64,000 nt of DNA from Kovacikia minuta CCNUW1. GTDB lineage: Bacteria > Cyanobacteriota > Cyanobacteriia > Leptolyngbyales > Leptolyngbyaceae. The notes below the pieces were generated by a model. The model did no database searches, was not told the origin of the DNA, and was given only the letters and a program-made list of their open reading frames with translations. Both the position numbers and the translations under genes were made by a program. Shown here piece after piece: positions 1-64,000 of the stretch (positions within the stretch are counted from its first letter, which is position 1; each line of letters opens with the position of its first letter). Location of the stretch: NCBI RefSeq assembly GCF_020091585.1, contig NZ_CP083582.1, positions 434,001-498,000 on the forward strand, in the 5' to 3' direction.

Positions 1-551
1 AGATGACGCTCAAACATTGCCTCATCAATCTGCTCCGGTTGGATTAACCCCTGCTCAACCTTGGTTGCGATCGCCCGACAGGCTTTCAGGATTTCCTGGC
101 GTCCCCCATAATTTGTGGCGATAGTAAACTGGATGCCCTGATTGTTCTTGGTTGCCGTAACCGATCGCTCAATTTCATCCCTCAAAGAAGTAGGCAATGC
201 GTGTAGATTGCCTACAAACCGAATTTGAACGTTCTCCTGCATCATCTCGCGCAGTTCCTGCCGCAAAACACGCTCGAACAGGGTCATCAAAAATTCCACT
301 TCCTCTGACGGTCTACCCCAATTTTCGGTAGAAAAAGCATACGCAGTCAGTGCTTGAATCCCCCAATCTCGGCAACAGCGAAGTAACTCCTTGAGTACAT
401 CTACTCCCCGTCGGTGCCCCATAATCCTGGGCATTCCTCGACGTTTTGCCCAGCGCCCGTTACCATCCATAATTACGGCAACATGTCTGGGCAATCGCTC
501 TCGTACAAGATCAGCAGGCAACTCTTGCAAAACGGTCGGCTGTACAGTCAT
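1..551 (-). CDS. uppS: Isoprenyl transferase (undecaprenyl diphosphate synthase), 3' end outside window
   Basis: Condenses isopentenyl diphosphate onto an allylic diphosphate to make the long-chain carrier lipid for cell wall and O-antigen synthesis. Translating the reverse strand from the ATG at 549-551 gives an open frame to the window edge. It contains the family hallmarks [13 protein letters not shown] near residue 25, GHRRG, and the segment [12 protein letters not shown], all typical of cis-prenyltransferases (Asp of MDGNG binds Mg-diphosphate). About 180 of the usual 250 residues are present; the C-terminal part lies before base 1. It sits downstream of cdaA and lysA in the same direction, an order I regard as common in cyanobacteria. 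Confident by motif. Confidence 0.93.
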
Positions 552-906
552 TTTTTCTCCCAAAAAGCAGATGATTAACTTCACCTGAAGCAAACTCAAT
601 GCTCCTGCTCCGGGAGAATCAAAGTTCCGGAGGAGTAAGCCATTGATTCAGTAGCCAGGATAGCGAATCTTTTTTAACTCCTTTCAAAGCCAATTAACTC
701 CAGCTTTGTTGATGCCGTCAATGGTTTTACCTTCAGACTTAAGATTCTTTGTCTAAGCTTGATGTTTCCCCAATGAAGGTGATGAACGATTCGGAGACAG
801 GGTGAGGAATAGGGGGTTAGAACCAAAAATTCAGATTCATCATCCGAAATTCGTAATTCATAATTTGCATTTCCTCTTACCCTTAGGCTCTGTTCTAATT
901 TTCGCT
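552..906. other. Intergenic region between cdaA and uppS
   Basis: About 355 bp without a convincing gene. It must hold the uppS leader. Near 825-870 it has an AT-rich stretch built of short 'aattcataatt'-like repeats that resembles the repeat modules found elsewhere in the window. I see no RNA gene or clear terminator. Confidence 0.5.
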
Positions 907-1839
907 CTAATTTTTGCGTTTCCAGGGTCGCAGTAAGCGTGAAATGAGTGCCATTCCTTTTGCCTCGATCTGGCGACCCAGGCTACGGAAATCTGGAGCA
1001 ACAGGTTCACGATCGACGGTTTGGGAAAACCGTGCTTCCAATAGTTCCTTGAGCTTACTGCTTGTCAGGGGACGATTTAGCATTCCCCGTTCCGCAAGTG
1101 AAATTGATCCGGTTTCTTCCGAAACCACTACACAAATACAATTCTCAACCCGTTCGGTAATTCCCATCGCTGCCCGGTGTCGGGTGCCGAGTTGTCGTGA
1201 TGCAGTCCGTTCAGACAGCGGCAAAATCACACCAGCCGCAATTACACGCCCATCGCGAATTAAAACAGCACCATCATGCAGGAGTGTGGATGTCTGAAAA
1301 ATCGTCTGGAGAAGTTCTTTGGATACTTCTGCATTCAATCTTACACCTGGGACTGAAAAATCCCGTTCATCAATTGGGGTACCCGTTTCCAGGATGAGGA
1401 GGGCACCGGTTCGGTTTTGAGACAATTCCTTCACTGCATCGACGATTTCATCCGTGACACTACCAGATTTGAGTGTTGTTCTGCGAGAGGATTGGAAGAG
1501 CTGAAGGATTTCGCCCCGCCCCAACTGTTCTAAAAACCGACGAAACTCTGACTGCAAAATAAACGCCATGGCGACAGCAGAGCCAATCACCAAATTATTT
1601 AGAACAAAACTCAGCAGAGTTAGCTCTAACCGTCTACTCAGCGCTGCCGCAAGCATGAGAATAATGAACCCTCGAACCATCCACAGGGTTCTCCGCTCAC
1701 CAATGATGACCAGCATCATATAGGTGACAGCCAGGACCAAACCAATATCAACCAGAGATCTCAGGTTACTAATGACCAAAAGTAACAGGGACTGCATCCA
1801 GCCGGGGTCTGTCAGCCATTGCTTCCATAGATATCCCAT
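907..1839 (-). CDS. cdaA: Diadenylate cyclase, CdaA type
   Basis: Makes the second messenger c-di-AMP from two ATP at the membrane. The 310-residue product has three hydrophobic N-terminal segments (about residues 18-90) followed by a DisA_N catalytic domain with both signature motifs: HDGA at 188-191 and GTRHRAA at 218-224. This is the membrane-anchored CdaA architecture. The C-terminal tail of about 60 residues past the catalytic domain is somewhat longer than in Firmicute CdaA. It lies between lysA (122 bp upstream) and uppS, all minus strand. c-di-AMP is associated with osmotic and cell-wall control, which fits the uppS neighbour. Start chosen at the first ATG, directly before the hydrophobic region. 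Confidence 0.93.
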   Translation of the reverse strand: MGYLWKQWLTDPGWMQSLLLLVISNLRSLVDIGLVLAVTYMMLVIIGERRTLWMVRGFIILMLAAALSRRLELTLLSFVLNNLVIGSAVAMAFILQSEFRRFLEQLGRGEILQLFQSSRRTTLKSGSVTDEIVDAVKELSQNRTGALLILETGTPIDERDFSVPGVRLNAEVSKELLQTIFQTSTLLHDGAVLIRDGRVIAAGVILPLSERTASRQLGTRHRAAMGITERVENCICVVVSEETGSISLAERGMLNRPLTSSKLKELLEARFSQTVDREPVAPDFRSLGRQIEAKGMALISRLLRPWKRKN

Positions 1840-1867
1840 TGATCTGGACTAACCCTGCCTCTACAAA

Positions 1868-1960
1868 ATTTTGAATTTTAAGTTTTAAGTTTTAAGTTTT
1901 AAGTTACAAGATAGGTTTATTCAAAACTCATCATTCAAAACTCATCATTCAAAACTCAAA
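1868..1960. repeat. Low-complexity AT repeat upstream of cdaA
   Basis: Tandem 'aagttttaagtttt' followed by three copies of 'caaaactcatcatt'. It is the same AT-rich module seen in many other gaps of this window (for example 35.06-35.16 kb and 56.0-56.1 kb). Confidence 0.85.
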
Positions 1961-1961
1961 A

Positions 1962-3470
1962 CTATTTCAGCCGTTCTGGCAAGCGATCCTGGCGCATCAA
2001 ATCCTGGTAGGTTTCTCGTTGCAAAATTAGATTAGCTTCTCCATCCTTGACTAGCACCGCTGCCGGGCGGGGTATGCGGTTGTAGTTTGAGGACATACTG
2101 TAATTGTATGCTCCGGTCGCCATGACAACGAGAACATCTCCGGGTTGGGTTGCGGGTAAGTGAGCATCTTTAATCAAGATGTCGCCAGACTCACAATGCT
2201 TTCCGGCAATTGTAACTGCTTCGGTCATTGGTGTGGACATTCGATTTGCCAACACAGCCCGATAGAGGGATTGGTAAGTAATTGGACGGGGATTGTCAGA
2301 CATGCCGCCATCAACGGTGACGTAGGTGCGAATATCTGGAACTGTTTTACTACTGCCAATGGTATAAGCTGTAATGCAGGCGGGTCCGATGAGCGATCGC
2401 CCTGGTTCACAAAGAAGTTTGGGGAAAGTAATTTTTTGCGCTTCGCAGGCAGTGGCGATCGCTTCTGAAACAACCTTTGCCCACTCCTTAATACTGGGTG
2501 GATCGTCTGCTTCGGTATAGCGAATGCCCAACCCCCCGCCGATATTGATCTCTTTGACGGGAAGCCCATAATGGGCAGCCTTACTAAACCACTGTGCTAT
2601 CACGCCTCCCAAATCATTGTGAGGTTGCAGTTCGAAGATTTGGGAGCCGATATGGGCGTGCAAACCGATACACAATAATCGAGGCTGCTGACTAATAAAA
2701 GCAAACACCTCGTCGAGTTGGTTCGGATCAAAGCCGAACTTGCTATCCAAATGTCCAGTACGGATGTATTCATGGGTATGGCATTCGATACCTGGGGTGA
2801 GGCGGATCAGAATGGGAATGGGGTGTGGGGTGTGGGGTGTGGGGTGTGAGGGAGAGTTTTGAATTGAGGAATTCTCCGTGTCTCCGTGTCCCTGTGTCCC
2901 CCTGTCTTGCCCGCCTTCTGCCTCCTGCCCTCTGCCTTCTGCCTTCTGACTCAAATCCACCAGAGTTTTCAACTCATGCCAGTTATCAACAACAATATTG
3001 CAGCCCGCTTCGATCGCAAACTGAAGTTCCTCACGGGATTTGTTATTGCCGTGAAAGTAGAGTTGATCAGGGTTGACTCCGGCTTGCAGGGCAGTGTAGA
3101 GTTCACCACCGGAAACAATGTCTAAGCCCAAACCTTCGCTTGTGGCGATCGCGCAAACTGCCAGACAGCTCCAGGCTTTAGAGGCATAAAGTACCTGTGA
3201 TTCACCCGGATAGTAATGAACAAAAGCTTCTCGATATTGACGACACGCAGTTCGCAGGGTCTCCTCATCTAAAATATAGAGAGGTGAACCAAATTTCTGG
3301 ACTAAATCAACGACATCACATCCACCAATTTCCAGATGGTTCTTACCATTCGATCGTGCTGTTAAAGGTAGAAGCTGCTGGTTGGGTGATTGGGTTTCGC
3401 CAATATTGGTCGTTGGGGGCAAATACTGCTGACCCGAATTCTGGATGTCCGTCGTGTGAGTCAATACCAT
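1962..3470 (-). CDS. lysA: Diaminopimelate decarboxylase with an in-frame low-complexity insert
   Basis: Last step of lysine synthesis: meso-diaminopimelate to L-lysine, PLP-dependent. The PLP lysine is K98 in LYASKAW; HIGSQI, the Gly-rich GGGLG loop, CEPGR and CESGD follow in family order in an alanine-racemase-like barrel plus beta domain. At 502 residues it is longer than usual. The excess is an N-terminal tail of about 45 residues and a block at residues 176-219 (KAEGRGQEAEGG, then GTQGHGDTENSS, then HPTPHTPHP) that has no counterpart in the family and is encoded by repeat DNA found in intergenic regions here. It falls just before the strand IPILIRLTPG. The frame stays open, so the enzyme may tolerate it. 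Confidence 0.94.
   Translation of the reverse strand: MVLTHTTDIQNSGQQYLPPTTNIGETQSPNQQLLPLTARSNGKNHLEIGGCDVVDLVQKFGSPLYILDEETLRTACRQYREAFVHYYPGESQVLYASKAWSCLAVCAIATSEGLGLDIVSGGELYTALQAGVNPDQLYFHGNNKSREELQFAIEAGCNIVVDNWHELKTLVDLSQKAEGRGQEAEGGQDRGTQGHGDTENSSIQNSPSHPTPHTPHPIPILIRLTPGIECHTHEYIRTGHLDSKFGFDPNQLDEVFAFISQQPRLLCIGLHAHIGSQIFELQPHNDLGGVIAQWFSKAAHYGLPVKEINIGGGLGIRYTEADDPPSIKEWAKVVSEAIATACEAQKITFPKLLCEPGRSLIGPACITAYTIGSSKTVPDIRTYVTVDGGMSDNPRPITYQSLYRAVLANRMSTPMTEAVTIAGKHCESGDILIKDAHLPATQPGDVLVVMATGAYNYSMSSNYNRIPRPAAVLVKDGEANLILQRETYQDLMRQDRLPERLK
2811..2958 (-). repeat. Modular low-complexity insert inside lysA
   Basis: On the minus strand it runs: 'cagaaggcagaggg' type units, then a 'ggggacacagggacacgg' type unit, then 'aattcaaaact', then 'cacaccccacacccc' units. 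The order matches the inserts in rimI and the SPINDLY-like gene. It is in frame with lysA. Confidence 0.85.
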
Positions 3471-3563
3471 CGTGTAATCCTTGTCCTCAGTTAGGTGCGG
3501 GCGCGGTCCCTCTACCAGTTTACAATTGAGGGTTGTTCATTCCGAGAAAATCTTGAACCTTTT

Positions 3564-4310
3564 GTGACTTTTCTCGAACTTCAAACCCTGACGCCCGATC
3601 TTTTGCCCGCCGCCCTGGAACTCGACCAGCGCTGCTTTGGTGGGCTATGGACCCTGGATGGCTATCGGCGAGAGCTGGAGAGCCCCAATAGTGAATTGCT
3701 GGTTCTGCAAAAGGCAGAAACCAGAAGACAGCGGGCACAAGGCGCGAGGCAGGCGTCAGAAGGAGGGAAAGCCCCAGGGACCCAGGGACGCGGAGATACA
3801 GAAAATTCCTCACTTCAACATTCAAAATCCTCCTCAACCGTCAGTCCTCAATTCTCAGAACCCATTCAACACTCAAAACTTAAAACTCAGTCTCCCTCAT
3901 CCCCTCACCCGACACCCTTTTTAGTTGCTCTTGGCTGTTACTGGGCAATTCTGGAAGAAGCCCATATCACCATTCTGGCTGTTGATCCGAATTACCAGCG
4001 TCAGGGAGTGGGGCAAGCCTTACTCTATGCTCTATTGCGCTCCGCCCAAGGGCGCGGGTTGGAAAGAGCAACCCTAGAAGTCAGAATTTCTAATCAATCA
4101 GCGCTTTCCCTATATGAAAAATTTGGGTTTCGAGAAGCGGGACGCAGAAAACGTTACTACCAGGATACGGGAGAAGATGCACTGGTATTGTGGCGAGGTG
4201 GGCTGCAATCCCCTGAATTTTCAGAGCTTTTGTACGATTGGCAGCCACGCATCAGGAATCGCCTTCAGGGTTCTGGATGGCAATTTTTCCCTGAGCAGGA
4301 TGACTCCTGA
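3564..4310 (+). CDS. rimI: Ribosomal protein S18-alanine N-acetyltransferase-like GNAT, with in-frame insert
   Basis: GNAT acetyltransferase; the RimI family acetylates the N-terminus of ribosomal protein S18. The GNAT core is present: TPDLLPAALELDQRCFGG at the start, then the acetyl-CoA motif ILAVDPNYQRQGVGQALL, and NQSALSLYEKFGFREAGRRKRYY, a RimI hallmark. A block of about 70 residues (ETRRQRAQGARQ to the SPHPTP stretch) splits the domain between LELLVLQ-like strand 2 and the strand FLVALGCYW; it is low complexity and encoded by the window's repeat modules. Start taken at GTG 3564, because residues before it do not resemble the family; an ATG-like start at 3495 is possible. Divergent from lysA. 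Confidence 0.82.
   Translation: MTFLELQTLTPDLLPAALELDQRCFGGLWTLDGYRRELESPNSELLVLQKAETRRQRAQGARQASEGGKAPGTQGRGDTENSSLQHSKSSSTVSPQFSEPIQHSKLKTQSPSSPHPTPFLVALGCYWAILEEAHITILAVDPNYQRQGVGQALLYALLRSAQGRGLERATLEVRISNQSALSLYEKFGFREAGRRKRYYQDTGEDALVLWRGGLQSPEFSELLYDWQPRIRNRLQGSGWQFFPEQDDS
3706..3922 (+). repeat. Modular low-complexity insert inside rimI
   Basis: Contains 'aggcagaaaccagaag', 'cccagggacgcggaga', 'attcaaaatcc', 'ctcaaaacttaaaactc' and 'ccctcacccgacacc' units in the same order as the lysA insert. Length keeps the reading frame. Confidence 0.8.
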
Positions 4311-4530
4311 GTCAGCAAAACTTACTTGACTTCCCCATCTTTTCCGTTAAAAATCTCCCTTCGGGGTACTTGTTCCAGCAGAAACCGCAAAAATTCAGGA
4401 CGCATGAGTGCCGTGAACCTAAGCGTGCAGTCCTTTTCACCCCTATCACCTCCTCCTTACCACCTACTGCTTAACCATCAGCCCTCCGGACTTGCAGGTT
4501 CGGAGATCACGAATCGTGCCTGCTGAGACA

Positions 4531-4558
4531 TTGAACAGCCGGATAAATTCGCTATGCT
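4531..4558 (+). promoter_or_regulatory. Candidate sigma70-type promoter of clpC
   Basis: TTGAAC at 4531-4536 and TATGCT at 4553-4558 with a 16-bp spacer, 44 bp before the clpC ATG. Pattern match only. Confidence 0.4.
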
Positions 4559-4601
4559 AAAATCAGCATTACCGGCACGCAGCAGGTTACAGAAACACAC
4601 C

Positions 4602-7073
4602 ATGTTTGAACGCTTCACAGAAAAAGCCATCAAGGTGATCATGCTTGCCCAGGAGGAAGCACGCCGCCTGGGTCATAATTTCGTGGGTACAGAACAGATC
4701 CTCCTGGGTCTAATTGGAGAAGGGACCGGCGTCGCCGCCAAAGTGCTGAAATCAATGGGAGTCAACTTAAAGGACGCCCGGATTGAGGTAGAAAAAATTA
4801 TTGGTCGAGGCTCAGGCTTTGTCGCAGTTGAGATTCCGTTTACTCCCCGTGCTAAGCGAGTTCTGGAACTCTCTCTAGAAGAAGCTCGCCAGCTAGGACA
4901 TAACTATATTGGGACTGAACACTTGCTCTTGGGCTTGATTCGAGAGGGCGAGGGTGTTGCTGCCAGAGTTCTAGAAAACCTGGGTGTGGATTTGTCAAAG
5001 GTTCGAACTCAGGTTATTCGAATGCTGGGTGAAACAGCAGAAGTTACCTCTGGTGGAGGTCAAGGGCGGACTAAAACGCCAACCTTGGATGAGTTTGGTT
5101 CTAACCTGACTCAAATGGCAGCAGAAGGTAAGCTTGACCCTGTGGTCGGTCGGCAGAAGGAAATTGAGCGGGTAATTCAAATCCTGGGTCGTCGCACCAA
5201 AAATAATCCAGTGCTGATTGGGGAGCCTGGTGTGGGTAAAACTGCGATCGCTGAAGGATTGGCTCAGCGCATTGCCAATGATGACGTGCCTGACATTTTA
5301 GAAGATAAGCGAGTTGTCACGTTGGATATTGGTTTGCTAGTGGCAGGCACCAAGTACCGGGGTGAATTTGAAGAACGCCTGAAGAAAATCATGGATGAAA
5401 TCCGCTCTGCCGGAAACGTCATCCTGGTGATTGATGAAGTTCACACCTTAATTGGAGCAGGGGCAGCTGAAGGTGCGATTGATGCTGCCAATATCCTTAA
5501 GCCCGCCTTAGCCCGGGGTGAGCTTCAATGTATTGGTGCAACTACGTTAGACGAATATCGTAAGCACATTGAACGGGATGCAGCCCTGGAACGCCGTTTC
5601 CAACCTGTGATGGTCGGTGAGCCATCCGTTGACGAAACAATCGAAATCCTGCGGGGTCTGCGCGAGCGCTACGAACAACATCACAAGCTCAAGATCTCCG
5701 ATCTGGCGCTGGAAGCTGCCGCCAAGCTCTCTGATCGCTATATCTCGGATCGCTTTTTGCCTGACAAGGCGATTGACCTGATTGACGAAGCAGGCTCCCG
5801 TGTGCGGTTGATTAATTCTCAGTTGCCACCTGCTGCCAAAGAGTTGGACAAGGAATTGCGTCAAGTTCTGAAAGAGAAGGATGATGCGGTTCGTTCCCAA
5901 AACTTTGACCGGGCAGGGGCACTGCGCGATCGGGAAATGGAAATCAAGGCAGAAATTCGGGCGATCGCTCAGAGCAAGAAAAACGAGTCTACGGGCGAAG
6001 ATGCATCCCCCATCGTAGATGAGGAAGACATCGCCCAAATCGTTGCTTCCTGGACGGGAGTTCCGGTTAATAAACTCACGGAATCCGAGTCCGAGAAGCT
6101 GCTACACATGGAAGATACCTTGCACCAACGGTTGATTGGTCAGGAAGAAGCCGTCAAAGCAGTCTCTCGCGCAATTCGGCGTGCCCGTGTTGGCTTGAAG
6201 AATCCCAACCGTCCGATCGCCAGCTTTATCTTCTCCGGTCCCACTGGGGTTGGTAAGACGGAACTAACCAAGGCGTTGGCAGCTTACTTCTTCGGTTCTG
6301 AAGATGCCATGATCCGACTGGATATGTCGGAATATATGGAGCGCCATACCGTTTCCAAGCTGATCGGGTCACCTCCGGGTTATGTTGGCTACAACGAGGG
6401 AGGTCAGTTAACTGAAGCCGTTCGTCGTCGCCCTTACACAGTGGTTCTGTTCGACGAAATTGAAAAGGCACACCCCGATGTCTTCAATATGTTGCTGCAA
6501 ATTCTGGAGGATGGTCGTTTGACCGATGCCAAGGGTCGCACGGTGGACTTCAAAAACACCCTGTTGATCATGACCTCTAACATCGGTTCTAAGGTGATCG
6601 AAAAAGGTGGTGGTGGCTTAGGTTTCGAGTTCTCTACAGCGGATGCTGCGGAGTCTCAATATAACCGCATTCGTTCCCTTGTTAACGAAGAACTGAAGCA
6701 GTACTTCCGCCCTGAATTCCTCAACCGTTTAGACGAAATCATCGTCTTCCGTCAACTTTCGAAGGACGAGGTGAAGGAAATTGCCGACATCATGCTGAAC
6801 GAAGTCTTTGGACGCCTGCGCGACCAGGGCATTACCCTGGAGGTGACTGAGCGCTTCAAGGATCGTTTAGTCGAAGAAGGCTACAACCCTGCCTACGGTG
6901 CCCGTCCGCTGCGGCGTGCCATCATGCGCTTGTTGGAAGACTCTTTAGCAGAGGAGATCCTCTCTGGACGCATCAAGGATGGCGATATTGCCGTTGTTGA
7001 TGTGGATACGGAAGGTCAGGTGAAGGTTCTTCCTGGTGAAAAACGGGAATTGCTGCCGCAAGCAGCTGAGTAG
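4602..7073 (+). CDS. clpC: ATP-dependent Clp protease ATP-binding subunit ClpC
   Basis: Hsp100 unfoldase that feeds substrates to ClpP; essential in cyanobacteria and kin to chloroplast ClpC. The 823-residue product has two N-terminal Clp_N repeats (each with GHN(F/Y)(V/I)GTEH/Q), AAA domain 1 with Walker A GEPGVGKT, a UVR middle segment around [22 protein letters not shown] domain 2 with GPTGVGKT, and the [20 protein letters not shown] pore region. Start placed at the ATG at 4602 because [12 protein letters not shown] is the invariant ClpC N-terminus; the ATG at 4554 would add 16 unrelated residues. Followed by a strong terminator, so probably monocistronic. Confidence 0.98.
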
Positions 7074-7096
7074 CTCCGAAGCTCTTAACTTTCAAA

Positions 7097-7129
7097 GCGG
7101 CAGAGGGAAATTTCCCTCTGCCGTTTTTG
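7097..7129 (+). terminator. Intrinsic terminator of clpC
   Basis: Perfect inverted repeat cggcagaggg/ccctctgccg (7098-7123) with an aaattt core, followed at once by a run of five T, 24 bp after the clpC stop. Confidence 0.93.
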
Positions 7130-7157
7130 TTAATCCAGGTCTTCTTGTACAGGTGTG

Positions 7158-7601
7158 ATGATGCCTAAGAACAAAAAGGAAAAACTTTTTGGCAAACAAC
7201 CTCCCCGCCACAACTTTTTCCTCAATCCGTACACTGATGCCCGGTTCACCAGTTGCCCCAGGTGCAATGCCAAAACGAAACAGCGCAAGCTTCCCCTGTT
7301 TATTTTCGTTTCGCCAGTAGTTCCGATCATCCTCAACAAAACCTGCCGCTATTGTCCTGCCTGTGATCTACTGATTGCTCATAAAAATCAACTCGATGAA
7401 TTGTTAGCCACTGTGTTTACCCAAATGCGGCAGCCAGCAATGATTGGCAATGACTATTTTGTAGTTGGTACGGTCGATCGCGCTACCTGGAGGGAAGGAA
7501 AAAGTGTTAAACACATTGATGAGATACGGGCGATCGTCCATGATTTCAAAAAAACATTGGATTTTGAGCCCCAGCGCTATGAATGGGTCAAGGAACCGTA
7601 A
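7158..7601 (+). CDS. Conserved hypothetical protein with a two-CxxC zinc-ribbon-like module
   Basis: A 147-residue protein of unknown role. Residues about 35-75 hold CPRC and CPAC pairs around a hydrophobic turn (LPLFIFVSPVVPIIL), as in small zinc ribbons. The C-terminal half (DYFVVGTVDRATWREG, then HDFKKTLDFEPQRYEW) looks folded but I cannot place it. ATG at 7158 and ATG at 7161 are both possible starts; 'aggtg' just upstream may be the ribosome site. It sits between clpC and lpxD, same strand. Confidence 0.75.
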   Translation: MMPKNKKEKLFGKQPPRHNFFLNPYTDARFTSCPRCNAKTKQRKLPLFIFVSPVVPIILNKTCRYCPACDLLIAHKNQLDELLATVFTQMRQPAMIGNDYFVVGTVDRATWREGKSVKHIDEIRAIVHDFKKTLDFEPQRYEWVKEP

Positions 7602-7716
7602 CAACGAATTTTGGAACGGATAAAGCGGGTAGAGGCTGGGTAGAGTAGGGGATTATCTCTTCATCAAGCAACCGTGTTACTGTATCTCGATGTCATATAA
7701 CTCATGATGTTGTCAG

Positions 7717-8766
7717 ATGAAATTTAGCCAACTGGTAGAGAAATTAAACACGATCAATCATCACCCTCTCAAAACCTACTCCAGTCAGGATTTAGAGATC
7801 ACCGGCATAGCAGCTTTAAATGAGGCGATCTCTGGGACTCTGAGCTACATTGAGGGAGCGAAATTTGCGTCCCAGGTGAAGACGACTAGAGCCAGTGCAC
7901 TGATTTTGCCAAAAGATGAAGCACTCCAAGCGGAAGCCGTGGAACAAGGCATCGCCTGGATTGAAGCTACCGATCCTCGGTTGGCATTTGCGCAGGCGCT
8001 CTCCCTGTTCTACCAACCTTTCAAACCCTCCCCAGGAATCCACTCAACGGCTGTGATTGATCCATCCGCACAGATTGGGCAGAACGTTGCGATCGGGGCC
8101 TATACGGTCATTCAGGCAGGCGTTACGATTGGGGATCAGGTCTTGATTCATCCCAATGTAGTGGTGTACCCAGCAGCGCAGATAGGGGATCGAACCATCC
8201 TGCATGCCAGTTGTGTTATCCATGAACGTGCCCGCATCGGTTCTGATTGTGTGATTCAGGCTGGCGCAGTCATTGGCTCTGAGGGGTTTGGCTTTGTTCC
8301 AACAGCAGAAGGTTGGTACAAGATGGAGCAGTCTGGCTACGTGGTTTTGGAAGATGGGGTTGAGGTGGGCAGCAACTCGACGATCGACCGTCCGGCTGTT
8401 GGAGAAACCCGCATTGCCCGTAATACCAAATTGGACAATTTAGTGCATATCGGGCATGGTTGCCAGGTTGGGCAAAACAGCGCGATGGCTGCTCAGGTGG
8501 GCTTAGCAGGGGGCGTTAAGATTGGTAATCGAGTCATGCTGGGCGGACAGGTGGGCGTCGCGAACCAGGCAAAAGTTGGCGATGGTGCTCAGATCGGTGC
8601 CCAGGCGGGGGTTCTAAGCCATGTGAAACCAGGAGATGTTGTAATTGGCACACCTGCCATGCCGCTCAAGACTTTTTTGAAAGTCTCTGCCCTAATTCCC
8701 CGTTTACCCGAACTGCACAGGGCATGGAAAGAGGTACAAAAACGCTTGAAAGAGCGACCAGATTAG
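7717..8766 (+). CDS. lpxD: UDP-3-O-acylglucosamine N-acyltransferase
   Basis: Third step of lipid A synthesis, adding an acyl chain to UDP-3-O-acylglucosamine. The 349-residue length is typical. An N-terminal uridine-binding domain (to about residue 100) is followed by a left-handed beta helix of hexapeptide repeats (IGQNVAIGAYTVI and similar), with the LVHIGHGCQVG segment supplying the catalytic-region histidine and EGFGFVP matching the family. It overlaps the convergent SDR gene by 4 bp at the stop codons. The presence of lpxD indicates a lipid-A-type outer membrane. Confidence 0.95.
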   Translation: MKFSQLVEKLNTINHHPLKTYSSQDLEITGIAALNEAISGTLSYIEGAKFASQVKTTRASALILPKDEALQAEAVEQGIAWIEATDPRLAFAQALSLFYQPFKPSPGIHSTAVIDPSAQIGQNVAIGAYTVIQAGVTIGDQVLIHPNVVVYPAAQIGDRTILHASCVIHERARIGSDCVIQAGAVIGSEGFGFVPTAEGWYKMEQSGYVVLEDGVEVGSNSTIDRPAVGETRIARNTKLDNLVHIGHGCQVGQNSAMAAQVGLAGGVKIGNRVMLGGQVGVANQAKVGDGAQIGAQAGVLSHVKPGDVVIGTPAMPLKTFLKVSALIPRLPELHRAWKEVQKRLKERPD

Positions 8767-9722
8767 CGCTTACGACCAACACCGCTGATTTTTAGGACAT
8801 CGGTGAATGTAGCGCAGTAGATGGGCAACCCAAAAGTGGCAGGAGTGACCACCCGTTGGTGAGTGAAGTGGCGATAACCCATCGAAAATCGATCCCAGGG
8901 TGCCATTCTGATCCGAAACAGTTTAATGAAAATATCTGCCAGTTTGGGGGTCAACGGAATTCGAAAGTAAATCCTTTTGTTTAAATAGGTGCAAGATTCT
9001 TCGATCGCCTGATTGACCGTTGTACGCTGATTTCCCAGAACCAACTCACGAGACTCACCTTCGGCTGGTGGATGGTCGATGAGATAACGAACGATTTGAG
9101 CAATATCTTTTCCATGAATAAAATGAAAACTGCCATCCACCTGAAAAAAGCGCAGTAGACCAAGCTGCCGTTCAATTTGAGGAATTCCTGAAGAGGCGTG
9201 AGATTGGGGTTTATTGCTATCCCCTCCCAGCAGGAGCGTGGGAAATAGCGTCGTAATTCGAGGCGCAATCGCTAGTTTAGCGAGCTGCCGAAAACACATG
9301 TACTTGGAGCGTATATAGTCTGTACCAATTTCTCCCGCTTCTTTCAGCAGGCAATTATTGCGATCGAGAATACTGGCAGTAGAAAAATAAATGACCTGTT
9401 GACATTTTTCTAAATCAAGCAGGTTGATCAAATCAATCGTCTTAACAACATTAACGTCATAGACTTCTGCTGGTCCGCCCCAAGAAGTCGCGATCAAAAT
9501 AACGCTGTCCATCGTTTTCAACAGACTACTGAAGCGCTCAATCTCGCGGATGTCTCCTTGCAGAATTGTGATTCCAGGACGTGCTTTGTAGTCAACTTTC
9601 AGTTTGTCTGGATTCCTAAGCAGCAGGTACAACTCGTGGTTTGTTTCCTGAATCAAGGCTTCGACCACATAGTGACCAATACAGCCACTCGCGCCAGTCA
9701 CAAAAATCCGCTTGGATGTCAT
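8763..9722 (-). CDS. NAD(P)-dependent epimerase/dehydratase (extended SDR)
   Basis: A 319-residue extended short-chain dehydrogenase. The N-terminus FVTGASGCIGHYVVEAL is the TGxxGxxG Rossmann motif. The YxxxK catalytic pair is plausible at TDYIRSKY (Tyr-x-x-x-Lys), with the preceding serine in FSTAS. Substrate cannot be told; it resembles nucleotide-sugar epimerases or related atypical SDRs. The C-terminus overlaps lpxD by 4 bp tail to tail. No operon partner upstream: hemE lies 168 bp further and has its own repeat-filled spacer. Confidence 0.85.
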   Translation of the reverse strand: MTSKRIFVTGASGCIGHYVVEALIQETNHELYLLLRNPDKLKVDYKARPGITILQGDIREIERFSSLLKTMDSVILIATSWGGPAEVYDVNVVKTIDLINLLDLEKCQQVIYFSTASILDRNNCLLKEAGEIGTDYIRSKYMCFRQLAKLAIAPRITTLFPTLLLGGDSNKPQSHASSGIPQIERQLGLLRFFQVDGSFHFIHGKDIAQIVRYLIDHPPAEGESRELVLGNQRTTVNQAIEESCTYLNKRIYFRIPLTPKLADIFIKLFRIRMAPWDRFSMGYRHFTHQRVVTPATFGLPIYCATFTDVLKISGVGRKR

Positions 9723-9728
9723 CGGGTG

Positions 9729-9765
9729 TTTAAGTAGGTTTCAGGTTTCAGGTTTCAGGTTTCAG
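9729..9765. repeat. Tandem 'aggtttc' heptamer run
   Basis: Four copies of a 7-bp unit (ttcaggt) just upstream of the SDR start. Heptanucleotide tandem repeats (STRRs) are a known feature of cyanobacterial genomes. Confidence 0.8.
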
Positions 9766-9889
9766 GGGATCAGAGTCAAAGATCAGGTCTGAATTCATTA
9801 GATTACCGCTAAAACATTGATATGCGACTTCTAATCTTCATGCACCTGACTCTTTTGACACTGAACACCTGACACCTGGTACCTACCCT

Positions 9890-10954
9890 TTAAGCATGAA
9901 CAGCTAACCACTGGTCAGCCTGCTTACCTACTTCAAAGAAATAGGCGGCATTTTCTTCGGGAGTGTTCGGTAGAATACCATGCCCCAGATTGAGGATGTG
10001 CTTCCGATTCCCCGCTTTGCGGATTGTATCGATAATACGATCGCGAATAAAGTCCTTAGACCCAAACAAGGCACAGGGATCTACATTACCTTGAACGCCA
10101 ACACCTGAACCCAATCTGCGACGGGCATCTGCCATATCCACAGTCCAGTCTACGCTGACAATATCAACACCTGACTGTCCCATCCGCTCCAAAATTCCAG
10201 CACTCCCATTGATGTAAAGAATCAGGGGTGTGTCAGGATGGGTTGCTTTAACCTGCCGGATTACCTGCTGCTGATAGGGTAGGGCAAAAGTGTCATAATC
10301 CTGGGGACTGAGCTGTCCCGCCCAGGAATCAAATAGTTGCACCACTTGAGCGCCAGAATCGATCTGATACCGGACATAAACTGCGATCGCATCTGCGAGC
10401 TTGCTAAGAAATTGATGCAGTATGGCAGGTTCACTAAACGCCATCCGCTTAATCACCGCATAATCTTTAGAGCTTTTGCCTTCAATGGCATAAGCTGCCA
10501 GCGTCCAGGGAGCACCAACAAAGCCCAGCACAGTCGCACGATCGCCCACTTCCCGCCGCAGAATTTGGAGAATCTCACGAATGAATGGCAATGACTCAGC
10601 AGGCTCCAGTGGATGCAGTTGATTGATCTGCTCCAAACTGCGGATCGGTGGGTCGATAACGGGGCCTCGACTTTCAACGATATCGAATGGAATCCCCAAC
10701 CCTGGTAGGGGCGTCAGAATGTCTGAGAAGAGAATGACGCCATCTGGTTGAAATGCCCGGAACGGTTGGAGAGAGATTTCAACTGCCAAATCAACCTTTT
10801 CGGAACGATCGCGAAAGGAAGGATACTGATCCCGCAAGTCCCGATAAACTTTCATATAACGCCCCGCTTGCCGCATCATCCAAACAGGAGGGCGATCCAA
10901 CACTTCACCACGCGCAGCCCTTAACAGGTAGGGAACCTGGGTTGACCCGGTCAT
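9890..10954 (-). CDS. hemE: Uroporphyrinogen decarboxylase
   Basis: Decarboxylates uroporphyrinogen III to coproporphyrinogen III, feeding haem and chlorophyll synthesis. The N-terminus [25 protein letters not shown] holds the PxWxMRQAGR signature with the substrate-clamping arginine; [13 protein letters not shown] (second signature) and the C-terminal [11 protein letters not shown] with its His are also present. At 354 residues it is full length. Single gene, minus strand. Confidence 0.97.
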
Positions 10955-11065
10955 CTCAATCTGTCCTAGTATTTGAGTGCATTTGCTAGCTTACCATCCT
11001 GAGATGACCGTTTAATCAGAGTTTTGAGTTTTAAGTTCTAAGTTCTCAGTTAGCTCTCAGATCCT

Positions 11066-11150
11066 GCCGTAGTGGCAGAAACCGGGTTTCTCGCCCTTAG
11101 TTCAACCTGAAACCCCTGATTTTTTGTTCAGAAACCTGGTTTCTCAGGGC
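11066..11150. repeat. Dispersed repeat with 'agaaaccgggtttct' palindromes
   Basis: Carries cagaaaccgggtttct and an inverted, diverged partner cagaaacctggtttct about 55 bp apart. The same 15-bp palindrome bounds the 102-bp elements at 12.5 kb and 38.1 kb, so this is a diverged relative. Located upstream of hemE. Confidence 0.7.
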
Positions 11151-11225
11151 TTGTTGAGAATGGTGCAAGATCGTCAGTAGCTTCTTAACTCAAAACTTAA
11201 AACTCATAACTCATACCCCTTTTAA

Positions 11226-12365
11226 TCACTTCACCAAACAAACTCCACCGATCGATACGGTACATTCAGGTGCAGGCTTTCTAGCGGGATCTAAAGCACC
11301 AGTGGAGGCATTGTAGGTATATTCTCCAGCCGTCACCACGCGGTTTGGATTCGCGCAATAGACGTAACTTTGGTTGCCTTCTGGAAAGGAAACGACGACC
11401 AAAGAATTTCTGGCAGCAGGACAGTTATCCAAAACTCTTAGTCCGTAATCATTCTGAAGAATTTGTCTCCGACTGTCGGGTTGTTGGGGCGTGGTAGGCG
11501 TGGTAGGCGTGGTAGGTGTTTGGGCGGCAGTCGTGGGAACCAACTCATCCGTATTGACGTTATAGCGGTAGGTTCCAGCTCTAACAAAACGGGTTGGGGT
11601 GGCACAATAGGTGTAGTCCCTGCCATCTTGAGGATCGGTCAGCGTGATCTGGGCGACCGACGTTGCAGGAGATGGACAACGTTCCAGAACATTGACCTGT
11701 AGCCGCTGTGCCAACAAATCTCGGCGGCTATCGAGCAGCGTAATCCGTCTGTTCGTTTCATCATAGGTATATTGTCCTGGCTCGATATCTCGTGTGCATC
11801 GCTCCTCCGCACCGATTTTGATCCGAGCAACGTTGGGAACTCCACAACCAATGACTCTCAGGCGCAAAACATCGGTCATGACCTGATCTGCTTGAGAAAC
11901 CTGAGAAGTTGGTGTGGGAGAACTCAGTCCTGCAACCGACAAAGTATATCGTCCGCGAGTATTATTTCGACCCAGCACCAGCAGCCTGTAAGTACCAGAT
12001 GTCGGAACCCGATAGCGAAGAAGATTCAAAGTTGCATCGTAGCCGACCTGTTTACCGGTTGGTGAAAGCAAAACCAGGATGGGTTTCAGGGCACTGCCAT
12101 CTTCCGGGTCAACGGAAATTTCAATGCTGTCGCCTCGCTTGGCTACGAACGTATACTGAACTCCTCTAGCAGTTTGGGAGGGTGCCCCTGAAACAGACTG
12201 GTTTCTAAAACTGTAGTTAGGAGAAGCATTTTGCACATATCCACTGACGTTATCTCCATCTTTCAGGGCAGTTTGGGCATTGGAAAAATTTGCGATCGCC
12301 CCTAATACCATCATGGTTGCCATTGCTGTTGCTGCAACCCTGCTAAACCCATCTCGAGTCATCAT
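11226..12365 (-). CDS. Secreted protein: PPC-like domain plus three Cys-containing repeats
   Basis: Function unknown. Residues 1-30 are a clear signal peptide (two Met, hydrophobic ATAMATMMVLGAIA, cleavage after SNA). Residues about 35-148 resemble a bacterial pre-peptidase C-terminal (PPC) beta-sandwich: GDSIEISVDPEDGSALKPIL, then SGTYRLLVLG and GRYTLSVAGL. The rest has three diverged repeats of about 65 residues, each with a leading (L/V)RV(L)..C, a second Cys, and a closing GxYTYN/GTYRYN turn. A Thr/Pro linker (TPTTPTTPTTP) separates repeats two and three. Probably exported and beta-rich, with paired cysteines. No operon partner. Confidence 0.8.
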   Translation of the reverse strand: MMTRDGFSRVAATAMATMMVLGAIANFSNAQTALKDGDNVSGYVQNASPNYSFRNQSVSGAPSQTARGVQYTFVAKRGDSIEISVDPEDGSALKPILVLLSPTGKQVGYDATLNLLRYRVPTSGTYRLLVLGRNNTRGRYTLSVAGLSSPTPTSQVSQADQVMTDVLRLRVIGCGVPNVARIKIGAEERCTRDIEPGQYTYDETNRRITLLDSRRDLLAQRLQVNVLERCPSPATSVAQITLTDPQDGRDYTYCATPTRFVRAGTYRYNVNTDELVPTTAAQTPTTPTTPTTPQQPDSRRQILQNDYGLRVLDNCPAARNSLVVVSFPEGNQSYVYCANPNRVVTAGEYTYNASTGALDPARKPAPECTVSIGGVCLVK

Positions 12366-12531
12366 TTCTAAACTCCCAGAACGACGAACTACTTTTTTTT
12401 AGTATTGCCAACTAGAGTATTACAGCGACGGCTTCTAGTTGAAGAGTCAACACTATTTCAAACCAGATTTCGATCGCTGCAAAAAATCTGAAATAACGCT
12501 TTAAAGACGCTGGGTGGATCAAACAGTTCCT

Positions 12532-12633
12532 AGAGCGCCGGTACAGAAACCGGGTTTCTTCTGTGAGATGCTCAAGTTTCGTTGAATATCCTCACCAGAA
12601 ACCCGGTTTCTCGAAATACTGTACCGATGCTCT
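12532..12633. repeat. 102-bp MITE-like element, copy A
   Basis: Ends are near-inverted: agagcgccggtacag at the left and ctgtaccgatgctct at the right. Inside are two 'agaaaccgggtttct' palindromes in inverted positions. An inverted copy of identical length lies at 38110-38211. No coding capacity. Confidence 0.85.
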
Positions 12634-12717
12634 AGAGTGCCGTTCAAGAAAGGCGATCGATGCTCTATCGATGCTCTAAAGATGATTTATTCCCTGCCCC
12701 TTCACCTGCGCCAAAAG

Positions 12718-12751
12718 CCAAAAAGCCTGGAAAACCGACTCAGGCTTTCCA
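12718..12751 (-). terminator. Probable terminator of ndhD
   Basis: On the minus strand AAAGCCTG and CAGGCTTTTT flank an 11-nt loop, ending in a run of T, about 40 bp after the ndhD stop. Confidence 0.7.
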
Positions 12752-12789
12752 GACTTTGCAGTTACAAGGAACAGTAAACTTGCCAGAAC

Positions 12790-14394
12790 CTATTTCACAA
12801 TCCCCAACAACTCATTAGAAACAACCTTCGGCAATTGAGGAGCTGTGGAAATTTGAGAAAACACCGGGACAGGCTGTTGAGCAACCGTAGAAACCACTGC
12901 ACGGGCATGGGCAGCTACCTGCTCGGTTTTTGCATCGTAGGTTTGAGTTAACAACTTGGGATAAAGCCCCACCCCGATCACAGGAATCAGCAAACAAGCC
13001 GTAATAAAGACTTCACGAGGTTTTGCATCCCACATTGGATGATGCTTCAGATCCAATTTTTCTTGCCCATAAAACATTTCGCGAAGCATGGAGAGCAAGT
13101 AAACGGGAGTCAGGATCAGCCCAACGGCTGATAGCAAAACCACCACAGTCTTAAAGGTAGATGTGTAGGAATCACTCGTTGCCAACCCCAGGAAAACTTC
13201 CAGTTCACCCGCAAAACCACTCATTCCAGGCAAAGCTAGAGATGCCATTGAACCGATCGTGAACAGAGCAAAAACTGTTGGCATCGATTTGGCAAGCCCA
13301 CCCATTTTTTCCAACATAAGCGTATGGGTACGCTCGTAAGTAACCCCAGAAAGAAAGAACAGTGCCGCAGCGATCAACCCGTGGGAAACCATCTGGAGAA
13401 CTGCGCCATTCAGTCCTAAATCAGTATAGGAAGCAATTCCCAGCAAAACGAATCCCATATGGGAAATAGAAGAGTATGCCATCCGTCGCTTTAGATTACG
13501 CTGAGCGAAAGAAACTAATGCGCCGTAAACAATGTTGACGACTCCAAGAATTGCCAACATGGGTGCGAAGTAGAAATGGGCATCGGTCAACATTTCTACG
13601 TTCATCCGGATGAGCGCATAACCCCCCATTTTCAGTAACACCCCTGCCAAAATCATGGAAACGGGTGCAGAAGCTTCGCCATGGGCATCAGGCAACCAGG
13701 TATGAAGCGGAAAGATTGGCAGCTTGACGCCGTAGGCAATGATGAGGGCAGCATAAACCAGCAGTTCGAACGTCAACGAGTAATCCTTCAGACCCAGTTC
13801 CCGCATATCGAAGGTGACGTTGCCACCGTAGAACGCCATCGCCAGAGCTGCCACCAGGATAAAAATAGAGCCGATCGCGGTGTAGAGAATAAACTTGGTT
13901 GCCGCATACAGCCGTTTGGGTCCGCCCCAAATGGAAATCAGGATATAAACCGGAACCAACTCTAATTCCCACATCAGGAAAAACAGAAGGATATCCTGAG
14001 CGCAAAACACACCAATCTGAGCGCTGTACATCGCCAGCATCAGAAAGTAGAAGAGACGGGGCTTATGGGTTACCTGCCAGGCGGCAAACATGGACAGTGT
14101 AGAAATTAGACCCGCCAATAGAACCAGTGGCATTGAGATGCCATCAACGGCTAAGGACCAGTTCAAGCCCAGCTGAGGAACCCAGGCGTAGGTTTCACTG
14201 AGTTGAAAGTTGGGATTACGAAAGTCGTAATTATGCCAGAAAGCATAAATTGTCAGTGCAAAATCGATCAAACCTACTGACAGTGCATACCAGCGAACCG
14301 TTTTACCTTGCTTATCGGGGAGTACTGGAATCAGGAGGGAAGCCACCAGGGGCAGCAGGGTAATTGTCGTTAACCAAGGAAAATGAGTGCTCAT
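12790..14394 (-). CDS. ndhD: NAD(P)H-quinone oxidoreductase chain 4
   Basis: Membrane-arm, proton-pumping subunit of cyanobacterial NDH-1 (respiration and cyclic electron flow). 534 residues from the ATG at 14394 ([10 protein letters not shown]), which matches the family better than a start four codons upstream. About 14 membrane segments; the conserved Glu in [16 protein letters not shown] and Lys in helices such as [21 protein letters not shown] are present, as expected for the antiporter-like core. It looks like the NdhD1/NdhD2 (respiratory) type rather than the CO2-uptake NdhD3/4, but that assignment is inference. It stands alone without ndhF. Confidence 0.96.
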
Positions 14395-14755
14395 CTTGAC
14401 ACACAAGGGGCGTGGGATTTAAGCGGGTTAGAAGCACCAAACTCGTAACAGTGGAGTGCTTCGAACTGGGTGAGGATTATTACCTATCAACTATGCTACC
14501 CCAATTTATTAAGAAAAATTAACTTGTGCCATAGAAGTGTGTCACTTCTTGAATAGATATTTACAATCAAAAGCTTTTAAATCAGGTCGATTTAGGAGGG
14601 AAATCTTACCTATCATAGGATTTGCGGTGCAAAACCTATGGCAAGCGATCGCCTCCTGTTATGACTTTTTCTATGGTTTTGTTGCGAAACCCTGAAAGAT
14701 GGTTCCTTTCCGCTACAGTAATGAGTTGGATTGTATGCTTCAGTCGCCACTCGCC
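14395..14755. other. Divergent intergenic region, ndhD / hypothetical protein
   Basis: 361 bp. It must carry both promoters. A short inverted repeat (cataggatttg / caaaacctatg) lies near 14615-14640 and a HIP1 site follows. Nothing else stands out. Confidence 0.45.
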
Positions 14756-15271
14756 ATGCCAAAGTTTCGGGATATAGTCGCCTGGCAGCAAGCAGAGATT
14801 TTGATGCAGCCTGCTTTTATTCGGCTGATTGACAATATTCGGAAGCAGCTTGAAGAGTCCGTTTGGACAGGTACATACGAAGATATTGAGGTCTGGGCTG
14901 AGGGAATTAGCGACGAGACAAAATTTAGGGTGAAACAACTTCAAGCAGAACTTGAAAATGCACCTCCTGATCAAGCCCCAGAAATTGAAGCGGCTTTAGC
15001 CCATTTGCCTGCTCCTTACCCAGGCTACCAACTCCGTCTGGAGCATCAAGGTCACCAGGTGACTTTTGAAGTATGGAGCCTGTGCTACCAAATTTGTTTT
15101 CAGGATTACGACACTGCTAGCGGCACCTCGCAATCCTTCAGCCAAGCTGAGTCGCAGGGAGTGACGGTTGACCCCAAACTGTTGGATGCAACCGGCGACA
15201 TTGACTGGGATTATTTGGATCAGAAAACCCGCCAATTGGTAGAGCAAATTTTCGCGACCCTGCCAAGTTGA
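14756..15271 (+). CDS. Conserved hypothetical protein
   Basis: A soluble protein of 171 residues from ATG 14756 (MPKFRDIVAWQQAEILMQ); the longer form from 14699 adds residues that do not look like a mature N-terminus. Mostly helical first half with EDIEVWAEGISDETKFRVKQL, then an alpha/beta part with PYPGYQLRLEHQGHQVTFEVWSLCYQICFQDYD. I do not recognise a functional domain. Conservation among cyanobacteria is an impression only. Separate from ygfZ, 129 bp downstream. Confidence 0.65.
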   Translation: MPKFRDIVAWQQAEILMQPAFIRLIDNIRKQLEESVWTGTYEDIEVWAEGISDETKFRVKQLQAELENAPPDQAPEIEAALAHLPAPYPGYQLRLEHQGHQVTFEVWSLCYQICFQDYDTASGTSQSFSQAESQGVTVDPKLLDATGDIDWDYLDQKTRQLVEQIFATLPS

Positions 15272-15400
15272 GGGGAGTAGGTGGTAGGTGTCAGGGAAAG
15301 GATAAAAGATGAAAATTGACATCATCTCCTCACCCCACGCCCCACACCCCACACCCTCCCATACGGTAAGCTGAAAGCCAGAAGCGGATGATTTAGGACT

Positions 15401-16471
15401 ATGGCTGAAAATTTGCGGGATGCTCAGGTACAGGATCAAGCCACGTTTGAACCGGATTTGAACGTGCCAGTAAGTTTTGGCAATGACGACGCTGCACTCA
15501 GGGCCGCAAAGGGGGGGGTAGCATTATGCGATCGTTCCCATTGGGGACGGATTCAGGTTTTGGACAGCGATCGCCTCTCCTTCCTGCACAACCAGAGCAC
15601 CAATGACTTCAACAGTTTGAAACCGGGGCAGGGGTGCGACACGATATTCGTTACCTCAACCGCCCGCCCAATCGACCTGGCAACTGCTTACGTCATGGAA
15701 GAGGAAATCCTGGTTCTGATTTCTCCGACCCGTCGCGAGAAAATCATGACCTGGCTCGATCGCTATATTTTCTTTGGGGATAAGGTCAAACTTGAAGATG
15801 TCACCGATCAAACGGCGATGTTTAGTCTGATGGGTTCAGAAAGTAAGGCTTTGCTGGAAACATTGGGGATAGCAGGAATTTTTGACCAACCCTATGCCAC
15901 CCATAAAGAATATAAGCTGGCAGATCAAAATGTGCGGATTGCCGTAGGAAGTGGCCTGACACTACCAGGATATACGCTGATTGTGGGTATAGAAGGGGCA
16001 GCAGCCCTCTGGCAAGCTTTAAGGCAGGCGGGAGCAATTCCTTTCGGCGATCGTGTCTGGGAACGCCTTCGAATTGAGCAGGGTCGTCCTGCCCCTGATC
16101 GAGAACTTACAGAAGATTACAATGCTGTCGAAGCCTGTCTGTGGCAGGCTATCTCCATTAATAAAGGATGCTATATCGGACAGGAAACGATCGCCCGTCT
16201 CGACACCTACAAGGGGGTCAAACAACAAATCTGGGGTATTCACTTAAATGGTGCGATCGATCCCGGCACCATCATCACGCTTGAAGATGACAAGGTTGGT
16301 GTTCTGACCAGCCTCACCGAAACCGAGCAAGGAGCATTCGGGCTGGGGTACATCCGCACGAAGGCAGGGGGCGCAGGACTCAAGGTGAAAGTGGGAAATC
16401 GGGAAGGGGAAGTGGTAGAAGTTCCCTTTTTGAAGCGAGATCGAGCAGTGGATACGGTTTCAGCCGGATAA
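15401..16471 (+). CDS. ygfZ: Folate-binding YgfZ-type protein (GcvT fold)
   Basis: YgfZ/COG0354 proteins use folate and help repair or assemble Fe-S enzymes, including tRNA-modifying MiaB. The hallmark K-G-C-Y-x-G-Q-E is present as KGCYIGQETIARL near residue 255, with the active Cys. The N-terminal half has FLHNQSTNDFNSLKPGQG, typical of GcvT-like folds; a C-terminal beta barrel ends the protein. At 356 residues it is the usual size for the bacterial form. The 3' end overlaps the convergent wzz-like gene by 12 bp. Confidence 0.9.
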   Translation: MAENLRDAQVQDQATFEPDLNVPVSFGNDDAALRAAKGGVALCDRSHWGRIQVLDSDRLSFLHNQSTNDFNSLKPGQGCDTIFVTSTARPIDLATAYVMEEEILVLISPTRREKIMTWLDRYIFFGDKVKLEDVTDQTAMFSLMGSESKALLETLGIAGIFDQPYATHKEYKLADQNVRIAVGSGLTLPGYTLIVGIEGAAALWQALRQAGAIPFGDRVWERLRIEQGRPAPDRELTEDYNAVEACLWQAISINKGCYIGQETIARLDTYKGVKQQIWGIHLNGAIDPGTIITLEDDKVGVLTSLTETEQGAFGLGYIRTKAGGAGLKVKVGNREGEVVEVPFLKRDRAVDTVSAG

Positions 16472-17878
16472 TTTGTATCGATGTAGAAAATACCTGGCAG
16501 CAGCCGTCTTACGGAACCAGAACCCTAATAGAACCAGGGTTGACACCAGGGAAAGCAGGAGAGCAATCCTGAAATAGGGCTGACGCCGGGGGACAATTCC
16601 TGTTTCAGGTAGGTCTGGGTCCGCAACTAACTGAATCGGTGGATAGGAACCAAAAATATCTCCCGTACTGGCATCCAAACCCGCCAACCTGGATGAGAAA
16701 ACGGATTCTTCGATTTTCATGTTTCGGTTCAGCGCATCCAAATATTGGCTATTTTGCGCCATTACATTGAGCCGATTCTCCAAATAGTTTAGTTGCCGAT
16801 CCAATTCTTGAATCCGGGCAGTCAGCCCTTCCTGCTCCGTTTGATTGGTCACAATTGCCTTAAATAGACTTTCCCGCGCTGTCTCTGTTTGAGCACTACT
16901 ACCAAGATTCAGTTGGGCCATCGCCGTCGCATCTAAGGCACGTCCCAGTATGGCTTGCGCCCGTGCCTGGAGGGCCTGCTGGATGGCTGCTTGTTTCGCT
17001 GTCTCCCGCACAACCAGAGGATGATTGGGTCCAAACTTAACGGATAGATCTGTCAGTTTCGCAGTTGACTCACTGTACTGTTGCAAGTACTGCTGAAACA
17101 GAGCATCTGCGCGCAAGGTAAATGCATCCGCAGCCAACCGAGAAGTAACATTCAGGTTTGCAGCTAACTGACGTGCTCGTGTACTGGCATCCTGCTGTTG
17201 AGCAGCAATTTCAGCCCTAATTCGGCGCAACGTTTCAATGTTGCTGGCAAGCTGATCGAGTTGATCTTTTGATGCAAGTCCAGCTTTAACCTTATAGTCA
17301 GAAAGCCGCAGTTGAGCCGTTTCCAGTTTTTTGCGGGAAATTCGGAGCGCATTTTCAAACCCTGCCTGTTCTTCCTCTGCTTGTTGCAACCGCAACTGCG
17401 TCAACCGTTCTTGAAGGGCTTCATGGAGGGCATAGGCTTTTTTCTGCGCTTCTTCCCGGGTTGAGCCGGAAATTGCAAAATTCATCAGTGCGGTTCCCTC
17501 AACCAGCTCAACTTGAGGTTTGCCAAATTGATCCGCAGTGATGCCAACTTTGGCAGCCGCAGCTTTGCGAACCGTATCCGTGGTGGCGATGATCTTATAG
17601 CTGGTTTTGATATCCGATTCCCGAATTAAGGGAGGTTTTGCCTGGGAAGCAGAAACTCCCTGGGATAAAGCATAATCAGGGTTCCTCCCTTCCTTTCCCA
17701 GCAGCAACACCGACCATTGACTGGTGTAGACCTGAGGGGAATCTTTGAGCAGAAAAAGGGTGATTCCCCAAATTAGAGCATTGATGGCAATTCCCACAGA
17801 TAAATACCGCAATCCGCGTTGCCGATCGGCTGAGGATGCTAAGGCTGCTGGCGAAATGGGAGGAAACTCATTCGTCAT
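16460..17878 (-). CDS. Wzz/polysaccharide co-polymerase-like membrane protein
   Basis: Predicted chain-length regulator for exported polysaccharide. One membrane helix near residues 28-48 (YLSVGIAINALIWGITLFLL) and a second near the C-terminus (FRIALLLSLVSTLVLLGFWF) bracket a large, coiled-coil-rich periplasmic domain (residues 60-430, many heptads of Gln/Ala/Leu). That topology is the Wzz/PCP pattern. The second helix is preceded by PETGIVPRRQPYFR, close to the Pro-rich motif seen in PCPs. No cytoplasmic tyrosine-kinase domain follows. The start overlaps the wza-like stop by 4 bp (ATGA), so the pair is an operon. Confidence 0.82.
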   Translation of the reverse strand: MTNEFPPISPAALASSADRQRGLRYLSVGIAINALIWGITLFLLKDSPQVYTSQWSVLLLGKEGRNPDYALSQGVSASQAKPPLIRESDIKTSYKIIATTDTVRKAAAAKVGITADQFGKPQVELVEGTALMNFAISGSTREEAQKKAYALHEALQERLTQLRLQQAEEEQAGFENALRISRKKLETAQLRLSDYKVKAGLASKDQLDQLASNIETLRRIRAEIAAQQQDASTRARQLAANLNVTSRLAADAFTLRADALFQQYLQQYSESTAKLTDLSVKFGPNHPLVVRETAKQAAIQQALQARAQAILGRALDATAMAQLNLGSSAQTETARESLFKAIVTNQTEQEGLTARIQELDRQLNYLENRLNVMAQNSQYLDALNRNMKIEESVFSSRLAGLDASTGDIFGSYPPIQLVADPDLPETGIVPRRQPYFRIALLLSLVSTLVLLGFWFRKTAAARYFLHRYKLSG

Positions 17879-18966
17879 TCCTGAAACAACCTCGGAATCA
17901 AGGAGAAGGGAAAAATAATGCTCCCGATGATGCTGAGAACCTTAGAAATATTTGTGACAGTTGAATCGTAACAAACCACACCGTCCTGTGGCATGAGAAA
18001 GGGATTCTCATTTTCATTCCGGGTACGTTTTAGCAGGTCCTCTACCGGACGGTCAATCACACTGGTTTGCCCGGTCAAACGATCGGTGCGAACCAGAACT
18101 GCCTTACGCTTCGCATTTACCCGTGCCCCACCCGCACAACCTGCGGCAATGACTGCCTGCGAAAAACGGGTGCCGTACTCCAATTGAACGATCTGTCCTC
18201 CCTTTCCCAGATTGGGCGTTGTGGGAACGGTCAAATTAGAGAGATAGATAGGAATTTCAGAGGGGGTGAGCTGAGAAGGGCGAACTAGCTCATTTTGAGG
18301 AATGGTCACCGCCGGAACAAAGACCCGATCGCCCGCAACTAAGGGCATATCTGGAACAGGCTGCCCCGTAAAAGTTCCAGAAAGGTCAAAGGTTTTTACC
18401 TGTTTACCCCGAATCAGTTGAACCGTGTGCAAAGCCGCCGTAGGCTTGATGCCACCCGCCTGCCGAATTGCATTGGTTAAATAGCGACCTGCTGGATTTT
18501 CGCCCGTGATCACCTCTTGTTGTGCCTGATTCTGGAACGAAGCGGTTTGAGTACTCTCCGTCGGAGCCGGAATTAACACTCGACCGGGTTGAAAGATCTC
18601 TCCAGAGACCGTCACCTGAACGGGTGCCCACTGGACTACTTTAACGCTCAAATCGAGAAATTCGGGTCGGAAAAATCCTTTTTTCACCAGCGCTTCCGCC
18701 AATTCTTTTTCGACCTGAGCAACTTCCAGCCCAGCGGCAGGACGGGGTTCCAGGAAAGGAATTTGCAACGTTCCATTCTGATCAACTTCGTATACACCGC
18801 TGATCCGAAAGCGACTATCCTGAGGAAGTTCATCGTCCAGCGGAGTCAACACCCGGATACGATCGCCCGGTGATAGCGGCAAGGCCCAACTGGGAAACCC
18901 TGCACTTGCCATCCATACCGTTGCAACCAGTACGAAGATCGGGGACTTTCTAATTAACATTATCAC
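17875..18966 (-). CDS. Polysaccharide export protein, Wza/SLBB type
   Basis: Outer-membrane or periplasmic polysaccharide export component. Signal peptide at residues 1-28 (FVLVATVWMASAGFPSWA). A Poly_export domain follows: LSPGDRIRVLTPLDDELPQDSRFRISGVYEVDQNGTLQIPFL, then two SLBB-like stretches (VQVTVSGEIFQPGRVLIP; later AVIAAGCAGGARVNAKR). 363 residues is typical. No lipobox Cys after the signal, unlike E. coli Wza. Translationally coupled to the wzz-like gene downstream. Confidence 0.87.
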   Translation of the reverse strand: MIMLIRKSPIFVLVATVWMASAGFPSWALPLSPGDRIRVLTPLDDELPQDSRFRISGVYEVDQNGTLQIPFLEPRPAAGLEVAQVEKELAEALVKKGFFRPEFLDLSVKVVQWAPVQVTVSGEIFQPGRVLIPAPTESTQTASFQNQAQQEVITGENPAGRYLTNAIRQAGGIKPTAALHTVQLIRGKQVKTFDLSGTFTGQPVPDMPLVAGDRVFVPAVTIPQNELVRPSQLTPSEIPIYLSNLTVPTTPNLGKGGQIVQLEYGTRFSQAVIAAGCAGGARVNAKRKAVLVRTDRLTGQTSVIDRPVEDLLKRTRNENENPFLMPQDGVVCYDSTVTNISKVLSIIGSIIFPFSLIPRLFQE

Positions 18967-19168
18967 TTCAGTTTCTTACTGGAGTTTAGCTGATTCGCTA
19001 AACAAACGATGCAAGGATACGATAGAGACATTAATTATGAATATTCAATGAATTTGAGCGGCAACAGGAAGAAAATTACTAATTTAACCTTATGAGCATA
19101 GAGACGCAGAGAAAAAGGTGTGTGTTCTCCGCCGTCTCTGTAAAAGCTAAACCCCTTCCAGCTCAAGC

Positions 19169-21130
19169 TCAAATATTGATGCTGTTAGGAATTCGGGAAG
19201 GAAGCAAGTAGGGGTACGCAATGCCGCTGTTCGTCGATCGTTGCTGATCACGCGCTTTAATCGTCGCCTCAATCATTTCTAAATCGGCTTGGAATTGTTT
19301 CAGGATCTGGCGATCGCCACTATCCTTAAACTGAATCAGTTCAGAACTCCCAAACTGCCCCCAACGAATGCCACTCAGGGCAAATGCCAGGGCGATTTGT
19401 TCAACCTCTTCGTTGGCTGGCGGCAGCAACTCTTCCAGGCTGGCAGGAACATCGGGACGGCTATAAAGGGCAAACGGAGCATTGGGGACGTAACCGACAT
19501 AATCAAACTGGCTAAAGTTCACTGCTGCATGCTGGGGACCACAGGTGAAGATAATTACTGTGGCAATATCAATCAGCTGTTGCAGGCTCAGTACTTCTCC
19601 TAGCTGACCGGGAGGAAATTCAGGGACACGCGGATAGGATGGCAAGTGTTCCAGGTTTAATCCGGTGCTATCAATCCAGCTTTTAGGCATCCAGGTGGGT
19701 GCCTGGGGAAACTGGGTTTGAGCCGGGGAAGCGTCTAGTGGATTGCTCAGTTCCGCTACCCAGGCTTGCAGATAGATATCTTTCTGAACGGCCTGATCGT
19801 CTGGATAGTAGCGTTGTAGATAGCGGCTCACATAGCGAGCGATCGCGTTCCAGAGCAGCATTGCATCATCCCGGTAGGGAAAGTCTGGTAGGAATTCTGT
19901 CCCCAATCCCCTTCGTTGAATGTCATGGGGGAGCGCATAATCCTGAAACGGACGCTCGCGGTACGCCCGATTAATCAAACCAATCGAAGCTTTGCGGGTG
20001 GGAGCCATCAGCTCATCGATTGCCCCCCCTTCCCCCAGCAGAATGGTATTACCACGGGTATTAATTGCCAGCAGAAATTGGAAATGGGGACGCAACAGGC
20101 GGTAGAAGGGGTGATTGGTCGGCAATTGGCGGGGAGTGGCGATCGCAAACGCCTCCATTGCCAGATGGGTATAGCAGAGATGGGAAATCAGTTCATGAAA
20201 GGTGACATCAGCGGTTTGGACATAGAGCTTGGCTCGCATCCAATCGTCTAAGGTGCCAGGGCAGGCATGGGATGGGGTAACGACCCTGCCCTTTTCGAGT
20301 TGAATCAGGACTGGTTCCAGCCCGGTATTTGCCTGGTAGAAGAGGGCGATCGGACTGCCAACATAGCGTCCGGGCTGCAAATCTGACTCGGTGAGATGTT
20401 GTAATAAGGGATAGTCGGCAATAAATAGACGATTTTCAGTAACAGCGTGCGTCAAATCAACTGTGCTGCCGTCCATCAGGGCGTAAGATTCACCCAACCA
20501 GGGTTGCAGAATGGCTTGATCAGCAGGTTGCACCCGCCGTATCACCATTGGGTTTTGCCCCGCAAGCCGTTGGCGGGCAAACTCGCGATCGCTCAACTCC
20601 TTGTCGCGCTGATGAATTGCAGCAATTAAAGGTTGTTTGGGCGGATCTGCATCGTATTCCATGCGCCCTTTGGCTTCCAGCACTTTGTAAAAGAGCGATC
20701 GCACGGGCAGGCTATCTGAAGTCCGATTACATAACAACATCGCTTTGGCAGCGTTCTTTGCGGACAGAAGCACCGCAGTCATCGCCCTTCGCTGACGCAC
20801 AAAGCCCGTATTGTATTGCTCATCAGGCGGTAAGTTAAAATTTAACCATTCCGACTGAAAAATCTTCAAATCTACCAGAAACGTAGATAGCAGTGCCCGC
20901 GCTTCCCCCAACTTCCGATCAGCACTTTCAGCCTGTTGGAGCAATAAACTCCAGGGTTGGGACAGTTTTCCTTGAGAGAGTAGATTTTGGCGAAGCTGAA
21001 CCAGCACGTACTGGAGGATTCCGTCTTCTCCAGCATAGGGAAAAAGCCGTGCCGGACCTTTTTCGTCTAGAGCGCCTGGATCGTAGCGGTAGTGCCCCTG
21101 GGACTCGGTGGGAGGAACCTGCATACCCAT
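19169..21130 (-). CDS. Lipoxygenase
   Basis: Non-haem iron dioxygenase acting on polyunsaturated fatty acids. The iron-ligand pattern is complete: HELISHLCYTHLAMEAF supplies H-x4-H, followed by TNHPFYRLLRPH (the second family signature); a third His is in CGPQHAAVNFSQFDYVGY with an Asn nearby; and the protein ends in isoleucine (PNSINI), whose carboxylate is the last ligand in this family. No PLAT domain or catalase fusion is visible. Start placed at ATG 21130 (MGMQVPPTES) with GGAG a few bases upstream; a GTG at 21202 would add 24 residues. Neighbours are unrelated (thf1 upstream). Confidence 0.92.
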   Translation of the reverse strand: MGMQVPPTESQGHYRYDPGALDEKGPARLFPYAGEDGILQYVLVQLRQNLLSQGKLSQPWSLLLQQAESADRKLGEARALLSTFLVDLKIFQSEWLNFNLPPDEQYNTGFVRQRRAMTAVLLSAKNAAKAMLLCNRTSDSLPVRSLFYKVLEAKGRMEYDADPPKQPLIAAIHQRDKELSDREFARQRLAGQNPMVIRRVQPADQAILQPWLGESYALMDGSTVDLTHAVTENRLFIADYPLLQHLTESDLQPGRYVGSPIALFYQANTGLEPVLIQLEKGRVVTPSHACPGTLDDWMRAKLYVQTADVTFHELISHLCYTHLAMEAFAIATPRQLPTNHPFYRLLRPHFQFLLAINTRGNTILLGEGGAIDELMAPTRKASIGLINRAYRERPFQDYALPHDIQRRGLGTEFLPDFPYRDDAMLLWNAIARYVSRYLQRYYPDDQAVQKDIYLQAWVAELSNPLDASPAQTQFPQAPTWMPKSWIDSTGLNLEHLPSYPRVPEFPPGQLGEVLSLQQLIDIATVIIFTCGPQHAAVNFSQFDYVGYVPNAPFALYSRPDVPASLEELLPPANEEVEQIALAFALSGIRWGQFGSSELIQFKDSGDRQILKQFQADLEMIEATIKARDQQRSTNSGIAYPYLLPSRIPNSINI

Positions 21131-21252
21131 AATTTGCTCCAACGATATATAAAATTCAACCTCACTTAAATCATAGTCTTCCGCTCTTCTCCCACCCCTC
21201 ACCCGAAGTTGGGAGAAGATACAGAAATTGAATCGGGTTGAAAGTTACAGAA

Positions 21253-21994
21253 TCAGGAACCTGAAGCAGTTTCCCCGGTCGATTCTGGAGTATCTGAAGG
21301 GGGGGTGGAGGCAGCCGCAGCTTTGGCTTTTTCACGCTCTTCCCGCTTTTTGCGCTCTGCTTGCAAGGCATCTTCCATCACAATGCGAGCCTGTGCCATC
21401 TTTTCCAGATTGCTGCGGTAAAGTTCCAAATCTTTCTGGAATTTTTCTTCTGGCAGGTTGAGGGTGGCACAAATCTTCTTAAGCGCTTCAGTTCGCTGGG
21501 TTTCGTCTTTTACAAGTTCGGGATCTGCCAGTTCTAGCAGAGTATATACCCCGATCGCAAACAAACGACTGTACTTGAACTGAGGATTGTGGGCGATCGT
21601 TCGCACAGATTCTTGTAAATCTGCTGCATCGGCGATGGGTGAGGATTGCTCCAACCAGGAGACAAGTTCCTGCTGGGATAGGCGATTGGCGATCGCTCCC
21701 AGTCGCTCGGCATCGTGCCTATAGCGGTTTGGATCATCCTCTAAAGCTTTACAAAGACCGTCAAAAATTGAGGTAATATCCGCCTCTGGACGATATCCCT
21801 GCATAAATCGGTTGAATGCAGTGACGACACCAAGGGCATAGATCGGATCGTAGCGGAAGTCCGCATTCACTGCCAGCAAATGCATCTCTACCATGAGTTC
21901 TTCCAGCCACCCTGCGGTAGATTGAATTAATCGGGCGAGTGTGGATGGTGTAAAAGGCTCGCTTCGTTTCTGAGACAGTGCGGACGTTGTTCAC
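21253..21994 (-). pseudogene. thf1: Thylakoid formation 1 / Psb29 gene with a +1 frameshift
   Basis: Thf1/Psb29 aids photosystem II biogenesis and FtsH control. The N-terminal peptide [20 protein letters not shown] to SIYRRV is encoded in one frame (to about 21910), while [22 protein letters not shown] and the rest follow in the next frame from 21900. The join reads '...SIYRRV-(V)[10 protein letters not shown]' if one base, the g at 21906, is removed. The rest is full length, with a low-complexity KKREEREKAKAAAAS tail. GTG at 21994 gives the canonical start; an ATG at 22018 is also possible. Either a disrupted gene or an assembly error; translation could otherwise begin only at 21894, losing the conserved N-terminus. 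Confidence 0.85.
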
Positions 21995-22266
21995 AGTAAA
22001 AGTTAGAGTGGGCGACATACCTCCCATTCTCTCGCTTGACGACAACTTTGCCAAGTTTTGAAAAGAGGCGATTAGGTGTCAGATGCCAGGTGTCAGGTGT
22101 TGGGGAAAGGATATTAGAGATATAAAGGGTTTTGAGTTTTGAATTAGGCTATTCGTTATTCGTCATTGCTGGCAGTCGATCTACTTCCCCTCACCCCCTC
22201 ACCTCCCCATCTCCCTTACCTTCCTCATCTCTCATCTCCCATCCCCCATCCTCCATCCTTGCCCCT

Positions 22267-22875
22267 ATGGATTCTTCCCTTCTTACCCTTGCCCGTTATA
22301 TGTCAGGTGAATTTGACAACCGGGAACAGGCGATCGCAGAACCAATCTGGTACGTTCACCTGCGGCTATGGCAGCGCCCCGTTCCCCTATTTACGGAAGA
22401 TAGCCTGACCCTGTTTGCAGAGCAGGCAAATATTCTCCAGTCAGGGCAACCCTATCGCCAGCGTCTTTTACGGCTAAGACAGGTTGCCAATGAGCCTGAA
22501 TCGCCTCTACAGGTGCAGTATTACAGCTTCAAAGATCCGGGTGCGATCAGCGGCGCAGGCAGCCAACCAGAAATTCTCCAAACCATTACGCTGGATCAAA
22601 TCGATCGGCTACCCGGTTGTGTTCTCCATGTCACCCAGCCCACAGCCCATGCCTTTGTCGCTTCCCCCCCACCCGATAGCCCCTGCTATTTCACCTATCA
22701 GGGCGAAACCCGTCAGGTTTCCCTGGGTTTTGAAGCCAGATCTGAACAATTTTTGAGTTACGACAAAGGCGTTGATATCGAAACAGGCAAAGCCTTGTGG
22801 GGGGCAATTATGGGGCCTTACCGCTACACCAAGCGTCAGGATTTTGCTGACGAGCTAAGGGAAAAGGGGGAGTAG
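22267..22875 (+). CDS. cpcT: Chromophore lyase CpcT/CpeT family
   Basis: Attaches phycocyanobilin (or a related bilin) to a cysteine of phycobiliprotein beta subunits. 202 residues from ATG 22267 (MDSSLLTLARYMSGEFDNREQA), the usual CpcT length and N-terminus; the open frame upstream to 22132 is made of repeat-like DNA and is not part of the protein. Family landmarks: IWYVHLRLW, the LQVQYYSFKDP stretch, GCVLHVT, and the C-terminal YDKGVDIETGKALWGAIMGPY, in which CpcT proteins usually have (V)WG. Whether it is CpcT (beta Cys-153) or CpeT cannot be told from sequence. No phycobilisome genes in the window. Confidence 0.88.
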   Translation: MDSSLLTLARYMSGEFDNREQAIAEPIWYVHLRLWQRPVPLFTEDSLTLFAEQANILQSGQPYRQRLLRLRQVANEPESPLQVQYYSFKDPGAISGAGSQPEILQTITLDQIDRLPGCVLHVTQPTAHAFVASPPPDSPCYFTYQGETRQVSLGFEARSEQFLSYDKGVDIETGKALWGAIMGPYRYTKRQDFADELREKGE

Positions 22876-23037
22876 GGAGTAGGGAGTAGGGAGTAGGGAG
22901 TAGGGAGTAGGGAAGAAGAGTTTTGAATTTTGGATTGTTGTCCCCGTATCCCTGCTGCCTGCTGCCCTCCGCCTTCTTCCTCCCTTTCATCCCCCATCCC
23001 CCATCCCTCCTCCCTTCTTCGCCCTCTGCCTTTTGCC
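22866..23037. repeat. Intergenic low-complexity cassette
   Basis: Five or more copies of 'agtaggg', then 'gttttgaattttgga', then polypyrimidine units (tgctgccctccgccttc, catcccccatcc). It has the same module set as the intragenic inserts. It also forms the last codons of cpcT. Confidence 0.85.
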
Positions 23038-23838
23038 CTACCGATACAGCGGGCTATTACCAGGATTCAGCAGCCGGGGATGATGCACATCATAGAGGGG
23101 ATCATTGGTAAATAGATCCCGTCGGCTATCTCCTTTCTTGATAAAGAGAAACGTGTTTTGAATGTACCAGGGTTCCAGGTCGTTGCGGAACCAGAAGGGT
23201 GTTCTAAAGAGGTCTAAACACTCGTAGTTTCTAATCCGAAACAGTTTGATCCAGTAGCTCTGATTCTGCTCGTTGATATGCCCCTGTCCTCCCTGGTGTT
23301 TCATGGCAGCCCCAAACATCACCAGATCCGCAGCCTGACAAATATCTCCAATAAATGAATCCGCTCTTTCTGCTGACAAATGTTCTGCCACTTCTAAGCT
23401 CATTGCCAGATCAAATTTTCGTTCTGTTTTGTAAGGTTTTTGCAAATCGTGGAAAGCGTAATGGAGGTTGGGGTTTTGCACCTTATCTTTGACCCATTCT
23501 CCTTCTACAGCTTGTAAATGCTCGACGCCGAGTTCCTGTGCTGCCTGAAGCCAGGTTCCTATACCTGCGCCAAAATCAATGATGGAGTTGGGTTTGTAGA
23601 AGTTAAATAGGTATTTGAAAAATTCCTGAGCCGTTCTGTAGGAGCCTGAAGATTGGTGGGCGTAAAAGGCGGTATCGTAAATTTCCTTGGGAATTAACGC
23701 CAGGATTTCCTTCGCTTCCTGACAGTCGGGTAGGTACACCAGAATCGTATTGCAGAGGCTTTCTGCTTCTTTATATTGTCTGTTTTGGTAAAAGGTGTGG
23801 GCAGTCTGGATGGCTTCGGGCAACGTTAAGGTCGTCAT
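23038..23838 (-). CDS. Class I SAM-dependent methyltransferase
   Basis: A 266-residue protein: a short TPR-like helical hairpin at the N-terminus (QTAHTFYQNRQYKEAESLCNTILVYLPD), then a Rossmann methyltransferase. Motif I is SIIDFGAGIGTWLQAA with an acidic partner in LQAVEGEW, and DLAMSLEVAEHL is motif II-like, typical of the Methyltransf_11/12/23 group. Substrate unknown; the TPR start suggests association with the TPR-glycosyltransferase encoded divergently 138 bp away, perhaps in glycan modification. That link is inference. Confidence 0.82.
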   Translation of the reverse strand: MTTLTLPEAIQTAHTFYQNRQYKEAESLCNTILVYLPDCQEAKEILALIPKEIYDTAFYAHQSSGSYRTAQEFFKYLFNFYKPNSIIDFGAGIGTWLQAAQELGVEHLQAVEGEWVKDKVQNPNLHYAFHDLQKPYKTERKFDLAMSLEVAEHLSAERADSFIGDICQAADLVMFGAAMKHQGGQGHINEQNQSYWIKLFRIRNYECLDLFRTPFWFRNDLEPWYIQNTFLFIKKGDSRRDLFTNDPLYDVHHPRLLNPGNSPLYR

Positions 23839-23976
23839 AGTTTTGGGGGTGGAGTAAGGAATGGGGCGTCACTGCTAATGAGGTTACCCAAATCAGCAGA
23901 TAAGTGAACGGGTGGACATGATAATGACGAGTTCCTCTGGGAATGCTAATTAGGATAGTGTCCCCCAAGGCAAAAA

Positions 23977-26900
23977 ATGAGCATTTCCCTCATGGCGAAT
24001 TCCCCTAAGCCACTGACGATCGCTTTGCAATACCAGCGAGAAGGACGATTTCGGGAAGCAGAGCAGGTTTATCGAGAAATCCTTGAGCAGCAGGCAGACT
24101 CGGTTGATGCCCTCAATTTGCTAGGAGCGCTGGTCTATCAACAGGGTAGATTTGAGGAAGCGGTCGCCTATTTTGAGCAAGTTCTAGGGCTACAGCCGAA
24201 TAATCCAGATGCCTATAACAGCTTGGGAGTAGCTCTGAAGGGGCAGGGCAATGCGGAGGCAGCGATCGGTTATTATCGGCAGGCATTGGCACTGCGTCCC
24301 TATCATCCGGAGGTTCATAATAATTTAGGGAACGCGTTACGCGAATTGGGGCAGGTGGAGGCGGCGATCGCTGCCTACCAGCAAGCCCTTGATCTGAAAT
24401 CTGCCTACCCGGAGGCCCACAACAATCTGGGGGCAATGCTGAAGCAGCAGGGCAAGCTAGAAGCAGCCATTACCCACTATCGGCAGGCAATTTCGCTGAA
24501 ACCCAACTATGCAGAGGCATATCAGAATTTGGGAGCCGCGTTACATCGGCAGGGCAATCTGACCGAAGCGATCCAGGCTTATCAACAGGCGTTGTTGCTG
24601 AAACCGAACTATCCAGAGGTGTATAACAGTCTGGGGAATGTGTTGCAGCAGCAGGAAAAATTTGAGGCGGCGATCGCGCACCACCAACAGGCGATTGCCC
24701 TTAAGCCCAGATACCCGGAGGCCTATCATAGTTTGGCAAATGCTTTGCAGCAGCAGGGCAAACTGGCGGAAGCCGTGGTACAATACCACCAGGCACTCGC
24801 GCTTCGAGCGGACTATCCGGAAGCCTTGAGCAACCTGGGGAATGCCCTACAGGAGCAAGGCAAGCTGGATGAAGCGATCGCCCATTATCAGCGGGCACTG
24901 GAGCTTCGCCCTGACTTTGCCGAAGCTTTAAGCAATCTCGGTTCCGTCCTTAAAGAACAGCGTCAGTTTGAGGCAGCGATCGCCCATTTTCAACAAGCAA
25001 TTGCCCTGCGACCGGACTATGCTGAGGTTCACAATAACCTGGGAAATGTTTACCAGGAGCAGGGAAACTTTGAAGCGGCGATCGCCGCTTACCAAAAAGC
25101 CCTCTCAATTCGACCCGACTTTTCCGATATTCATAGCAATTTGGGCAATATTCTCCAGCTAGTTGGCAGATTTGAGGAAGCGTTTGAGCATTTTGAGCAG
25201 GCGATCGCAACCCAGCCCAGTAATGCGGGAGCCTACAATAATTTGGGAATTGCCCTGCGAAATCATGGTCAGATCGACGCCTCATTTGCTGCCTACGAGC
25301 AGGCGATCGCTCTCAATCCAGAATTTGTCGAAGCCCACTGGAACAAAGCGCTGACCCAATTACTCAACGGAGACTTGCACCAGGGTTTTGCTGGTTACGA
25401 GTGGCGATTCCGCTGGAGCCGATTCCAACAACAAAACCCAGCCCGTCCCTATGCCCAACCCCGTTGGGACGGCTCCGACCTGGAAGGCAAAACCATCTTT
25501 CTCTATACCGAACAAGGGATGGGCGACACCATTCAGTTTATTCGCTACGCGCCTCTGCTTGCCCAGCGTGGGGCAACTGTCATTGTTGAATCTCAACCCA
25601 CCCTTGTGAATCTATTAAGCACCGTTCCCGGTATTCATCAGGTCATTCCCTACGGTTCCCCTCCCCCCACCTTAGATGTTCACGCTCCTTTGATGAGCTT
25701 ACCGCAAATCCTGGGAACTACATTGGAGACAATTCCCGCTGAAATACCGTATTTAGGGAATGGGGAGGGTAAGGCAGAAGGCGGGGAGTCAGGAGCCAGG
25801 AGTCAGGAGTCAGAGGAGCGTTCTCAGCTCTCAGCTCTCAGCTCTCAGCTCTCAGATTCAATTCAAAATTCAAAATTCAAAATTCAAAATTCTTCTCCCC
25901 CACTCTCTTTGAAAATTGGCATCGTCTGGACAGGGAATCTGGACAACCCCTATAACCGTGCCCGTACCTGTCCTTTAGAATTACTGCTTACTCTGGCAAA
26001 CTTACCTGACATTAACCTCTATAGCCTCCAGAAGGAGTTGCAACCTGCGGATCTGGAACTGTTGCAGGCGCATCCTGAAGTGCAGGATTTGCGAGAATAT
26101 TTGACCGATTTTGTCGCCACAGCAAATTTGATGGATCAGCTTGATCTGGTAATTTCTGTGGATACGGCAGTTGCCCACCTGGCAGGTGCTTTAGGTAAAC
26201 CTGTCTGGTTATTATTACCCTCCACACCGGACTGGCGTTGGCTGCTAAGGCGGGAAGATAGCCCCTGGTATCCCACCATGCGGTTATTCCGCCAGCCTTC
26301 CTTTGGGGATTGGCAGGGGGTGATGGAGCAGGTGAGGGAGGCGTTAGGGCAGAGGGGAGAGGGGAAAGGGGGAAAGGGGAAAGGGGGAAAGGGAAAAGGG
26401 AAAAGGGGAAAGGGGGAAAGGGGGAAAGGGAAAGGGAGGAAGAAGGAAGCCAGGAGTCAGAAGCCAGGAGCCAGGAGCCAGTCCTCAGCACTCAGTCCTC
26501 AGTCCTTGGCTTCAACTCACAACTCAAACCTTAAACCTCAAAACTCTTCCCCCCTCCCCCCTCCCTCAGGCCTCCCTTCTTCCTCCTATCCAGAGGAACT
26601 GAAAGTGGCGATTCGCCATCACCAGGCAGGGCGGATCAGAGAGGCGGAGCAGGTTTGTCATCAGATCTTGCAGCAACGGGAGCACCCGGAGGTTTGGCAT
26701 TTGTTGGGGTTGATTGCCCATCAGGAGCGGCGGCTGGAGGCGGCGATCGCCCATTATCAGAACGCTCTGAGGCTAAATCCAGATCACTATGACACCCACA
26801 ACAATATTGCGGTAGCGCTGCATGAGCAGAACCAAATTGATGCGGCAATTGTTCATTACGAGCGGGCTTTGGCGCTGAAGCTGGACTACGCGGATGCCCA

Positions 26901-28236
26901 TAATAACTATGCCAATGCGCTGCGATCGAAAGGTCAGGCGCAGGCAGCGATCGCCCATTATCGGCAGGCGATCGCCTATCAACCCCACTACCCCGATGCC
27001 CACAACAATCTGGGGCTGGTACTTTTTGCAGAGGGGGAGTTTGAACAGGCAGCGGCATGTTACCGGCAGGCGATCGCATTACGCCCGACCTATGCCCAGG
27101 CGCACAACCACCTTGGCAATGCCTTGAAAGAACTGGGGGATTTTGCATCAGCGACGCAGCACTATCGGCAGGCGCTCGCCCTCAAACCCAATTACGCCAA
27201 GGCATACAATAATTGGGGCAATATTTTTCGAGATGAGGGAGAGTTGCAGACCGCGATTCAGTATTATGACCAGGCGATCGCGCTGGAGCCTGATTTTGCC
27301 GAAGCCCATTGGAATAAGGCACTCACTCTGCTGATAGGTGGCGACCTGAAGCGGGGCTTTGCCGAATACGAATGGCGCTGGCAGGTCAAAAATTTGGCAT
27401 CTTTTCAACCGATGCGATCGTTCCCTGCTCCGCTTTGGGATGGGTCTCCCTTAGAAGGCAAAACGATCTTCCTCCACGCGGAACAGGGCATGGGAGATAT
27501 CATTCAGTTCGTTCGCTATGTCTCTCTTGTCCGCGATCGAGGAGGACGGGTGATTTTAGAATGTCACACCCCCTTGGTAAATCTATTCCAAACCATCCCT
27601 GCCATTCAGCAGATCGTCCCCTACGGCAGTCCCCCGCCTCCATTTGATGTCCACGCTCCGTTGATGAGCCTGCCCCATATTTTGGGAACGACTCTGGAGA
27701 GCATTCCTGCCCAGGTGCCGTACTTGTCTGTCCCCACACCCCACACCCCACACCCCACACCCCTCAAAGTTGGCATCGTCTGGTCTGGCAATCCCCAAAA
27801 TCCCTACAACCGTGCTCGAACCTGTCCCCTCGATTGGTTACTCACACTGACAGAGATTTCTGACATTCAACTTTTCAGTTTGCAAAAAGAATTGCAACCT
27901 GCTGACCTGGAACGATTGCAGGCGCATCCTGAGGTGCAAGATTTGCGGGAGCAACTGACTGATTTTGTGCAGACTGCAATGCTAATTGGGCAGCTTGACC
28001 TGATTATTTCAGTGGATACAGCAGTGACACATCTGGCGGGCGCTTTGGGTAAACCAGTCTGGCTGCTATTGCCTTTTGCTCCCGATTGGCGCTGGATGTT
28101 AGCGCGGGAAGATAGCCCCTGGTATCCCACCATGCGCCTTTTCCGACAGCACACGCTCAATGATTGGCAAGGCGTCGTCGATCGGGTTCGAGCGGCTTTG
28201 TTGCGAGAGAAACTGGGGGTGAGGGGTGAGGAGTGA
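23977..28236 (+). CDS. Tandem TPR-glycosyltransferase protein (two TPR+GT halves)
   Basis: 1419 residues in two homologous halves. Half 1: about 13 canonical TPRs (units like YPEAHNNLGAMLKQQGKLEAAI, 34 residues apart), then a GT domain with FLYTEQGMGDTIQFIRYAPLL, LKIGIVWTGNLDNPYNRARTCPLE, and LVISVDTAVAHLAGALGKPVWLLLP. Half 2 (from about residue 870) repeats this with about 8 TPRs. The GT domain resembles the heptosyltransferase/GT9-like fold common in bacterial TPR-GT proteins; substrate unknown. Low-complexity inserts interrupt it at three places: before LKIGIVW in half 1, between halves, and before LKVGIVW in half 2. All are in frame. Probably cytoplasmic glycan or protein glycosyltransferase. 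Confidence 0.88.
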   Translation: MSISLMANSPKPLTIALQYQREGRFREAEQVYREILEQQADSVDALNLLGALVYQQGRFEEAVAYFEQVLGLQPNNPDAYNSLGVALKGQGNAEAAIGYYRQALALRPYHPEVHNNLGNALRELGQVEAAIAAYQQALDLKSAYPEAHNNLGAMLKQQGKLEAAITHYRQAISLKPNYAEAYQNLGAALHRQGNLTEAIQAYQQALLLKPNYPEVYNSLGNVLQQQEKFEAAIAHHQQAIALKPRYPEAYHSLANALQQQGKLAEAVVQYHQALALRADYPEALSNLGNALQEQGKLDEAIAHYQRALELRPDFAEALSNLGSVLKEQRQFEAAIAHFQQAIALRPDYAEVHNNLGNVYQEQGNFEAAIAAYQKALSIRPDFSDIHSNLGNILQLVGRFEEAFEHFEQAIATQPSNAGAYNNLGIALRNHGQIDASFAAYEQAIALNPEFVEAHWNKALTQLLNGDLHQGFAGYEWRFRWSRFQQQNPARPYAQPRWDGSDLEGKTIFLYTEQGMGDTIQFIRYAPLLAQRGATVIVESQPTLVNLLSTVPGIHQVIPYGSPPPTLDVHAPLMSLPQILGTTLETIPAEIPYLGNGEGKAEGGESGARSQESEERSQLSALSSQLSDSIQNSKFKIQNSSPPLSLKIGIVWTGNLDNPYNRARTCPLELLLTLANLPDINLYSLQKELQPADLELLQAHPEVQDLREYLTDFVATANLMDQLDLVISVDTAVAHLAGALGKPVWLLLPSTPDWRWLLRREDSPWYPTMRLFRQPSFGDWQGVMEQVREALGQRGEGKGGKGKGGKGKGKRGKGERGKGKGRKKEARSQKPGARSQSSALSPQSLASTHNSNLKPQNSSPLPPPSGLPSSSYPEELKVAIRHHQAGRIREAEQVCHQILQQREHPEVWHLLGLIAHQERRLEAAIAHYQNALRLNPDHYDTHNNIAVALHEQNQIDAAIVHYERALALKLDYADAHNNYANALRSKGQAQAAIAHYRQAIAYQPHYPDAHNNLGLVLFAEGEFEQAAACYRQAIALRPTYAQAHNHLGNALKELGDFASATQHYRQALALKPNYAKAYNNWGNIFRDEGELQTAIQYYDQAIALEPDFAEAHWNKALTLLIGGDLKRGFAEYEWRWQVKNLASFQPMRSFPAPLWDGSPLEGKTIFLHAEQGMGDIIQFVRYVSLVRDRGGRVILECHTPLVNLFQTIPAIQQIVPYGSPPPPFDVHAPLMSLPHILGTTLESIPAQVPYLSVPTPHTPHPTPLKVGIVWSGNPQNPYNRARTCPLDWLLTLTEISDIQLFSLQKELQPADLERLQAHPEVQDLREQLTDFVQTAMLIGQLDLIISVDTAVTHLAGALGKPVWLLLPFAPDWRWMLAREDSPWYPTMRLFRQHTLNDWQGVVDRVRAALLREKLGVRGEE
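25759..25905 (+). repeat. Low-complexity insert in GT domain 1
   Basis: Encodes KAEGGESGARSQESEE, then LSALSSQLS, then QNSKFKIQNSS: repeats of 'ggagtcagg', 'ctcagctctcag' and 'aaaattcaaaattc'. It sits directly before the beta-strand LKIGIVW. Confidence 0.85.
26337..26580 (+). repeat. Low-complexity linker between the two halves
   Basis: A run of 'ggggaaagg' units encodes a Gly/Lys/Arg tract, followed by 'ccaggagtcag', 'ctcagtcctcag', 'ctcaaaact' and 'ccccctccc' modules. Frame is kept. Confidence 0.85.
27725..27767 (+). repeat. Short 'cccacacc' insert in GT domain 2
   Basis: Encodes PTPHTPHPTP immediately before LKVGIVW, the same site used by the insert in GT domain 1. Confidence 0.8.
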
Positions 28237-28299
28237 GGGTCTAGGAGCTAGGAACTAGGGGCTAGGAGTTCCCTACTCTCGACTCCCCACTCCCCATGC

Positions 28300-28854
28300 T
28301 TAAAACCTTAAACCAACGCCTGCCTGCAAAGAGGCGGCGGTTCCACCGCTGTTGCGATAGGCATTGAAGGCAATGATGGCGTTGCCAAATAAAACTGCAT
28401 CACTGTTGGGCAGGGCATAGTCAACCCCTGGCTGAATCACAAAGGCGGTTTGGTTGCCAACGGGCGTTGTGCCAGAGGCGTTAAACGCAGCTCCCAAGCC
28501 AACATAAACATCGGTACGCCAGTTTACCGGAATGTCGTAGGAGACGGTTGGAACGGCGGCAGTTCCACTGCCAATTAATACCTGGGCGCGTGCCGAAACA
28601 GGAACTTTAAGAAACTTATAGCGAAAGGCAATATTGGCAGCCGTTTCGCTGTCTTCTCCAATGCCGCCACTGGTTACCCCAACGGCAGCACCAAGCCCAA
28701 TGTAGCTACCGTAGGCAGCCTGTGCCATTGCTGGTGATGAAGTTGCCAGGGTGCATCCCGCTGCGATCGCCGCCCCTCCCACAACAGCCATTCCACCCTG
28801 CCAGAAGCGCGTTACTTGCTGGCTGGAAAATAAACTTCTGAAATATTTCATCAT
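28300..28854 (-). CDS. Small outer-membrane beta-barrel-like protein
   Basis: 184 residues: signal peptide (residues about 18-45, ending SPAMAQA), then Gly/Ala-rich amphipathic strands (YGSYIGLGAAVGVTSGG, RYKFLKVPVSARAQVLIG, DVYVGLGAAFN) and a terminal aromatic residue (AGVGLRF), the C-terminal signature of outer-membrane barrels. Probably an eight-stranded opacity/OmpA-like barrel. Role unknown. Minus strand, with a 332-bp upstream gap that carries a perfect hairpin. Confidence 0.75.
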   Translation of the reverse strand: MMKYFRSLFSSQQVTRFWQGGMAVVGGAAIAAGCTLATSSPAMAQAAYGSYIGLGAAVGVTSGGIGEDSETAANIAFRYKFLKVPVSARAQVLIGSGTAAVPTVSYDIPVNWRTDVYVGLGAAFNASGTTPVGNQTAFVIQPGVDYALPNSDAVLFGNAIIAFNAYRNSGGTAASLQAGVGLRF

Positions 28855-29186
28855 TGTTGCTCCTTAACACCCACACAGCAAGGGCTTACTTATGATTAAA
28901 TTTAGCCGAATTCTTGAAAAGTGATCCAATTAAATTAATTCATATAGCAATCCTAAATCAGTTGGGAGATGGAGAGGCTTTGTCAGAAAGGATTCCATCG
29001 GAATCCTTTCTGACCATCCAAATCGGATCACTGTATCGGTACATTTAGCAATAGCAACCCATCGATTTACCTATCACTAAAAGCGATTTAAGAACAGACA
29101 AACCTGTTAATTAATCTCCTTAGATTCTCCTATTTCAGTCCTATTGATTCACTAAAAATCTGTGGGGATAGCAATTTTCACCCCGT
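28855..29186. other. Intergenic region upstream of the barrel protein
   Basis: 332 bp. Holds the barrel gene promoter and the hairpin at 28982-29014. Otherwise AT-rich with no recognisable gene. Confidence 0.5.
28982..29014. repeat. Perfect 15-bp inverted repeat with a 3-nt loop
   Basis: gtcagaaaggattcc, loop atc, then its exact reverse complement. No T-run on either side, so a terminator is not supported; more likely a small mobile palindrome. Confidence 0.9.
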
Positions 29187-30470
29187 TTAAGATCCCAACA
29201 AAAACTCATTTACCCCGCTCCAGTCATTAACCAATGCCCTCTTCTTGCGGGTTGCAATTGTGTCAGCCAGGTAATTTGCATCACGGGCGATGCCCGAAAA
29301 CCTGCCCGAACCCCAGGTGTAGAGCCAGGGAAGCCCCAGGAAGTAAAATCCGTTAATTCCGGTAACTCCCCGATCGTGTCCGGGGTAACCCTTGCCATCA
29401 AATACTGGAACCTCAATCCAGCTAAAGTCGGACTCGTATCCAGTACACCAAATTACTGCCCCAATATTTGCTGCCTCCAGGTCAAGCTTAAGCATGGGTG
29501 CCGTCGGTTTCCACACAGGGGCGTAGGGTGGGTCAACGGGTGCCTGGATCTGATTCTTTTCAATAAAGGCATCAATACTCTTTTTGATGCTTTCTGCAAC
29601 CGCATCCGCCTGATCCAGATTTTGTTGCAAATCATCCCAAAATTCGAGCCTGCTATCCCTGATTGTTTTTAACCTACCGTGCAGTTGCATGCCTTCCAGG
29701 GCAAACTGACGTAGATCGATTTCCCGCCCACCTCCACGCCCTGTCACATAATGGTTGGCTTTCGTGCGGACTTTTTCTTTTTGGGGATGTTGATCGATCG
29801 ACAGATCGTAATAGCCCATCTGATCCAGCCAATCGACCACATCTTTACCGCGATAGCGCCGGGGCGATCGGGGCGCGCTCCCCACACATAAATGCACCTG
29901 CTTCCCGGCCAGGTGCAAATCCTCTGCAATCTGACAACCCGATTGCCCCGTTCCCACCACCAGCACACTTTTGTTGGGTAAAGACTCTGGATTTTTGTAC
30001 TCGGAGGAGTGTAGTTGAACGGTGTATTCTGGCAACCGCTCAGCGAGTTTGGGGATCTTAGGAAGATGGTACCCGCCGACTGCAATTACGACCTGATCCG
30101 CCGTATAGTCTCCGATCGAAGTGGCAAGTTCAAACCCGGTCTGCGACACGTTTCTACGAATTCTTGATACCTCAACGCCTTCCATGACCAGCGGGTTAAA
30201 GGACGCTGCGTAGTTCTCAATGTATTGCACAATTTCATCCCGCTGCATGAACCCATTTGGCTCATCGCCCGGATAGGGATAACCCGGAAGCTGACATTGC
30301 CAGTTGGGAGTTACTAAGCAGAAAGAATCCCACCGCTGCGATCGCCAGGAATGCCCAATTTGATTCTTCTCAAAAACAATATGGTCAATTTCCCGCTCCT
30401 TTAAGCAATAGCTCATGGACAGCCCCGCCTGCCCCCCACCGACAATGACAACGGAATAGTGTGGTTTCAT
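29187..30470 (-). CDS. Flavin-dependent monooxygenase/oxidoreductase
   Basis: 427 residues with FAD motif VVIVGGGQAGLSMSY (GGGQAG at 11-16), a second dinucleotide site SVLVVGTGQSGCQIAEDL, and ATG-like closing motif in VIWCTGYESDFSWI. This is the layout of class B flavin monooxygenases and their relatives. The segment WDSFCLVTPNWQCQLPG reminds me of the MSMEG_0569 subgroup (associated with Nit1-type clusters), but no other member of such a cluster is nearby. Substrate unknown. Single gene on the minus strand. Confidence 0.85.
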   Translation of the reverse strand: MKPHYSVVIVGGGQAGLSMSYCLKEREIDHIVFEKNQIGHSWRSQRWDSFCLVTPNWQCQLPGYPYPGDEPNGFMQRDEIVQYIENYAASFNPLVMEGVEVSRIRRNVSQTGFELATSIGDYTADQVVIAVGGYHLPKIPKLAERLPEYTVQLHSSEYKNPESLPNKSVLVVGTGQSGCQIAEDLHLAGKQVHLCVGSAPRSPRRYRGKDVVDWLDQMGYYDLSIDQHPQKEKVRTKANHYVTGRGGGREIDLRQFALEGMQLHGRLKTIRDSRLEFWDDLQQNLDQADAVAESIKKSIDAFIEKNQIQAPVDPPYAPVWKPTAPMLKLDLEAANIGAVIWCTGYESDFSWIEVPVFDGKGYPGHDRGVTGINGFYFLGLPWLYTWGSGRFSGIARDANYLADTIATRKKRALVNDWSGVNEFLLGS

Positions 30471-30502
30471 TGGCTCATCCCAAATTTTGGATTGAAATTG
30501 AG

Positions 30503-30640
30503 TGCAAGGTGCGGGGTGTGGGGTGTGGGGTGTAGGGTGTGGGGTGTGGGGACAAACGCGGAGACGCGGAGAGTGTCATCAATAAATTCCCCTTGTCCCC
30601 TTCCCCCTCTGCCCTCTGCCCTCTGCCTTACCCGGCTCCT
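30503..30640. repeat. Intergenic low-complexity cassette
   Basis: Six 'ggggtgt' units, then 'cgcggagacgcgg', then 'ttgtccccttccccc' and 'tctgccctctgcc' units: the reverse-complement order of the module set found inside lysA and the SPINDLY-like gene. Confidence 0.85.
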
Positions 30641-30855
30641 GTGCTGCAAGATAAACGCTATCAAAGGCGATGTTTTGTATCTCTCATTACGAAAATCCCT
30701 GGTCTAACAGTAAGACCAGGAAGGGCGATCGCTCTCTCCAAAATGCTCTCAAACAATCATCTGACGGCTATCGATTTCGACAGGTCATCTCGAAAGACTG
30801 TCCAATGATCGACAAAGTGCAATAACCCAAGACTGATCCGGTTTTAATACCCCGC

Positions 30856-31106
30856 TGAATTCGATAAACGTCTGCCCGGATTCAATGAACGCCCCTCTGG
30901 ATTCAATGAACGATCGTCCGAATTCAATCAACGCTCCCCTGAATTCGATGAACGTCTGCCCGAATTCAATCAACGTCCCTCCGGATTCAGTAAACGATCG
31001 TCCGAATTCAATCAACGCCCCCTTGAATTCAATAATCACCTGTCCGAATTCAATAACCCTCGTCCGAATTCAATCAACGTTCTCTTAATTTCCACTAACG
31101 ACTGAT
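30856..31106. repeat. 21-bp minisatellite, about 12 units
   Basis: Unit is roughly gattcaatgaacgnnnnnncc, 21 bp. The first half (attcaatcaacg) is conserved and the second half alternates among about three cores. Because 21 is a multiple of 3 it reads open on both strands (a heptad IEFGQTF-like on minus, NDRPNSI-like on plus). No start context or flanking domain supports a protein. Confidence 0.9.
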
Positions 31107-31178
31107 CGAATTCCATTTAGCAGAATCAAAATGGGAATCAGAGCGCTTGCTTTTCTTGAAGGCGATCACCCAACTTTC

Positions 31179-31297
31179 TCACCAAATTGTCTGAATTGTT
31201 GTCAATGCTTGAATCGTTTGATCGCAGGTAACCAGCGGCAAGCCAAATAAAGTGCAGTCGCAGCAATGATGCGATCGGGCATATCAGATTCATTTTG
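31179..31297 (-). pseudogene. Remnant of a VapC-type PIN-domain toxin
   Basis: Reading the minus strand from 31297 gives PQNESDMPDRIIAATALY, and after restoring one lost base near 31246, FGLPLVTCDQTIQALTTI and QTIW, then stop at 31179-31181. DRIIAATAL and the VTCD motif are typical of the C-terminal third of VapC PIN nucleases (the Asp residues bind metal). The first two thirds and the antitoxin are missing. Too short and frameshifted to be active. Confidence 0.7.
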
Positions 31298-31343
31298 AGG
31301 TTATGTGATCGATGTGAGTGATCGTAGCATTGCAACAACGCAC

Positions 31344-31602
31344 GATCGCCCCACCCATCCCCAAACCGATCGCCACAGCTATCTGCCAGCCTTGAGTTCC
31401 CATGCGATCGTCCCCATGCTTAAACTGCTGCGATTATATCAGTAGGGCAAGAGAATATTCGCTCAATTCAGGCAAGCATGCAGAGGGCGATCGCTGAGGT
31501 TATATGGTACTCAGGCAGCGCAAGGCTGGGTTCAATTGTGGACTGGCAGGGTAGAGCGATCGGGCAATTTGTGATCGCCCCACCCATCCCCAAACCGATC
31601 GC
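31344..31602. repeat. Exact 30-bp direct repeat pair
   Basis: The sequence starting gatcgccccacccatcccc occurs at 31344-31373 and again at 31573-31602, both copies bounded by gatcgc (HIP1 half-sites). The interval carries no gene. Confidence 0.85.
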
Positions 31603-31880
31603 GACAAGCGCTTGTCAGCTTTACATGCGTTGCCATCCCAATTCAGAAAAGTTTTCACATGAAAAATTTTTTGTTGATTTGTCGCCTTTGTGGGGGCAAA
31701 AAGCCCTTTCGCTCCTGCCAGAATATTGGTCATTACCAGAAAATTTACAGCAAGAATTTTTTGGGCGATACGTACACTCCATTACGTTGTTTCTTAGAAT
31801 GATGGGGGTACTCTTCTTGGCTCTGTGGAGTCAGGTTTGAAATTGCGCCCATTTGATCCGCCAAAAGTTGGTACATCACG

Positions 31881-32084
31881 ATGGAAAATCTTTGGAATAC
31901 TGTTTCTAAATGGCCCGTTTTCATATTTGCTTCGATTCTGGGCGTTTTTCTGAATGCGATCAAACCGATTCGTCCCTTGCTCAAAAATCCTGTAACGGCG
32001 ATCGCCCTGGTCGGGTTGCTGGTAGCTGGGTTTGCTTTTGTTGCGTTTACCCTGCGTGCCATGTTGGGGTTAAATCCGGTCTAA
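31881..32084 (+). CDS. DUF751 family membrane protein
   Basis: 67 residues, two hydrophobic segments (VFIFASILGVFLNAIKPI and TAIALVGLLVAGFAFVAFTL) joined by PLLKNPV, ending RAMLGLNPV. This pattern and the position 104 bp before rbfA match the DUF751 proteins I know next to rbfA in cyanobacteria. Function unknown. Confidence 0.85.
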   Translation: MENLWNTVSKWPVFIFASILGVFLNAIKPIRPLLKNPVTAIALVGLLVAGFAFVAFTLRAMLGLNPV

Positions 32085-32187
32085 TTTGCTAAAGCTGTTA
32101 GCATTTAGCTAGAAAGATTAAGTTTGATTGCCGATCGCTCCTACACACGAGGCAGCAGCGATTGCAAGTTTTAGAGGTAGGTTTGTT

Positions 32188-32619
32188 ATGGCTACAGATC
32201 GACGGGTTGCCCGCGTTTCCGAGTTGATTAAACGAGAAGTTAGCCAGATGCTGTTGTCTGGTATCAAGGACGATCGGGTCGGGTCGGGGATGGTGAGCGT
32301 CACCGATGTGGAAGTGTCTGGTGACCTGCAACACGCAAAGATTTTTGTCAGCATTTATGGCTCTAACGAAGCCAAGGCTGAAACGATGGCTGGCTTAAAG
32401 TCTGCCACTGGCTTTGTGCGGAGTGAACTGGGTCAACGAATTCGCCTGCGCCGTACCCCCGAAGTTGTTTTTCTGGAAGATAACTCCCTGGAACGGGGCG
32501 ATCGGGTTCTGTCTCTGCTCAATCGTTTGAGCCAGGAACGGCAGGGGTCAGAGGCTGACTCCTTGAACTCTGAAGACCCAGCCCCTGAGAATGGGGATGG
32601 AGTAAATGAGCCGATTTAG
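32188..32619 (+). CDS. rbfA: Ribosome-binding factor A
   Basis: 30S maturation and cold-adaptation factor. From ATG 32188 ([22 protein letters not shown]), preceded by AGAGG, the 143-residue product has the KH-like fold landmarks [23 protein letters not shown] and [21 protein letters not shown]. The frame upstream to 32128 is not part of the protein. An acidic tail of about 20 residues follows the fold. Probably co-transcribed with DUF751. Confidence 0.96.
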
Positions 32620-32621
32620 CT

Positions 32622-33063
32622 TTAACCACCCTCTTTTTTCAAATAGCGCTGCACATCCGTTAAGACCTGTTTGCCCCCCCGAAAACTCATGAGGGCGATC
32701 GCGCGGTTAAAGTCTGCTCCAGGCGTAGGCTTTAATTTCTTCCTTCTGATACTGAACGGTGGGGGAGTGTACGAAGGCTGGAAAATAAAGAACCGTTTTC
32801 TCAAACTTTTGCTGCCTGCGGGTGAAGGTATACTTCTCCAAAAATGAAACTTCCCCGACGACTTTGTAATCGGAAATTCCTGTCTCCTCAAGGAACTCAC
32901 GGCAAGCGGCTTCTAAGGCTGATTCTCCTGGGTCGGCATGCCCCTTAGGAAAGCCCCAGTGTCCGGCATGATGTTGGATCAGCAGAAACTGGTATTCCTT
33001 GTCTTTGGGCAGAATGGGAACAATGCCAAAGGCCTCATCCCTGGCAATGCTGGAATCAACCAT
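32622..33063 (-). pseudogene. NUDIX hydrolase with a +1 frameshift near its C-terminus
   Basis: The N-terminal 118 residues contain a full Nudix box at 41-63 (GHADPGESALEAACREFLEE, then TGI), in the Ap4A-hydrolase-like group (GIVPI at the start). The frame then stops after KAYAW, but the family's C-terminus (DFNRAIALMSFRGGKQVL) follows in the next frame to 32622. Removing the base at 32718 joins them. The Nudix box is intact, so a truncated product could keep activity. Tail to tail with rbfA, 2 bp apart. Confidence 0.8.
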
Positions 33064-33253
33064 GAGAATTGAGATGACGAGCGCAGTAACTAAAGAAATT
33101 TTGACTATTTTGAGCCAAAACCTGAAACAACGAATGTATCCTAAGACAGAAAAATGAACGGTTACTGAAAAATCCTTACCAGGATGCCAAATTCCTTAGA
33201 GCCATACCCTTAGTCAGGATTTTTTTGATCGGATGTAACTCCTGCCTAAGCTT

Positions 33254-34031
33254 CTATACGGCAACCGCGATCGCTTCCTGACCATGTTTCCGGAGAAGCT
33301 CCATTAGTTCATCCCGGTAGTCGTGGAAGGTCGTATGCCGCTTGACGTGATGGCTCCGTTCTGGAAGTTTAACCACAATTTCTTTTCTAACAGTACCCGG
33401 ACGGGCACCCAGGGCGTAGATCCGATTCGATAGAAAAACCGCTTCCTCAACATCGTGGGTGATCATGAAAACGGTAATGCCTGTGCGTTCCCATAGCTCC
33501 AGCATAAATTCATGCATTGACTCTTTTGTGTGGATATCAAGCGCGCCAAAGGGTTCGTCCATTAACAATACCTTGGGTTCCGAGGCGAGGGCACGGGCGA
33601 TCGCCACCCGTTGTTTCATCCCCCCCGACAATTCCTTGGGGAGGGCTTTGGCAAATTTTGTCAATCCCACCACACTCAGGTAGTAACTGGCCTGTTCCCG
33701 GCGCTCCTTTTTGGGAACCCCTTGCAGCTTCAGCCCAAATTCAGCATTATCTTGCACCGTCATCCAGGGATAGAGGGTGTAGTGTTGGAAAACCATGCCG
33801 CGATCGGGACCCGGTCCGGTAACTCGTTTGCCATCAATCCTGACTTCCCCCGTTGTCGGTGTATCCAGTCCGGCAATCTGGCGCAGCAGCGTGGACTTGC
33901 CCGAACCCGATGCCCCCACCGCACAAATAAATTCACCCTGCTCAGATCAACATGTTGATATCTTTCAAGACGACCAGGGTGCCATTCTTCGTCTCAAAGT
34001 TTTTGTGCAGTTGGTTGACCTGTAAATACAT
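33254..34031 (-). pseudogene. NitT/TauT-type ABC transporter ATPase with a +1 frameshift
   Basis: Nitrate/sulfonate/taurine-family ATPase. The N-terminus MYLQVNQLHKNFETKNG to KDINMLI is coded from ATG 34031, but a stop follows at once; EQGEFICAVGASGSGKS and the rest continue in the next frame. One extra base at 33944 explains it. The downstream part has Walker A GASGSGKST, signature LSGGMKQRVAIARAL and Walker B VLLMDEPFGALD. Without repair the product would start at or after the Walker A loop. Groups with permease 34198 and binding protein 35152. Confidence 0.85.
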
Positions 34032-34197
34032 TCGGTTAAACCTCGCAGGAATGAAAATTATGAATTTTGAATTATGAATTTTGAATGGGGAGTAGGAAGA
34101 GCGTTTTGAATTTTGAGTTGGATCATTCGTTGTTGGTCATTGGTGGCTGCTCACTGTTGATTGGTCACTGACACCTGACACCTACCACCTACCTCAC

Positions 34198-35049
34198 CTA
34201 CCGCTTCTGGCTCGCCCACTTACAGGTGACCCGCAGGAGGTACTGGAATAGAAGGTCAAAAGCCAGACCAATGACACCAATCACAATCAATCCGACAAAA
34301 ATCTCGTCAGTTTTGAGAAAGCGTCCGGCAACACTGATGCGGCGTCCCAAACCTTCGGTGGCGGCAATGAGTTCAGAGACAATGACCAGTTGCCAGGCGG
34401 CTGCCAGATTAATCCGGCAGGCATCGAGGATACCTGGCAGAACATGGGGCAAAATCACCTGCGTTAAAGCTTCCCAACGGTTTCCACCCAGCATATAGGT
34501 TGCTTCAATCAGGTCTTTGGGAACGAATTTTACGGTGTCCATAACCATCAGTGAGTTGAAGAAGAACACACCAATGAAAATCAGGGTGATTTTAGGTTCC
34601 TCGCCAATTCCCAGGTACAAAATCAGCAGGGGAATGAAGGCGGGCGCGGGCATGTAGCGCATTAAGCCAAACAGCGGTTCCAACAGAGCGCGAATGCTGG
34701 GAAAACTACCCATCAACACACCAACTGGAATCGAAAGAATGGCAGCTAAGAGAAAGCCAACCCCAACCCGCCATAGGCTGGCAACTGTATCTTTTAAGAG
34801 TTCGCGGGTTCCCCATAATCGCCCAAAGGCTTCCATCACTTTGGCGGGGGAGGGCAGAAATTTTGGATCAATAGTGCCGAAAGTTGTGACTGCCCACCAG
34901 AGAAGCAGAGGCACCGCGATCGAGGCGATCGTCAATCCCGTATACAGCGGTTTTGGAATATCTTCTGCCAATCGCCAAAATACCGTGGGACGCATGGTTT
35001 TTGGCTTGATATAGGACTGGATCGATTGGGGTGTTGTAGTTTGGGTCAT
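34198..35049 (-). CDS. NitT/TauT-type ABC transporter permease
   Basis: 283 residues, about six membrane helices, BPD_transp_1 fold. The EAA loop (EATYMLGGNRWEALTQVILPHVLPGI) that docks to the ATPase is present. Of the SsuC/NrtB group. Sits between its ATPase (166 bp downstream, gap of repeat DNA) and its substrate-binding gene. Intact, unlike its two partners. Closely resembles the permease at 43836. Confidence 0.9.
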   Translation of the reverse strand: MTQTTTPQSIQSYIKPKTMRPTVFWRLAEDIPKPLYTGLTIASIAVPLLLWWAVTTFGTIDPKFLPSPAKVMEAFGRLWGTRELLKDTVASLWRVGVGFLLAAILSIPVGVLMGSFPSIRALLEPLFGLMRYMPAPAFIPLLILYLGIGEEPKITLIFIGVFFFNSLMVMDTVKFVPKDLIEATYMLGGNRWEALTQVILPHVLPGILDACRINLAAAWQLVIVSELIAATEGLGRRISVAGRFLKTDEIFVGLIVIGVIGLAFDLLFQYLLRVTCKWASQKR

Positions 35050-35151
35050 GGCAGATTGAATTTTGAGTTTTGAATTATGAGTTTTGAGTTTTAGGTTTTA
35101 AGTCTTGACGTTACTCAGTCAACTTAGAACTTAAAACTTAAAATTTAGAAC

Positions 35152-36235
35152 TTAAAACTTAGTTTGTTGGGCGTAGGCTTTGATGAAGCGATCGTCGAAC
35201 AGGAGGGTAGTGTTTGGTTTGGTTTTTGCTAAACCTACATCCACCAGAAAGTTAGCCATTTCAGTGGCTGCATAGAGGAGTGAGGTCATATTGTTTCCGG
35301 GTTGAAAGGCTTTCAGATTCTCTTCCAGAGTAAACAGGCGAGTTCCGTCGGCATATTCCTTATATTCATCCAGCGAAACACCTGCCCGTTTTGCCATAAT
35401 TTCATAGGCTTGAGCCTGGTTTTTCTTCATGTAATCCAATGTGGCAAACCAGGCGTTGACAAGGGCTTGCACCTTATCCGGGTGTTCGTCGAGAAACTTC
35501 TGACTGACCACCAGATGGTCAGAAATCGCGCCTGGAAAATCCCTGGAACTGAATAGTTCTTTGCTTTGGGGTCGCTTTGAATGCCTGGGTGGTAAAAGGG
35601 GCAAAGACCGCGCAAGCATCGAGTTGCCCTGCAACAAAGGCGGCGGCGGCTTTACCCGTTTCTAACGGAACAAACTGAATATCTTGGGGGGTTAAACCTG
35701 CTTTCTTTAGCCCTAACAGAAGCAAGAAATGGTCAACCGTGCCTTCTTCCGCACCAACTTTTTTACCTTTGAGGTCGGCAATTGTTTTAATTCCATCCCG
35801 AACGATGATTTTATCGTTGCCTGTGGAGTTATCGTTCACCAGCACAATCACCTGTTCGGCACCACCCGTTACAGAACTGACGGTATCTCCCAGGGTTTGG
35901 CTGTTGGCATCAATTTGTCCGGCTGTGAGTGTACTGATGGATTCCAGATAACCATCAAACCACTTCAAATTCACAGGTGCATCGGTTTTCTGAAAAATCC
36001 CTTTCTCCTGGGCAACTTGCCACGGGAACCAACCCGGCCAGGCACTGAAGCCTAAGTTAATTGCTGCTGTGCCCGTGGTTGCGGCGGTGGCAGATTGGGT
36101 TTCAGTGGTGGTTTTGATGTAGCTGGCTGGGTTAACGCAACCAACCGTCAAAGACACTGCCATCAGGCAAAGAAAAATGTAGGTTAGGGGCGATCGCCCA
36201 CCTGACAGCAGCCTGGAAAAGGAAGGAATTTTCAT
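35152..36235 (-). pseudogene. NitT/TauT-type substrate-binding lipoprotein with a +1 frameshift
   Basis: N-terminal 239 residues: lipoprotein signal ending LTVGC, then INLGFSAWPGWFPWQVAQEKGIF and LTAGQIDANSQTLGDTVSS, typical of SsuA/NMT1-like binding proteins. After FTTQAFKATP the frame ends, while SKELFSSRDFPGAISDHLV and the rest continue in the next frame to 35152. One extra A among 35565-35567 explains it. Substrate unknown; the GNDKIIV stretch recalls urea- or amine-family binding proteins, a weak hint. Confidence 0.85.
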
Positions 36236-36608
36236 ACAGAATTTCTGCTAGAGAAACCAATCAAGGAGGCGATCGTCATTTCGATGCAGATGCTTAACCA
36301 CCCTGCATAAGGGTGTACTGTATTCAGCGATCGTGAATCTGTTGCACTTGATACATCAGCGAACACTCTACAACTTACAGTTGCACAAATTTTTGCCCTG
36401 TCTAAGCAACCAAAAGGGCAACCGCTGGAACTATCTCATACCGATTTAAATGAACTTCTGGGCAAATACGAACCATCGTAGGGGGGGGTTTCGTTGAGAT
36501 GGTTGGTTTAGTTGAATCGGTACGGACTAATCCCGCCCCTACAGGCGTCTGCCCTATTCTCAATTTAATTTGGTATCAGATTCAGTGCGATCGTTTCCCT
36601 TGAAAGCC
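36236..36608. other. Intergenic region with a MITE
   Basis: 373 bp. It carries the promoter side of the binding-protein gene, a frame without start at about 36320-36480 running into the repeat, and MITE copy 1 at 36436-36578. Confidence 0.6.
36436..36578. repeat. 143-bp MITE-like element, copy 1
   Basis: Termini are tcataccgatttaaat and, inverted, aatttaatttggtatca. Inside is the pair 'gtagggg..gggttt' / 'cccgcccctac'. An inverted copy of the same length lies at 48008-48150. No coding content. Confidence 0.88.
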
Positions 36609-37253
36609 CTATCTTCGTACCGCTTTTAATCCAAGGTTTGGAAATTGCTGGCTTGCAACCGCAAACTGCACCCAAGCCGTCGCTAAAGTTTCTAACGTCC
36701 TGGCTACCAGAAGATTGCCCGCATCCACTGCTTCGTAACCACAATCCTCAATTAATCGAGCAGTGATTTGTTTTGCCTCAGAGTCATCCCCGCAATAAAA
36801 CACACTGGGAACATCAGAACCAAATTTTCTGGAGTCTGAAGCAATAATTTCAGCAAAGGTCGTATTGAATGCCTCGACAACTTTTGCATGGGGGATAAGT
36901 TGCTGAATGGTTTCAGCGACTGAAATTTTTAAGTCCGTTGCTAGTCCGATCGTTTGCCCTGTAAAGTCCGGTTGAAGACCACTGATGCAGGTGATGACGA
37001 TTTTTCCATCTAAAGTACCTGCTGCATCAATTACCTCTGCCAGCGCTGGCAGCCAAACAGCTATCAGAATGACATCTTGTGCTGCTGCCTCTTGAACCGT
37101 TGCAGCTTTTGCCGTGGCACCTGCTGAGGTCGCCAAATCCCAGAGTTTATTTTCATCGCGTGAGTATGAAAAGACAACCTGATGCCCTGCTTTTGCCCAC
37201 AGTTTGCCCAGCCCAGCACCCATGTTGCCCGCGCCAATAATGCCAATCTTCAT
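36609..37253 (-). CDS. NADP oxidoreductase, coenzyme F420-dependent family
   Basis: 214 residues with N-terminal Rossmann motif KIGIIGAGNMGAGLGKLWAKAGH and the fold of the F420-dependent NADP reductase / proC-like group (VVEAFNTTFAEI is typical). Cyanobacteria make a deazaflavin mainly for photolyases, so the cofactor may just be NADP. Substrate unknown. Stands alone, 110 bp from the next gene. Confidence 0.83.
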   Translation of the reverse strand: MKIGIIGAGNMGAGLGKLWAKAGHQVVFSYSRDENKLWDLATSAGATAKAATVQEAAAQDVILIAVWLPALAEVIDAAGTLDGKIVITCISGLQPDFTGQTIGLATDLKISVAETIQQLIPHAKVVEAFNTTFAEIIASDSRKFGSDVPSVFYCGDDSEAKQITARLIEDCGYEAVDAGNLLVARTLETLATAWVQFAVASQQFPNLGLKAVRR

Positions 37254-37367
37254 GCTTCCTCTGGGATATCGCTAGTCGTCTGTCAACTTTAAGTTGAGGG
37301 ATAGGGTTGGTTGGGTAAGGTTATTTTTGAGCGGATGGCATCCCTCAAAAAAATTCTTGATAGAACA

Positions 37368-37838
37368 CTAGGGTCTACTTGATCGTTCGATCGATTTTTG
37401 CTGCCCAGTCAACCCGTAGCCCACGATCGCGATCGCGATGGTGATGACTGCCAATACAACATTGGGATAAATTGGAATTCCGCCCAGCTCAGGTTCCTGA
37501 ACGTTACCCAAAACCGGATCGTTGAGAAAGCCATAGGATGTTCCGGGCCAAAAGCCAGCGGCAATCAGTCCAATCCAGAAGGCAGAACCGAGAAATGCAG
37601 CCAACCCCATGGAGAAGCGATCGGACGTTGGACGCACCCTCAAAATTGCCAGGGCAGCTCCTCCTAACGAAATAGCCGCAAAGAATGACATGGCACAGTG
37701 GAGCTTGGCATGAGGCAACCAGGCAGGGTTATTCATATGCCCTTTTGCCAGGAGAACGGCATCAACCCCAATGGGAATAGTTAGGGTTGAAATTGCTGCG
37801 ATGACAAGCAACCATTTAGCGAGTTTTGCTCGATGCAT
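37368..37838 (-). CDS. Hypothetical four-helix membrane protein
   Basis: 156 residues, four hydrophobic segments (about 8-28, 45-68, 80-100, 125-145). A His in LPHAKLHCAMSFFAAISL and Gly-rich loops hint at a cofactor or metal site, but I do not recognise the family. Neighbours give no clue. Confidence 0.7.
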   Translation of the reverse strand: MHRAKLAKWLLVIAAISTLTIPIGVDAVLLAKGHMNNPAWLPHAKLHCAMSFFAAISLGGAALAILRVRPTSDRFSMGLAAFLGSAFWIGLIAAGFWPGTSYGFLNDPVLGNVQEPELGGIPIYPNVVLAVITIAIAIVGYGLTGQQKSIERSSRP

Positions 37839-38256
37839 AGAGGATTTCGGTTCGATCGGCTTGCTTAGAAAAGATACCCTGGTTAGGGCAAGGGAAGATA
37901 GATGTTTCTTGCGGAATTGACAAAAGGGTTAAGGTCATTCTTGCTAGTGCAAGTTCAGACCAGCTTTTGTGTCCTCTCTTGCTGCCCTCATCCCCAACCC
38001 TTCTACCCAGGGAGAAGCGAGCCAGAATTCTTGTTCCCTCGCCCTGAGGGTGAGGGCTAGGGTGAGGGCAGAATGAAGCGATGCACAGAAGGTTTGTTGA
38101 TACTCCACTAGAGCATCGGTACAGTATTTCGAGAAACCGGGTTTCTGGTGAGGATATTCAGCGAAAATTGAGCATCTCACAGCAGAAACCCGGTTTCTGT
38201 ACCGGCGTTCTAGGCAGAGGACAGGAAGTCGTAGGGAGTGCCCTACCACCTGCCAC
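37839..38256. other. Intergenic region with dispersed repeats
   Basis: 418 bp. Around 37980-38070 there is a 'ccctcgccctgagggtgagggc' style palindromic repeat, then a 102-bp MITE-like element at 38110-38211. Confidence 0.65.
38110..38211. repeat. 102-bp MITE-like element, copy B (inverted relative to copy A)
   Basis: Starts agagcatcggtacag and ends ctgtaccggcgttct, with two inverted 'agaaaccgggtttct' palindromes inside. Matches 12532-12633 in reverse complement over its whole length with few differences. Confidence 0.88.
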
Positions 38257-39099
38257 CTACTCCTGTAACATTTCACTGGGTGTGACACCAAACTGTCGCT
38301 TAAAGTGTTTGGCAAAGCGGCTTTGATCGGTACAGCCAACCAGCGAGGAAATTTCTGCCACGGTGTATTTCCTCTGCTGCAACAGTTCCTTTGCCTTTTT
38401 CATTCGCTGTTGCAGCACATACTGGTAGGGAGCCATGCCGAATGACTGCTTGAACGATCGGCAAAAATGATATTGGCTCAGGTCTGCAATGGCTGCCAGT
38501 TCAGCCAGGTTAAGCGGTTGATCTAAGTAACTGTGGATGTAATCTAAAACTCCCTGAAATCGTTGATCAGAAACCCTTTCTGGACGGGGTTGAGGTTTGG
38601 GTTGAAAGACACAGTAGTGCCGCAAGAGATGAATCATCAACACTTGTATCAAAGATTCAGCATAAAGCGATTCGCCGATACCACCCGCATCAAATTCAGC
38701 TTGAAATAAATCGGCGATCGCTCGAATCTGGGAATCCTGCGCCCCGATCGTGTTGCACAGTTCAACCCGACTTGCATCCATTTCACCGACTTGTTCGGCA
38801 GTTTGATGCAACAAGCGGGGGTCAATTACAAACATGAGCGATTGATCGGTGCTATCCCATGCCCACAGTCCTGGGGTTTTTGCAGCACAAATCCAGAATT
38901 CTCCCTTGAGTTGAGCTTTTTCCGATTTCTGCTCACCAATACAAGTTATTTTCTGACGATTACCATTGCTCAACAGCAGGCAAAGCAAATGCTGCTCACA
39001 CCCAGGAAATTCAAGCTGATTCGGTTTTGAGAGATGGCGATCGACGGTTAATCCAGGCAAATGCAGGGTACGGCGCTCAGAAATCCAGGATTCTTGCAT
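38257..39099 (-). CDS. AraC-family transcriptional regulator
   Basis: 280 residues. The C-terminal 100 residues are two helix-turn-helix units: LAELAAIADLSQYHFCRSFKQSFGM and VAEISSLVGCTDQSRFAKHFKRQFGVTP, the AraC signature. The N-terminal domain resembles a ligand-binding cupin-like sensor. Target unknown; the divergent ClC gene 149 bp away is the obvious candidate. Confidence 0.92.
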   Translation of the reverse strand: MQESWISERRTLHLPGLTVDRHLSKPNQLEFPGCEQHLLCLLLSNGNRQKITCIGEQKSEKAQLKGEFWICAAKTPGLWAWDSTDQSLMFVIDPRLLHQTAEQVGEMDASRVELCNTIGAQDSQIRAIADLFQAEFDAGGIGESLYAESLIQVLMIHLLRHYCVFQPKPQPRPERVSDQRFQGVLDYIHSYLDQPLNLAELAAIADLSQYHFCRSFKQSFGMAPYQYVLQQRMKKAKELLQQRKYTVAEISSLVGCTDQSRFAKHFKRQFGVTPSEMLQE

Positions 39100-39248
39100 G
39101 CAACTTTAATCAGTTCACCACTCTCAAAGGTACGCCAAGCCGAGTTTCTAAACTGTACTTCACGATAGATTGACGCACCCTCAGATAAACCGTATAAAAC
39201 CATACAAAACCTCAGGTTTCTTGCCCCTTTGTTCACCGGGAATCGCTC

Positions 39249-40463
39249 ATGCAACAAAATCCGATTACACTGACCCGTTCGGTGCTGGTATGGGCGGCAC
39301 TAGGAATCATTTGTGGTTTGTTCGCTGCAACCTATTGGATTGGATTGTTCCATTTAATGCAGAGATTTGAGCATTTTGGCGGGCTTTCTCTGCTCATCGT
39401 GATGCCCCTGGCTGGTCTAGGCATTGGTCTCATAATTCACTGGTTAGGCAATCCAGGCGAAATTGGCTTGATGATCGATAACATTCACCTGAATGGTGGA
39501 CGATTAGCGATGCGCGAGAACCCCTCCATGATTTTGTCATCGCTGCTCAGTATTGCCAGCGGTGGTAGTGCCGGTCCAGAAGCCCCAATGGTGCAAGTTA
39601 CAGGTTCGATCGGCACCTGGTTGGCAGATCGATTTCGACTACAGGGAGAAGCCCTACGAACATTGAGCATTGCGGGTATGGCATCGGGTTTTACCGTTTT
39701 GTTTGGTGCCCCCTTAGGTGGTAGCTTTTTTGCCCTAGAAATTTTGCATCATCAGCATGTAGTGCTGTACTCTGAGGCAATTTTGCCCGCGGTAGTGGCA
39801 AGCTGTGCGGCATATACCATTTTTGTGGCCATCACCCAACTTGGGGTTGGCCCGATCTGGCACTTTCCTCAATACAGTGTCACCAGTCTGTTTGATTTTT
39901 CCGACGCCATTGTTTACGGAGTGGTGGGTGCGATCGCCGGATGGCTGTTTATTGCACTATTTCGAGGTTGTGAGCGTTTATTTGGGTTGCTCCCCCATCC
40001 GATCTACTGGAAAACGACCCTGGCAGGCTTAGGACTGGGTTGTCTAGCAGTTCTCTTTCCACTGACTCGGTTCTTTGGCGAGCATCAACTTGAAACCATC
40101 ATTGAGGGAAACTTTCCCATCTCTTTTTTGATCATTCTGGCGATCGCTAAAATGCTGGCAATCAGTGTAACCGTGACGGGAGGTTGGCGGGGAGGAATCA
40201 TTATTCCCCTCTTTTTTACGGGAGCCTGTCTGGGAAAAGTGATTTCTATGGCATACCCTGGATTCAACGAAACCTTAGCCATGATTTGTGTGATGGCAGC
40301 GATCAATACAACGGTGACGCGAACCCCCATCAGCACAACCCTGCTCCTTGCTAAGTTAACGGGATTCAGCACATTCACACCCATTCTCTTTGCCAGTGTC
40401 GTCGGTTTCTTCCTGGCTCCCCGGCATCCCTTTATTGCTTCCCAACTCAGCACCAAACGGTAG
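39249..40463 (+). CDS. ClC-family chloride/anion channel or antiporter
   Basis: 404 residues with about 10 membrane segments of the Voltage_CLC family. The GSxxGPE-type filter region is SGGSAGPEAPMVQVTGSIGTW. The usual 'GREGP' with its gating glutamate is not seen in that exact form here; the glutamate follows the proline. GGWRGGIIIPLFFTGACLG matches the second conserved pore region. It lacks CBS domains. Divergent from the AraC regulator. Confidence 0.88.
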   Translation: MQQNPITLTRSVLVWAALGIICGLFAATYWIGLFHLMQRFEHFGGLSLLIVMPLAGLGIGLIIHWLGNPGEIGLMIDNIHLNGGRLAMRENPSMILSSLLSIASGGSAGPEAPMVQVTGSIGTWLADRFRLQGEALRTLSIAGMASGFTVLFGAPLGGSFFALEILHHQHVVLYSEAILPAVVASCAAYTIFVAITQLGVGPIWHFPQYSVTSLFDFSDAIVYGVVGAIAGWLFIALFRGCERLFGLLPHPIYWKTTLAGLGLGCLAVLFPLTRFFGEHQLETIIEGNFPISFLIILAIAKMLAISVTVTGGWRGGIIIPLFFTGACLGKVISMAYPGFNETLAMICVMAAINTTVTRTPISTTLLLAKLTGFSTFTPILFASVVGFFLAPRHPFIASQLSTKR

Positions 40464-40511
40464 CCATTAAAATCTCATGCCCAATTAAGTCGTCTTCGTG
40501 GCACATGAACA

Positions 40512-40539
40512 TCCTGTAGGGGCGTTTGGCCAAACGCCC
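40512..40539. repeat. Perfect 28-bp palindrome
   Basis: gtaggggcgtttgg followed directly by its reverse complement. It resembles the core of the 143-bp MITE (gtaggggcgggttt). Located downstream of clc. Confidence 0.88.
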
Positions 40540-40694
40540 CTACCCGATCTGTCACGTTTTCAATTCAAATTGGTATCACTTGAATTTACCAGGACTATGC
40601 AGAAACCGGGTTTTTACCACGCCTCAATACTGGAAGTATGCCTTTCCAATTGAGAACTCCAGTTTCTCAAACCTTGTGAAGAGGCTGCAAACTA

Positions 40695-41240
40695 TCAGTT
40701 TACGGACTCCCGCTGCAACGTAAAGAAGAAGGGCTGTTTCATCCCTCTTAGATCCATAAGCCCAAGTACGGTGGTTTCATCTACCTTACGGAAGATGTCG
40801 TTGATCGGTAAGCCATCATAAATCATCGTCGCACTCTCCTTACCTCGGTAAGTTATTAAGCGCAAACGGGCACACGATCGATCAGTGGCAAACAACGGAA
40901 CGCAGAGTTGAAAAATGCGCCCCGCAGCCTTCATCTTTTGCAGTGGCAGGCGATCGAGCAAACTGACTCCGGGCATCATCCAGAGTGGATTAATACTTTT
41001 AGTACCGCCACCTATTGTATTGAAAACAAGCGGATGGACCTGCTCCGGGTTGTCAAACCGCTTGCCGTGCCAGTGGTAAGCCTCAAGTACGCCGTCAAGC
41101 GGATGACCCGTGGGGAAGCTCGCCCCTTTCCAGGAACCAAGCAGGAAGTTGAGATCAACCGTATCGAGGCGATCAAAAAGTTCCAATGCCTCGGCAGTGC
41201 TGACACCGTTGGCATTCATTGCTTCAGAAAATGTCTTCAT
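40695..41240 (-). CDS. GXWXG / DUF4334 domain protein
   Basis: 181 residues from ATG 41240 (MKTFSEAMN). The N-terminal part contains GSWKGASFPTGHPLDGVLE and GKRFDNPEQVHPLVF, the GXWXG motif with its usual follow-up, and the C-terminal part fits DUF4334. Biochemical role unknown. A start at 41354 would read through a palindromic repeat at 41296-41327 and is less likely. Confidence 0.85.
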   Translation of the reverse strand: MKTFSEAMNANGVSTAEALELFDRLDTVDLNFLLGSWKGASFPTGHPLDGVLEAYHWHGKRFDNPEQVHPLVFNTIGGGTKSINPLWMMPGVSLLDRLPLQKMKAAGRIFQLCVPLFATDRSCARLRLITYRGKESATMIYDGLPINDIFRKVDETTVLGLMDLRGMKQPFFFTLQRESVN

Positions 41241-41295
41241 CGAATGACTTCCAATGATGCAAAATTCCTTGAGGTTAAGGTCGTGTTCAGCAGTC

Positions 41296-41327
41296 GTAGA
41301 GGACGAAAGGCCTTTCGCCCCTACGAT
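41296..41327. repeat. Imperfect palindrome of the 'gtagggg' type
   Basis: gtagaggacgaaagg / cctttcgcccctac. A relative of the 40512 palindrome, just upstream of the DUF4334 start. Confidence 0.7.
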
Positions 41328-41434
41328 AGATTGTGGGTTTTTGGGTAATTTCATTTCTGGAAATCTCCCTAATTCCGATGTCCATGATTCTGTTTTAGGG
41401 CACTATAACCGCATCTTCAATCCTAGCGGCTGTG

Positions 41435-42301
41435 ATGAAAGTGCATTTTGGCGATCGACACCGATTCTTGTTTGCAGTTTTGCTTTTGTCGCCAGTCTTT
41501 CTATTGGCAGGCTGTAGGGCTAAAAGTAAACCACCCACTCCAGAAACGACCGCTCAATCACTGCTTGGAGAATGGCAAGCGGTCAAGACAGAACGCCTCA
41601 TTCAGGGATTCGATGGAGTCAAAAAAATTGTTTTCACCTCTGCTAACGAGGCATGGTTAGTTGATTACGACAACAACGCTTATAAAAGCATGTATTGGCT
41701 TGAGCCAAACTCCCAACCGATGCATATCGACATCCTTTCAACTTCAAATCGCGAATGGATGACAACATTTAAGTTCCTGGATGGCGACACCATTAAGATC
41801 CTGCCCCACCAGCAAGGGTTGCAACAGATGCGGCATCCTAAACTCGATTCTGGTGGAGTTGATCTGCAAAAGATTTCTAAGGAAACCAATTTAGATCAAG
41901 GGGTAAAAGTTCAAACCGATCGATTGCCTTCTATCCATGAACAGGAGCGCTCTGCTAACCTTTATCTGAATACACTGATCTTTGCTCAAAGAGATTATTA
42001 CGACGGCAAACGGACCTTTGCAACACAGCTTTCTGAGATGAATCCAGGCTTTACCCATGATTTTATGGGTTATCGTTACCAGATTTTGCCGGGGGGAAAC
42101 CAAAATCTAATCATTGCTGCCCAACCGCTTGCATCTGGACTCAAAAGCTTTTCAGCACTCCTGGTAACAGGGGAAGGATACAGCAGTGCAATTACGATTT
42201 GCCAATCTAAGCAGCCAACTCAAGCGGCACCAACCTTTGTTCAACATTCTGGAGGATCTTACATGTGCGCCGCCAATGCAGAAGATCCGGGTTCTGGATA
42301 G
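41435..42301 (+). CDS. Lipoprotein with a type IV pilin-like G/H domain
   Basis: 288 residues from ATG 41435. Signal peptide with lipobox LLAGC at about residue 25. The second half (ERSANLYLNTLIFAQRDYYD, then FATQLSEMNPGFTHDFMGYRYQI) matches the pilin-like GspH domain seen in many cyanobacterial secreted proteins, minus its hydrophobic N-terminal helix. The first half is a small beta domain (LLGEWQAVKTERLIQG). Function unknown; outer face of a membrane. Confidence 0.82.
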   Translation: MKVHFGDRHRFLFAVLLLSPVFLLAGCRAKSKPPTPETTAQSLLGEWQAVKTERLIQGFDGVKKIVFTSANEAWLVDYDNNAYKSMYWLEPNSQPMHIDILSTSNREWMTTFKFLDGDTIKILPHQQGLQQMRHPKLDSGGVDLQKISKETNLDQGVKVQTDRLPSIHEQERSANLYLNTLIFAQRDYYDGKRTFATQLSEMNPGFTHDFMGYRYQILPGGNQNLIIAAQPLASGLKSFSALLVTGEGYSSAITICQSKQPTQAAPTFVQHSGGSYMCAANAEDPGSG

Positions 42302-42336
42302 CAATAGAGTGTGCATAGGATGGTAGGCGGTTGAAG

Positions 42337-42606
42337 CTAAAATTGGGATAAGAATTTGTCATATTCTGCATGGGAGCCAACCCAAAACCAAATGACTGTA
42401 TCTCCCTCTAGCTGCCCAACTGCCCGATAGTTTTTGCTAATCCGAGCAGAATAAATTGGTAATTCTGGATGCACCTTCTTGAAACGTAGGCTTGGATGTC
42501 CAGGGTCTTACTTGAATTGGCGATAGGCTTCGCGTGTCTGCTCCTGAACCTTTGCAGGTAGTTCCGAAAATGCTTGGCGAAATTTAGTGGTAGTGCGTGA
42601 CTTCAC
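42337..42606 (-). pseudogene. RelE/ParE-type toxin gene with an internal stop
   Basis: Starts at GTG 42606, overlapping the antitoxin stop (GTGA). Codons 1-32 read VKSRTTTKFRQAFSELPAKV to REAYRQFK; codon 33 (42508-42510) is TAA where the family has Gln; then DPGHPSLRFKKVHPELPIYS to FWVGSHAEYDKF follow in the same frame to a TAG at 42337. One C-to-T change would account for it. The rest of the 89-codon frame is intact. Confidence 0.82.
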
Positions 42607-42821
42607 AAGGTCTCTGGATCTAATTCTTGGGTTTTGCCTGCTCGATATTCAGTCATTGCCTCGGATGCAAGTCCAGCAAGGACATCCTGAGACTTCGCAA
42701 ACGTCGCATCCCACCGTGCCTCATCTTCGAGTTCTTCTAGGATTATTGCAGCGATCTCATCTTGCTCACGAGCAGGCAAGGATTTCAACCGAGAAATAGC
42801 TTGTTCAAGTAGCTCAGTCAT
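42603..42821 (-). CDS. Antitoxin-like protein of the decayed RelE pair
   Basis: 72 residues, acidic and helical (MTELLEQAISRLKSLPAREQ, then ILEELEDEARWDATF). This is the small antitoxin type that precedes RelE/ParE toxins in cyanobacteria. It overlaps the toxin start by 4 bp. The toxin has a nonsense codon, so the antitoxin is now an orphan. Confidence 0.8.
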   Translation of the reverse strand: MTELLEQAISRLKSLPAREQDEIAAIILEELEDEARWDATFAKSQDVLAGLASEAMTEYRAGKTQELDPETL

Positions 42822-43100
42822 AACTCTAATTTTGATTCAGAGAATACTATGGCAGGTGACAGGTGGCAGGTAGCAGGGAAGAAACAGCCAGTGATCAAGG
42901 GGTTCAGCGGTATAAAATGTCCTAACCTGCATGGCTACGGGTATATATAAAATTATCTCTGCTTGTTTGGCAGAATGAGTCAGGAAACACAGTTGATTCG
43001 TTTAAACCCAGCCAACAAAATCTCTTCGGGTTCAAATTGATTAGAATCGACGAAACCTTCTATCTGTAATTGCAAGCATCCATGTTTTTGCGCCCATAAT
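42822..43100. other. Intergenic region after the guanidine operon
   Basis: 279 bp. Contains the antitoxin promoter side and a 'ggtgacaggtggcaggtagcagg' style repeat near 42852. I see no clear terminator for the long operon here. Confidence 0.45.
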
Positions 43101-43706
43101 TTACAAGACAAGCTCCATACTTGTTTCAACCGCTCCGATAAACTCCTGGTGTTTAATCCGTGCCCCTTTCTGGAGATATTCGATCGCCTTCAGTGCTGCC
43201 CAATGCGCCTCCCAATCGGAACCGGCACAACAATCCTCGATCACATGGATGTGGTAGTCCCGCTGATGGGCATCGGCAGCGGTGTAGTGGATGCAAACAT
43301 TTGTCATTACACCCATCAACACCAAGGTATCTACGTTGAGTCCCCGCAGCAAAATTTCCAGATCAGTGCCCAAAAACCCACTGTAGCGGCGCTTGGTGAT
43401 GGCAAACTCCCCATCAGTGGGCGCTAGTTCGGCATAAAACTGGGTGCTTTCCCAGGTTTCCAGGCAATGCACAGGTTCTGCCCCATCCAATTCCCGCCCA
43501 AAGTCTACCATTTCCTTACGGTGAACTTCCTGGATATGGATAATAGGCAATTTTGCCCGCCGCGCAACCGCCAAAACCCGCTTCGCGTTGGGCAAAACCG
43601 CGTCTGTACCCACGTAGGACAGGGCGCATTCACCCGTAAACACACCTGCTTGAAAATCAATGCAGACCAGAGCTGTTTGATGATTGCGATCGAGTTTGAA
43701 TGACAT
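43101..43706 (-). CDS. Isochorismatase-family cysteine hydrolase (last gene of guanidine operon)
   Basis: 201 residues with the full catalytic triad in position: D17 (CIDFQAGVF), K104 (AITKRRYSGF) and C137 (GVMTNVCIHYTA), with the usual cis-peptide GVMTN before the Cys. The family includes amidases on small ureido or carbamoyl compounds (RutB, biuret hydrolase, N-carbamoylsarcosine amidase). The position downstream of a guanidine riboswitch suggests an amide released from guanidine or urea-like substrates; that is inference. Separated from the permease by 129 bp of repeat DNA. Confidence 0.9.
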   Translation of the reverse strand: MSFKLDRNHQTALVCIDFQAGVFTGECALSYVGTDAVLPNAKRVLAVARRAKLPIIHIQEVHRKEMVDFGRELDGAEPVHCLETWESTQFYAELAPTDGEFAITKRRYSGFLGTDLEILLRGLNVDTLVLMGVMTNVCIHYTAADAHQRDYHIHVIEDCCAGSDWEAHWAALKAIEYLQKGARIKHQEFIGAVETSMELVL

Positions 43707-43717
43707 TTGGGGAGAAG

Positions 43718-43830
43718 TTTTGAGTTTTAAGTTTTAAGTTTTGAGTTGAAGAACGCTCCTTGTCCCCTGTCCCCTTCTCCCTCTTCTGCCCTTCGCCTTT
43801 TCTGTCTTATCCCTAACATCTGCCACCTAA
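43718..43830. repeat. Intergenic low-complexity cassette
   Basis: 'gttttaagttttaagttttg', then 'tgtcccctgtccccttctccc', then 'ttctgcccttcgccttt', then 'aacatctgccacct'. Same modules and order as other cassettes. Confidence 0.8.
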
Positions 43831-43835
43831 ACTTC

Positions 43836-44687
43836 TCATTGCCTCGTCTGATCTGCCCACGGAGTCAACTTTTGAGACATCCATTTCAAGGCGTAGTCAA
43901 TCACCAACCCGATTAACCCAATTAATGCAATACAAAACAGGACTTTTTCGGTTTGTAGAAATCGCTGAGCCTGGATAATTTTGAAGCCCAGCCCATTTTG
44001 CGCCGCTACCAGTTCAGCAATCACCAGAAAGTTCCAGGCACCGGAGATGTTGACGCGGAGCGTGTCGAGGACACTGGGAAACGCTGCGGGAATGATAACT
44101 TTGAGGAGTACATCCCGCCGACCTGCGCCTAATGTATAGGCTACATTGATCATATCGTTGGGAATAAATTTCACAGCATCCGCAACCATAACGGCGTTGT
44201 ACAACACCACACCCAACATGATAATCAGGATTTTGGAGGCTTCCCCCAATCCCAGCCAGATCACAATCAGGGGAACAAAGGCAGTAACAGGCATGTAACG
44301 AACCGTTCCAACGATCGGTGCGAACAGGTTGTCCATGCTATGAAAGGTGCCCATCGCAATCCCGATCGGGACGCCGATGATCGCAGCCACTAGAAAGCCC
44401 GCCAACACTCGACCACTACTCACGAGAACATCCACCATCAGATTGTCTTCGGTGAACATCTTGACCCCTGCCTGAATTACCGCAGTTGGGGTGGGCAAGA
44501 ACATGGGCGGCACCAGTCCGCTGTAGCTGACGATCGCCCATAAAAGCAGAGGAACTGCAAGGGAAAGACTAACAATCAGCAGTGCCAACCGTCTTGAGAA
44601 GCCCTGACGAATGCTCCAAAAAACAGAGGGTTCCAGGTAACGATAGGCGCGCGGGGTCGGTGGTGCTGGGAGGGTGGAGGGGGTCAT
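43836..44687 (-). CDS. ABC transporter permease (guanidine operon)
   Basis: 283 residues, BPD_transp_1 fold with about six helices; the EAA loop is NVAYTLGAGRRDVLLKVIIPAAFPSVLDTL. NrtB/SsuC type. Its ATPase and binding protein lie upstream in the same run (49312 and 48204), separated by three enzyme genes. It is a close paralogue of the permease at 34198. Together with those partners it likely imports guanidine or a related cation, as I recall for the sll1080-sll1082 transporter next to Synechocystis gdmH. Confidence 0.88.
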   Translation of the reverse strand: MTPSTLPAPPTPRAYRYLEPSVFWSIRQGFSRRLALLIVSLSLAVPLLLWAIVSYSGLVPPMFLPTPTAVIQAGVKMFTEDNLMVDVLVSSGRVLAGFLVAAIIGVPIGIAMGTFHSMDNLFAPIVGTVRYMPVTAFVPLIVIWLGLGEASKILIIMLGVVLYNAVMVADAVKFIPNDMINVAYTLGAGRRDVLLKVIIPAAFPSVLDTLRVNISGAWNFLVIAELVAAQNGLGFKIIQAQRFLQTEKVLFCIALIGLIGLVIDYALKWMSQKLTPWADQTRQ

Positions 44688-44689
44688 AG

Positions 44690-44885
44690 GAAGGATGAAG
44701 GATGAGGGATGAGGGATGAAGGATAAAAAGGCAGAAGGGGGAGGGGAAAGGCAGAGGGCAGAGGGCAGAGGGCAGAAGGGGGAAAATGTGAGGCTCCAGT
44801 ACTATCAAATGACCAATGACCAATGACCAATGACAAACGATCAATGACCAACTCAAAACTTAAAACTTAAAACTCTTTCTCTTCC
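44690..44885. repeat. Intergenic low-complexity cassette
   Basis: 'gatgagggatgag' units, 'gcagagggcagaggg' units, 'atgaccaatgaccaatgac' and 'aaaacttaaaactt' in succession. Same family as the intragenic inserts. Confidence 0.85.
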
Positions 44886-44896
44886 CCACACCCTCA

Positions 44897-46255
44897 TTAA
44901 AAGAATTTCAAATACCGTTGAATTTCCCAATCTGAGACGTGGTTGTGGTATTCCTGCCATTCCTGGGATTTGAATTCGGTAAAGGTTTTAGCCATCAGGG
45001 AACCCATGACTTTTTCACTCAGCGGGTCACTGGCGAAGGCGGCGATCGCTTCTCCTAAGTTGCGGGGCAAAAACTGAATGCCCATTTCTGCCAGTTGTTC
45101 CAGGCTGTAGTTGTACATGTTTTCGGTGTGGGGTTCACCGGGGTCAAGTTGTTCGCGGATTCCTTCTAACCCGGCTGCCAGAATCATGGCTGCGCCCAGG
45201 TAGGGATTGGTGGAAATATCAGCGGCGCGACATTCAACCCGCCCGCCCGCAAGGGGGATGCGGAGCATGTTGGTGCGATTGTTGTTGCCGTAGCAGACGT
45301 AGATGGGTGCCCAGGTGAAGCCAGACATACTGCCTCTGGCGATCAGGCGCTTGTAACTGTTGACCGTGGGGGCGATGACCGCACAGATGGCAGGAGCATG
45401 TCTGAGAATGCCTGCAATGAACTGATAACCTAATTTAGAAAGTTTGCAACCGCGTGCATCGTTGGGGTCGTAGAACAGATTGTCTCCGGTTTTGAGATCT
45501 GCCAGCGACATGTTGTAGTGTGCACCGCTGCCCGTGCGATTGACAAAAGGTTTGGGCATGAAGGTGGCAAAGAAGCCATGCTTGCGGGCAATTTCTTTCA
45601 CCATTAGACGGAAGAAGGTGAATCGGTCTGCCATCTTCAGGGCATCGCAGTAGGCAAAGTCGGTTTCAAACTGTCCGTTGCCATCTTCATGGTCAAAGGA
45701 GTAGACATCCCAGCCCAGGCTATTCATCGCTTCGACGATTTCCGTCACCCAGGTGTAGTTGTCCAGCAGCCCTTGCAGGTCGTAACAGGGTTTTGCCAGG
45801 GTGTCGCGATCGCTCACCGGAACGGGCTTGCCCTCTTCTTCCTTAAGGATGAAAAACTCGGTTTCAATTCCCAGATTGAAGCTGAATCCCATCTCTGCCG
45901 CTGCTGCCAGCGATCGTTTGAGGATGCCCCGACAGCAGGCTTCAAAGGGTTCTCCTTTGAGGTACAAATCACTGGCAAACCAGGCAAACTCCGAGTTCCA
46001 GGGCAGAATCGTGACAGAATCGGGGTCGGGATGGGTGGCAACTTCCTCATCGCTCACATCCTGCGGTACCCCATCTAGAGCCGCACCGGTAAACAGTTCA
46101 GACCCCGCCATCATTTGTCCCAAATGGGACAGGGGAACGGATTTTGCCTTACACATGCCGTGGATATCGGCGAAGCTGGCGAGGGCGTATTTGACGCCTT
46201 TGGATTCGAGGGTGTTTTTGAGCGTTTGGAGTTCGGGGGTAAGGGTTTCGGTCAT
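44897..46255 (-). CDS. Type III glutamine-synthetase-like ligase
   Basis: 452 residues, full GS catalytic fold: FADIHGMCKAKSVPL start, GIETEFFIL (metal-binding EAE/ETE site), SFDHEDGNGQFETDF, KPFVNRTGSGAHYNMSL and RVECRAADISTNPYLGAA. This is the GlnT/type III short form that includes glutamine synthetase paralogues and gamma-glutamylmethylamide-type ligases, not the housekeeping GlnA. Substrate unknown; in this operon it could capture the ammonia from guanidine or ligate glutamate to an amine. 67 bp downstream of the creatininase gene. Confidence 0.9.
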   Translation of the reverse strand: MTETLTPELQTLKNTLESKGVKYALASFADIHGMCKAKSVPLSHLGQMMAGSELFTGAALDGVPQDVSDEEVATHPDPDSVTILPWNSEFAWFASDLYLKGEPFEACCRGILKRSLAAAAEMGFSFNLGIETEFFILKEEEGKPVPVSDRDTLAKPCYDLQGLLDNYTWVTEIVEAMNSLGWDVYSFDHEDGNGQFETDFAYCDALKMADRFTFFRLMVKEIARKHGFFATFMPKPFVNRTGSGAHYNMSLADLKTGDNLFYDPNDARGCKLSKLGYQFIAGILRHAPAICAVIAPTVNSYKRLIARGSMSGFTWAPIYVCYGNNNRTNMLRIPLAGGRVECRAADISTNPYLGAAMILAAGLEGIREQLDPGEPHTENMYNYSLEQLAEMGIQFLPRNLGEAIAAFASDPLSEKVMGSLMAKTFTEFKSQEWQEYHNHVSDWEIQRYLKFF

Positions 46256-46321
46256 CTTTAATGGGGTGTGGGGTGTGGGGTGTGGGTAAGGGAGATGGGG
46301 AGGGAGGGGAAGCGTGCTGCC

Positions 46322-47078
46322 TTAGGGCGGCATTTCCTCTAGGGGGGTTGCTTCTACAAGGGCTTGATTCAACTGAGTGCTGAGTTCTGTAATGCAGGTT
46401 TCTAGAATTTGCTGACCAAACTCTAAATCCGCCTGGCTGGGGGTTCCGACGGCTCCGTGAACGCTCTCTTTGTTGACGGTATAGGCGAAGAAGCAACTGG
46501 CGGAGCGATCGGGTTCGTCCTTTGCCTTTTCGATCTGCACCAGGTCGGGACGGAGAGCCAACATAACGGAGGTTTCGGCGCAGTTGGCATGAAAATTAGC
46601 CGCATCCTGATGATAAAACTCGTGAATTTTGGGGGTAATTTCCCAGATCGATCGCAACGCAATCCGCAAATCGGGGTAGGTATGGCGAACATTTTCCAAC
46701 CCACAGCGCAGGGGTGCCCAGTTGGTGACGTGCCCATTCAGCAACAGCAGGCGGGTAAACCCGGCACTACACACCCATTCGGCAATTTCCAAAATCAGTT
46801 TTGCCAGCGTTTCGGGACGGAGGGAAATGGTTCCCGCCCATTTCTTTGAGTGCCCCAGGGAGCAACCATAGGGCAGGGCAGGCAACACAGGAATTCCCGT
46901 GCGGGCAGAAACCCCGTGGGCAACTGCGATCGCCGAAAACGTGTCCACTCCCACCGGCAAATGCAACCCATGCTGCTCTGTCGCTCCCACCGGCAAAATG
47001 ACCATTTCCATCCCACGCTCTCGCAACTGGGGTAATTTCGTCCCAGGTCAATTCCTCCCACAACACTGGCTGATTCAT
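46322..47078 (-). pseudogene. Creatininase-family amidohydrolase with a +1 frameshift near its start
   Basis: Zn-dependent amidohydrolase of the creatininase family (the family also has MftE and FAPy deformylase). The N-terminal MNQPVLWEELTWDEI from ATG 47078 is in one frame; QLRERGMEMVILPVGATEQH and the rest are in the next. One inserted base at 47033 accounts for the switch. The body has the family metal motifs GATEQHGLHLPVGVDT and LNGHVTN, plus ANCAETSVML. A later start at 47026 (MRERGMEMV) might still give a near-complete protein, so it may not be dead. Confidence 0.85.
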
Positions 47079-47143
47079 GCTCAAGTCTGGATTACCCATC
47101 CCATCTAACCCTCAATCGATATTCTCCCTGCCCCCCGTGCCGC

Positions 47144-47929
47144 CTACTGCCCACTCTCCCTACTGCCCACGCCCCCTTCTCCTGGGCATCCAGGCTGCCG
47201 TCGCCGTTCCAGATACTCTCCGATGATCTGGTGGTACCGTTCCCGCCCCAAAATGGGATAGTGACCGGGATAAACTGCTTCCACAGGCAATTTCTGGAGG
47301 CGATCGTAGGTCGCAAGGTAGGTTGGGATGTGGCTGCAATGCAGTTCATCCAAGAGTTCTCCGTCGTAGATCACATCACCGGAGAAGAGTTCCCTGGATT
47401 TTGGGTCATACAGGGCAATGCAACCCGGAGAGTGCCCTGGTAGATGCAAGACTTCCAACCCCCGATCGCCCAGATCCAGCACGTCCCCCTCCTGCAAAGT
47501 GTGGGTCGGTTCCGTAGCTTGCAGGGTGTACTGCTCAACGGTAAAGCCCGCATGGGGCAACACCTCGAAATGGTCATCCTGCACCCAACCCTGCTCTGGA
47601 GTGCAGAGGGCTTCGTAGTCATCACCCTGCCTCAAGGCTTCCGCTTCGGCAGCATGAATAGCACGCCGATCGAACTCATGCATCCCACCGGAGTGATCAA
47701 AATGGATGTGGGAAGCGATCGCCAGTAGGGGTTTGTCCAGCAGTGAGGCAATATACTGACGCAAACTGGCAACCCCCAGACCCGTATCAACTAGCAAATC
47801 CTGGGTTTGTCCCTTGATTAACCAGAGATTGGCGCGGTTGTACCAGTAATAGTGAGGTTCAGTGATCAGGTACAGGTCATCGCGAATGCGTTGGGTGGAA
47901 AACCAACTTTGGCAAACTGATTTGGACAT
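47144..47929 (-). CDS. MBL-fold metallo-hydrolase
   Basis: 261 residues. Metal motif HIHFDHSGGM at 74-83 (HxHxDH), further ligands in GHSPGCIALYD and SGDVIYD, and YPGHYPILG near the end: a complete glyoxalase II-like metallo-beta-lactamase fold. Substrate unknown. No signal peptide. It lies between the binding protein (274 bp upstream, with a MITE) and the creatininase gene (66 bp). The C-terminus (residues from about 248, PGEGGVGSRESGQ) reads into repeat DNA. Confidence 0.88.
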   Translation of the reverse strand: MSKSVCQSWFSTQRIRDDLYLITEPHYYWYNRANLWLIKGQTQDLLVDTGLGVASLRQYIASLLDKPLLAIASHIHFDHSGGMHEFDRRAIHAAEAEALRQGDDYEALCTPEQGWVQDDHFEVLPHAGFTVEQYTLQATEPTHTLQEGDVLDLGDRGLEVLHLPGHSPGCIALYDPKSRELFSGDVIYDGELLDELHCSHIPTYLATYDRLQKLPVEAVYPGHYPILGRERYHQIIGEYLERRRQPGCPGEGGVGSRESGQ

Positions 47930-48007
47930 AAAGGGGGGGAAGGTAAGGGAGATGGAGGGTGAGGGATGAGGGATGGAGGATGAGGGATGAAGGATAAAAA
48001 CCTTTTT

Positions 48008-48150
48008 TCATACCCAATTAAATTGAGAATAGGGCAGATGCCTGTAGGGGCGGGTTTAGTCCGTACCGATTCAGCTAAACCAACCATCTCAACAAAACCC
48101 GCCCCTACGATTGTTCGCATTTGCCCAGAAGTTCATTTAAATCGGTATCA
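48008..48150. repeat. 143-bp MITE-like element, copy 2
   Basis: Reverse-complement match to 36436-36578 over the full length with scattered differences. Ends tcatacccaattaaatt and, inverted, atttaaatcggtatca. It splits the riboswitch operon between the binding-protein and MBL genes. Confidence 0.88.
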
Positions 48151-48203
48151 TTACCTCAAAACTCTGTACCACCTAACACCTAACACCTGACACCTGATAA
48201 TTC

Positions 48204-49208
48204 TCAGTTTGTTGATTTGACGATCGAATCGTCGTACAGGGACTCAACCACAAGGGGTTTGGGTACCATTTCGTACTTGTAGGCTGCTTGGGCGGTTAGT
48301 TCCAGGTTACCGATCAGGCTATTGGGATTATCTTTGTTAAATCCAATCGTTTTGTTCCCTTCCAGGTCAAACAACTTTGCGCCTTCTAACTGAGATTTCA
48401 CTTCCTCGCCTGAAACCCCCAATTTTTGTCCCGCAATTTTCAGGGCTTCTGGATCGCTGGCATTTAGCAGTTTCACCGCTTTATCCACAGCCCGGAAATA
48501 GGCTTGCAGATCGGTTTTGCGGGATTGAATCAGCTTGTCACGCGCAACCACCACATCAGCAATCAGGTTCGTGTCTTTGGTGGAAAAAATAACTTCGCCA
48601 CCGCCCTGTTTGGCAGCTTTGGTTAAATAAGGTTCATAGGAAACGGCAATATCCACTTGCTTGGCTGCAAATGCCGCTGCTGCGTCTGCTGCTGCTAAAT
48701 CTTTGATGGAAACATCTTTTTCGGTCAGTCCTGCTTTTTTTAGGTACGCAGCCAGGAGAACTTTTTCAAATAGGATGTTTTCGCGGGCGATCGTCTTGCC
48801 TTTTGCGTCCTGGGGAGACTTGATGTTACGCCCGATGATCCCATCTGAGCCGTTGGAGTAATCAATCAGATAAATCATTTTGATGGAGGGGTCTTTTGCC
48901 ACCATCTGAATCGCATCACCAGAGGTAAACCAGCCCAGGTCAAGTTTGCCTGCCAAAAAAGCGGTAATCTGCTCACTGGCACTCTGGAAAAAGATATCCT
49001 GAACATCCAGTTTCTCGTCTTTAAAGAAATTCTTGCCAACTGCAACATGGTGCCCTGAATAGCCAATCCAATTGTTTGTTGCCGAAACAAGGGGCTGAGC
49101 TTGAGGTGAGTTGGTAGCGCTGGGTTGCTGGGAAGAACACGCAACCACAAGCACAAGAGATACCAGCGCTAACGAAATTGAGCGCCAGACAGAAGAGAGT
49201 TTGAACAT
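48204..49208 (-). CDS. ABC transporter substrate-binding lipoprotein (guanidine operon)
   Basis: 334 residues. Lipobox LVVACSS at about residue 24, then NMT1/SsuA-type bilobed domain: ATNNWIGYSGHHVAVGKNFF, GKLDLGWFTSGDAIQMV and KGKTIARENILFEKVLLAAYL. Periplasmic capture of a small nitrogen compound; guanidine by context. Intact. 103 bp downstream of the ATPase gene. Confidence 0.87.
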   Translation of the reverse strand: MFKLSSVWRSISLALVSLVLVVACSSQQPSATNSPQAQPLVSATNNWIGYSGHHVAVGKNFFKDEKLDVQDIFFQSASEQITAFLAGKLDLGWFTSGDAIQMVAKDPSIKMIYLIDYSNGSDGIIGRNIKSPQDAKGKTIARENILFEKVLLAAYLKKAGLTEKDVSIKDLAAADAAAAFAAKQVDIAVSYEPYLTKAAKQGGGEVIFSTKDTNLIADVVVARDKLIQSRKTDLQAYFRAVDKAVKLLNASDPEALKIAGQKLGVSGEEVKSQLEGAKLFDLEGNKTIGFNKDNPNSLIGNLELTAQAAYKYEMVPKPLVVESLYDDSIVKSTN

Positions 49209-49311
49209 AAGGTAGGGTGTCTCAGAAAATGAATAGAGTATTGAGGAAGGGACAATAGTTATTAGTTGTTAGTTGTTAGTTATCAGTTGTTCACTGTTCA
49301 CTGTTCACTGT

Positions 49312-50163
49312 TTAAACAGCGCTTATATCACCTCGCAAATCATGAATGACCTGACGTTTAATCTCCACAAACTCAGGTGAGAGCTTAATTTCCAGTTCTC
49401 GATGTTTGGGTAAGCGAATCGAGATCTCTGAGTGGATTTGTCCCGGTCGGGAACTCATCACGTAGACCCGCTGCGATAGGTAGATGGCTTCTTCAACATC
49501 GTGGGTAATCATCAGAATCGTTACATGGGTTTGCTCCCAAAGTTCCAGCAAAAATTGCTGCATTTGCTCCTTCGTTTGAGCATCTAATGCACCAAAAGGT
49601 TCGTCCATCAGCAAAACGGCAGGTTCATTTGCCAGGGCACGGGCGATCGCCACGCGCTGCTTCATCCCTCCCGATAGCTGCTTTGGGTAAGCATCCGCAA
49701 ACTGGGATAACTTGACCACATTCAAAAAATAATGCACCCGTTCTTTTTGTTCCGCCTTTGGTATTTTGCGGAGTTGCAACCCAAAGGCAACGTTTTGAGC
49801 CACCGTCAACCAGGGGTAGAGGGTATACCCCTGAAACACCATGCCCCGATCGGACCCAGGTCGCCCCGTGACAGACTGACCATCCACCCATACCTCTCCG
49901 GTAGAAGGCGAAACCAGACCCGCGATGATATTGAGCAGGGTAGACTTGCCACACCCGGATGCCCCAACCAGACAAACAAACTCCCTGGGATGAATTTGCA
50001 GGTTGATGTCTTCCAACACCACCAGCTTTCTGCCCTGCACTGGGTAGTGTTTGAACACATTCTGCACCTTCAGTTTTGCCGCACTCAGGGATGGTTCATC
50101 TGATTCATTTAATTGGGTCGAATCCTCTCGCATGGGTTGGGTTACAGGGCAGGTATTGGACAT
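49312..50163 (-). CDS. ABC transporter ATPase (guanidine operon)
   Basis: 283 residues, NrtD/SsuB/TauB type. Walker A GASGCGKSTLLNIIAG, Q-loop MVFQGYTLYPWLTV, signature LSGGMKQRVAIARAL, Walker B LLMDEPFGALD and switch His in MITHDVEEA. An extra N-terminal tail of about 30 residues precedes the domain. Close paralogue of the frameshifted ATPase at 33254. Energises guanidine-operon import by context. Confidence 0.92.
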   Translation of the reverse strand: MSNTCPVTQPMREDSTQLNESDEPSLSAAKLKVQNVFKHYPVQGRKLVVLEDINLQIHPREFVCLVGASGCGKSTLLNIIAGLVSPSTGEVWVDGQSVTGRPGSDRGMVFQGYTLYPWLTVAQNVAFGLQLRKIPKAEQKERVHYFLNVVKLSQFADAYPKQLSGGMKQRVAIARALANEPAVLLMDEPFGALDAQTKEQMQQFLLELWEQTHVTILMITHDVEEAIYLSQRVYVMSSRPGQIHSEISIRLPKHRELEIKLSPEFVEIKRQVIHDLRGDISAV

Positions 50164-50253
50164 GGATGGGGAGAATGAAGAATTGAGAATGAAGAATTGA
50201 AAATTGAGAATGAAGAATTGGGGATTGATCCTGGCTGCTACGCCTGCCCCTCC

Positions 50254-50967
50254 TTAACTCCGTAAACTTTCCATCGGGTGCGCCTCTGGATGTCGCTTCG
50301 CAGAGACATGGGATGCAACCCAGTTAAACCAGGCGTCCAGCCCTTCCCCTGTTTTGGCAGAGACGCGAATGATGGTGACGGTTGGATTAATTTGGCGAAT
50401 GTTGGTTTCAATCTGGTTTAGATCAACATCCACGTGGGGAGCCAGGTCAGTTTTGGTAATCAGCAGACAATTCGCCTCGCGGAACATGATCGGATACTTC
50501 AGGGGCTTATCTTCGCCTTCGGTCACGCTGAGAAGGGCAACTTTGGCGTGTTCACCAACTTCAAATTCTGCCGGGCAGACGAGATTGCCCACATTCTCCA
50601 CCAGCACCAGATCAAAGCTGGTGGGATCGTACTCATGCTCCAGGCGATGAATACCCCCCGCAACCATTTTGGAGTCGAGATGGCACGATCGCCCAGTGTT
50701 AATGGCAATCACAGGAACCCCATACTGGCGCAGGCGATCGGCGTCCAGTTCCGTGGTCATGTCGCCTTCAATCACAGCAATCTTGAACCTGTGGCTTAAG
50801 GATGCGAGGGTTTTTTCCAAGAGAGCCGTTTTTCCGGCTCCCGGACTGCTCATGATGTTGAAGCAGGTAATGCCCCATTGATCAAAATGGGCACGGTTGT
50901 GATCGGCCCCTGCCTGGTTGGCATGAAGCAGGTTGATTCCAAGGGCAGCATCGAAGGTTTGGTGCAT
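50254..50967 (-). CDS. HypB-like nickel GTPase (GhaB-type chaperone)
   Basis: 237 residues. HypB fold: Walker [17 protein letters not shown] (40-47), [17 protein letters not shown], the metal-site [13 protein letters not shown] with Cys-His, [19 protein letters not shown], and [14 protein letters not shown]. The His-rich nickel store seen in many HypB N-termini is absent. No hydrogenase genes are near; it lies with a HypA-like gene directly after the guanidine hydrolase gene, the arrangement known for GhaA/GhaB, which load Ni2+ into GdmH. I therefore read it as the GdmH maturation GTPase. Confidence 0.93.
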
Positions 50968-50999
50968 AGGGTAGGTGTCAGGTGGTAGGTGTCAGGTGG

Positions 51000-51155
51000 T
51001 AGGTGTCAGGTGGTAGGTAGAAGTGCGGGGGTGAGACAGTGAACAGTGAACAGTCTCCAGAGAACAACCTGATAACTGATAACCGTTCACTGATAACTGA
51101 TAACCGTTCACTGATAACTGATAACTGTTCACTGGTAACTGATAACTGTTCACTG
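51000..51155. repeat. Tandem 21-bp repeat between hypB- and hypA-like genes
   Basis: Four units of 21 bp (ctgataactgataaccgttca and variants) at 51069-51152, preceded by three 'caggtggtaggtgt' units near 50980-51020. Confidence 0.85.
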
Positions 51156-51166
51156 GTAACTACCAC

Positions 51167-51538
51167 CTACCACCTACCACCTACTCCCTCTTTCACGTAT
51201 TCAATCCGATCGATCTTCAGTTCCCGCCCAGAGCGGATGTCATCCATCGGCGAGCGACAGTGGGGGCAGGCATATTGGATGCCAATTTCAGGGCGATAGT
51301 CCTGCTGGCATTGGTGGCAAAAGGCGATCAGGGGGGTTTCCTGAATTTCCAGGGCGGCTCCTTCCAGAAAGGTGCCACGAGTCTGCACTTCAAACGCAAA
51401 TTGAAGACTGACAGGCTCCACACAGGTAAATTGCCCCACAATCAGGTGAACCCTGGCAATCTGAGGGCGATCGGGTTGCTCTTCCCACCAGTTACGGATG
51501 GTCAGAATCAACGCCTTGGTCATGTCAGTTTCGTGCAT
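51167..51538 (-). CDS. HypA-like nickel chaperone (GhaA-type)
   Basis: 123 residues from ATG 51538. Begins MHE, the nickel-binding start of HypA, and carries a zinc site of two CxxC pairs (FCHQC and ACPHC). PVSLQFAFEVQTRGTFLEGAALE is a HypA stretch. The reading frame extends 25 codons upstream into repeat DNA, which is why the MHE start was chosen. Partner of the HypB-like GTPase; in this setting it should deliver nickel to the guanidine hydrolase, not to a hydrogenase. Confidence 0.92.
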   Translation of the reverse strand: MHETDMTKALILTIRNWWEEQPDRPQIARVHLIVGQFTCVEPVSLQFAFEVQTRGTFLEGAALEIQETPLIAFCHQCQQDYRPEIGIQYACPHCRSPMDDIRSGRELKIDRIEYVKEGVGGRW

Positions 51539-51638
51539 AGGTGGGGAATGGGGAGTAGGGAGTGGGGAATCGGGAAAACCAAATAAACCAATGACCAATG
51601 ACCAATCTCCCAACTCAAAACTTAAAACTCAAAACTCT

Positions 51639-52832
51639 CTAAGTCCAAGCTTCGTCAACATTCATGTTGGCTTCTGCATGAATATAGGCGGGCTTTTCTC
51701 TGCGGGGAAGTTGTCCTGAGACAACCAGATGCGCCATCGTGTCGCAGACAATGCGGGTTGCCATCAGCGCGGTCATATCGCTGACGTCGTAGGGTGGGGA
51801 AACTTCTACGACTTCAATGCCGCAGACGGGCGCACGCTGGATGATTTTACCCAGAAGACTGAGGGCTTCACGGGGTAGCAAGCCACCGGGTTCGGGCCAG
51901 CCTGTGCCAATGACGAAGCCCGCGTCGATCACATCAATGTCGAAGCTGATCCAAACGCAGTCGGTACCATCCAATGCCCGCTCCAGGGCAAAATCAGCAG
52001 CAGCATCCAGTCCGCCTTCGACAATATCGGTGACGGTCAGGATGTTGGTCATTCGTTCGCGGCAAACTTTGACACCCTGACGGGGCACCTGCCAGCCCCC
52101 GATGCCAAGCTGCACCAAATTTTTTGCGGGCGCGTTTGCCATGTTGGTGGCGTGGAACCAGGGGCAGGTGTGCATCCGTTCATCCAGGTCGGTTTCCTGG
52201 GTGTCGGCGTGGCGATCGAAGTGAATAATCCCAACTTTCTTATCGCCTAAATGACGACAAATTCCACGCACGGTGGGAAATCCGATCGAGTGATCGCCAC
52301 CAAGAAGGATAGGAAAAGCACCGGAGGCAAAAACGTGGGCAACGCCTTTGGAAATCTGGTCAAAGGATTTCTCGTTATTTGCGGGAATCGTAAAGATATC
52401 CCCCACATCACAAAGGGTGATCTGTTCGCGCAGATCAACCCCCAGTTCAAAGTTATAGGGAGTGTAGAGGGCAGAAATTCGCCGAATCCCCTGAGGACCA
52501 AAGCGGGTACCAGGGCGGTAGGTCGTACCAGAGTCGTGGGGCACCCCCACGATCGCCACGTCATACTCACCGACTCTCCGCACATCCTCCAAATAGGGCG
52601 CTTTTAGAAAGGTATTAATTCCAGCGTAGTGGGGTAGTTCACCACGGGAGAAGGTGGGAATGGAGCGATCACGAATACTTGCCGCCGCTTCCAACCCATA
52701 TTCCAATCCCTGGTTTACCTCCTGTTGCCAGCCCGTTAAGGGTAGACGGGCTTCCCGTTCGAGCGCACGATTTGCCTCGCTAGAAGGCTGGGGCGTGGAA
52801 TCGGGACTTTGAAACAGTGGATTGTCGGTCAT
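51639..52832 (-). CDS. gdmH: Guanidine hydrolase, GdmH type (agmatinase-like fold)
   Basis: Hydrolyses guanidine to urea and ammonia with a dinuclear Ni site, by homology to Synechocystis Sll1077 (long annotated as agmatinase). 397 residues from ATG 52832 (MTDNPLFQSP). Ureohydrolase metal motifs: GGDHS (178-182), HFDRHADTQ (204-212, in place of the usual DAHxD) and SFDIDVID (296-303). The DRHxDTQ..DERMHTCPWFHATN segment and GTGWPEPGG match what I remember of the GdmH group and differ from arginase and agmatinase. A long N-terminal arm (about 85 residues) is also as in GdmH. First gene after the guanidine-I riboswitch. Confidence 0.92.
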   Translation of the reverse strand: MTDNPLFQSPDSTPQPSSEANRALEREARLPLTGWQQEVNQGLEYGLEAAASIRDRSIPTFSRGELPHYAGINTFLKAPYLEDVRRVGEYDVAIVGVPHDSGTTYRPGTRFGPQGIRRISALYTPYNFELGVDLREQITLCDVGDIFTIPANNEKSFDQISKGVAHVFASGAFPILLGGDHSIGFPTVRGICRHLGDKKVGIIHFDRHADTQETDLDERMHTCPWFHATNMANAPAKNLVQLGIGGWQVPRQGVKVCRERMTNILTVTDIVEGGLDAAADFALERALDGTDCVWISFDIDVIDAGFVIGTGWPEPGGLLPREALSLLGKIIQRAPVCGIEVVEVSPPYDVSDMTALMATRIVCDTMAHLVVSGQLPRREKPAYIHAEANMNVDEAWT

Positions 52833-52965
52833 AGTGATGTCGATGCAGAACAAGGTACAGGACTGATGCAGTTTGCCAAAAACCTGGCGGTTTAAGCGTC
52901 GATGTGGGCATGCGATGCAATTGTGGGTTAAAACCTCCAGGGTTGGCGTAAGCCTAAGGTCGTTG

Positions 52966-53030
52966 AATTAGAAAAGCCCAGAAGAGTGCAACCATTGCCA
53001 TCCAGTTGCTATCTCCTCCCGGGCTTTTCT
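52966..53030 (-). terminator. Riboswitch expression-platform terminator
   Basis: In RNA sense, agaaaagccc and ttgcaac-side sequence at 53030-53005 pair with gttgcactcttctgggctttt at 52992-52971 through a long, slightly bulged stem, ending in ggcttttct. The 5' arm reuses the 3' part of the aptamer (aaaagcccggg), so aptamer folding and terminator folding exclude each other. Confidence 0.88.
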
Positions 53031-53140
53031 CCCGCCGTGTAGCTGTCAGGGTTTCTAACGAAAGAAATCTCGATTACTCGATCAACAGCTTGCTTCTCTC
53101 GGACCAGACACCCAAAAATCCTGAGCCGGAACCCTAGAAG
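53013..53140 (-). promoter_or_regulatory. Guanidine-I (ykkC) riboswitch
   Basis: Minus-strand RNA contains the conserved ykkC blocks in order: cttctagggttccgg (53140-53127 region), ggtccgagagaagc (53105-53092) and acacggcgggagaaaagccc then gggagg (53039-53014). Spacing and order match the guanidine-I class. It is followed by an overlapping terminator, the layout of an ON switch that allows transcription when guanidine is bound. A CATAAT at 53148-53153 (read on the minus strand) could be the -10 box just upstream. It controls the ten-gene run down to 43101. Confidence 0.96.
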
Positions 53141-53411
53141 CGTATGATTATGTTGGAAAACCTATGCCAGAAATAGAGTTATCAAGAAATGCAGGCATCG
53201 TATGTATCAAAATTAACAATTTCCGAAATGGAGTCAAAAGTCTAGAGTCAAAAGTCTGGAGTCAAAAGTCTGGAGACAGAGGGAGACAGAAGGAGACAGC
53301 CATTCTAGATTCTGGCCCCTGGATTCTATCCAGGACAGCAATGTCTCCAGTGCCACCCCATCCGCCTCGGAACCGCTATAAGATAGATAACAATTCTGGT
53401 TTGATACTTCC

Positions 53412-53822
53412 ATGACTTCAGTTTCTAACCCTCGCCGATCGATTCAGTATCCCAGCCAGACAATGAAACGGGCAGAGCGGGCAATGCGGTGCGCTCCGTT
53501 TCAGTTAAAGCTATTTGTCACAATGGTGCATCAAAGTGTGTCTTTGCAGGCGATCGCGGGTAAGTCCGGAGTTCAAAACGATTACACCACCAGACCCCTA
53601 TCAGAATTGACGGCAGAAAATGAACTGTTATGGTTAATTCAGGTCGGGCTGTTACGGCGAGAGGTTGATGGTCAAGGATTGACCGACAGTTTCCGGGTGA
53701 CGCCCTTGGGCCGCCAACTAGTACAGAACTGGCAAGATAGGGGAAGCATCACACAATCTGCACCTGCATTTCGCGATCGCCTTTATAATTCACTCAATCG
53801 CTGGCTACGACTGCCCTTATAG
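53412..53822 (+). CDS. Conserved cyanobacterial protein, possibly Npun_F0494 family
   Basis: 136 residues, no signal or membrane segment. Core MKRAERAMRCAPFQLKLFVT and SLQAIAGKSGVQNDYTTRPL, then LLWLIQVGLLRREVDGQGLTDSFRVTPLGRQL, which looks like a winged-helix fold. I associate it with the Npun_F0494 family from memory only. Could be a small DNA-binding protein. Divergent from the riboswitch operon; possible promoter sharing. Confidence 0.7.
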   Translation: MTSVSNPRRSIQYPSQTMKRAERAMRCAPFQLKLFVTMVHQSVSLQAIAGKSGVQNDYTTRPLSELTAENELLWLIQVGLLRREVDGQGLTDSFRVTPLGRQLVQNWQDRGSITQSAPAFRDRLYNSLNRWLRLPL

Positions 53823-53967
53823 GGAAGGGATGGGGGGTGAGGGATGAGGGATAAATTAGAGCAGACTCATGCTAATGTTCCACCTCTTTTAATTGAACAC
53901 AATTTAATGATTGTTTCATCCCCCATCTCCCATCCTTCATCCTTCATTCTTTCTCATGGGGGTTTCA

Positions 53968-55443
53968 ATGAAAGCCATTATGGTAGTGGGAACCACATCC
54001 CACGCTGGAAAATCACTGGTGACAACCGCCATCTGCCGAATTCTCAGTCGGCGGGGTTGGCGGGTGGCTCCCTTTAAGGGACAAAACATGGCACTCAATG
54101 CCTATGTCACTCCCAATGGCGGAGAAATTGGTCATGCTCAGGCAGTGCAAGCCTGGGCAGCGGGGGTGATGCCGATGGTGGAAATGAACCCGATTTTGCT
54201 GAAGCCGCAGGGGGATATGACCTCCCAGGTGATCCTGAAGGGCAGAGCCGTAGGTAAGGTGGGAGCAGCGGAGTATTACGAGCAGTTTTTTGAACCCGGT
54301 TGGCAGGCGATCGAGGAGTCCCTGCGTCTTCTCAGCCAGGAGTTTGATTTGCTGGTGTGCGAAGGAGCGGGTAGCCCGGCAGAAATCAATCTGAAACACC
54401 GGGATCTGACCAACATGCGGATCGCCAAGTACCTGGAAGCACCAACGTTACTGGTGGTGGATATTGACCGGGGGGGTGCCTTTGCCCATGTTGTGGGCAC
54501 CCTGGAACTCCTGGAGCCAGATGAACGGGCACTGATTAAGGGGATTGTGATTAATAAATTCCGGGGGCAGCGATCGCTGCTACAGTCGGGGATCGATTGG
54601 CTACAGGAGCGGACGGGCATTCCGGTTGTCGGTGTCATTCCCTGGCTCGATCAGGCATTTCCAGCCGAAGATTCCCTCAGCTTGTTAGAACCCCGCGCCA
54701 ATGCCTCTACCGGAGATCTCAACATCGCGGTCATTCGCCTGCCAAGAATTTCTAACTTCACGGATTTTGATCCCCTGGAAGCTGAAACCACAGTTTCCGT
54801 CAAATACATCAACCCCAAACAATCCCTGGGACATCCCGATGCGGTGATTATTCCTGGCTCCAAAACCACGATCGCAGACCTGATTATTCTGCACAAAACG
54901 GGGATGGCAGAGGAAATTCATAATTATGTAGCAGCCGGAGGCACAGTTTTGGGCATTTGCGGTGGCTATCAAATGCTGGGCAAAATTCTGGCTGACCCAG
55001 AAGGAATTGAAGGTCAGGAAGGGCGGTATAAGGGGCTGGGCTTACTCCCACTTAAAACCGTGATTGCAGGGCAAAAAGTCGCCCGTCAGCGTCTGGTCAC
55101 TTCCAACTTTCCCCAGGAAGGGTTGCCTGTCGGTGGCTACGAAATTCACCAGGGCAGAACGCGCCTGCTTGAAGCCGAGGAAAACAACACCAAACCCCTG
55201 TTTGATGATGCCAATTTGGGCCTGGTGGATGAGAGCCTGTCGGTCTGGGGAACCTACCTCCACGGCATTTTCGATAATGGTCCCTGGCGACGTGCCTGGC
55301 TCAACCGCCTGCGTCAGCAACGTGGACTCAAATCCCTGCCTACGGGTGTCGCCAACTACCGCGAACAGCGAGAACTTTTGCTCAACAATCTGGCAGACGC
55401 GATCGAACCTCACCTGGATTTAAAGACCGTCTTGCCATCTTAG
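53968..55443 (+). CDS. cobQ: Cobyric acid synthase
   Basis: Glutamine-dependent amidation of adenosylcobyrinic a,c-diamide at four carboxylates in B12 synthesis. 491 residues from ATG 53968 (MKAIMVVGTTSHAGKSL), preceded by another in-frame ATG at 53956. N-terminal P-loop-like ATPase domain (TSHAGKS), then a class I glutamine amidotransferase with Cys in VLGICGGYQMLG and catalytic His in WGTYLHGIFDN. CobQ-typical FKGQNMALNAYVTPNGGEIG and GAGSPAEINL are present. No other cob genes nearby. Confidence 0.96.
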   Translation: MKAIMVVGTTSHAGKSLVTTAICRILSRRGWRVAPFKGQNMALNAYVTPNGGEIGHAQAVQAWAAGVMPMVEMNPILLKPQGDMTSQVILKGRAVGKVGAAEYYEQFFEPGWQAIEESLRLLSQEFDLLVCEGAGSPAEINLKHRDLTNMRIAKYLEAPTLLVVDIDRGGAFAHVVGTLELLEPDERALIKGIVINKFRGQRSLLQSGIDWLQERTGIPVVGVIPWLDQAFPAEDSLSLLEPRANASTGDLNIAVIRLPRISNFTDFDPLEAETTVSVKYINPKQSLGHPDAVIIPGSKTTIADLIILHKTGMAEEIHNYVAAGGTVLGICGGYQMLGKILADPEGIEGQEGRYKGLGLLPLKTVIAGQKVARQRLVTSNFPQEGLPVGGYEIHQGRTRLLEAEENNTKPLFDDANLGLVDESLSVWGTYLHGIFDNGPWRRAWLNRLRQQRGLKSLPTGVANYREQRELLLNNLADAIEPHLDLKTVLPS

Positions 55444-55460
55444 AGGAATGATTCTGGTAA

Positions 55461-55589
55461 CAGATAAGTAGCGGATGTATCAGTCAGGGCAAGACTAAAG
55501 AGAAAGCACTCGCTATCATCAAAGAGGCGATCGCAGGTTACATCTCTGCTTTAAAAGAAGACAATTTCCTAGCCTCTGGGTCCCAATAA
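55461..55589 (+). pseudogene. Remnant of a HicB-type antitoxin
   Basis: One frame reads SSGCISQGKTKEKALAIIKE, then AIAGYISALKEDNF and stop at 55587-55589. 'GC(V/I)SQGKT.EEAL.NI.EAI..Y' is the HicB core. The N-terminal part is gone (stop codon at 55458-55460) and no start is available. Not in frame with anything upstream. Confidence 0.75.
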
Positions 55590-55731
55590 AATAAGCGCAA
55601 CCTGCAAAAGCTCTGGTGCGCTTAATATCCCTAACCCTTTCGGTGCAACGTACCCGTTTGTCCTTAATTTCCACAGTAAGGGTGAAGTATCAAAAAGCTC
55701 ACGACATTTAGATATTCTTTAGAATCCTGAT

Positions 55732-55971
55732 ATGAGTGTTTGCATTCAATTCCTGCCCGATGATGTGACGATCGCCGCTGAACCTGGCGAACCCCTCCTC
55801 CAGGTCGCTGCCCGTGCTGGGGTATCGATTCCTACTGGGTGTTTGATGGGTTCCTGCCATGCCTGCGAGGTAGAAATTGACGGCGAAGAAGCCATTTGTA
55901 GCTGCATCAGTGCCGTACCATCGGGACGATCGCAGATGACTGTGAACCTTTACTGCGACCCATCCTGGTGA
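55732..55971 (+). CDS. 2Fe-2S ferredoxin-like protein
   Basis: 79 residues with plant-type ligand spacing: C37-x4-C42-x2-C45 (GCLMGSCHACEVEIDG) and a fourth Cys at 56 or 58 (ICSC). Shorter than photosynthetic ferredoxin and with a different loop. Likely a small electron carrier or Fe-S protein. No partner nearby. 'gatatgag' gives a weak ribosome context. Confidence 0.87.
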   Translation: MSVCIQFLPDDVTIAAEPGEPLLQVAARAGVSIPTGCLMGSCHACEVEIDGEEAICSCISAVPSGRSQMTVNLYCDPSW

Positions 55972-56007
55972 GGAGAGAGGGAGATAGGGGAGGTGGGGGA
56001 GATGGGG

Positions 56008-56118
56008 AAGAATAACTTAAAACTTAAAACTTAAAACTTAAAACTTAAAACTTAAAACTTAAAACTTAAAACTCAAAACTCAAAACTTAAAACTCAAAAC
56101 TTAAAACTCAAAACTCTC
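56008..56118. repeat. Tandem 'aacttaaaactt' run
   Basis: About nine copies of 'aaaactt' (7 bp), later 'aaaactc', between ferredoxin and the SPINDLY-like gene. The longest pure run of this module in the window. Confidence 0.9.
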
Positions 56119-56161
56119 TACTACCTATCACCTATTCCCTTCTGCCCTCTGCCTTCATCCT

Positions 56162-58427
56162 TCATCCTTTCCCTGACACCTGCTGATAAAACGCTTCCAA
56201 TGCCTGGACGCAGATTTTGTCGTCATACAGTTGGGCGTGATGGGCAACGATGGATTCAGAGATTTCCTTGCGCCAGCTCGGGTTTAATCCTAGCTGAACT
56301 GCGATCGCAACGTAATCTTCCCCCGTGGAGGCGATCGTTTCAGTGACACCCAGCATTTGCAAGATCGCGGCAGAATGGCGACCCCGCATGAACTTTCCAG
56401 GACAGGTCACAACGGGCAGACCGTAGGCAGCCGCTTCCAGTGTGCTATTCCCACCGGACCACTCAAAGCTATCGAGAAACACATCACAGACCCAGTTTAG
56501 GCTCCAGTAGCTCCCGCGATCGAGTTTGGGCAGAAATACACAGTAGTCCGAACTGGCTAATCCATACTCAGCAAATGCTGCTTGCAACCGACGTTGAAAC
56601 CGTTCGACGATATGGCTGGAACTGTGACGCATAAAGACAAATTGCGCCTTTGGTACCTGTTGGGCGATCTGGGCAAAGACCCGATCGTACTGGGGCAAAT
56701 ATTTGTAGGGGGATTGAAAACAAAGATAAACCACCCCATCTTGCCGTAACCCAAATGCCGATCGGGGTTGCTGCGCTTCTGGCAAGGGTGGTTTGGGGTA
56801 GCAAATGCCAATATTGGGTAGCAGAATCAACTTTTCGGAGTAATGCTGCTGGGCATTCTCCGGTTCCATCAACTGGCTGGACAGGTAGTAATCAATCGTG
56901 GGGATACCAGAAGTAACCGGATGCCCCCAGGCAGTACATTGCACCGGGGCGAGGCGGAGTCCAGCAATCTGGGTGGTTTGGGGGTCCATCCCAATGTCCG
57001 TCAGCACCAGAATGTCCAATTGATCGGCAAGCACCTGGGGACAAATGGTTTCCAGCGACCCAGGAATCTGACGAAACACATCACTGATGTCCCGGAACTC
57101 CTGGGTGATGAAGTCTACCCGCTGATTAATGTGGTAGCAGTAAATTTCAAACCGATCGCGATCGTGTTCCCGAATCCATCCCCGTGCCCATGCGGCAGCA
57201 CTGTGCGCCATCAGGTGAGCAGAGAGATAGCCCACACGAATCTTAGGGTGTGGGGTGTGGGGTGTGGGGTGTGGGGGAGAGTTTTGAGTTTTGAAGTTTA
57301 AGGTTTGAATTGAATCTGAGGACTGAGAAGAATTTTGAATTTTGAATTTTGAATTTTGAATTGAATTCTCCGCGTCCCCTTGTCCCCGTGCCCCCGTGCC
57401 CTCTTTTGGTTCCTGCCTCGACACCTCTCCTGCCCACTGGGGATAGTTCGCTGCCATGACGCGATGCACAAACTGTCCGTACTGCTCCTGCAATTCCCGA
57501 TCGTCCAAACCCTGATAGGCAAGGTAGAAGTTTGTGCGACTACCCACTCCCTGGAGGGCAAACTGTTTTCCCTCTGGGGTAGCGAGATCGAGGCTGTGGA
57601 TCAGATCATTTAATCCCTGGCAAAAGCGCTGACGGTGGCTCAAGATTTGCTCAGGTGTATCGTAGAGAACCGGAAGCGCCAGTTGCTTTTGCCAGTAAGC
57701 GTCGGCATAGTCTGGTTTGACCGTGAAGGGCAGATTGAAACTGGGCGATCGCCTCCTGGGTGCGTCCCTGTTCTTCTAAGGTCTTACCCAAACTAAAGTG
57801 GAGTTCTGCGGTTGGTTGGATGGTCAATGCTTGCTGGAAGTGGACTGCTGCCTCATCCATCCTGCCCTGACCGTTCAAAATGTGTCCCAGGTGATGGTGG
57901 GCAAGAATCGCATTCGGTTGCAGGCGAAGTGCCTGGTGCAGGTGCGAGATCGCCGCCTCTGCCTGCCCCAAACCTGACAGCAATGCACCTAAGTTAATAT
58001 GGGCTGGCACATAATTGGGCTGAATTGACAGGGCTTGTCGAAAGTGTCCGATGCCCGCTTCTACCCCACCCTGTTTAATCAACAGGTTGCCCAGGTTGTT
58101 GTGTACTTCGACATTGTTGGGTTGGAGCGAGAGGGCAGCCCGATACTGAGCGATCGCTGCCTCCGGTTGCCCCAACAGTTCCAGGGCGATCGCCAAATTA
58201 AACCGAGCTTCCGCAAAATCCGGTTTAGCTGCTACTGCCCGCTGATACAGCCGCATCCCCTCCGGCACGTTGCCCGCCTGACAGGTAATCACGCCCATCA
58301 AGTTTAATGCTCCGGCATGGTTGGGCTGTTGCTGCAAAACCTGCTGGTAAAGCTGCATTGCCTGGGGTATCTGTCCAGACTGGTGCTGCTGGAAAGCAGC
58401 TGCAAATAGGTCAGCAGTTGAGGGCAT
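56162..58427 (-). pseudogene. TPR + SPINDLY-like glycosyltransferase (GT41), split by a +1 frameshift
   Basis: 58427-57651 codes for about seven TPRs, ending FQSAL then off-frame. TVKPDYADAYWQKQLALPVL and the GT41 domain continue in another frame to 56162. One inserted base at 57725 explains the split; a SHRQRF start at about 57643 is not a real N-terminus. The GT part has IRVGYLSAHLMAHSAAAW, VQCTAWGHPVTSGIPTIDYYL, and GGNSTLEAAAYGLPVVTCPG (nucleotide-sugar site). It probably glycosylates proteins or glycans in the cytosol. A 174-bp low-complexity insert lies before IRVGYLS. Confidence 0.86.
57247..57420 (-). repeat. Modular low-complexity insert in the SPINDLY-like gene
   Basis: Encodes EGTGARGQGDAENS, then QNSKFKIQNSSQSS, then LNFKTQNS, then PPHPTPHTPHP. 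Same modules and order as in lysA and rimI. Confidence 0.88.
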
Positions 58428-58542
58428 AGGGGGTGGGGGATTAGGGGCTAGGGATTAGGAGCTAGGAGCTAGGCGCAGATTTAGATTACCCAGTCTTTAG
58501 CTTTCATCCCTCATCCCTCATCCCTCATCCCTCATCCTTTCC

Positions 58543-60459
58543 CTATTCCCCTGGCTTCAACGAAACCACTGCACAACTTGCACTCAATTCTCCTTCCGGT
58601 GGTAAAAGGGCAACCACATGGGGAACGGGACGGGGGGTGTAGCCAACCAGGGATGTCCCCTTGTAGGCGAGGGAAGTGCTGGCACCAGAGTCCAGCATCA
58701 CCGCATCCCGGAGGCCAGCTTTTGCCAGAGCTTTGCCTAAATCGACCGATCCGATCGGCTCGGTCGAGACCCCCACCACGGGCTGTCCCTGCTGGTTAAT
58801 TCCCCAAAATGCCCGGTGCCTCGGTGCATCGAAGTCAAAGAGCTTGCCAAAGCGGCTAGGGGGCTGGGCTTGCCCATTTTCGACCAGCCAACCCGCTGCC
58901 ACAAATGCATCGGTCACATCGGGCAGTTCTGCTTGAATTCCTTCCAGGGTATTGTGTTTGAGGTTGTTGAAGGGAACGAATTTTACTCCACTGGCACCAA
59001 TTAATACCAGTGGACGATTGTTAATTAGAGGGATCTCGCCTTTTTTACCCGGAACGAAACGTCCTTCACTCTGACTCAGAATAGGACCCAGCATTTCGTT
59101 GGAGTCTAGAAACTCTAGAGAGAAAAAGGCTCCATCTACAGCAGCGATTGCACCAGTTCCAGACTTGGCAAGGATTTCTGGCACCTGGTAGCGACTATCC
59201 GCGTGGATCGTAATCGGTCTACCGCCGGAGATCAGGATAAATGGGGTGTTGTCGATTGTCGTTTCCACCTTTTGTACAGAAGCAGAGAAATCGAAGCCGG
59301 GATTCCAGGCTTGTAACCTCGGACCTCCCCAGGCGGTATCCAGGATAGATTCCAGTCGAGATTGCCCCAACCGTCCGATCGCCATTAAGCTCTCTGATTG
59401 CCCCGCCAGTCGCTCGTCTGCATCATTCATGGTCAAAGCGGCTGCATAGCCCGCATCCTGAACCGATTTGGCAATTTGAGCGTTGTAGTTTCCCTCAGGA
59501 TAGGTGAAGTAGTGAATCGGAATCCCTAACTTTGCTTCCAAAATTTGCTTAGACTTCTGAACCTCTGTTTGAATTTCAGGTTCACTCAGGGTCGTCATCA
59601 CCCGATGCGTAACGCTATGGGAAGCGATCGTCACCAGCGGATCGGCAACCATCTCTTTGAGCTGTTCCCAGGTGACTGGTTTCCGTCCCAACTGTTTTTC
59701 GATTTTGTCGGTGTAGATCGAAAAAACAGCTGGATAGCCATATTTCTTCAATAAGGGATAAGCGTAGGTGTAATGCCCCTCATAACCATCATCAAAGGTC
59801 AGCAGAATCGGCTTCTCAGGGAGGGGTAGCCCGGTTCTTAAATGGATCACTAATTGATCCATCGTGATCGGGGTCAAACCCTTTTGCTGAATCAGCTTCA
59901 GGTGATGTTCAAATTCCTCTGGGGTGACATCAAAAAAGACCTGTTTATCTGGGCGGATGTCGTGATACATCATCACCGGCACTCTGGCTGCCCTTGCTTT
60001 GGCATTGATTTCAGGGAAGGGCGCAGCATTGAGGTACGCCATCAATTGCGGCCCCATTTGTTCAACCAAAGCTCCCATGCCGATCGCAGGTTGCTCGACC
60101 AGGGTTGCAGTCTGACTCAAATCACTCACCAGGCGGGTTAACCCAGCCGTGGATGAAGCCCGAACGGGTTGGCAGGTGGCTGGCGGTGAAACTCGCGGAG
60201 CTTCTTGCACAGGCTGGGTCGGAAGTTGCTCCAGGGGCTGCTCCTGCACAGGTGCTTCCTCCAGGAATTCCTCCCCAGGAAGCCCCTCTGGAGGTCTGCC
60301 CAATTGGGCGATTGCCTCTGGCATAAATACCCGCAACGCCAACGACACCGAAGCAACGGGCAAAAAGGTGATAAAGCTGACAAAAAGAAGAAACCGTATC
60401 CGATGAGAGAATCTCTGCGCGGTTGAACTTCTGACCGGATGTTTCCGCTGGAATGGCAT
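58543..60459 (-). CDS. Polysaccharide deacetylase fused to a phosphodiester glycosidase domain
   Basis: 638 residues from ATG 60459. One N-terminal membrane helix (FLLFVSFITFLPVASVSLALRVF minus edges) anchors it, followed by a Pro/Gln linker. Middle: NodB-type deacetylase with VPVMMYHDI, ILLTFDDGYEGHYTYAYPLL, SHSVTHRVM and FTYPEGNYN (Zn-binding Asp/His set). C-terminal about 220 residues: NAGPA-type domain with DGAFF, APRHRAFWGINQQGQPVVG and MLDSGASTSLAY. Probably acts on periplasmic or cell-surface polysaccharide. The combination in one chain is uncommon in my experience. Confidence 0.87.
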   Translation of the reverse strand: MPFQRKHPVRSSTAQRFSHRIRFLLFVSFITFLPVASVSLALRVFMPEAIAQLGRPPEGLPGEEFLEEAPVQEQPLEQLPTQPVQEAPRVSPPATCQPVRASSTAGLTRLVSDLSQTATLVEQPAIGMGALVEQMGPQLMAYLNAAPFPEINAKARAARVPVMMYHDIRPDKQVFFDVTPEEFEHHLKLIQQKGLTPITMDQLVIHLRTGLPLPEKPILLTFDDGYEGHYTYAYPLLKKYGYPAVFSIYTDKIEKQLGRKPVTWEQLKEMVADPLVTIASHSVTHRVMTTLSEPEIQTEVQKSKQILEAKLGIPIHYFTYPEGNYNAQIAKSVQDAGYAAALTMNDADERLAGQSESLMAIGRLGQSRLESILDTAWGGPRLQAWNPGFDFSASVQKVETTIDNTPFILISGGRPITIHADSRYQVPEILAKSGTGAIAAVDGAFFSLEFLDSNEMLGPILSQSEGRFVPGKKGEIPLINNRPLVLIGASGVKFVPFNNLKHNTLEGIQAELPDVTDAFVAAGWLVENGQAQPPSRFGKLFDFDAPRHRAFWGINQQGQPVVGVSTEPIGSVDLGKALAKAGLRDAVMLDSGASTSLAYKGTSLVGYTPRPVPHVVALLPPEGELSASCAVVSLKPGE

Positions 60460-61343
60460 AAGGTTAGGCAAAAATTAGCAAATTCCCTTGATAGATCTAC
60501 CCTATTTCTGACGCTTTGTCAGGTTTTTTCTGATACGGCTTTTGGTGAAAGCCCCATGACCCATGACCCATAACCCAACAGATTGTTTATCCTTCATCCT
60601 TCATCCTTCATCCTTCATCCTTCCCCTCCTACTCTCCGTAAGGTCGTGGATACGGTTCCAGAAGTTGATCGCACTGGTAAACCTGAATCACCTGTACGAT
60701 CGTGCCGCCACGTTCAATGGGAATATCAGCGATCTTGTGAATGTGTTCAAAATACCCCTTGTACTGGGCGATCGTAGCTGTTGCCTGCTGCTTTGGGGTA
60801 ACGAGTAGCCCATCCCTACCCAACCATTGATCGCGGGTGGACCAGAAGGCAAATCCACGTAAGTCCTGGTCAAAACACGTAATTGGGATTTGAGGCAGGG
60901 AAATATCCTTGGAACCTCTGGGCGCGAGAAGTGCCATCCCAAGTTGCCCTGCCAGATATAAATCGTTGGTAAATAGAAAACCCGAATCTTCCAGGGCAGT
61001 TCGGAGCCGAATTGAGTCAGAAAAGCCTCGTCGGAGTTGCTGGATATCGATCAGTTGCACGGAGGCGTCCGCACTGGGAGACAGAAAGCCGCCCCAGAAA
61101 GCATACCGACTTGGCTTTTGAAACGTTCCCAAAGTGACGTGCAACAGGGCAACCAGCAGCAGCGTGGCAATCGCCATGCCCGACCCCCAAAGCCAGCGTC
61201 GGACAAACCGGGGCGATCGTAGTTGCCAATTAGCCGCCTGTTGTCCCAGCAGCAATGTTGCCGTCCAAAATCCTGGCATCGCCCAGGTCGGCAAAATTGC
61301 CCGATAGCCGCCCATGAGGGTAAATCCCACCATCAGGGGAAGG

Positions 61344-61465
61344 GAAGCCCAGAGGAGAAGGGAGGAGGGAGAAGGGAGGAGGGAGGAGGGAGGGCTAGGA
61401 GAGTTGTGAGTTGTGGGTTGTGGGTTGTGAGTTGAATCTAAGGCCTGAGGATTGCCCTCTGCTTT
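61344..61465 (-). repeat. Second low-complexity insert in GT39 gene 1
   Basis: Encodes KAEGNPQALDSTHNPQPTTH, then SPSPPSSLLPSPSSLL. In frame. It lies between two membrane helices. Confidence 0.8.
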
Positions 61466-61805
61466 CCCCCGCATCTTCCCCCACAGCATCCTGCCACTTA
61501 CCCACCAGAGGGGAACCCCAAAACCAGGAAAAAGATAGGCGATACCTGCCAGAAAGGTTACTAGCAGATCCAGCAGGCTATAGCTGCGATCGGGAATTGC
61601 CCGTCCAGATTGGAATCGTAGGGACACCCACTCGTGCTGAAAATTCCAGACCAGAATCGGTGAGATGGCGAGCAAAAATAGCCCCAAACTAACCAGCATC
61701 CAGGGAGAAAGAAAAACTTCCCGGTAACGGGGACTGGTCAAGCAAAACAGCACCATCCCGACAGCCAATGCTAGTCCGTGATATTTGCTCAGGCAGGCAA
61801 GTCCA

Positions 61806-62040
61806 AGCAGCAGTCCCAGGAGGGCGAGGCGGTAGGTGGGGTGGTAGGGAGGGATAGGGGAGGATGGGAGAGGGGGTGGGGGGAGAGGGGGAGAGGGGGA
61901 GAGGGGGTGGGGGTGGAAAGGAGTTGGGATTGTTGGGAAGATGGTTTGTGGGCAAATCCCCAGGGTTTGATTGCCCGATCTTGCTTTTCTGCGTCCCCGC
62001 GTTCCCCCATCTCCGCATCCCCATATTCTCCTATTCGCAC
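61806..62040 (-). repeat. Low-complexity insert with frame loss in GT39 gene 1
   Basis: 'gggagagggggagaggggg' type purine units (polypyrimidine on the minus strand), then 'tgggggtggaaag' and 'cgcgttcccccatctccgc' units. The minus-strand product is Pro/Ser/Leu-rich (PTPSPPLPLSPHPL). Confidence 0.85.
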
Positions 62041-62695
62041 CGCCTCATATTCTCTCTCCGCTTCCTTGGGGAAAAATTCCCAGGCTGCAATGTACAAGGT
62101 GGCTGTCCAGAAGAAAATGAGGGGGCTATCTGGCAGGGTGAGAACACCAAAGCCAACCAGGAAGATGGGGATGAGGGTGGCGATCGCCAGGGTGATCAAC
62201 CCTGCCCTGTTTGAGAACAACCGGACACTTGTGAGATAGAGGAGCAGCAACGCTCCTGTGTGCAGCAGCAAAGTTCCCAGGCGAATTGTAAACGGAGATA
62301 CAACTCCTGTGAGCCAGGGGCCAAAGCCTGTGGTGAATGCCACCATCAAGGGATGGTCAAAATAGCTCCAGTCTGGATGATGGGTATAGAGGTAGTAGTA
62401 GCCCTCATCAAAACCTGGAGGCAACCAGAAGGCGATCGCACTCCGAAATAGCAATCCTCCACCCAATAGACCAATGACCCACTTATCATGCCTTGTGACG
62501 AACAACTTCAACAGGAAACTCCATTTTGAATTGAGATTTCAGGTGTTAGGGAAAGGATAAGGGATCAAGGATGAAGGATAAAAGCTAACGGTCTTTAGAG
62601 GGAAAGGAAGGGATAGCAAGATAAACCTCTTTCACCCTTCACCCTTTTCCCTTCCCCTTTCCCCCTTTCCCCTTGCCCAACTTAAAACTCAAAAC

Positions 62696-63904
62696 TTAAA
62701 ACTTAAAACTCTTAGCCAACACCGAGATAGGAACTCGCACAAGCTGATAACCACCTGCCTTCTCCACGACCTGATATTGACTGGGCTGAAGTCTGCTTGC
62801 TTGCAGGTTGCCAGAAGTTCCCAAGAGCAATAGGGATGAAGGAGGGGATGGCTTAGCTGCAATTGCCCGCAGATAATCATTGGTTTCTCTGGCACTTCCT
62901 ACAAATTTCACAGGTTGGCGTGTATAAAATACGATGCTTGGTTTTCTGAAGCCGAGCATCGCTAACTCCTCGCCTGGTTGTCTGGTTTGCACCACAGTCT
63001 CGGCTAGTTGTCGAAGCGGAAGTTGCCGTTGAGAGTCGAGCAGAAAGACCGCAGGCATGAGCGTAAAACCCAGGAAAGCAAGCAGCCCAATAATATTGAA
63101 CAACCAGATCCAGCGAATTTGACGGCGCAGCATCGCAATCAGGCTGAGGAGGGCAGTGATACCTGCGATCGCCATACCGACAGCCAATCACCCCTGTTTC
63201 CTGCAACAAGGACGGGAGGCGAGACAAAAATGGATCACCTTGCAACAATTCGGGGATGTAGAGAAGCGCCCCCATGAGCAGCAGGAAAAAGGCAATATTC
63301 AAAATCACGCTGACCCTCATCCCCCTGGTGAAACGAGCTGTTTGAGTGGTCTGACTGCTCCAAACCAGGGCAACCAGAATTGCTGCCGCAGGGGTTAGGG
63401 GCAAAATGTAACTGGGAAGTTTGGTAACGGCAATGGTAAAAAAGCCAAACACCGTCATCAACCAGACCAGAGCAAACACCCCCAGTTGATTGGCGCGGGG
63501 TTGATGGCACCAGATTGTCCGTTTCCAGAACTGCAAGTGAGCGATCGCCACGGGTAGATACAGAGACCACGGTGCAAAGCCTGCAAGTACGACTCCAAAG
63601 TAGAAATACCACGGACCTCGGTGGCGATTGACCACACTGACAAACCGTTCTAAGTTGTGATAGCCAAAAAAGGAATCAATAAATGCTTCCCCATTTGCCA
63701 GCGTCACCAGGATGTACCAGGGCAATGCCAATCCCAAAATAATTAGCAACCCCCACAGAGGGCGCATTTCTCGCAGCACTTCCTGAAATTTACCTACGTA
63801 GAGCAAAAAGAGGACGATCGTGCCTCCCGGCAGCACCAATCCCACCGGACCCTTGGTTAAAACTGCCAGGGCAGTGAAAACGTAGCATGTCAGATACCAG
63901 GGGG
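62696..63904 (-). pseudogene. Second GT39-type glycosyltransferase, frameshifted and interrupted at its 5' side
   Basis: From 63904 the frame reads SPWYLTCYVFTALAVLTKGP and VGLVLPGG, the loop after helix 4 in this family, through HRGPWYFYFGVVLAGFAPWS to LLQETGV. There the frame switches: LAVGMAIAGITALLSLIAML and the C-terminal domain continue to 62696. One inserted base at 63188 accounts for it. Upstream of 63904 is AT-rich repeat DNA with stops in all three minus frames; the family's first 130 residues are missing or lie past the window. Same GT39 family as the gene at 60629. Confidence 0.8.
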
Positions 63905-63995
63905 ATAAATGGGGTGGGGGGGAAGAGTTTTGAGTTTTAAGTTTTAAGTTTTGAATTAAACTCGAATGCTGAGGGGAAGAATTTTGAATATCCGA
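63905..63995. repeat. Low-complexity tract interrupting the second GT39 gene
   Basis: 'ggtggggggg', 'gttttgagttttaagttttaag' type and 'gaagaattttgaat' units. It falls at the same point of the protein (before the helix YxLxxxxLxLAxLxK) as the insert in the first GT39 gene. Confidence 0.75.
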
Positions 63996-64000
63996 AGACT

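What the first reader, a model, noticed from the sequence alone, without database searches (positions are those of the whole stretch)
43101..53140. Guanidine-riboswitch operon with four enzymes beyond the known import/hydrolysis pathway
A textbook guanidine-I riboswitch leads a ten-gene, same-strand run. GdmH-type hydrolase, HypA/HypB-like chaperones and an ABC transporter form the pathway known from Synechocystis (Sll1077 and neighbours). Here the transporter genes are interleaved with an MBL hydrolase, a creatininase-family amidohydrolase, a type III GS-like ligase and an isochorismatase-type hydrolase. These all act on C-N or amide bonds or nitrogen capture, so the operon may process substituted guanidines, or urea or amides downstream. 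I know of no published role for these four in guanidine metabolism. The functional reading is inference; gene identities are from motifs.
Basis: partly seen in the sequence, partly recalled or inferred. Interest (0 to 1): 0.92.

Follow-up and report, generated by a model that had tools for sequence, protein, structure and literature searches.

The report
Guanidine operon with unusual glutamyl ligase
A cyanobacterial operon that starts with a guanidine-sensing RNA switch joins the known guanidine-degrading enzyme to a glutamine-synthetase-like ligase with an altered active site, and this ligase recurs beside guanidine genes in several bacterial groups, which hints at an unexplored branch of guanidine use.

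Summary
A guanidine-I riboswitch (84.3 bits) leads ten same-strand genes: GdmH, HypA, HypB, ABC ATPase, binding protein, MBL hydrolase, creatininase-family hydrolase, GS-III-like ligase (GS3), permease, isochorismatase-type hydrolase. The four 'extra' genes are not one unit. (1) GS3 forms one clade (100% SH-aLRT). It sits in a guanidine-I operon in 7 of 7 genomes that hold it among 386 sampled. In the window's family 13 of 18 copies lie within 10 kb of a switch, 6 of them directly led by it. It keeps the catalytic residues of gamma-glutamylmethylamide synthetase, but Q175 and N188 are S and D in 49 of 49 members. (2) The creatininase-like gene precedes GS3 in 30 of 30 readable loci from three phyla, including Thiobacillus-type guanidine operons; here it has an apparent one-base frameshift. 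(3) MBL and isochorismatase belong to an importer module that stands alone elsewhere. Best reading: guanidine uptake and hydrolysis plus a gamma-glutamyl-ligase branch acting on guanidine or an analogue. Linkage is shown; substrate is inferred. The literature searches made found no published role.

The parts
53014..53148 (-). guanidine-I riboswitch aptamer
   Evidence: RF00442, 84.3 bits, positions 1-107 of 107
51639..52832 (-). GdmH-type Ni guanidinase (arginase family)
   Evidence: PF00491; 803 bits to 7esr/7oi1; searched as 51639-52835
51167..51538 (-). HypA-like Ni chaperone
   Evidence: TIGR00100 123.8 bits, cut-off 88.1; searched as 51167-51535
50254..50967 (-). HypB-like Ni GTPase
   Evidence: TIGR00073 310 bits, cut-off 121
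49312..50163 (-). ABC ATPase (NitT/TauT/Ssu type)
   Evidence: PF00005; 71-85% to ATPases near GS3 in most loci of related cyanobacteria
48204..49208 (-). substrate-binding lipoprotein, SsuA/NMT1-like
   Evidence: PF09084; 73% to the one behind a second guanidine-I switch in G027 (L015)
47144..47929 (-). MBL-fold hydrolase (importer-module gene)
   Evidence: PF00753; close homologues in 7 of 386 phylum genomes, in 5 of the 6 others near homologues of this ATPase and permease
46322..47078 (-). creatininase-family metal amidohydrolase; apparent one-base frameshift near the 5' end (ORF from 47026)
   Evidence: PF02633 199 bits; frames; compared residues kept except E122
44897..46255 (-). GS-III/GmaS-like gamma-glutamyl ligase (GS3)
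   Evidence: TIGR03105 593 bits, cut-off 470; 443 bits to 9qur glutamate-methylamine ligase; active-site changes
43836..44687 (-). ABC permease
   Evidence: PF00528; 74-88% near GS3 in most loci of related cyanobacteria
43101..43706 (-). isochorismatase-type cysteine hydrolase (importer-module gene)
   Evidence: PF00857 152 bits; BiuH 88.6 bits against a cut-off of 370; 73-78% next to the permease in L116, L152, L153

Best explanation
A guanidine-inducible nitrogen-scavenging operon. The riboswitch senses guanidine (by family). An ABC importer of a type distinct from the usual guanidine transporter brings in guanidine or a close analogue (inferred). GdmH with HypA/HypB hydrolyses guanidine to urea and ammonia (established for the Synechocystis homologue), and a urease in the genome finishes it (gene present). 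The added step is GS3, an ATP-dependent ligase of the gamma-glutamylmethylamide-synthetase type whose active site has gained a carboxylate (N188D) and lost a larger side chain (Q175S). It most likely joins glutamate to guanidine or a small guanidino/amidino compound and so makes a gamma-glutamyl conjugate (inferred). The creatininase-like metal amidohydrolase, the regular partner of GS3 outside this lineage, most likely hydrolyses that conjugate or its precursor (inferred); in this genome its gene appears damaged. MBL and isochorismatase came with the importer module.
For: Switch-gdmH-hypAB-ATPase-SBP-MBL-creatininase remnant-GS3 in G392. Close GS3 in 7 of 386 genomes, all 7 in guanidine-I operons (0.04 expected); 13 of 18 family copies within 10 kb of a switch (0.12 expected). 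Creatininase-like gene before GS3, directly or one gene away, in 30 of 30 readable loci from three phyla. Guanidine-I in 9 of the 10 loci L122-L131, leading SBP-permease-ATPase-creatininase-like-GS3; deiminase-type and urea/guanidine carboxylase genes beside them. One GS3 clade, 100%. D177, E186 and R312 kept 37 of 37; S175/D188 in 49 of 49; roles from PMC7948447 (passages). All 15 distinct GS3-bearing cyanobacteria tested hold GdmH or a long carboxylase match.
Against: No substrate is shown. Q175 and N188 are listed as ATP contacts as well as pocket residues, and two further ATP contacts (W189, H237) also differ, so the changes need not concern the amine. In 7 of the 13 family cases the switch lies downstream of GS3, between ATPase and binding protein, and does not lead GS3. 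21 of 49 clade members have no guanidine-I found nearby (L113, L130, L137, L142 are cut by contig ends), and six proteobacterial MAGs show no guanidine-I, GdmH or long carboxylase match. In five cyanobacterial loci Rieske oxygenase genes flank the creatininase-like gene instead. Both known guanidine pathways work without GS3. The creatininase-like gene is damaged or absent in several GS3 operons. 34 of 42 family genomes carry guanidine-I anyway, and related species are not independent.
Confidence: 0.4

Rival explanations
1. GS3 and the creatininase-like hydrolase handle a different imported amine (methylguanidine, dimethylguanidine or another alkylated amine); guanidine is only a product or co-substrate that induces the operon. 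The released or glutamylated amine is then oxidised, in some strains by Rieske oxygenases.
For: Rieske oxygenase genes flank the creatininase-like gene in L112-L114, L116 and L141, and a Rieske protein follows guanidinase operons of marine picocyanobacteria (PMC10119275, passages; weak matches in 11 loci of family f19). GS-like ligation of an amine is known in 1-naphthylamine degradation (PMC11335346, listing and start of abstract only). Ni ureohydrolases for dimethylguanidine exist (PMC11399263, passages), and a PuuA entry stands in the metformin plasmid table of PMC9800807 (passages). The pair occurs in MAGs without guanidine genes.
Against: Guanidine riboswitches are described as highly specific for guanidine (PMC11410670, passages). 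No Rieske match was seen in the switch-bearing loci of the window's own family or of the Thiobacillus type.
Confidence: 0.3
2. GS3 is simply an extra glutamine synthetase that captures the ammonia released from guanidine.
For: TIGR03105 'type III glutamate-ammonia ligase' is passed, and the operon releases ammonia.
Against: The ammonium-binding Asp50' and the flap Glu of glutamine synthetases are replaced by Thr and Trp (roles as described in PMC7948447). The GmaS enzyme with this layout has a much higher Km for ammonium than for methylamine.
Confidence: 0.1
3. Part of the operon is hitchhiking or decaying cargo: the importer module (ATPase, permease, MBL, isochorismatase) joined on behind riboswitch-gdmH-hypAB, and the creatininase-like gene is a pseudogene.
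For: MBL, an isochorismatase and this ABC type occur together without GS3 or creatininase gene in L181-L185, with a different binding protein; in L181 the isochorismatase is of another type. Creatininase-like gene shifted here, a remnant in G392, short ORFs in L162 and L163, absent from the G400 and G405 stretches.
Against: MBL and isochorismatase are kept with GS3 in G400 and G392. The shifted ORF is open and 84-87% identical to most cyanobacterial homologues found, so the shift is recent or an assembly error.
Confidence: 0.3
4. Pure chance neighbourhood.
For: Individual members vary between relatives.
Against: The GS3-riboswitch adjacency counts and their chance expectations.
Confidence: 0.03

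Closest known systems
Synechocystis-type guanidinase operon (gdmH-hypA-hypB-ABC, sll1077-sll1082)
   Same: guanidine-I switch, GdmH, HypA and HypB in the same order
   Different: ABC genes of another type, split and reordered; MBL, creatininase-like, GS3 and isochorismatase genes added (compared with the usual cyanobacterial operon; Synechocystis itself not fetched)
Guanidine carboxylase pathway (carboxylase, deiminase pair UAAP1/UAAP2, allophanate hydrolase)
   Same: in Thiobacillus-type loci it lies beside or in one run with the creatininase-like gene and GS3 behind guanidine-I
   Different: no long carboxylase match in the window genome; best match covers residues 2-439 of 1197 at 47%
gamma-Glutamylmethylamide synthetase (GmaS; RhGmaS 7cql, 9qur)
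   Same: same family by sequence; D177, E186 and R312 kept, no Asp50', Trp in the flap
   Different: separate clade; Q175S, N188D, W189F, A48T, H237N in all, A298F in 36 of 37
Creatininase / MftE (creatininase family)
   Same: E34, H36, D45, H120, H178, E183 conserved 31 of 31
   Different: E122 is Thr 31 of 31; scores below the creatininase and MftE cut-offs
Biuret / guanylurea hydrolases (isochorismatase-like)
   Same: superfamily
   Different: BiuH score 88.6 against a cut-off of 370; GuuH not compared directly
Metformin-plasmid regions with PuuA, HypAB and ureohydrolase entries
   Same: a GS-like gene listed with Ni ureohydrolase and chaperone genes (PMC9800807, passages)
   Different: annotated PuuA; no creatininase-like match at E <= 1e-40 nor GS3 match at E <= 1e-150 in 72,556 plasmids

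Membership tests
Guanidine-I riboswitch | RF00442 covariance model above gathering score, full length | tested here: met
   84.3 bits, 1-107 of 107
Guanidine-I riboswitch | guanidine binding and gene control | not testable with these tools
   needs in-line probing or a reporter
GdmH Ni guanidinase | close similarity to the characterised enzyme, with HypA and HypB | tested here: met
   803 bits to 7esr/7oi1; HypA and HypB adjacent
Usual cyanobacterial guanidine ABC transporter | same transporter type and order SBP-permease-ATPase | tested here: not met
   order ATPase-SBP-...-permease; SBP about 25-35% to the usual type
Type III glutamate-ammonia ligase (TIGR03105) | equivalog score above cut-off | tested here: met
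   593 against 470 bits
Glutamine synthetase (ammonia) | Asp50' ammonium ligand and flap Glu | tested here: not met
   Thr 37 of 37 and Trp 37 of 37 at the matching positions
GmaS | D177, E186, R312 catalytic residues | tested here: met
   37 of 37
GmaS | the seven methylamine-pocket residues listed in PMC7948447 | tested here: not met
   five kept 37 of 37; Q175 to S and N188 to D in all
GmaS | methylamine as preferred substrate | not testable with these tools
   needs enzyme assay
Creatininase (TIGR04448) | equivalog cut-off; Glu122 (metal ligand, recalled) | tested here: not met
   134 against 235 bits; Thr at 122, 31 of 31
MftE | TIGR03964 cut-off | tested here: not met
   114 against 172 bits
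Biuret hydrolase BiuH | NF050097 cut-off | tested here: not met
   88.6 against 370 bits
Guanylurea hydrolase GuuH | similarity to GuuH | not tested
   no GuuH sequence was at hand

The most novel reading that the evidence does not exclude
A third, acylation-based guanidine route. GS3 spends ATP to make gamma-glutamylguanidine, whose acylated guanidine group is less basic and easier to hydrolyse (general chemistry, recalled). The creatininase-like metalloenzyme then deiminates it to gamma-glutamylurea or releases urea, and an acylurea hydrolase (isochorismatase type, or allophanate hydrolase in Thiobacillus-type loci) returns glutamine or glutamate plus ammonia. This would mirror the known carboxylase pathway with glutamyl in place of carboxyl, and could be the whole pathway in MAGs where only a permease, the creatininase-like gene and GS3 stand together (L132, L133, L136). 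Entirely inferred from gene context and active-site residues.
Probability: 0.15. Interest if true: 0.85.

Novelty: new variant of a known kind. Interest (0 to 1): 0.62.

Why it matters
Guanidine is now seen as a real nitrogen source and stressor, yet the review seen here (PMC12186494, passages) describes two degradation pathways plus export. A glutamyl ligase and amidohydrolase that keep turning up beside guanidine switches, with either pathway, would be a third kind of guanidine chemistry (conjugation) or a door to natural substituted guanidines. GS3 belongs to a family already expressed and crystallised (GmaS, PMC7948447), so the substrate question can be answered with a short panel assay.

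Tried and rejected
Rejected: (a) the four genes as one set. (b) GS3 as a plain glutamine synthetase. (c) The creatininase-like gene as true creatininase. (d) A plasmid-borne cassette: no creatininase-like match at E <= 1e-40 and no GS3 match at E <= 1e-150 in the plasmid collection. (e) A hidden guanidine-I in the Rieske-type loci: none to E = 1 in L112, L114, L116, although their genomes hold guanidine-I matches elsewhere, in L114's genome only below the cut-off.

Led nowhere: isochorismatase neighbours on plasmids gave mixed contexts (nitrile hydratase, amino-acid and other ABC genes). Three metformin papers held none of my ligase terms, and a fourth held only 'operon'. Structure prediction was not run. 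Not controlled: GdmH/carboxylase presence in GS3-less genomes of the same family; independence of related species in the adjacency counts. Limits of the counts: one search scored at most four candidates per genome; searches used stricter filters that lose weak riboswitches; of the second class only 11 stretches were fetched. Rows dropped: five near-duplicate short loci (L082, L084-L087), L070 also, identical sequences entered once; loci under 4,000 bases were not in the database.

Full report
Observation. The window holds one guanidine-I aptamer at 53148-53014 (minus strand, 84.3 bits, gathering score 63), and the genome has no other match at E <= 0.001. Ten minus-strand genes follow it. Pfam and NCBIfam give arginase family, HypA, HypB, ABC ATPase, SsuA/NMT1-like binding protein, MBL hydrolase, creatininase family, glutamine synthetase (TIGR03105, 593 bits, cut-off 470), ABC permease and isochorismatase. 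The first enzyme is GdmH by similarity to the PDB chains 7esr/7oi1 (803 bits). Gaps are about 65-274 bp, and most hold 7-bp tandem repeats. Terminator-like sites are no more frequent than in shuffles, which allows but does not show one transcript.

A damaged member. The creatininase-family ORF (47026-46322) starts at a TTG. An ATG at about 47078 opens another frame that encodes MNQPVLWEELTWDEITP, like the N-terminus of intact relatives (for example PVLWEELTWEQIT..LR). The two frames differ by one base near a run of C at about 47030. The rest of the ORF is open. Cyanobacterial homologues found are 84-87% identical in nine of eleven loci, 78% in one, and 90% over a partial match in one. So this is a recent mutation or an assembly error. 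In relatives the gene is a C-terminal remnant (G392), a short ORF (L162, L163) or absent from the stretch (G400, G405).

Who else has it. Guanidine-I occurs in 121 of 386 sampled genomes of the phylum. I fetched 78 stretches around such switches: those of the same class and family, and 11 from the second class. The usual cyanobacterial operon is gdmH-hypA-hypB-SBP-permease-ATPase, with ABC proteins only distantly like the window's (SBP about 25-35%, permease about 38-48%, ATPase about 48-62%). Window-type ABC genes (74, 73, 85%) stand behind a second guanidine-I switch in G027 (L015).

GS3. Close homologues (67% or more) occur in 7 of the same 386 genomes; the next matches are at 45% or less (at most four candidates scored per genome). 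All 7 lie in guanidine-I/gdmH operons; chance would give 0.04. In the window's family, 16 of 42 genomes hold 18 copies, and 13 of 18 lie within 10 kb of a guanidine-I switch (positions; 0.12 expected). In six of the 13 the switch leads the run that contains GS3 (G000, G392, G400, G401:C42, G405, G431). In the other seven (G388, G402, G420, G423, G424, G425, G428) it lies downstream of GS3, between the ATPase and the binding protein, so it is near but does not lead GS3. The five copies without a near switch are G387:C11, G421, two in G427 and G401:C71. These species are related, so the counts are not independent. Guanidine-I is itself common in this family (34 of 42).

Gene orders. G392: switch-gdmH-hypA-hypB-ATPase-SBP-MBL-creatininase remnant-GS3, with permease-isochorismatase on another contig. 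G400: switch-ATPase-SBP-MBL-GS3-permease-isochorismatase. G405: switch-gdmH-hypA-hypB-ATPase-SBP-GS3-permease. L115: switch-ATPase-SBP-MBL-creatininase-GS3-permease. A Stenomitos locus (L118, G401:C42) and the Centralia MAG (L111, G431): switch-ATPase-SBP-creatininase-GS3-permease. Five loci of family f19 (small genomes, taken for picocyanobacteria by inference): gdmH-hypA-hypB-GS3-SBP, followed by permease and ATPase in four (L062 ends inside the SBP gene).

Beyond the phylum. A scan of one genome for each of 84,980 species with the creatininase-like protein gave 32 loci: 11 from cyanobacteria, 20 from proteobacteria and one from an actinobacterium, by record title. In all 30 where the contig runs on, GS3 follows on the same strand, directly or after one gene; L125 and L141 end too early. 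Among the ten loci L122-L131, guanidine-I was found in nine (L130 starts at the transporter genes and had none). They carry SBP-permease-ATPase-creatininase-like-GS3, GS3 being cut off in L125 and cut short in L126. In L122-L124 and L127-L130 two DUF1989 genes follow, and in L131 they stand divergently; a carboxylase gene is seen in all of these but L124, and allophanate hydrolase in L122, L127, L128, L130 and L131. In L122 these genes are UAAP1 and UAAP2, a TIGR02712 urea carboxylase-type protein (1928 bits) and allophanate hydrolase. UAAP1/UAAP2 as carboxyguanidine deiminase is recalled; that carboxylases annotated for urea can prefer guanidine is stated in PMC12186494. L121 (guanidine-I at 3629-3741) and the actinobacterial L138 (no guanidine-I) also have such genes beside the pair. 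So the pair accompanies both known guanidine pathways.

Results against the link. Seven alpha- and betaproteobacterial loci (L132-L137, L140) had no guanidine-I nearby, nor had L139 and L142. Six of the genomes behind these loci (L132, L133, L134, L136, L139, L142) showed no guanidine-I, GdmH or long carboxylase match anywhere, only matches of about 440 residues; genomes behind L135, L137 and L140 do hold a guanidine-I switch elsewhere. In L112-L114, L116 and L141, Rieske oxygenase genes (PF00355 and PF00848 in the two tested) flank the creatininase-like gene, and L112, L114 and L116 have no switch even at E = 1.

Genome-level link. Among 15 distinct GS3-bearing cyanobacteria tested, seven have GdmH and eight have a long carboxylase match (fragments in G433 and G434); none has both. 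I did not run the same test on GS3-less relatives. Urease alpha is present in 13 of 14 genomes tested, one of them Thiobacillus; it was missing from the 87%-complete G392.

What GS3 is. The nearest solved structures are glutamate-methylamine ligase 9qur (443 bits) and GmaS 7cql (340 bits), ahead of true glutamine synthetases. On an alignment with 37 clade members and 21 others, the catalytic D177, E186 and R312 and the listed glutamate and metal ligands (E122, E124, E179, G231, H235, R288, E325, R327) are kept 37 of 37. The glutamine-synthetase Asp50' is Thr and the flap Glu position is Trp. Of the seven residues that PMC7948447 (passages read) lists for the methylamine pocket, five are kept and two are changed in all members: Q175 to S and N188 to D, confirmed in 49 of 49 unique sequences. 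A48 (T), W189 (F) and A298 (F, 36 of 37) differ too. A caution: the same paper lists Q175 and N188, and also W189 and H237 (here F and N), as ATP contacts, so the nucleotide site differs as well. The clade has 100% SH-aLRT support; 28 of its 49 members have a switch nearby, spread over gammaproteobacteria, Hydrogenophilales, family f19, G170 and the window's family (a quick tree). A smaller, more acidic pocket in an otherwise complete ligase would suit a larger, strongly cationic amine such as guanidinium; this is inference.

What the creatininase-like protein is. It keeps E34, H36, D45, H120, H178 and E183 (31 of 31) but has Thr for E122 (31 of 31; E122 as a metal ligand is recalled), and it scores below the creatininase and MftE cut-offs. 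A metal-dependent amidohydrolase of unknown substrate is the safe description.

MBL and isochorismatase. Close MBL homologues occur in 7 of 386 genomes. All seven genomes also have guanidine-I, but in the six others it lies far from MBL. In five of those six, MBL stands with homologues of the window's ATPase (63-76%) and permease (62-80%), a different binding protein (29-35%), and in four of the five the same isochorismatase (63-76%); the fifth (L181) has a second isochorismatase type. None of these stretches holds GS3 or the creatininase-like gene. L180 has MBL alone. So these two genes belong to an importer module that has been joined to the guanidine genes, with another binding protein, in the window's lineage.

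Literature. Searches of a held open-access library (in only the top 15-30 papers were listed) showed no paper that gives GS-III-like or creatininase-like proteins a role in guanidine metabolism. Of 11 papers holding at least three of guanidine, creatininase, glutamine synthetase and riboswitch, none holds 'creatininase'; 'glutamylguanidine' and its spelling variants gave 0 papers. The 2025 review PMC12186494 holds none of my four enzyme terms. A Rieske protein after the guanidinase cluster of marine picocyanobacteria was noted in PMC10119275 (passages). Methylguanidine demethylation by a dioxygenase and lyase in a guanidine-riboswitch operon is a related precedent (PMC12508155, passages). The 2017 riboswitch paper was not held; the 2021 and 2022 papers on guanidine use were not read, so earlier mention there cannot be excluded.

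Verdict. The operon is real and largely conserved in a relative. The new part is a guanidine-linked glutamyl ligase clade with its amidohydrolase partner; the substrate is open.

Noticed in passing
window 47020-47080: Apparent one-base frameshift near a run of C at the 5' end of the creatininase-family gene; mutation or assembly error.
   Followed up: partly
window 42850-53300: Most gaps between the operon genes hold 7-bp (or 14/21-bp) tandem repeats.
   Followed up: no
L181-L185: Stand-alone module of NitT/TauT-type ABC genes, MBL and isochorismatase, in three loci also a desaturase-like gene (the query is PF00487); substrate unknown.
   Followed up: partly
L112, L113, L114, L116, L141: One or two Rieske oxygenase genes around the creatininase-like gene, and in L112-L114 and L116 an SDR gene near GS3; no guanidine switch in L112, L114, L116 even at E = 1.
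   Followed up: partly
G389:C1:1286776-1287210; G403:C41:146206-146662; G422:C178:5649-6119: Pairs of guanidine-I switches about 235-270 bp apart on opposite strands, a divergent double switch.
   Followed up: no
L119:11055-16698: Two GS3 copies in tandem after the creatininase-like gene, then a fused DUF1989-aminomethyltransferase protein (PF09347, PF01571, PF08669), which suggests a further step.
   Followed up: partly
L169: Isochorismatase homologue (64%) beside nitrile hydratase genes on a Gloeocapsopsis plasmid.
   Followed up: no
G000:C1:2098735-2100027: A second, more distant GS-III-like gene (45%) in the window's genome.
   Followed up: no
window 42603-42821: Small minus-strand ORF downstream of the operon that looks like an antitoxin-type protein (by eye only).
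   Followed up: no
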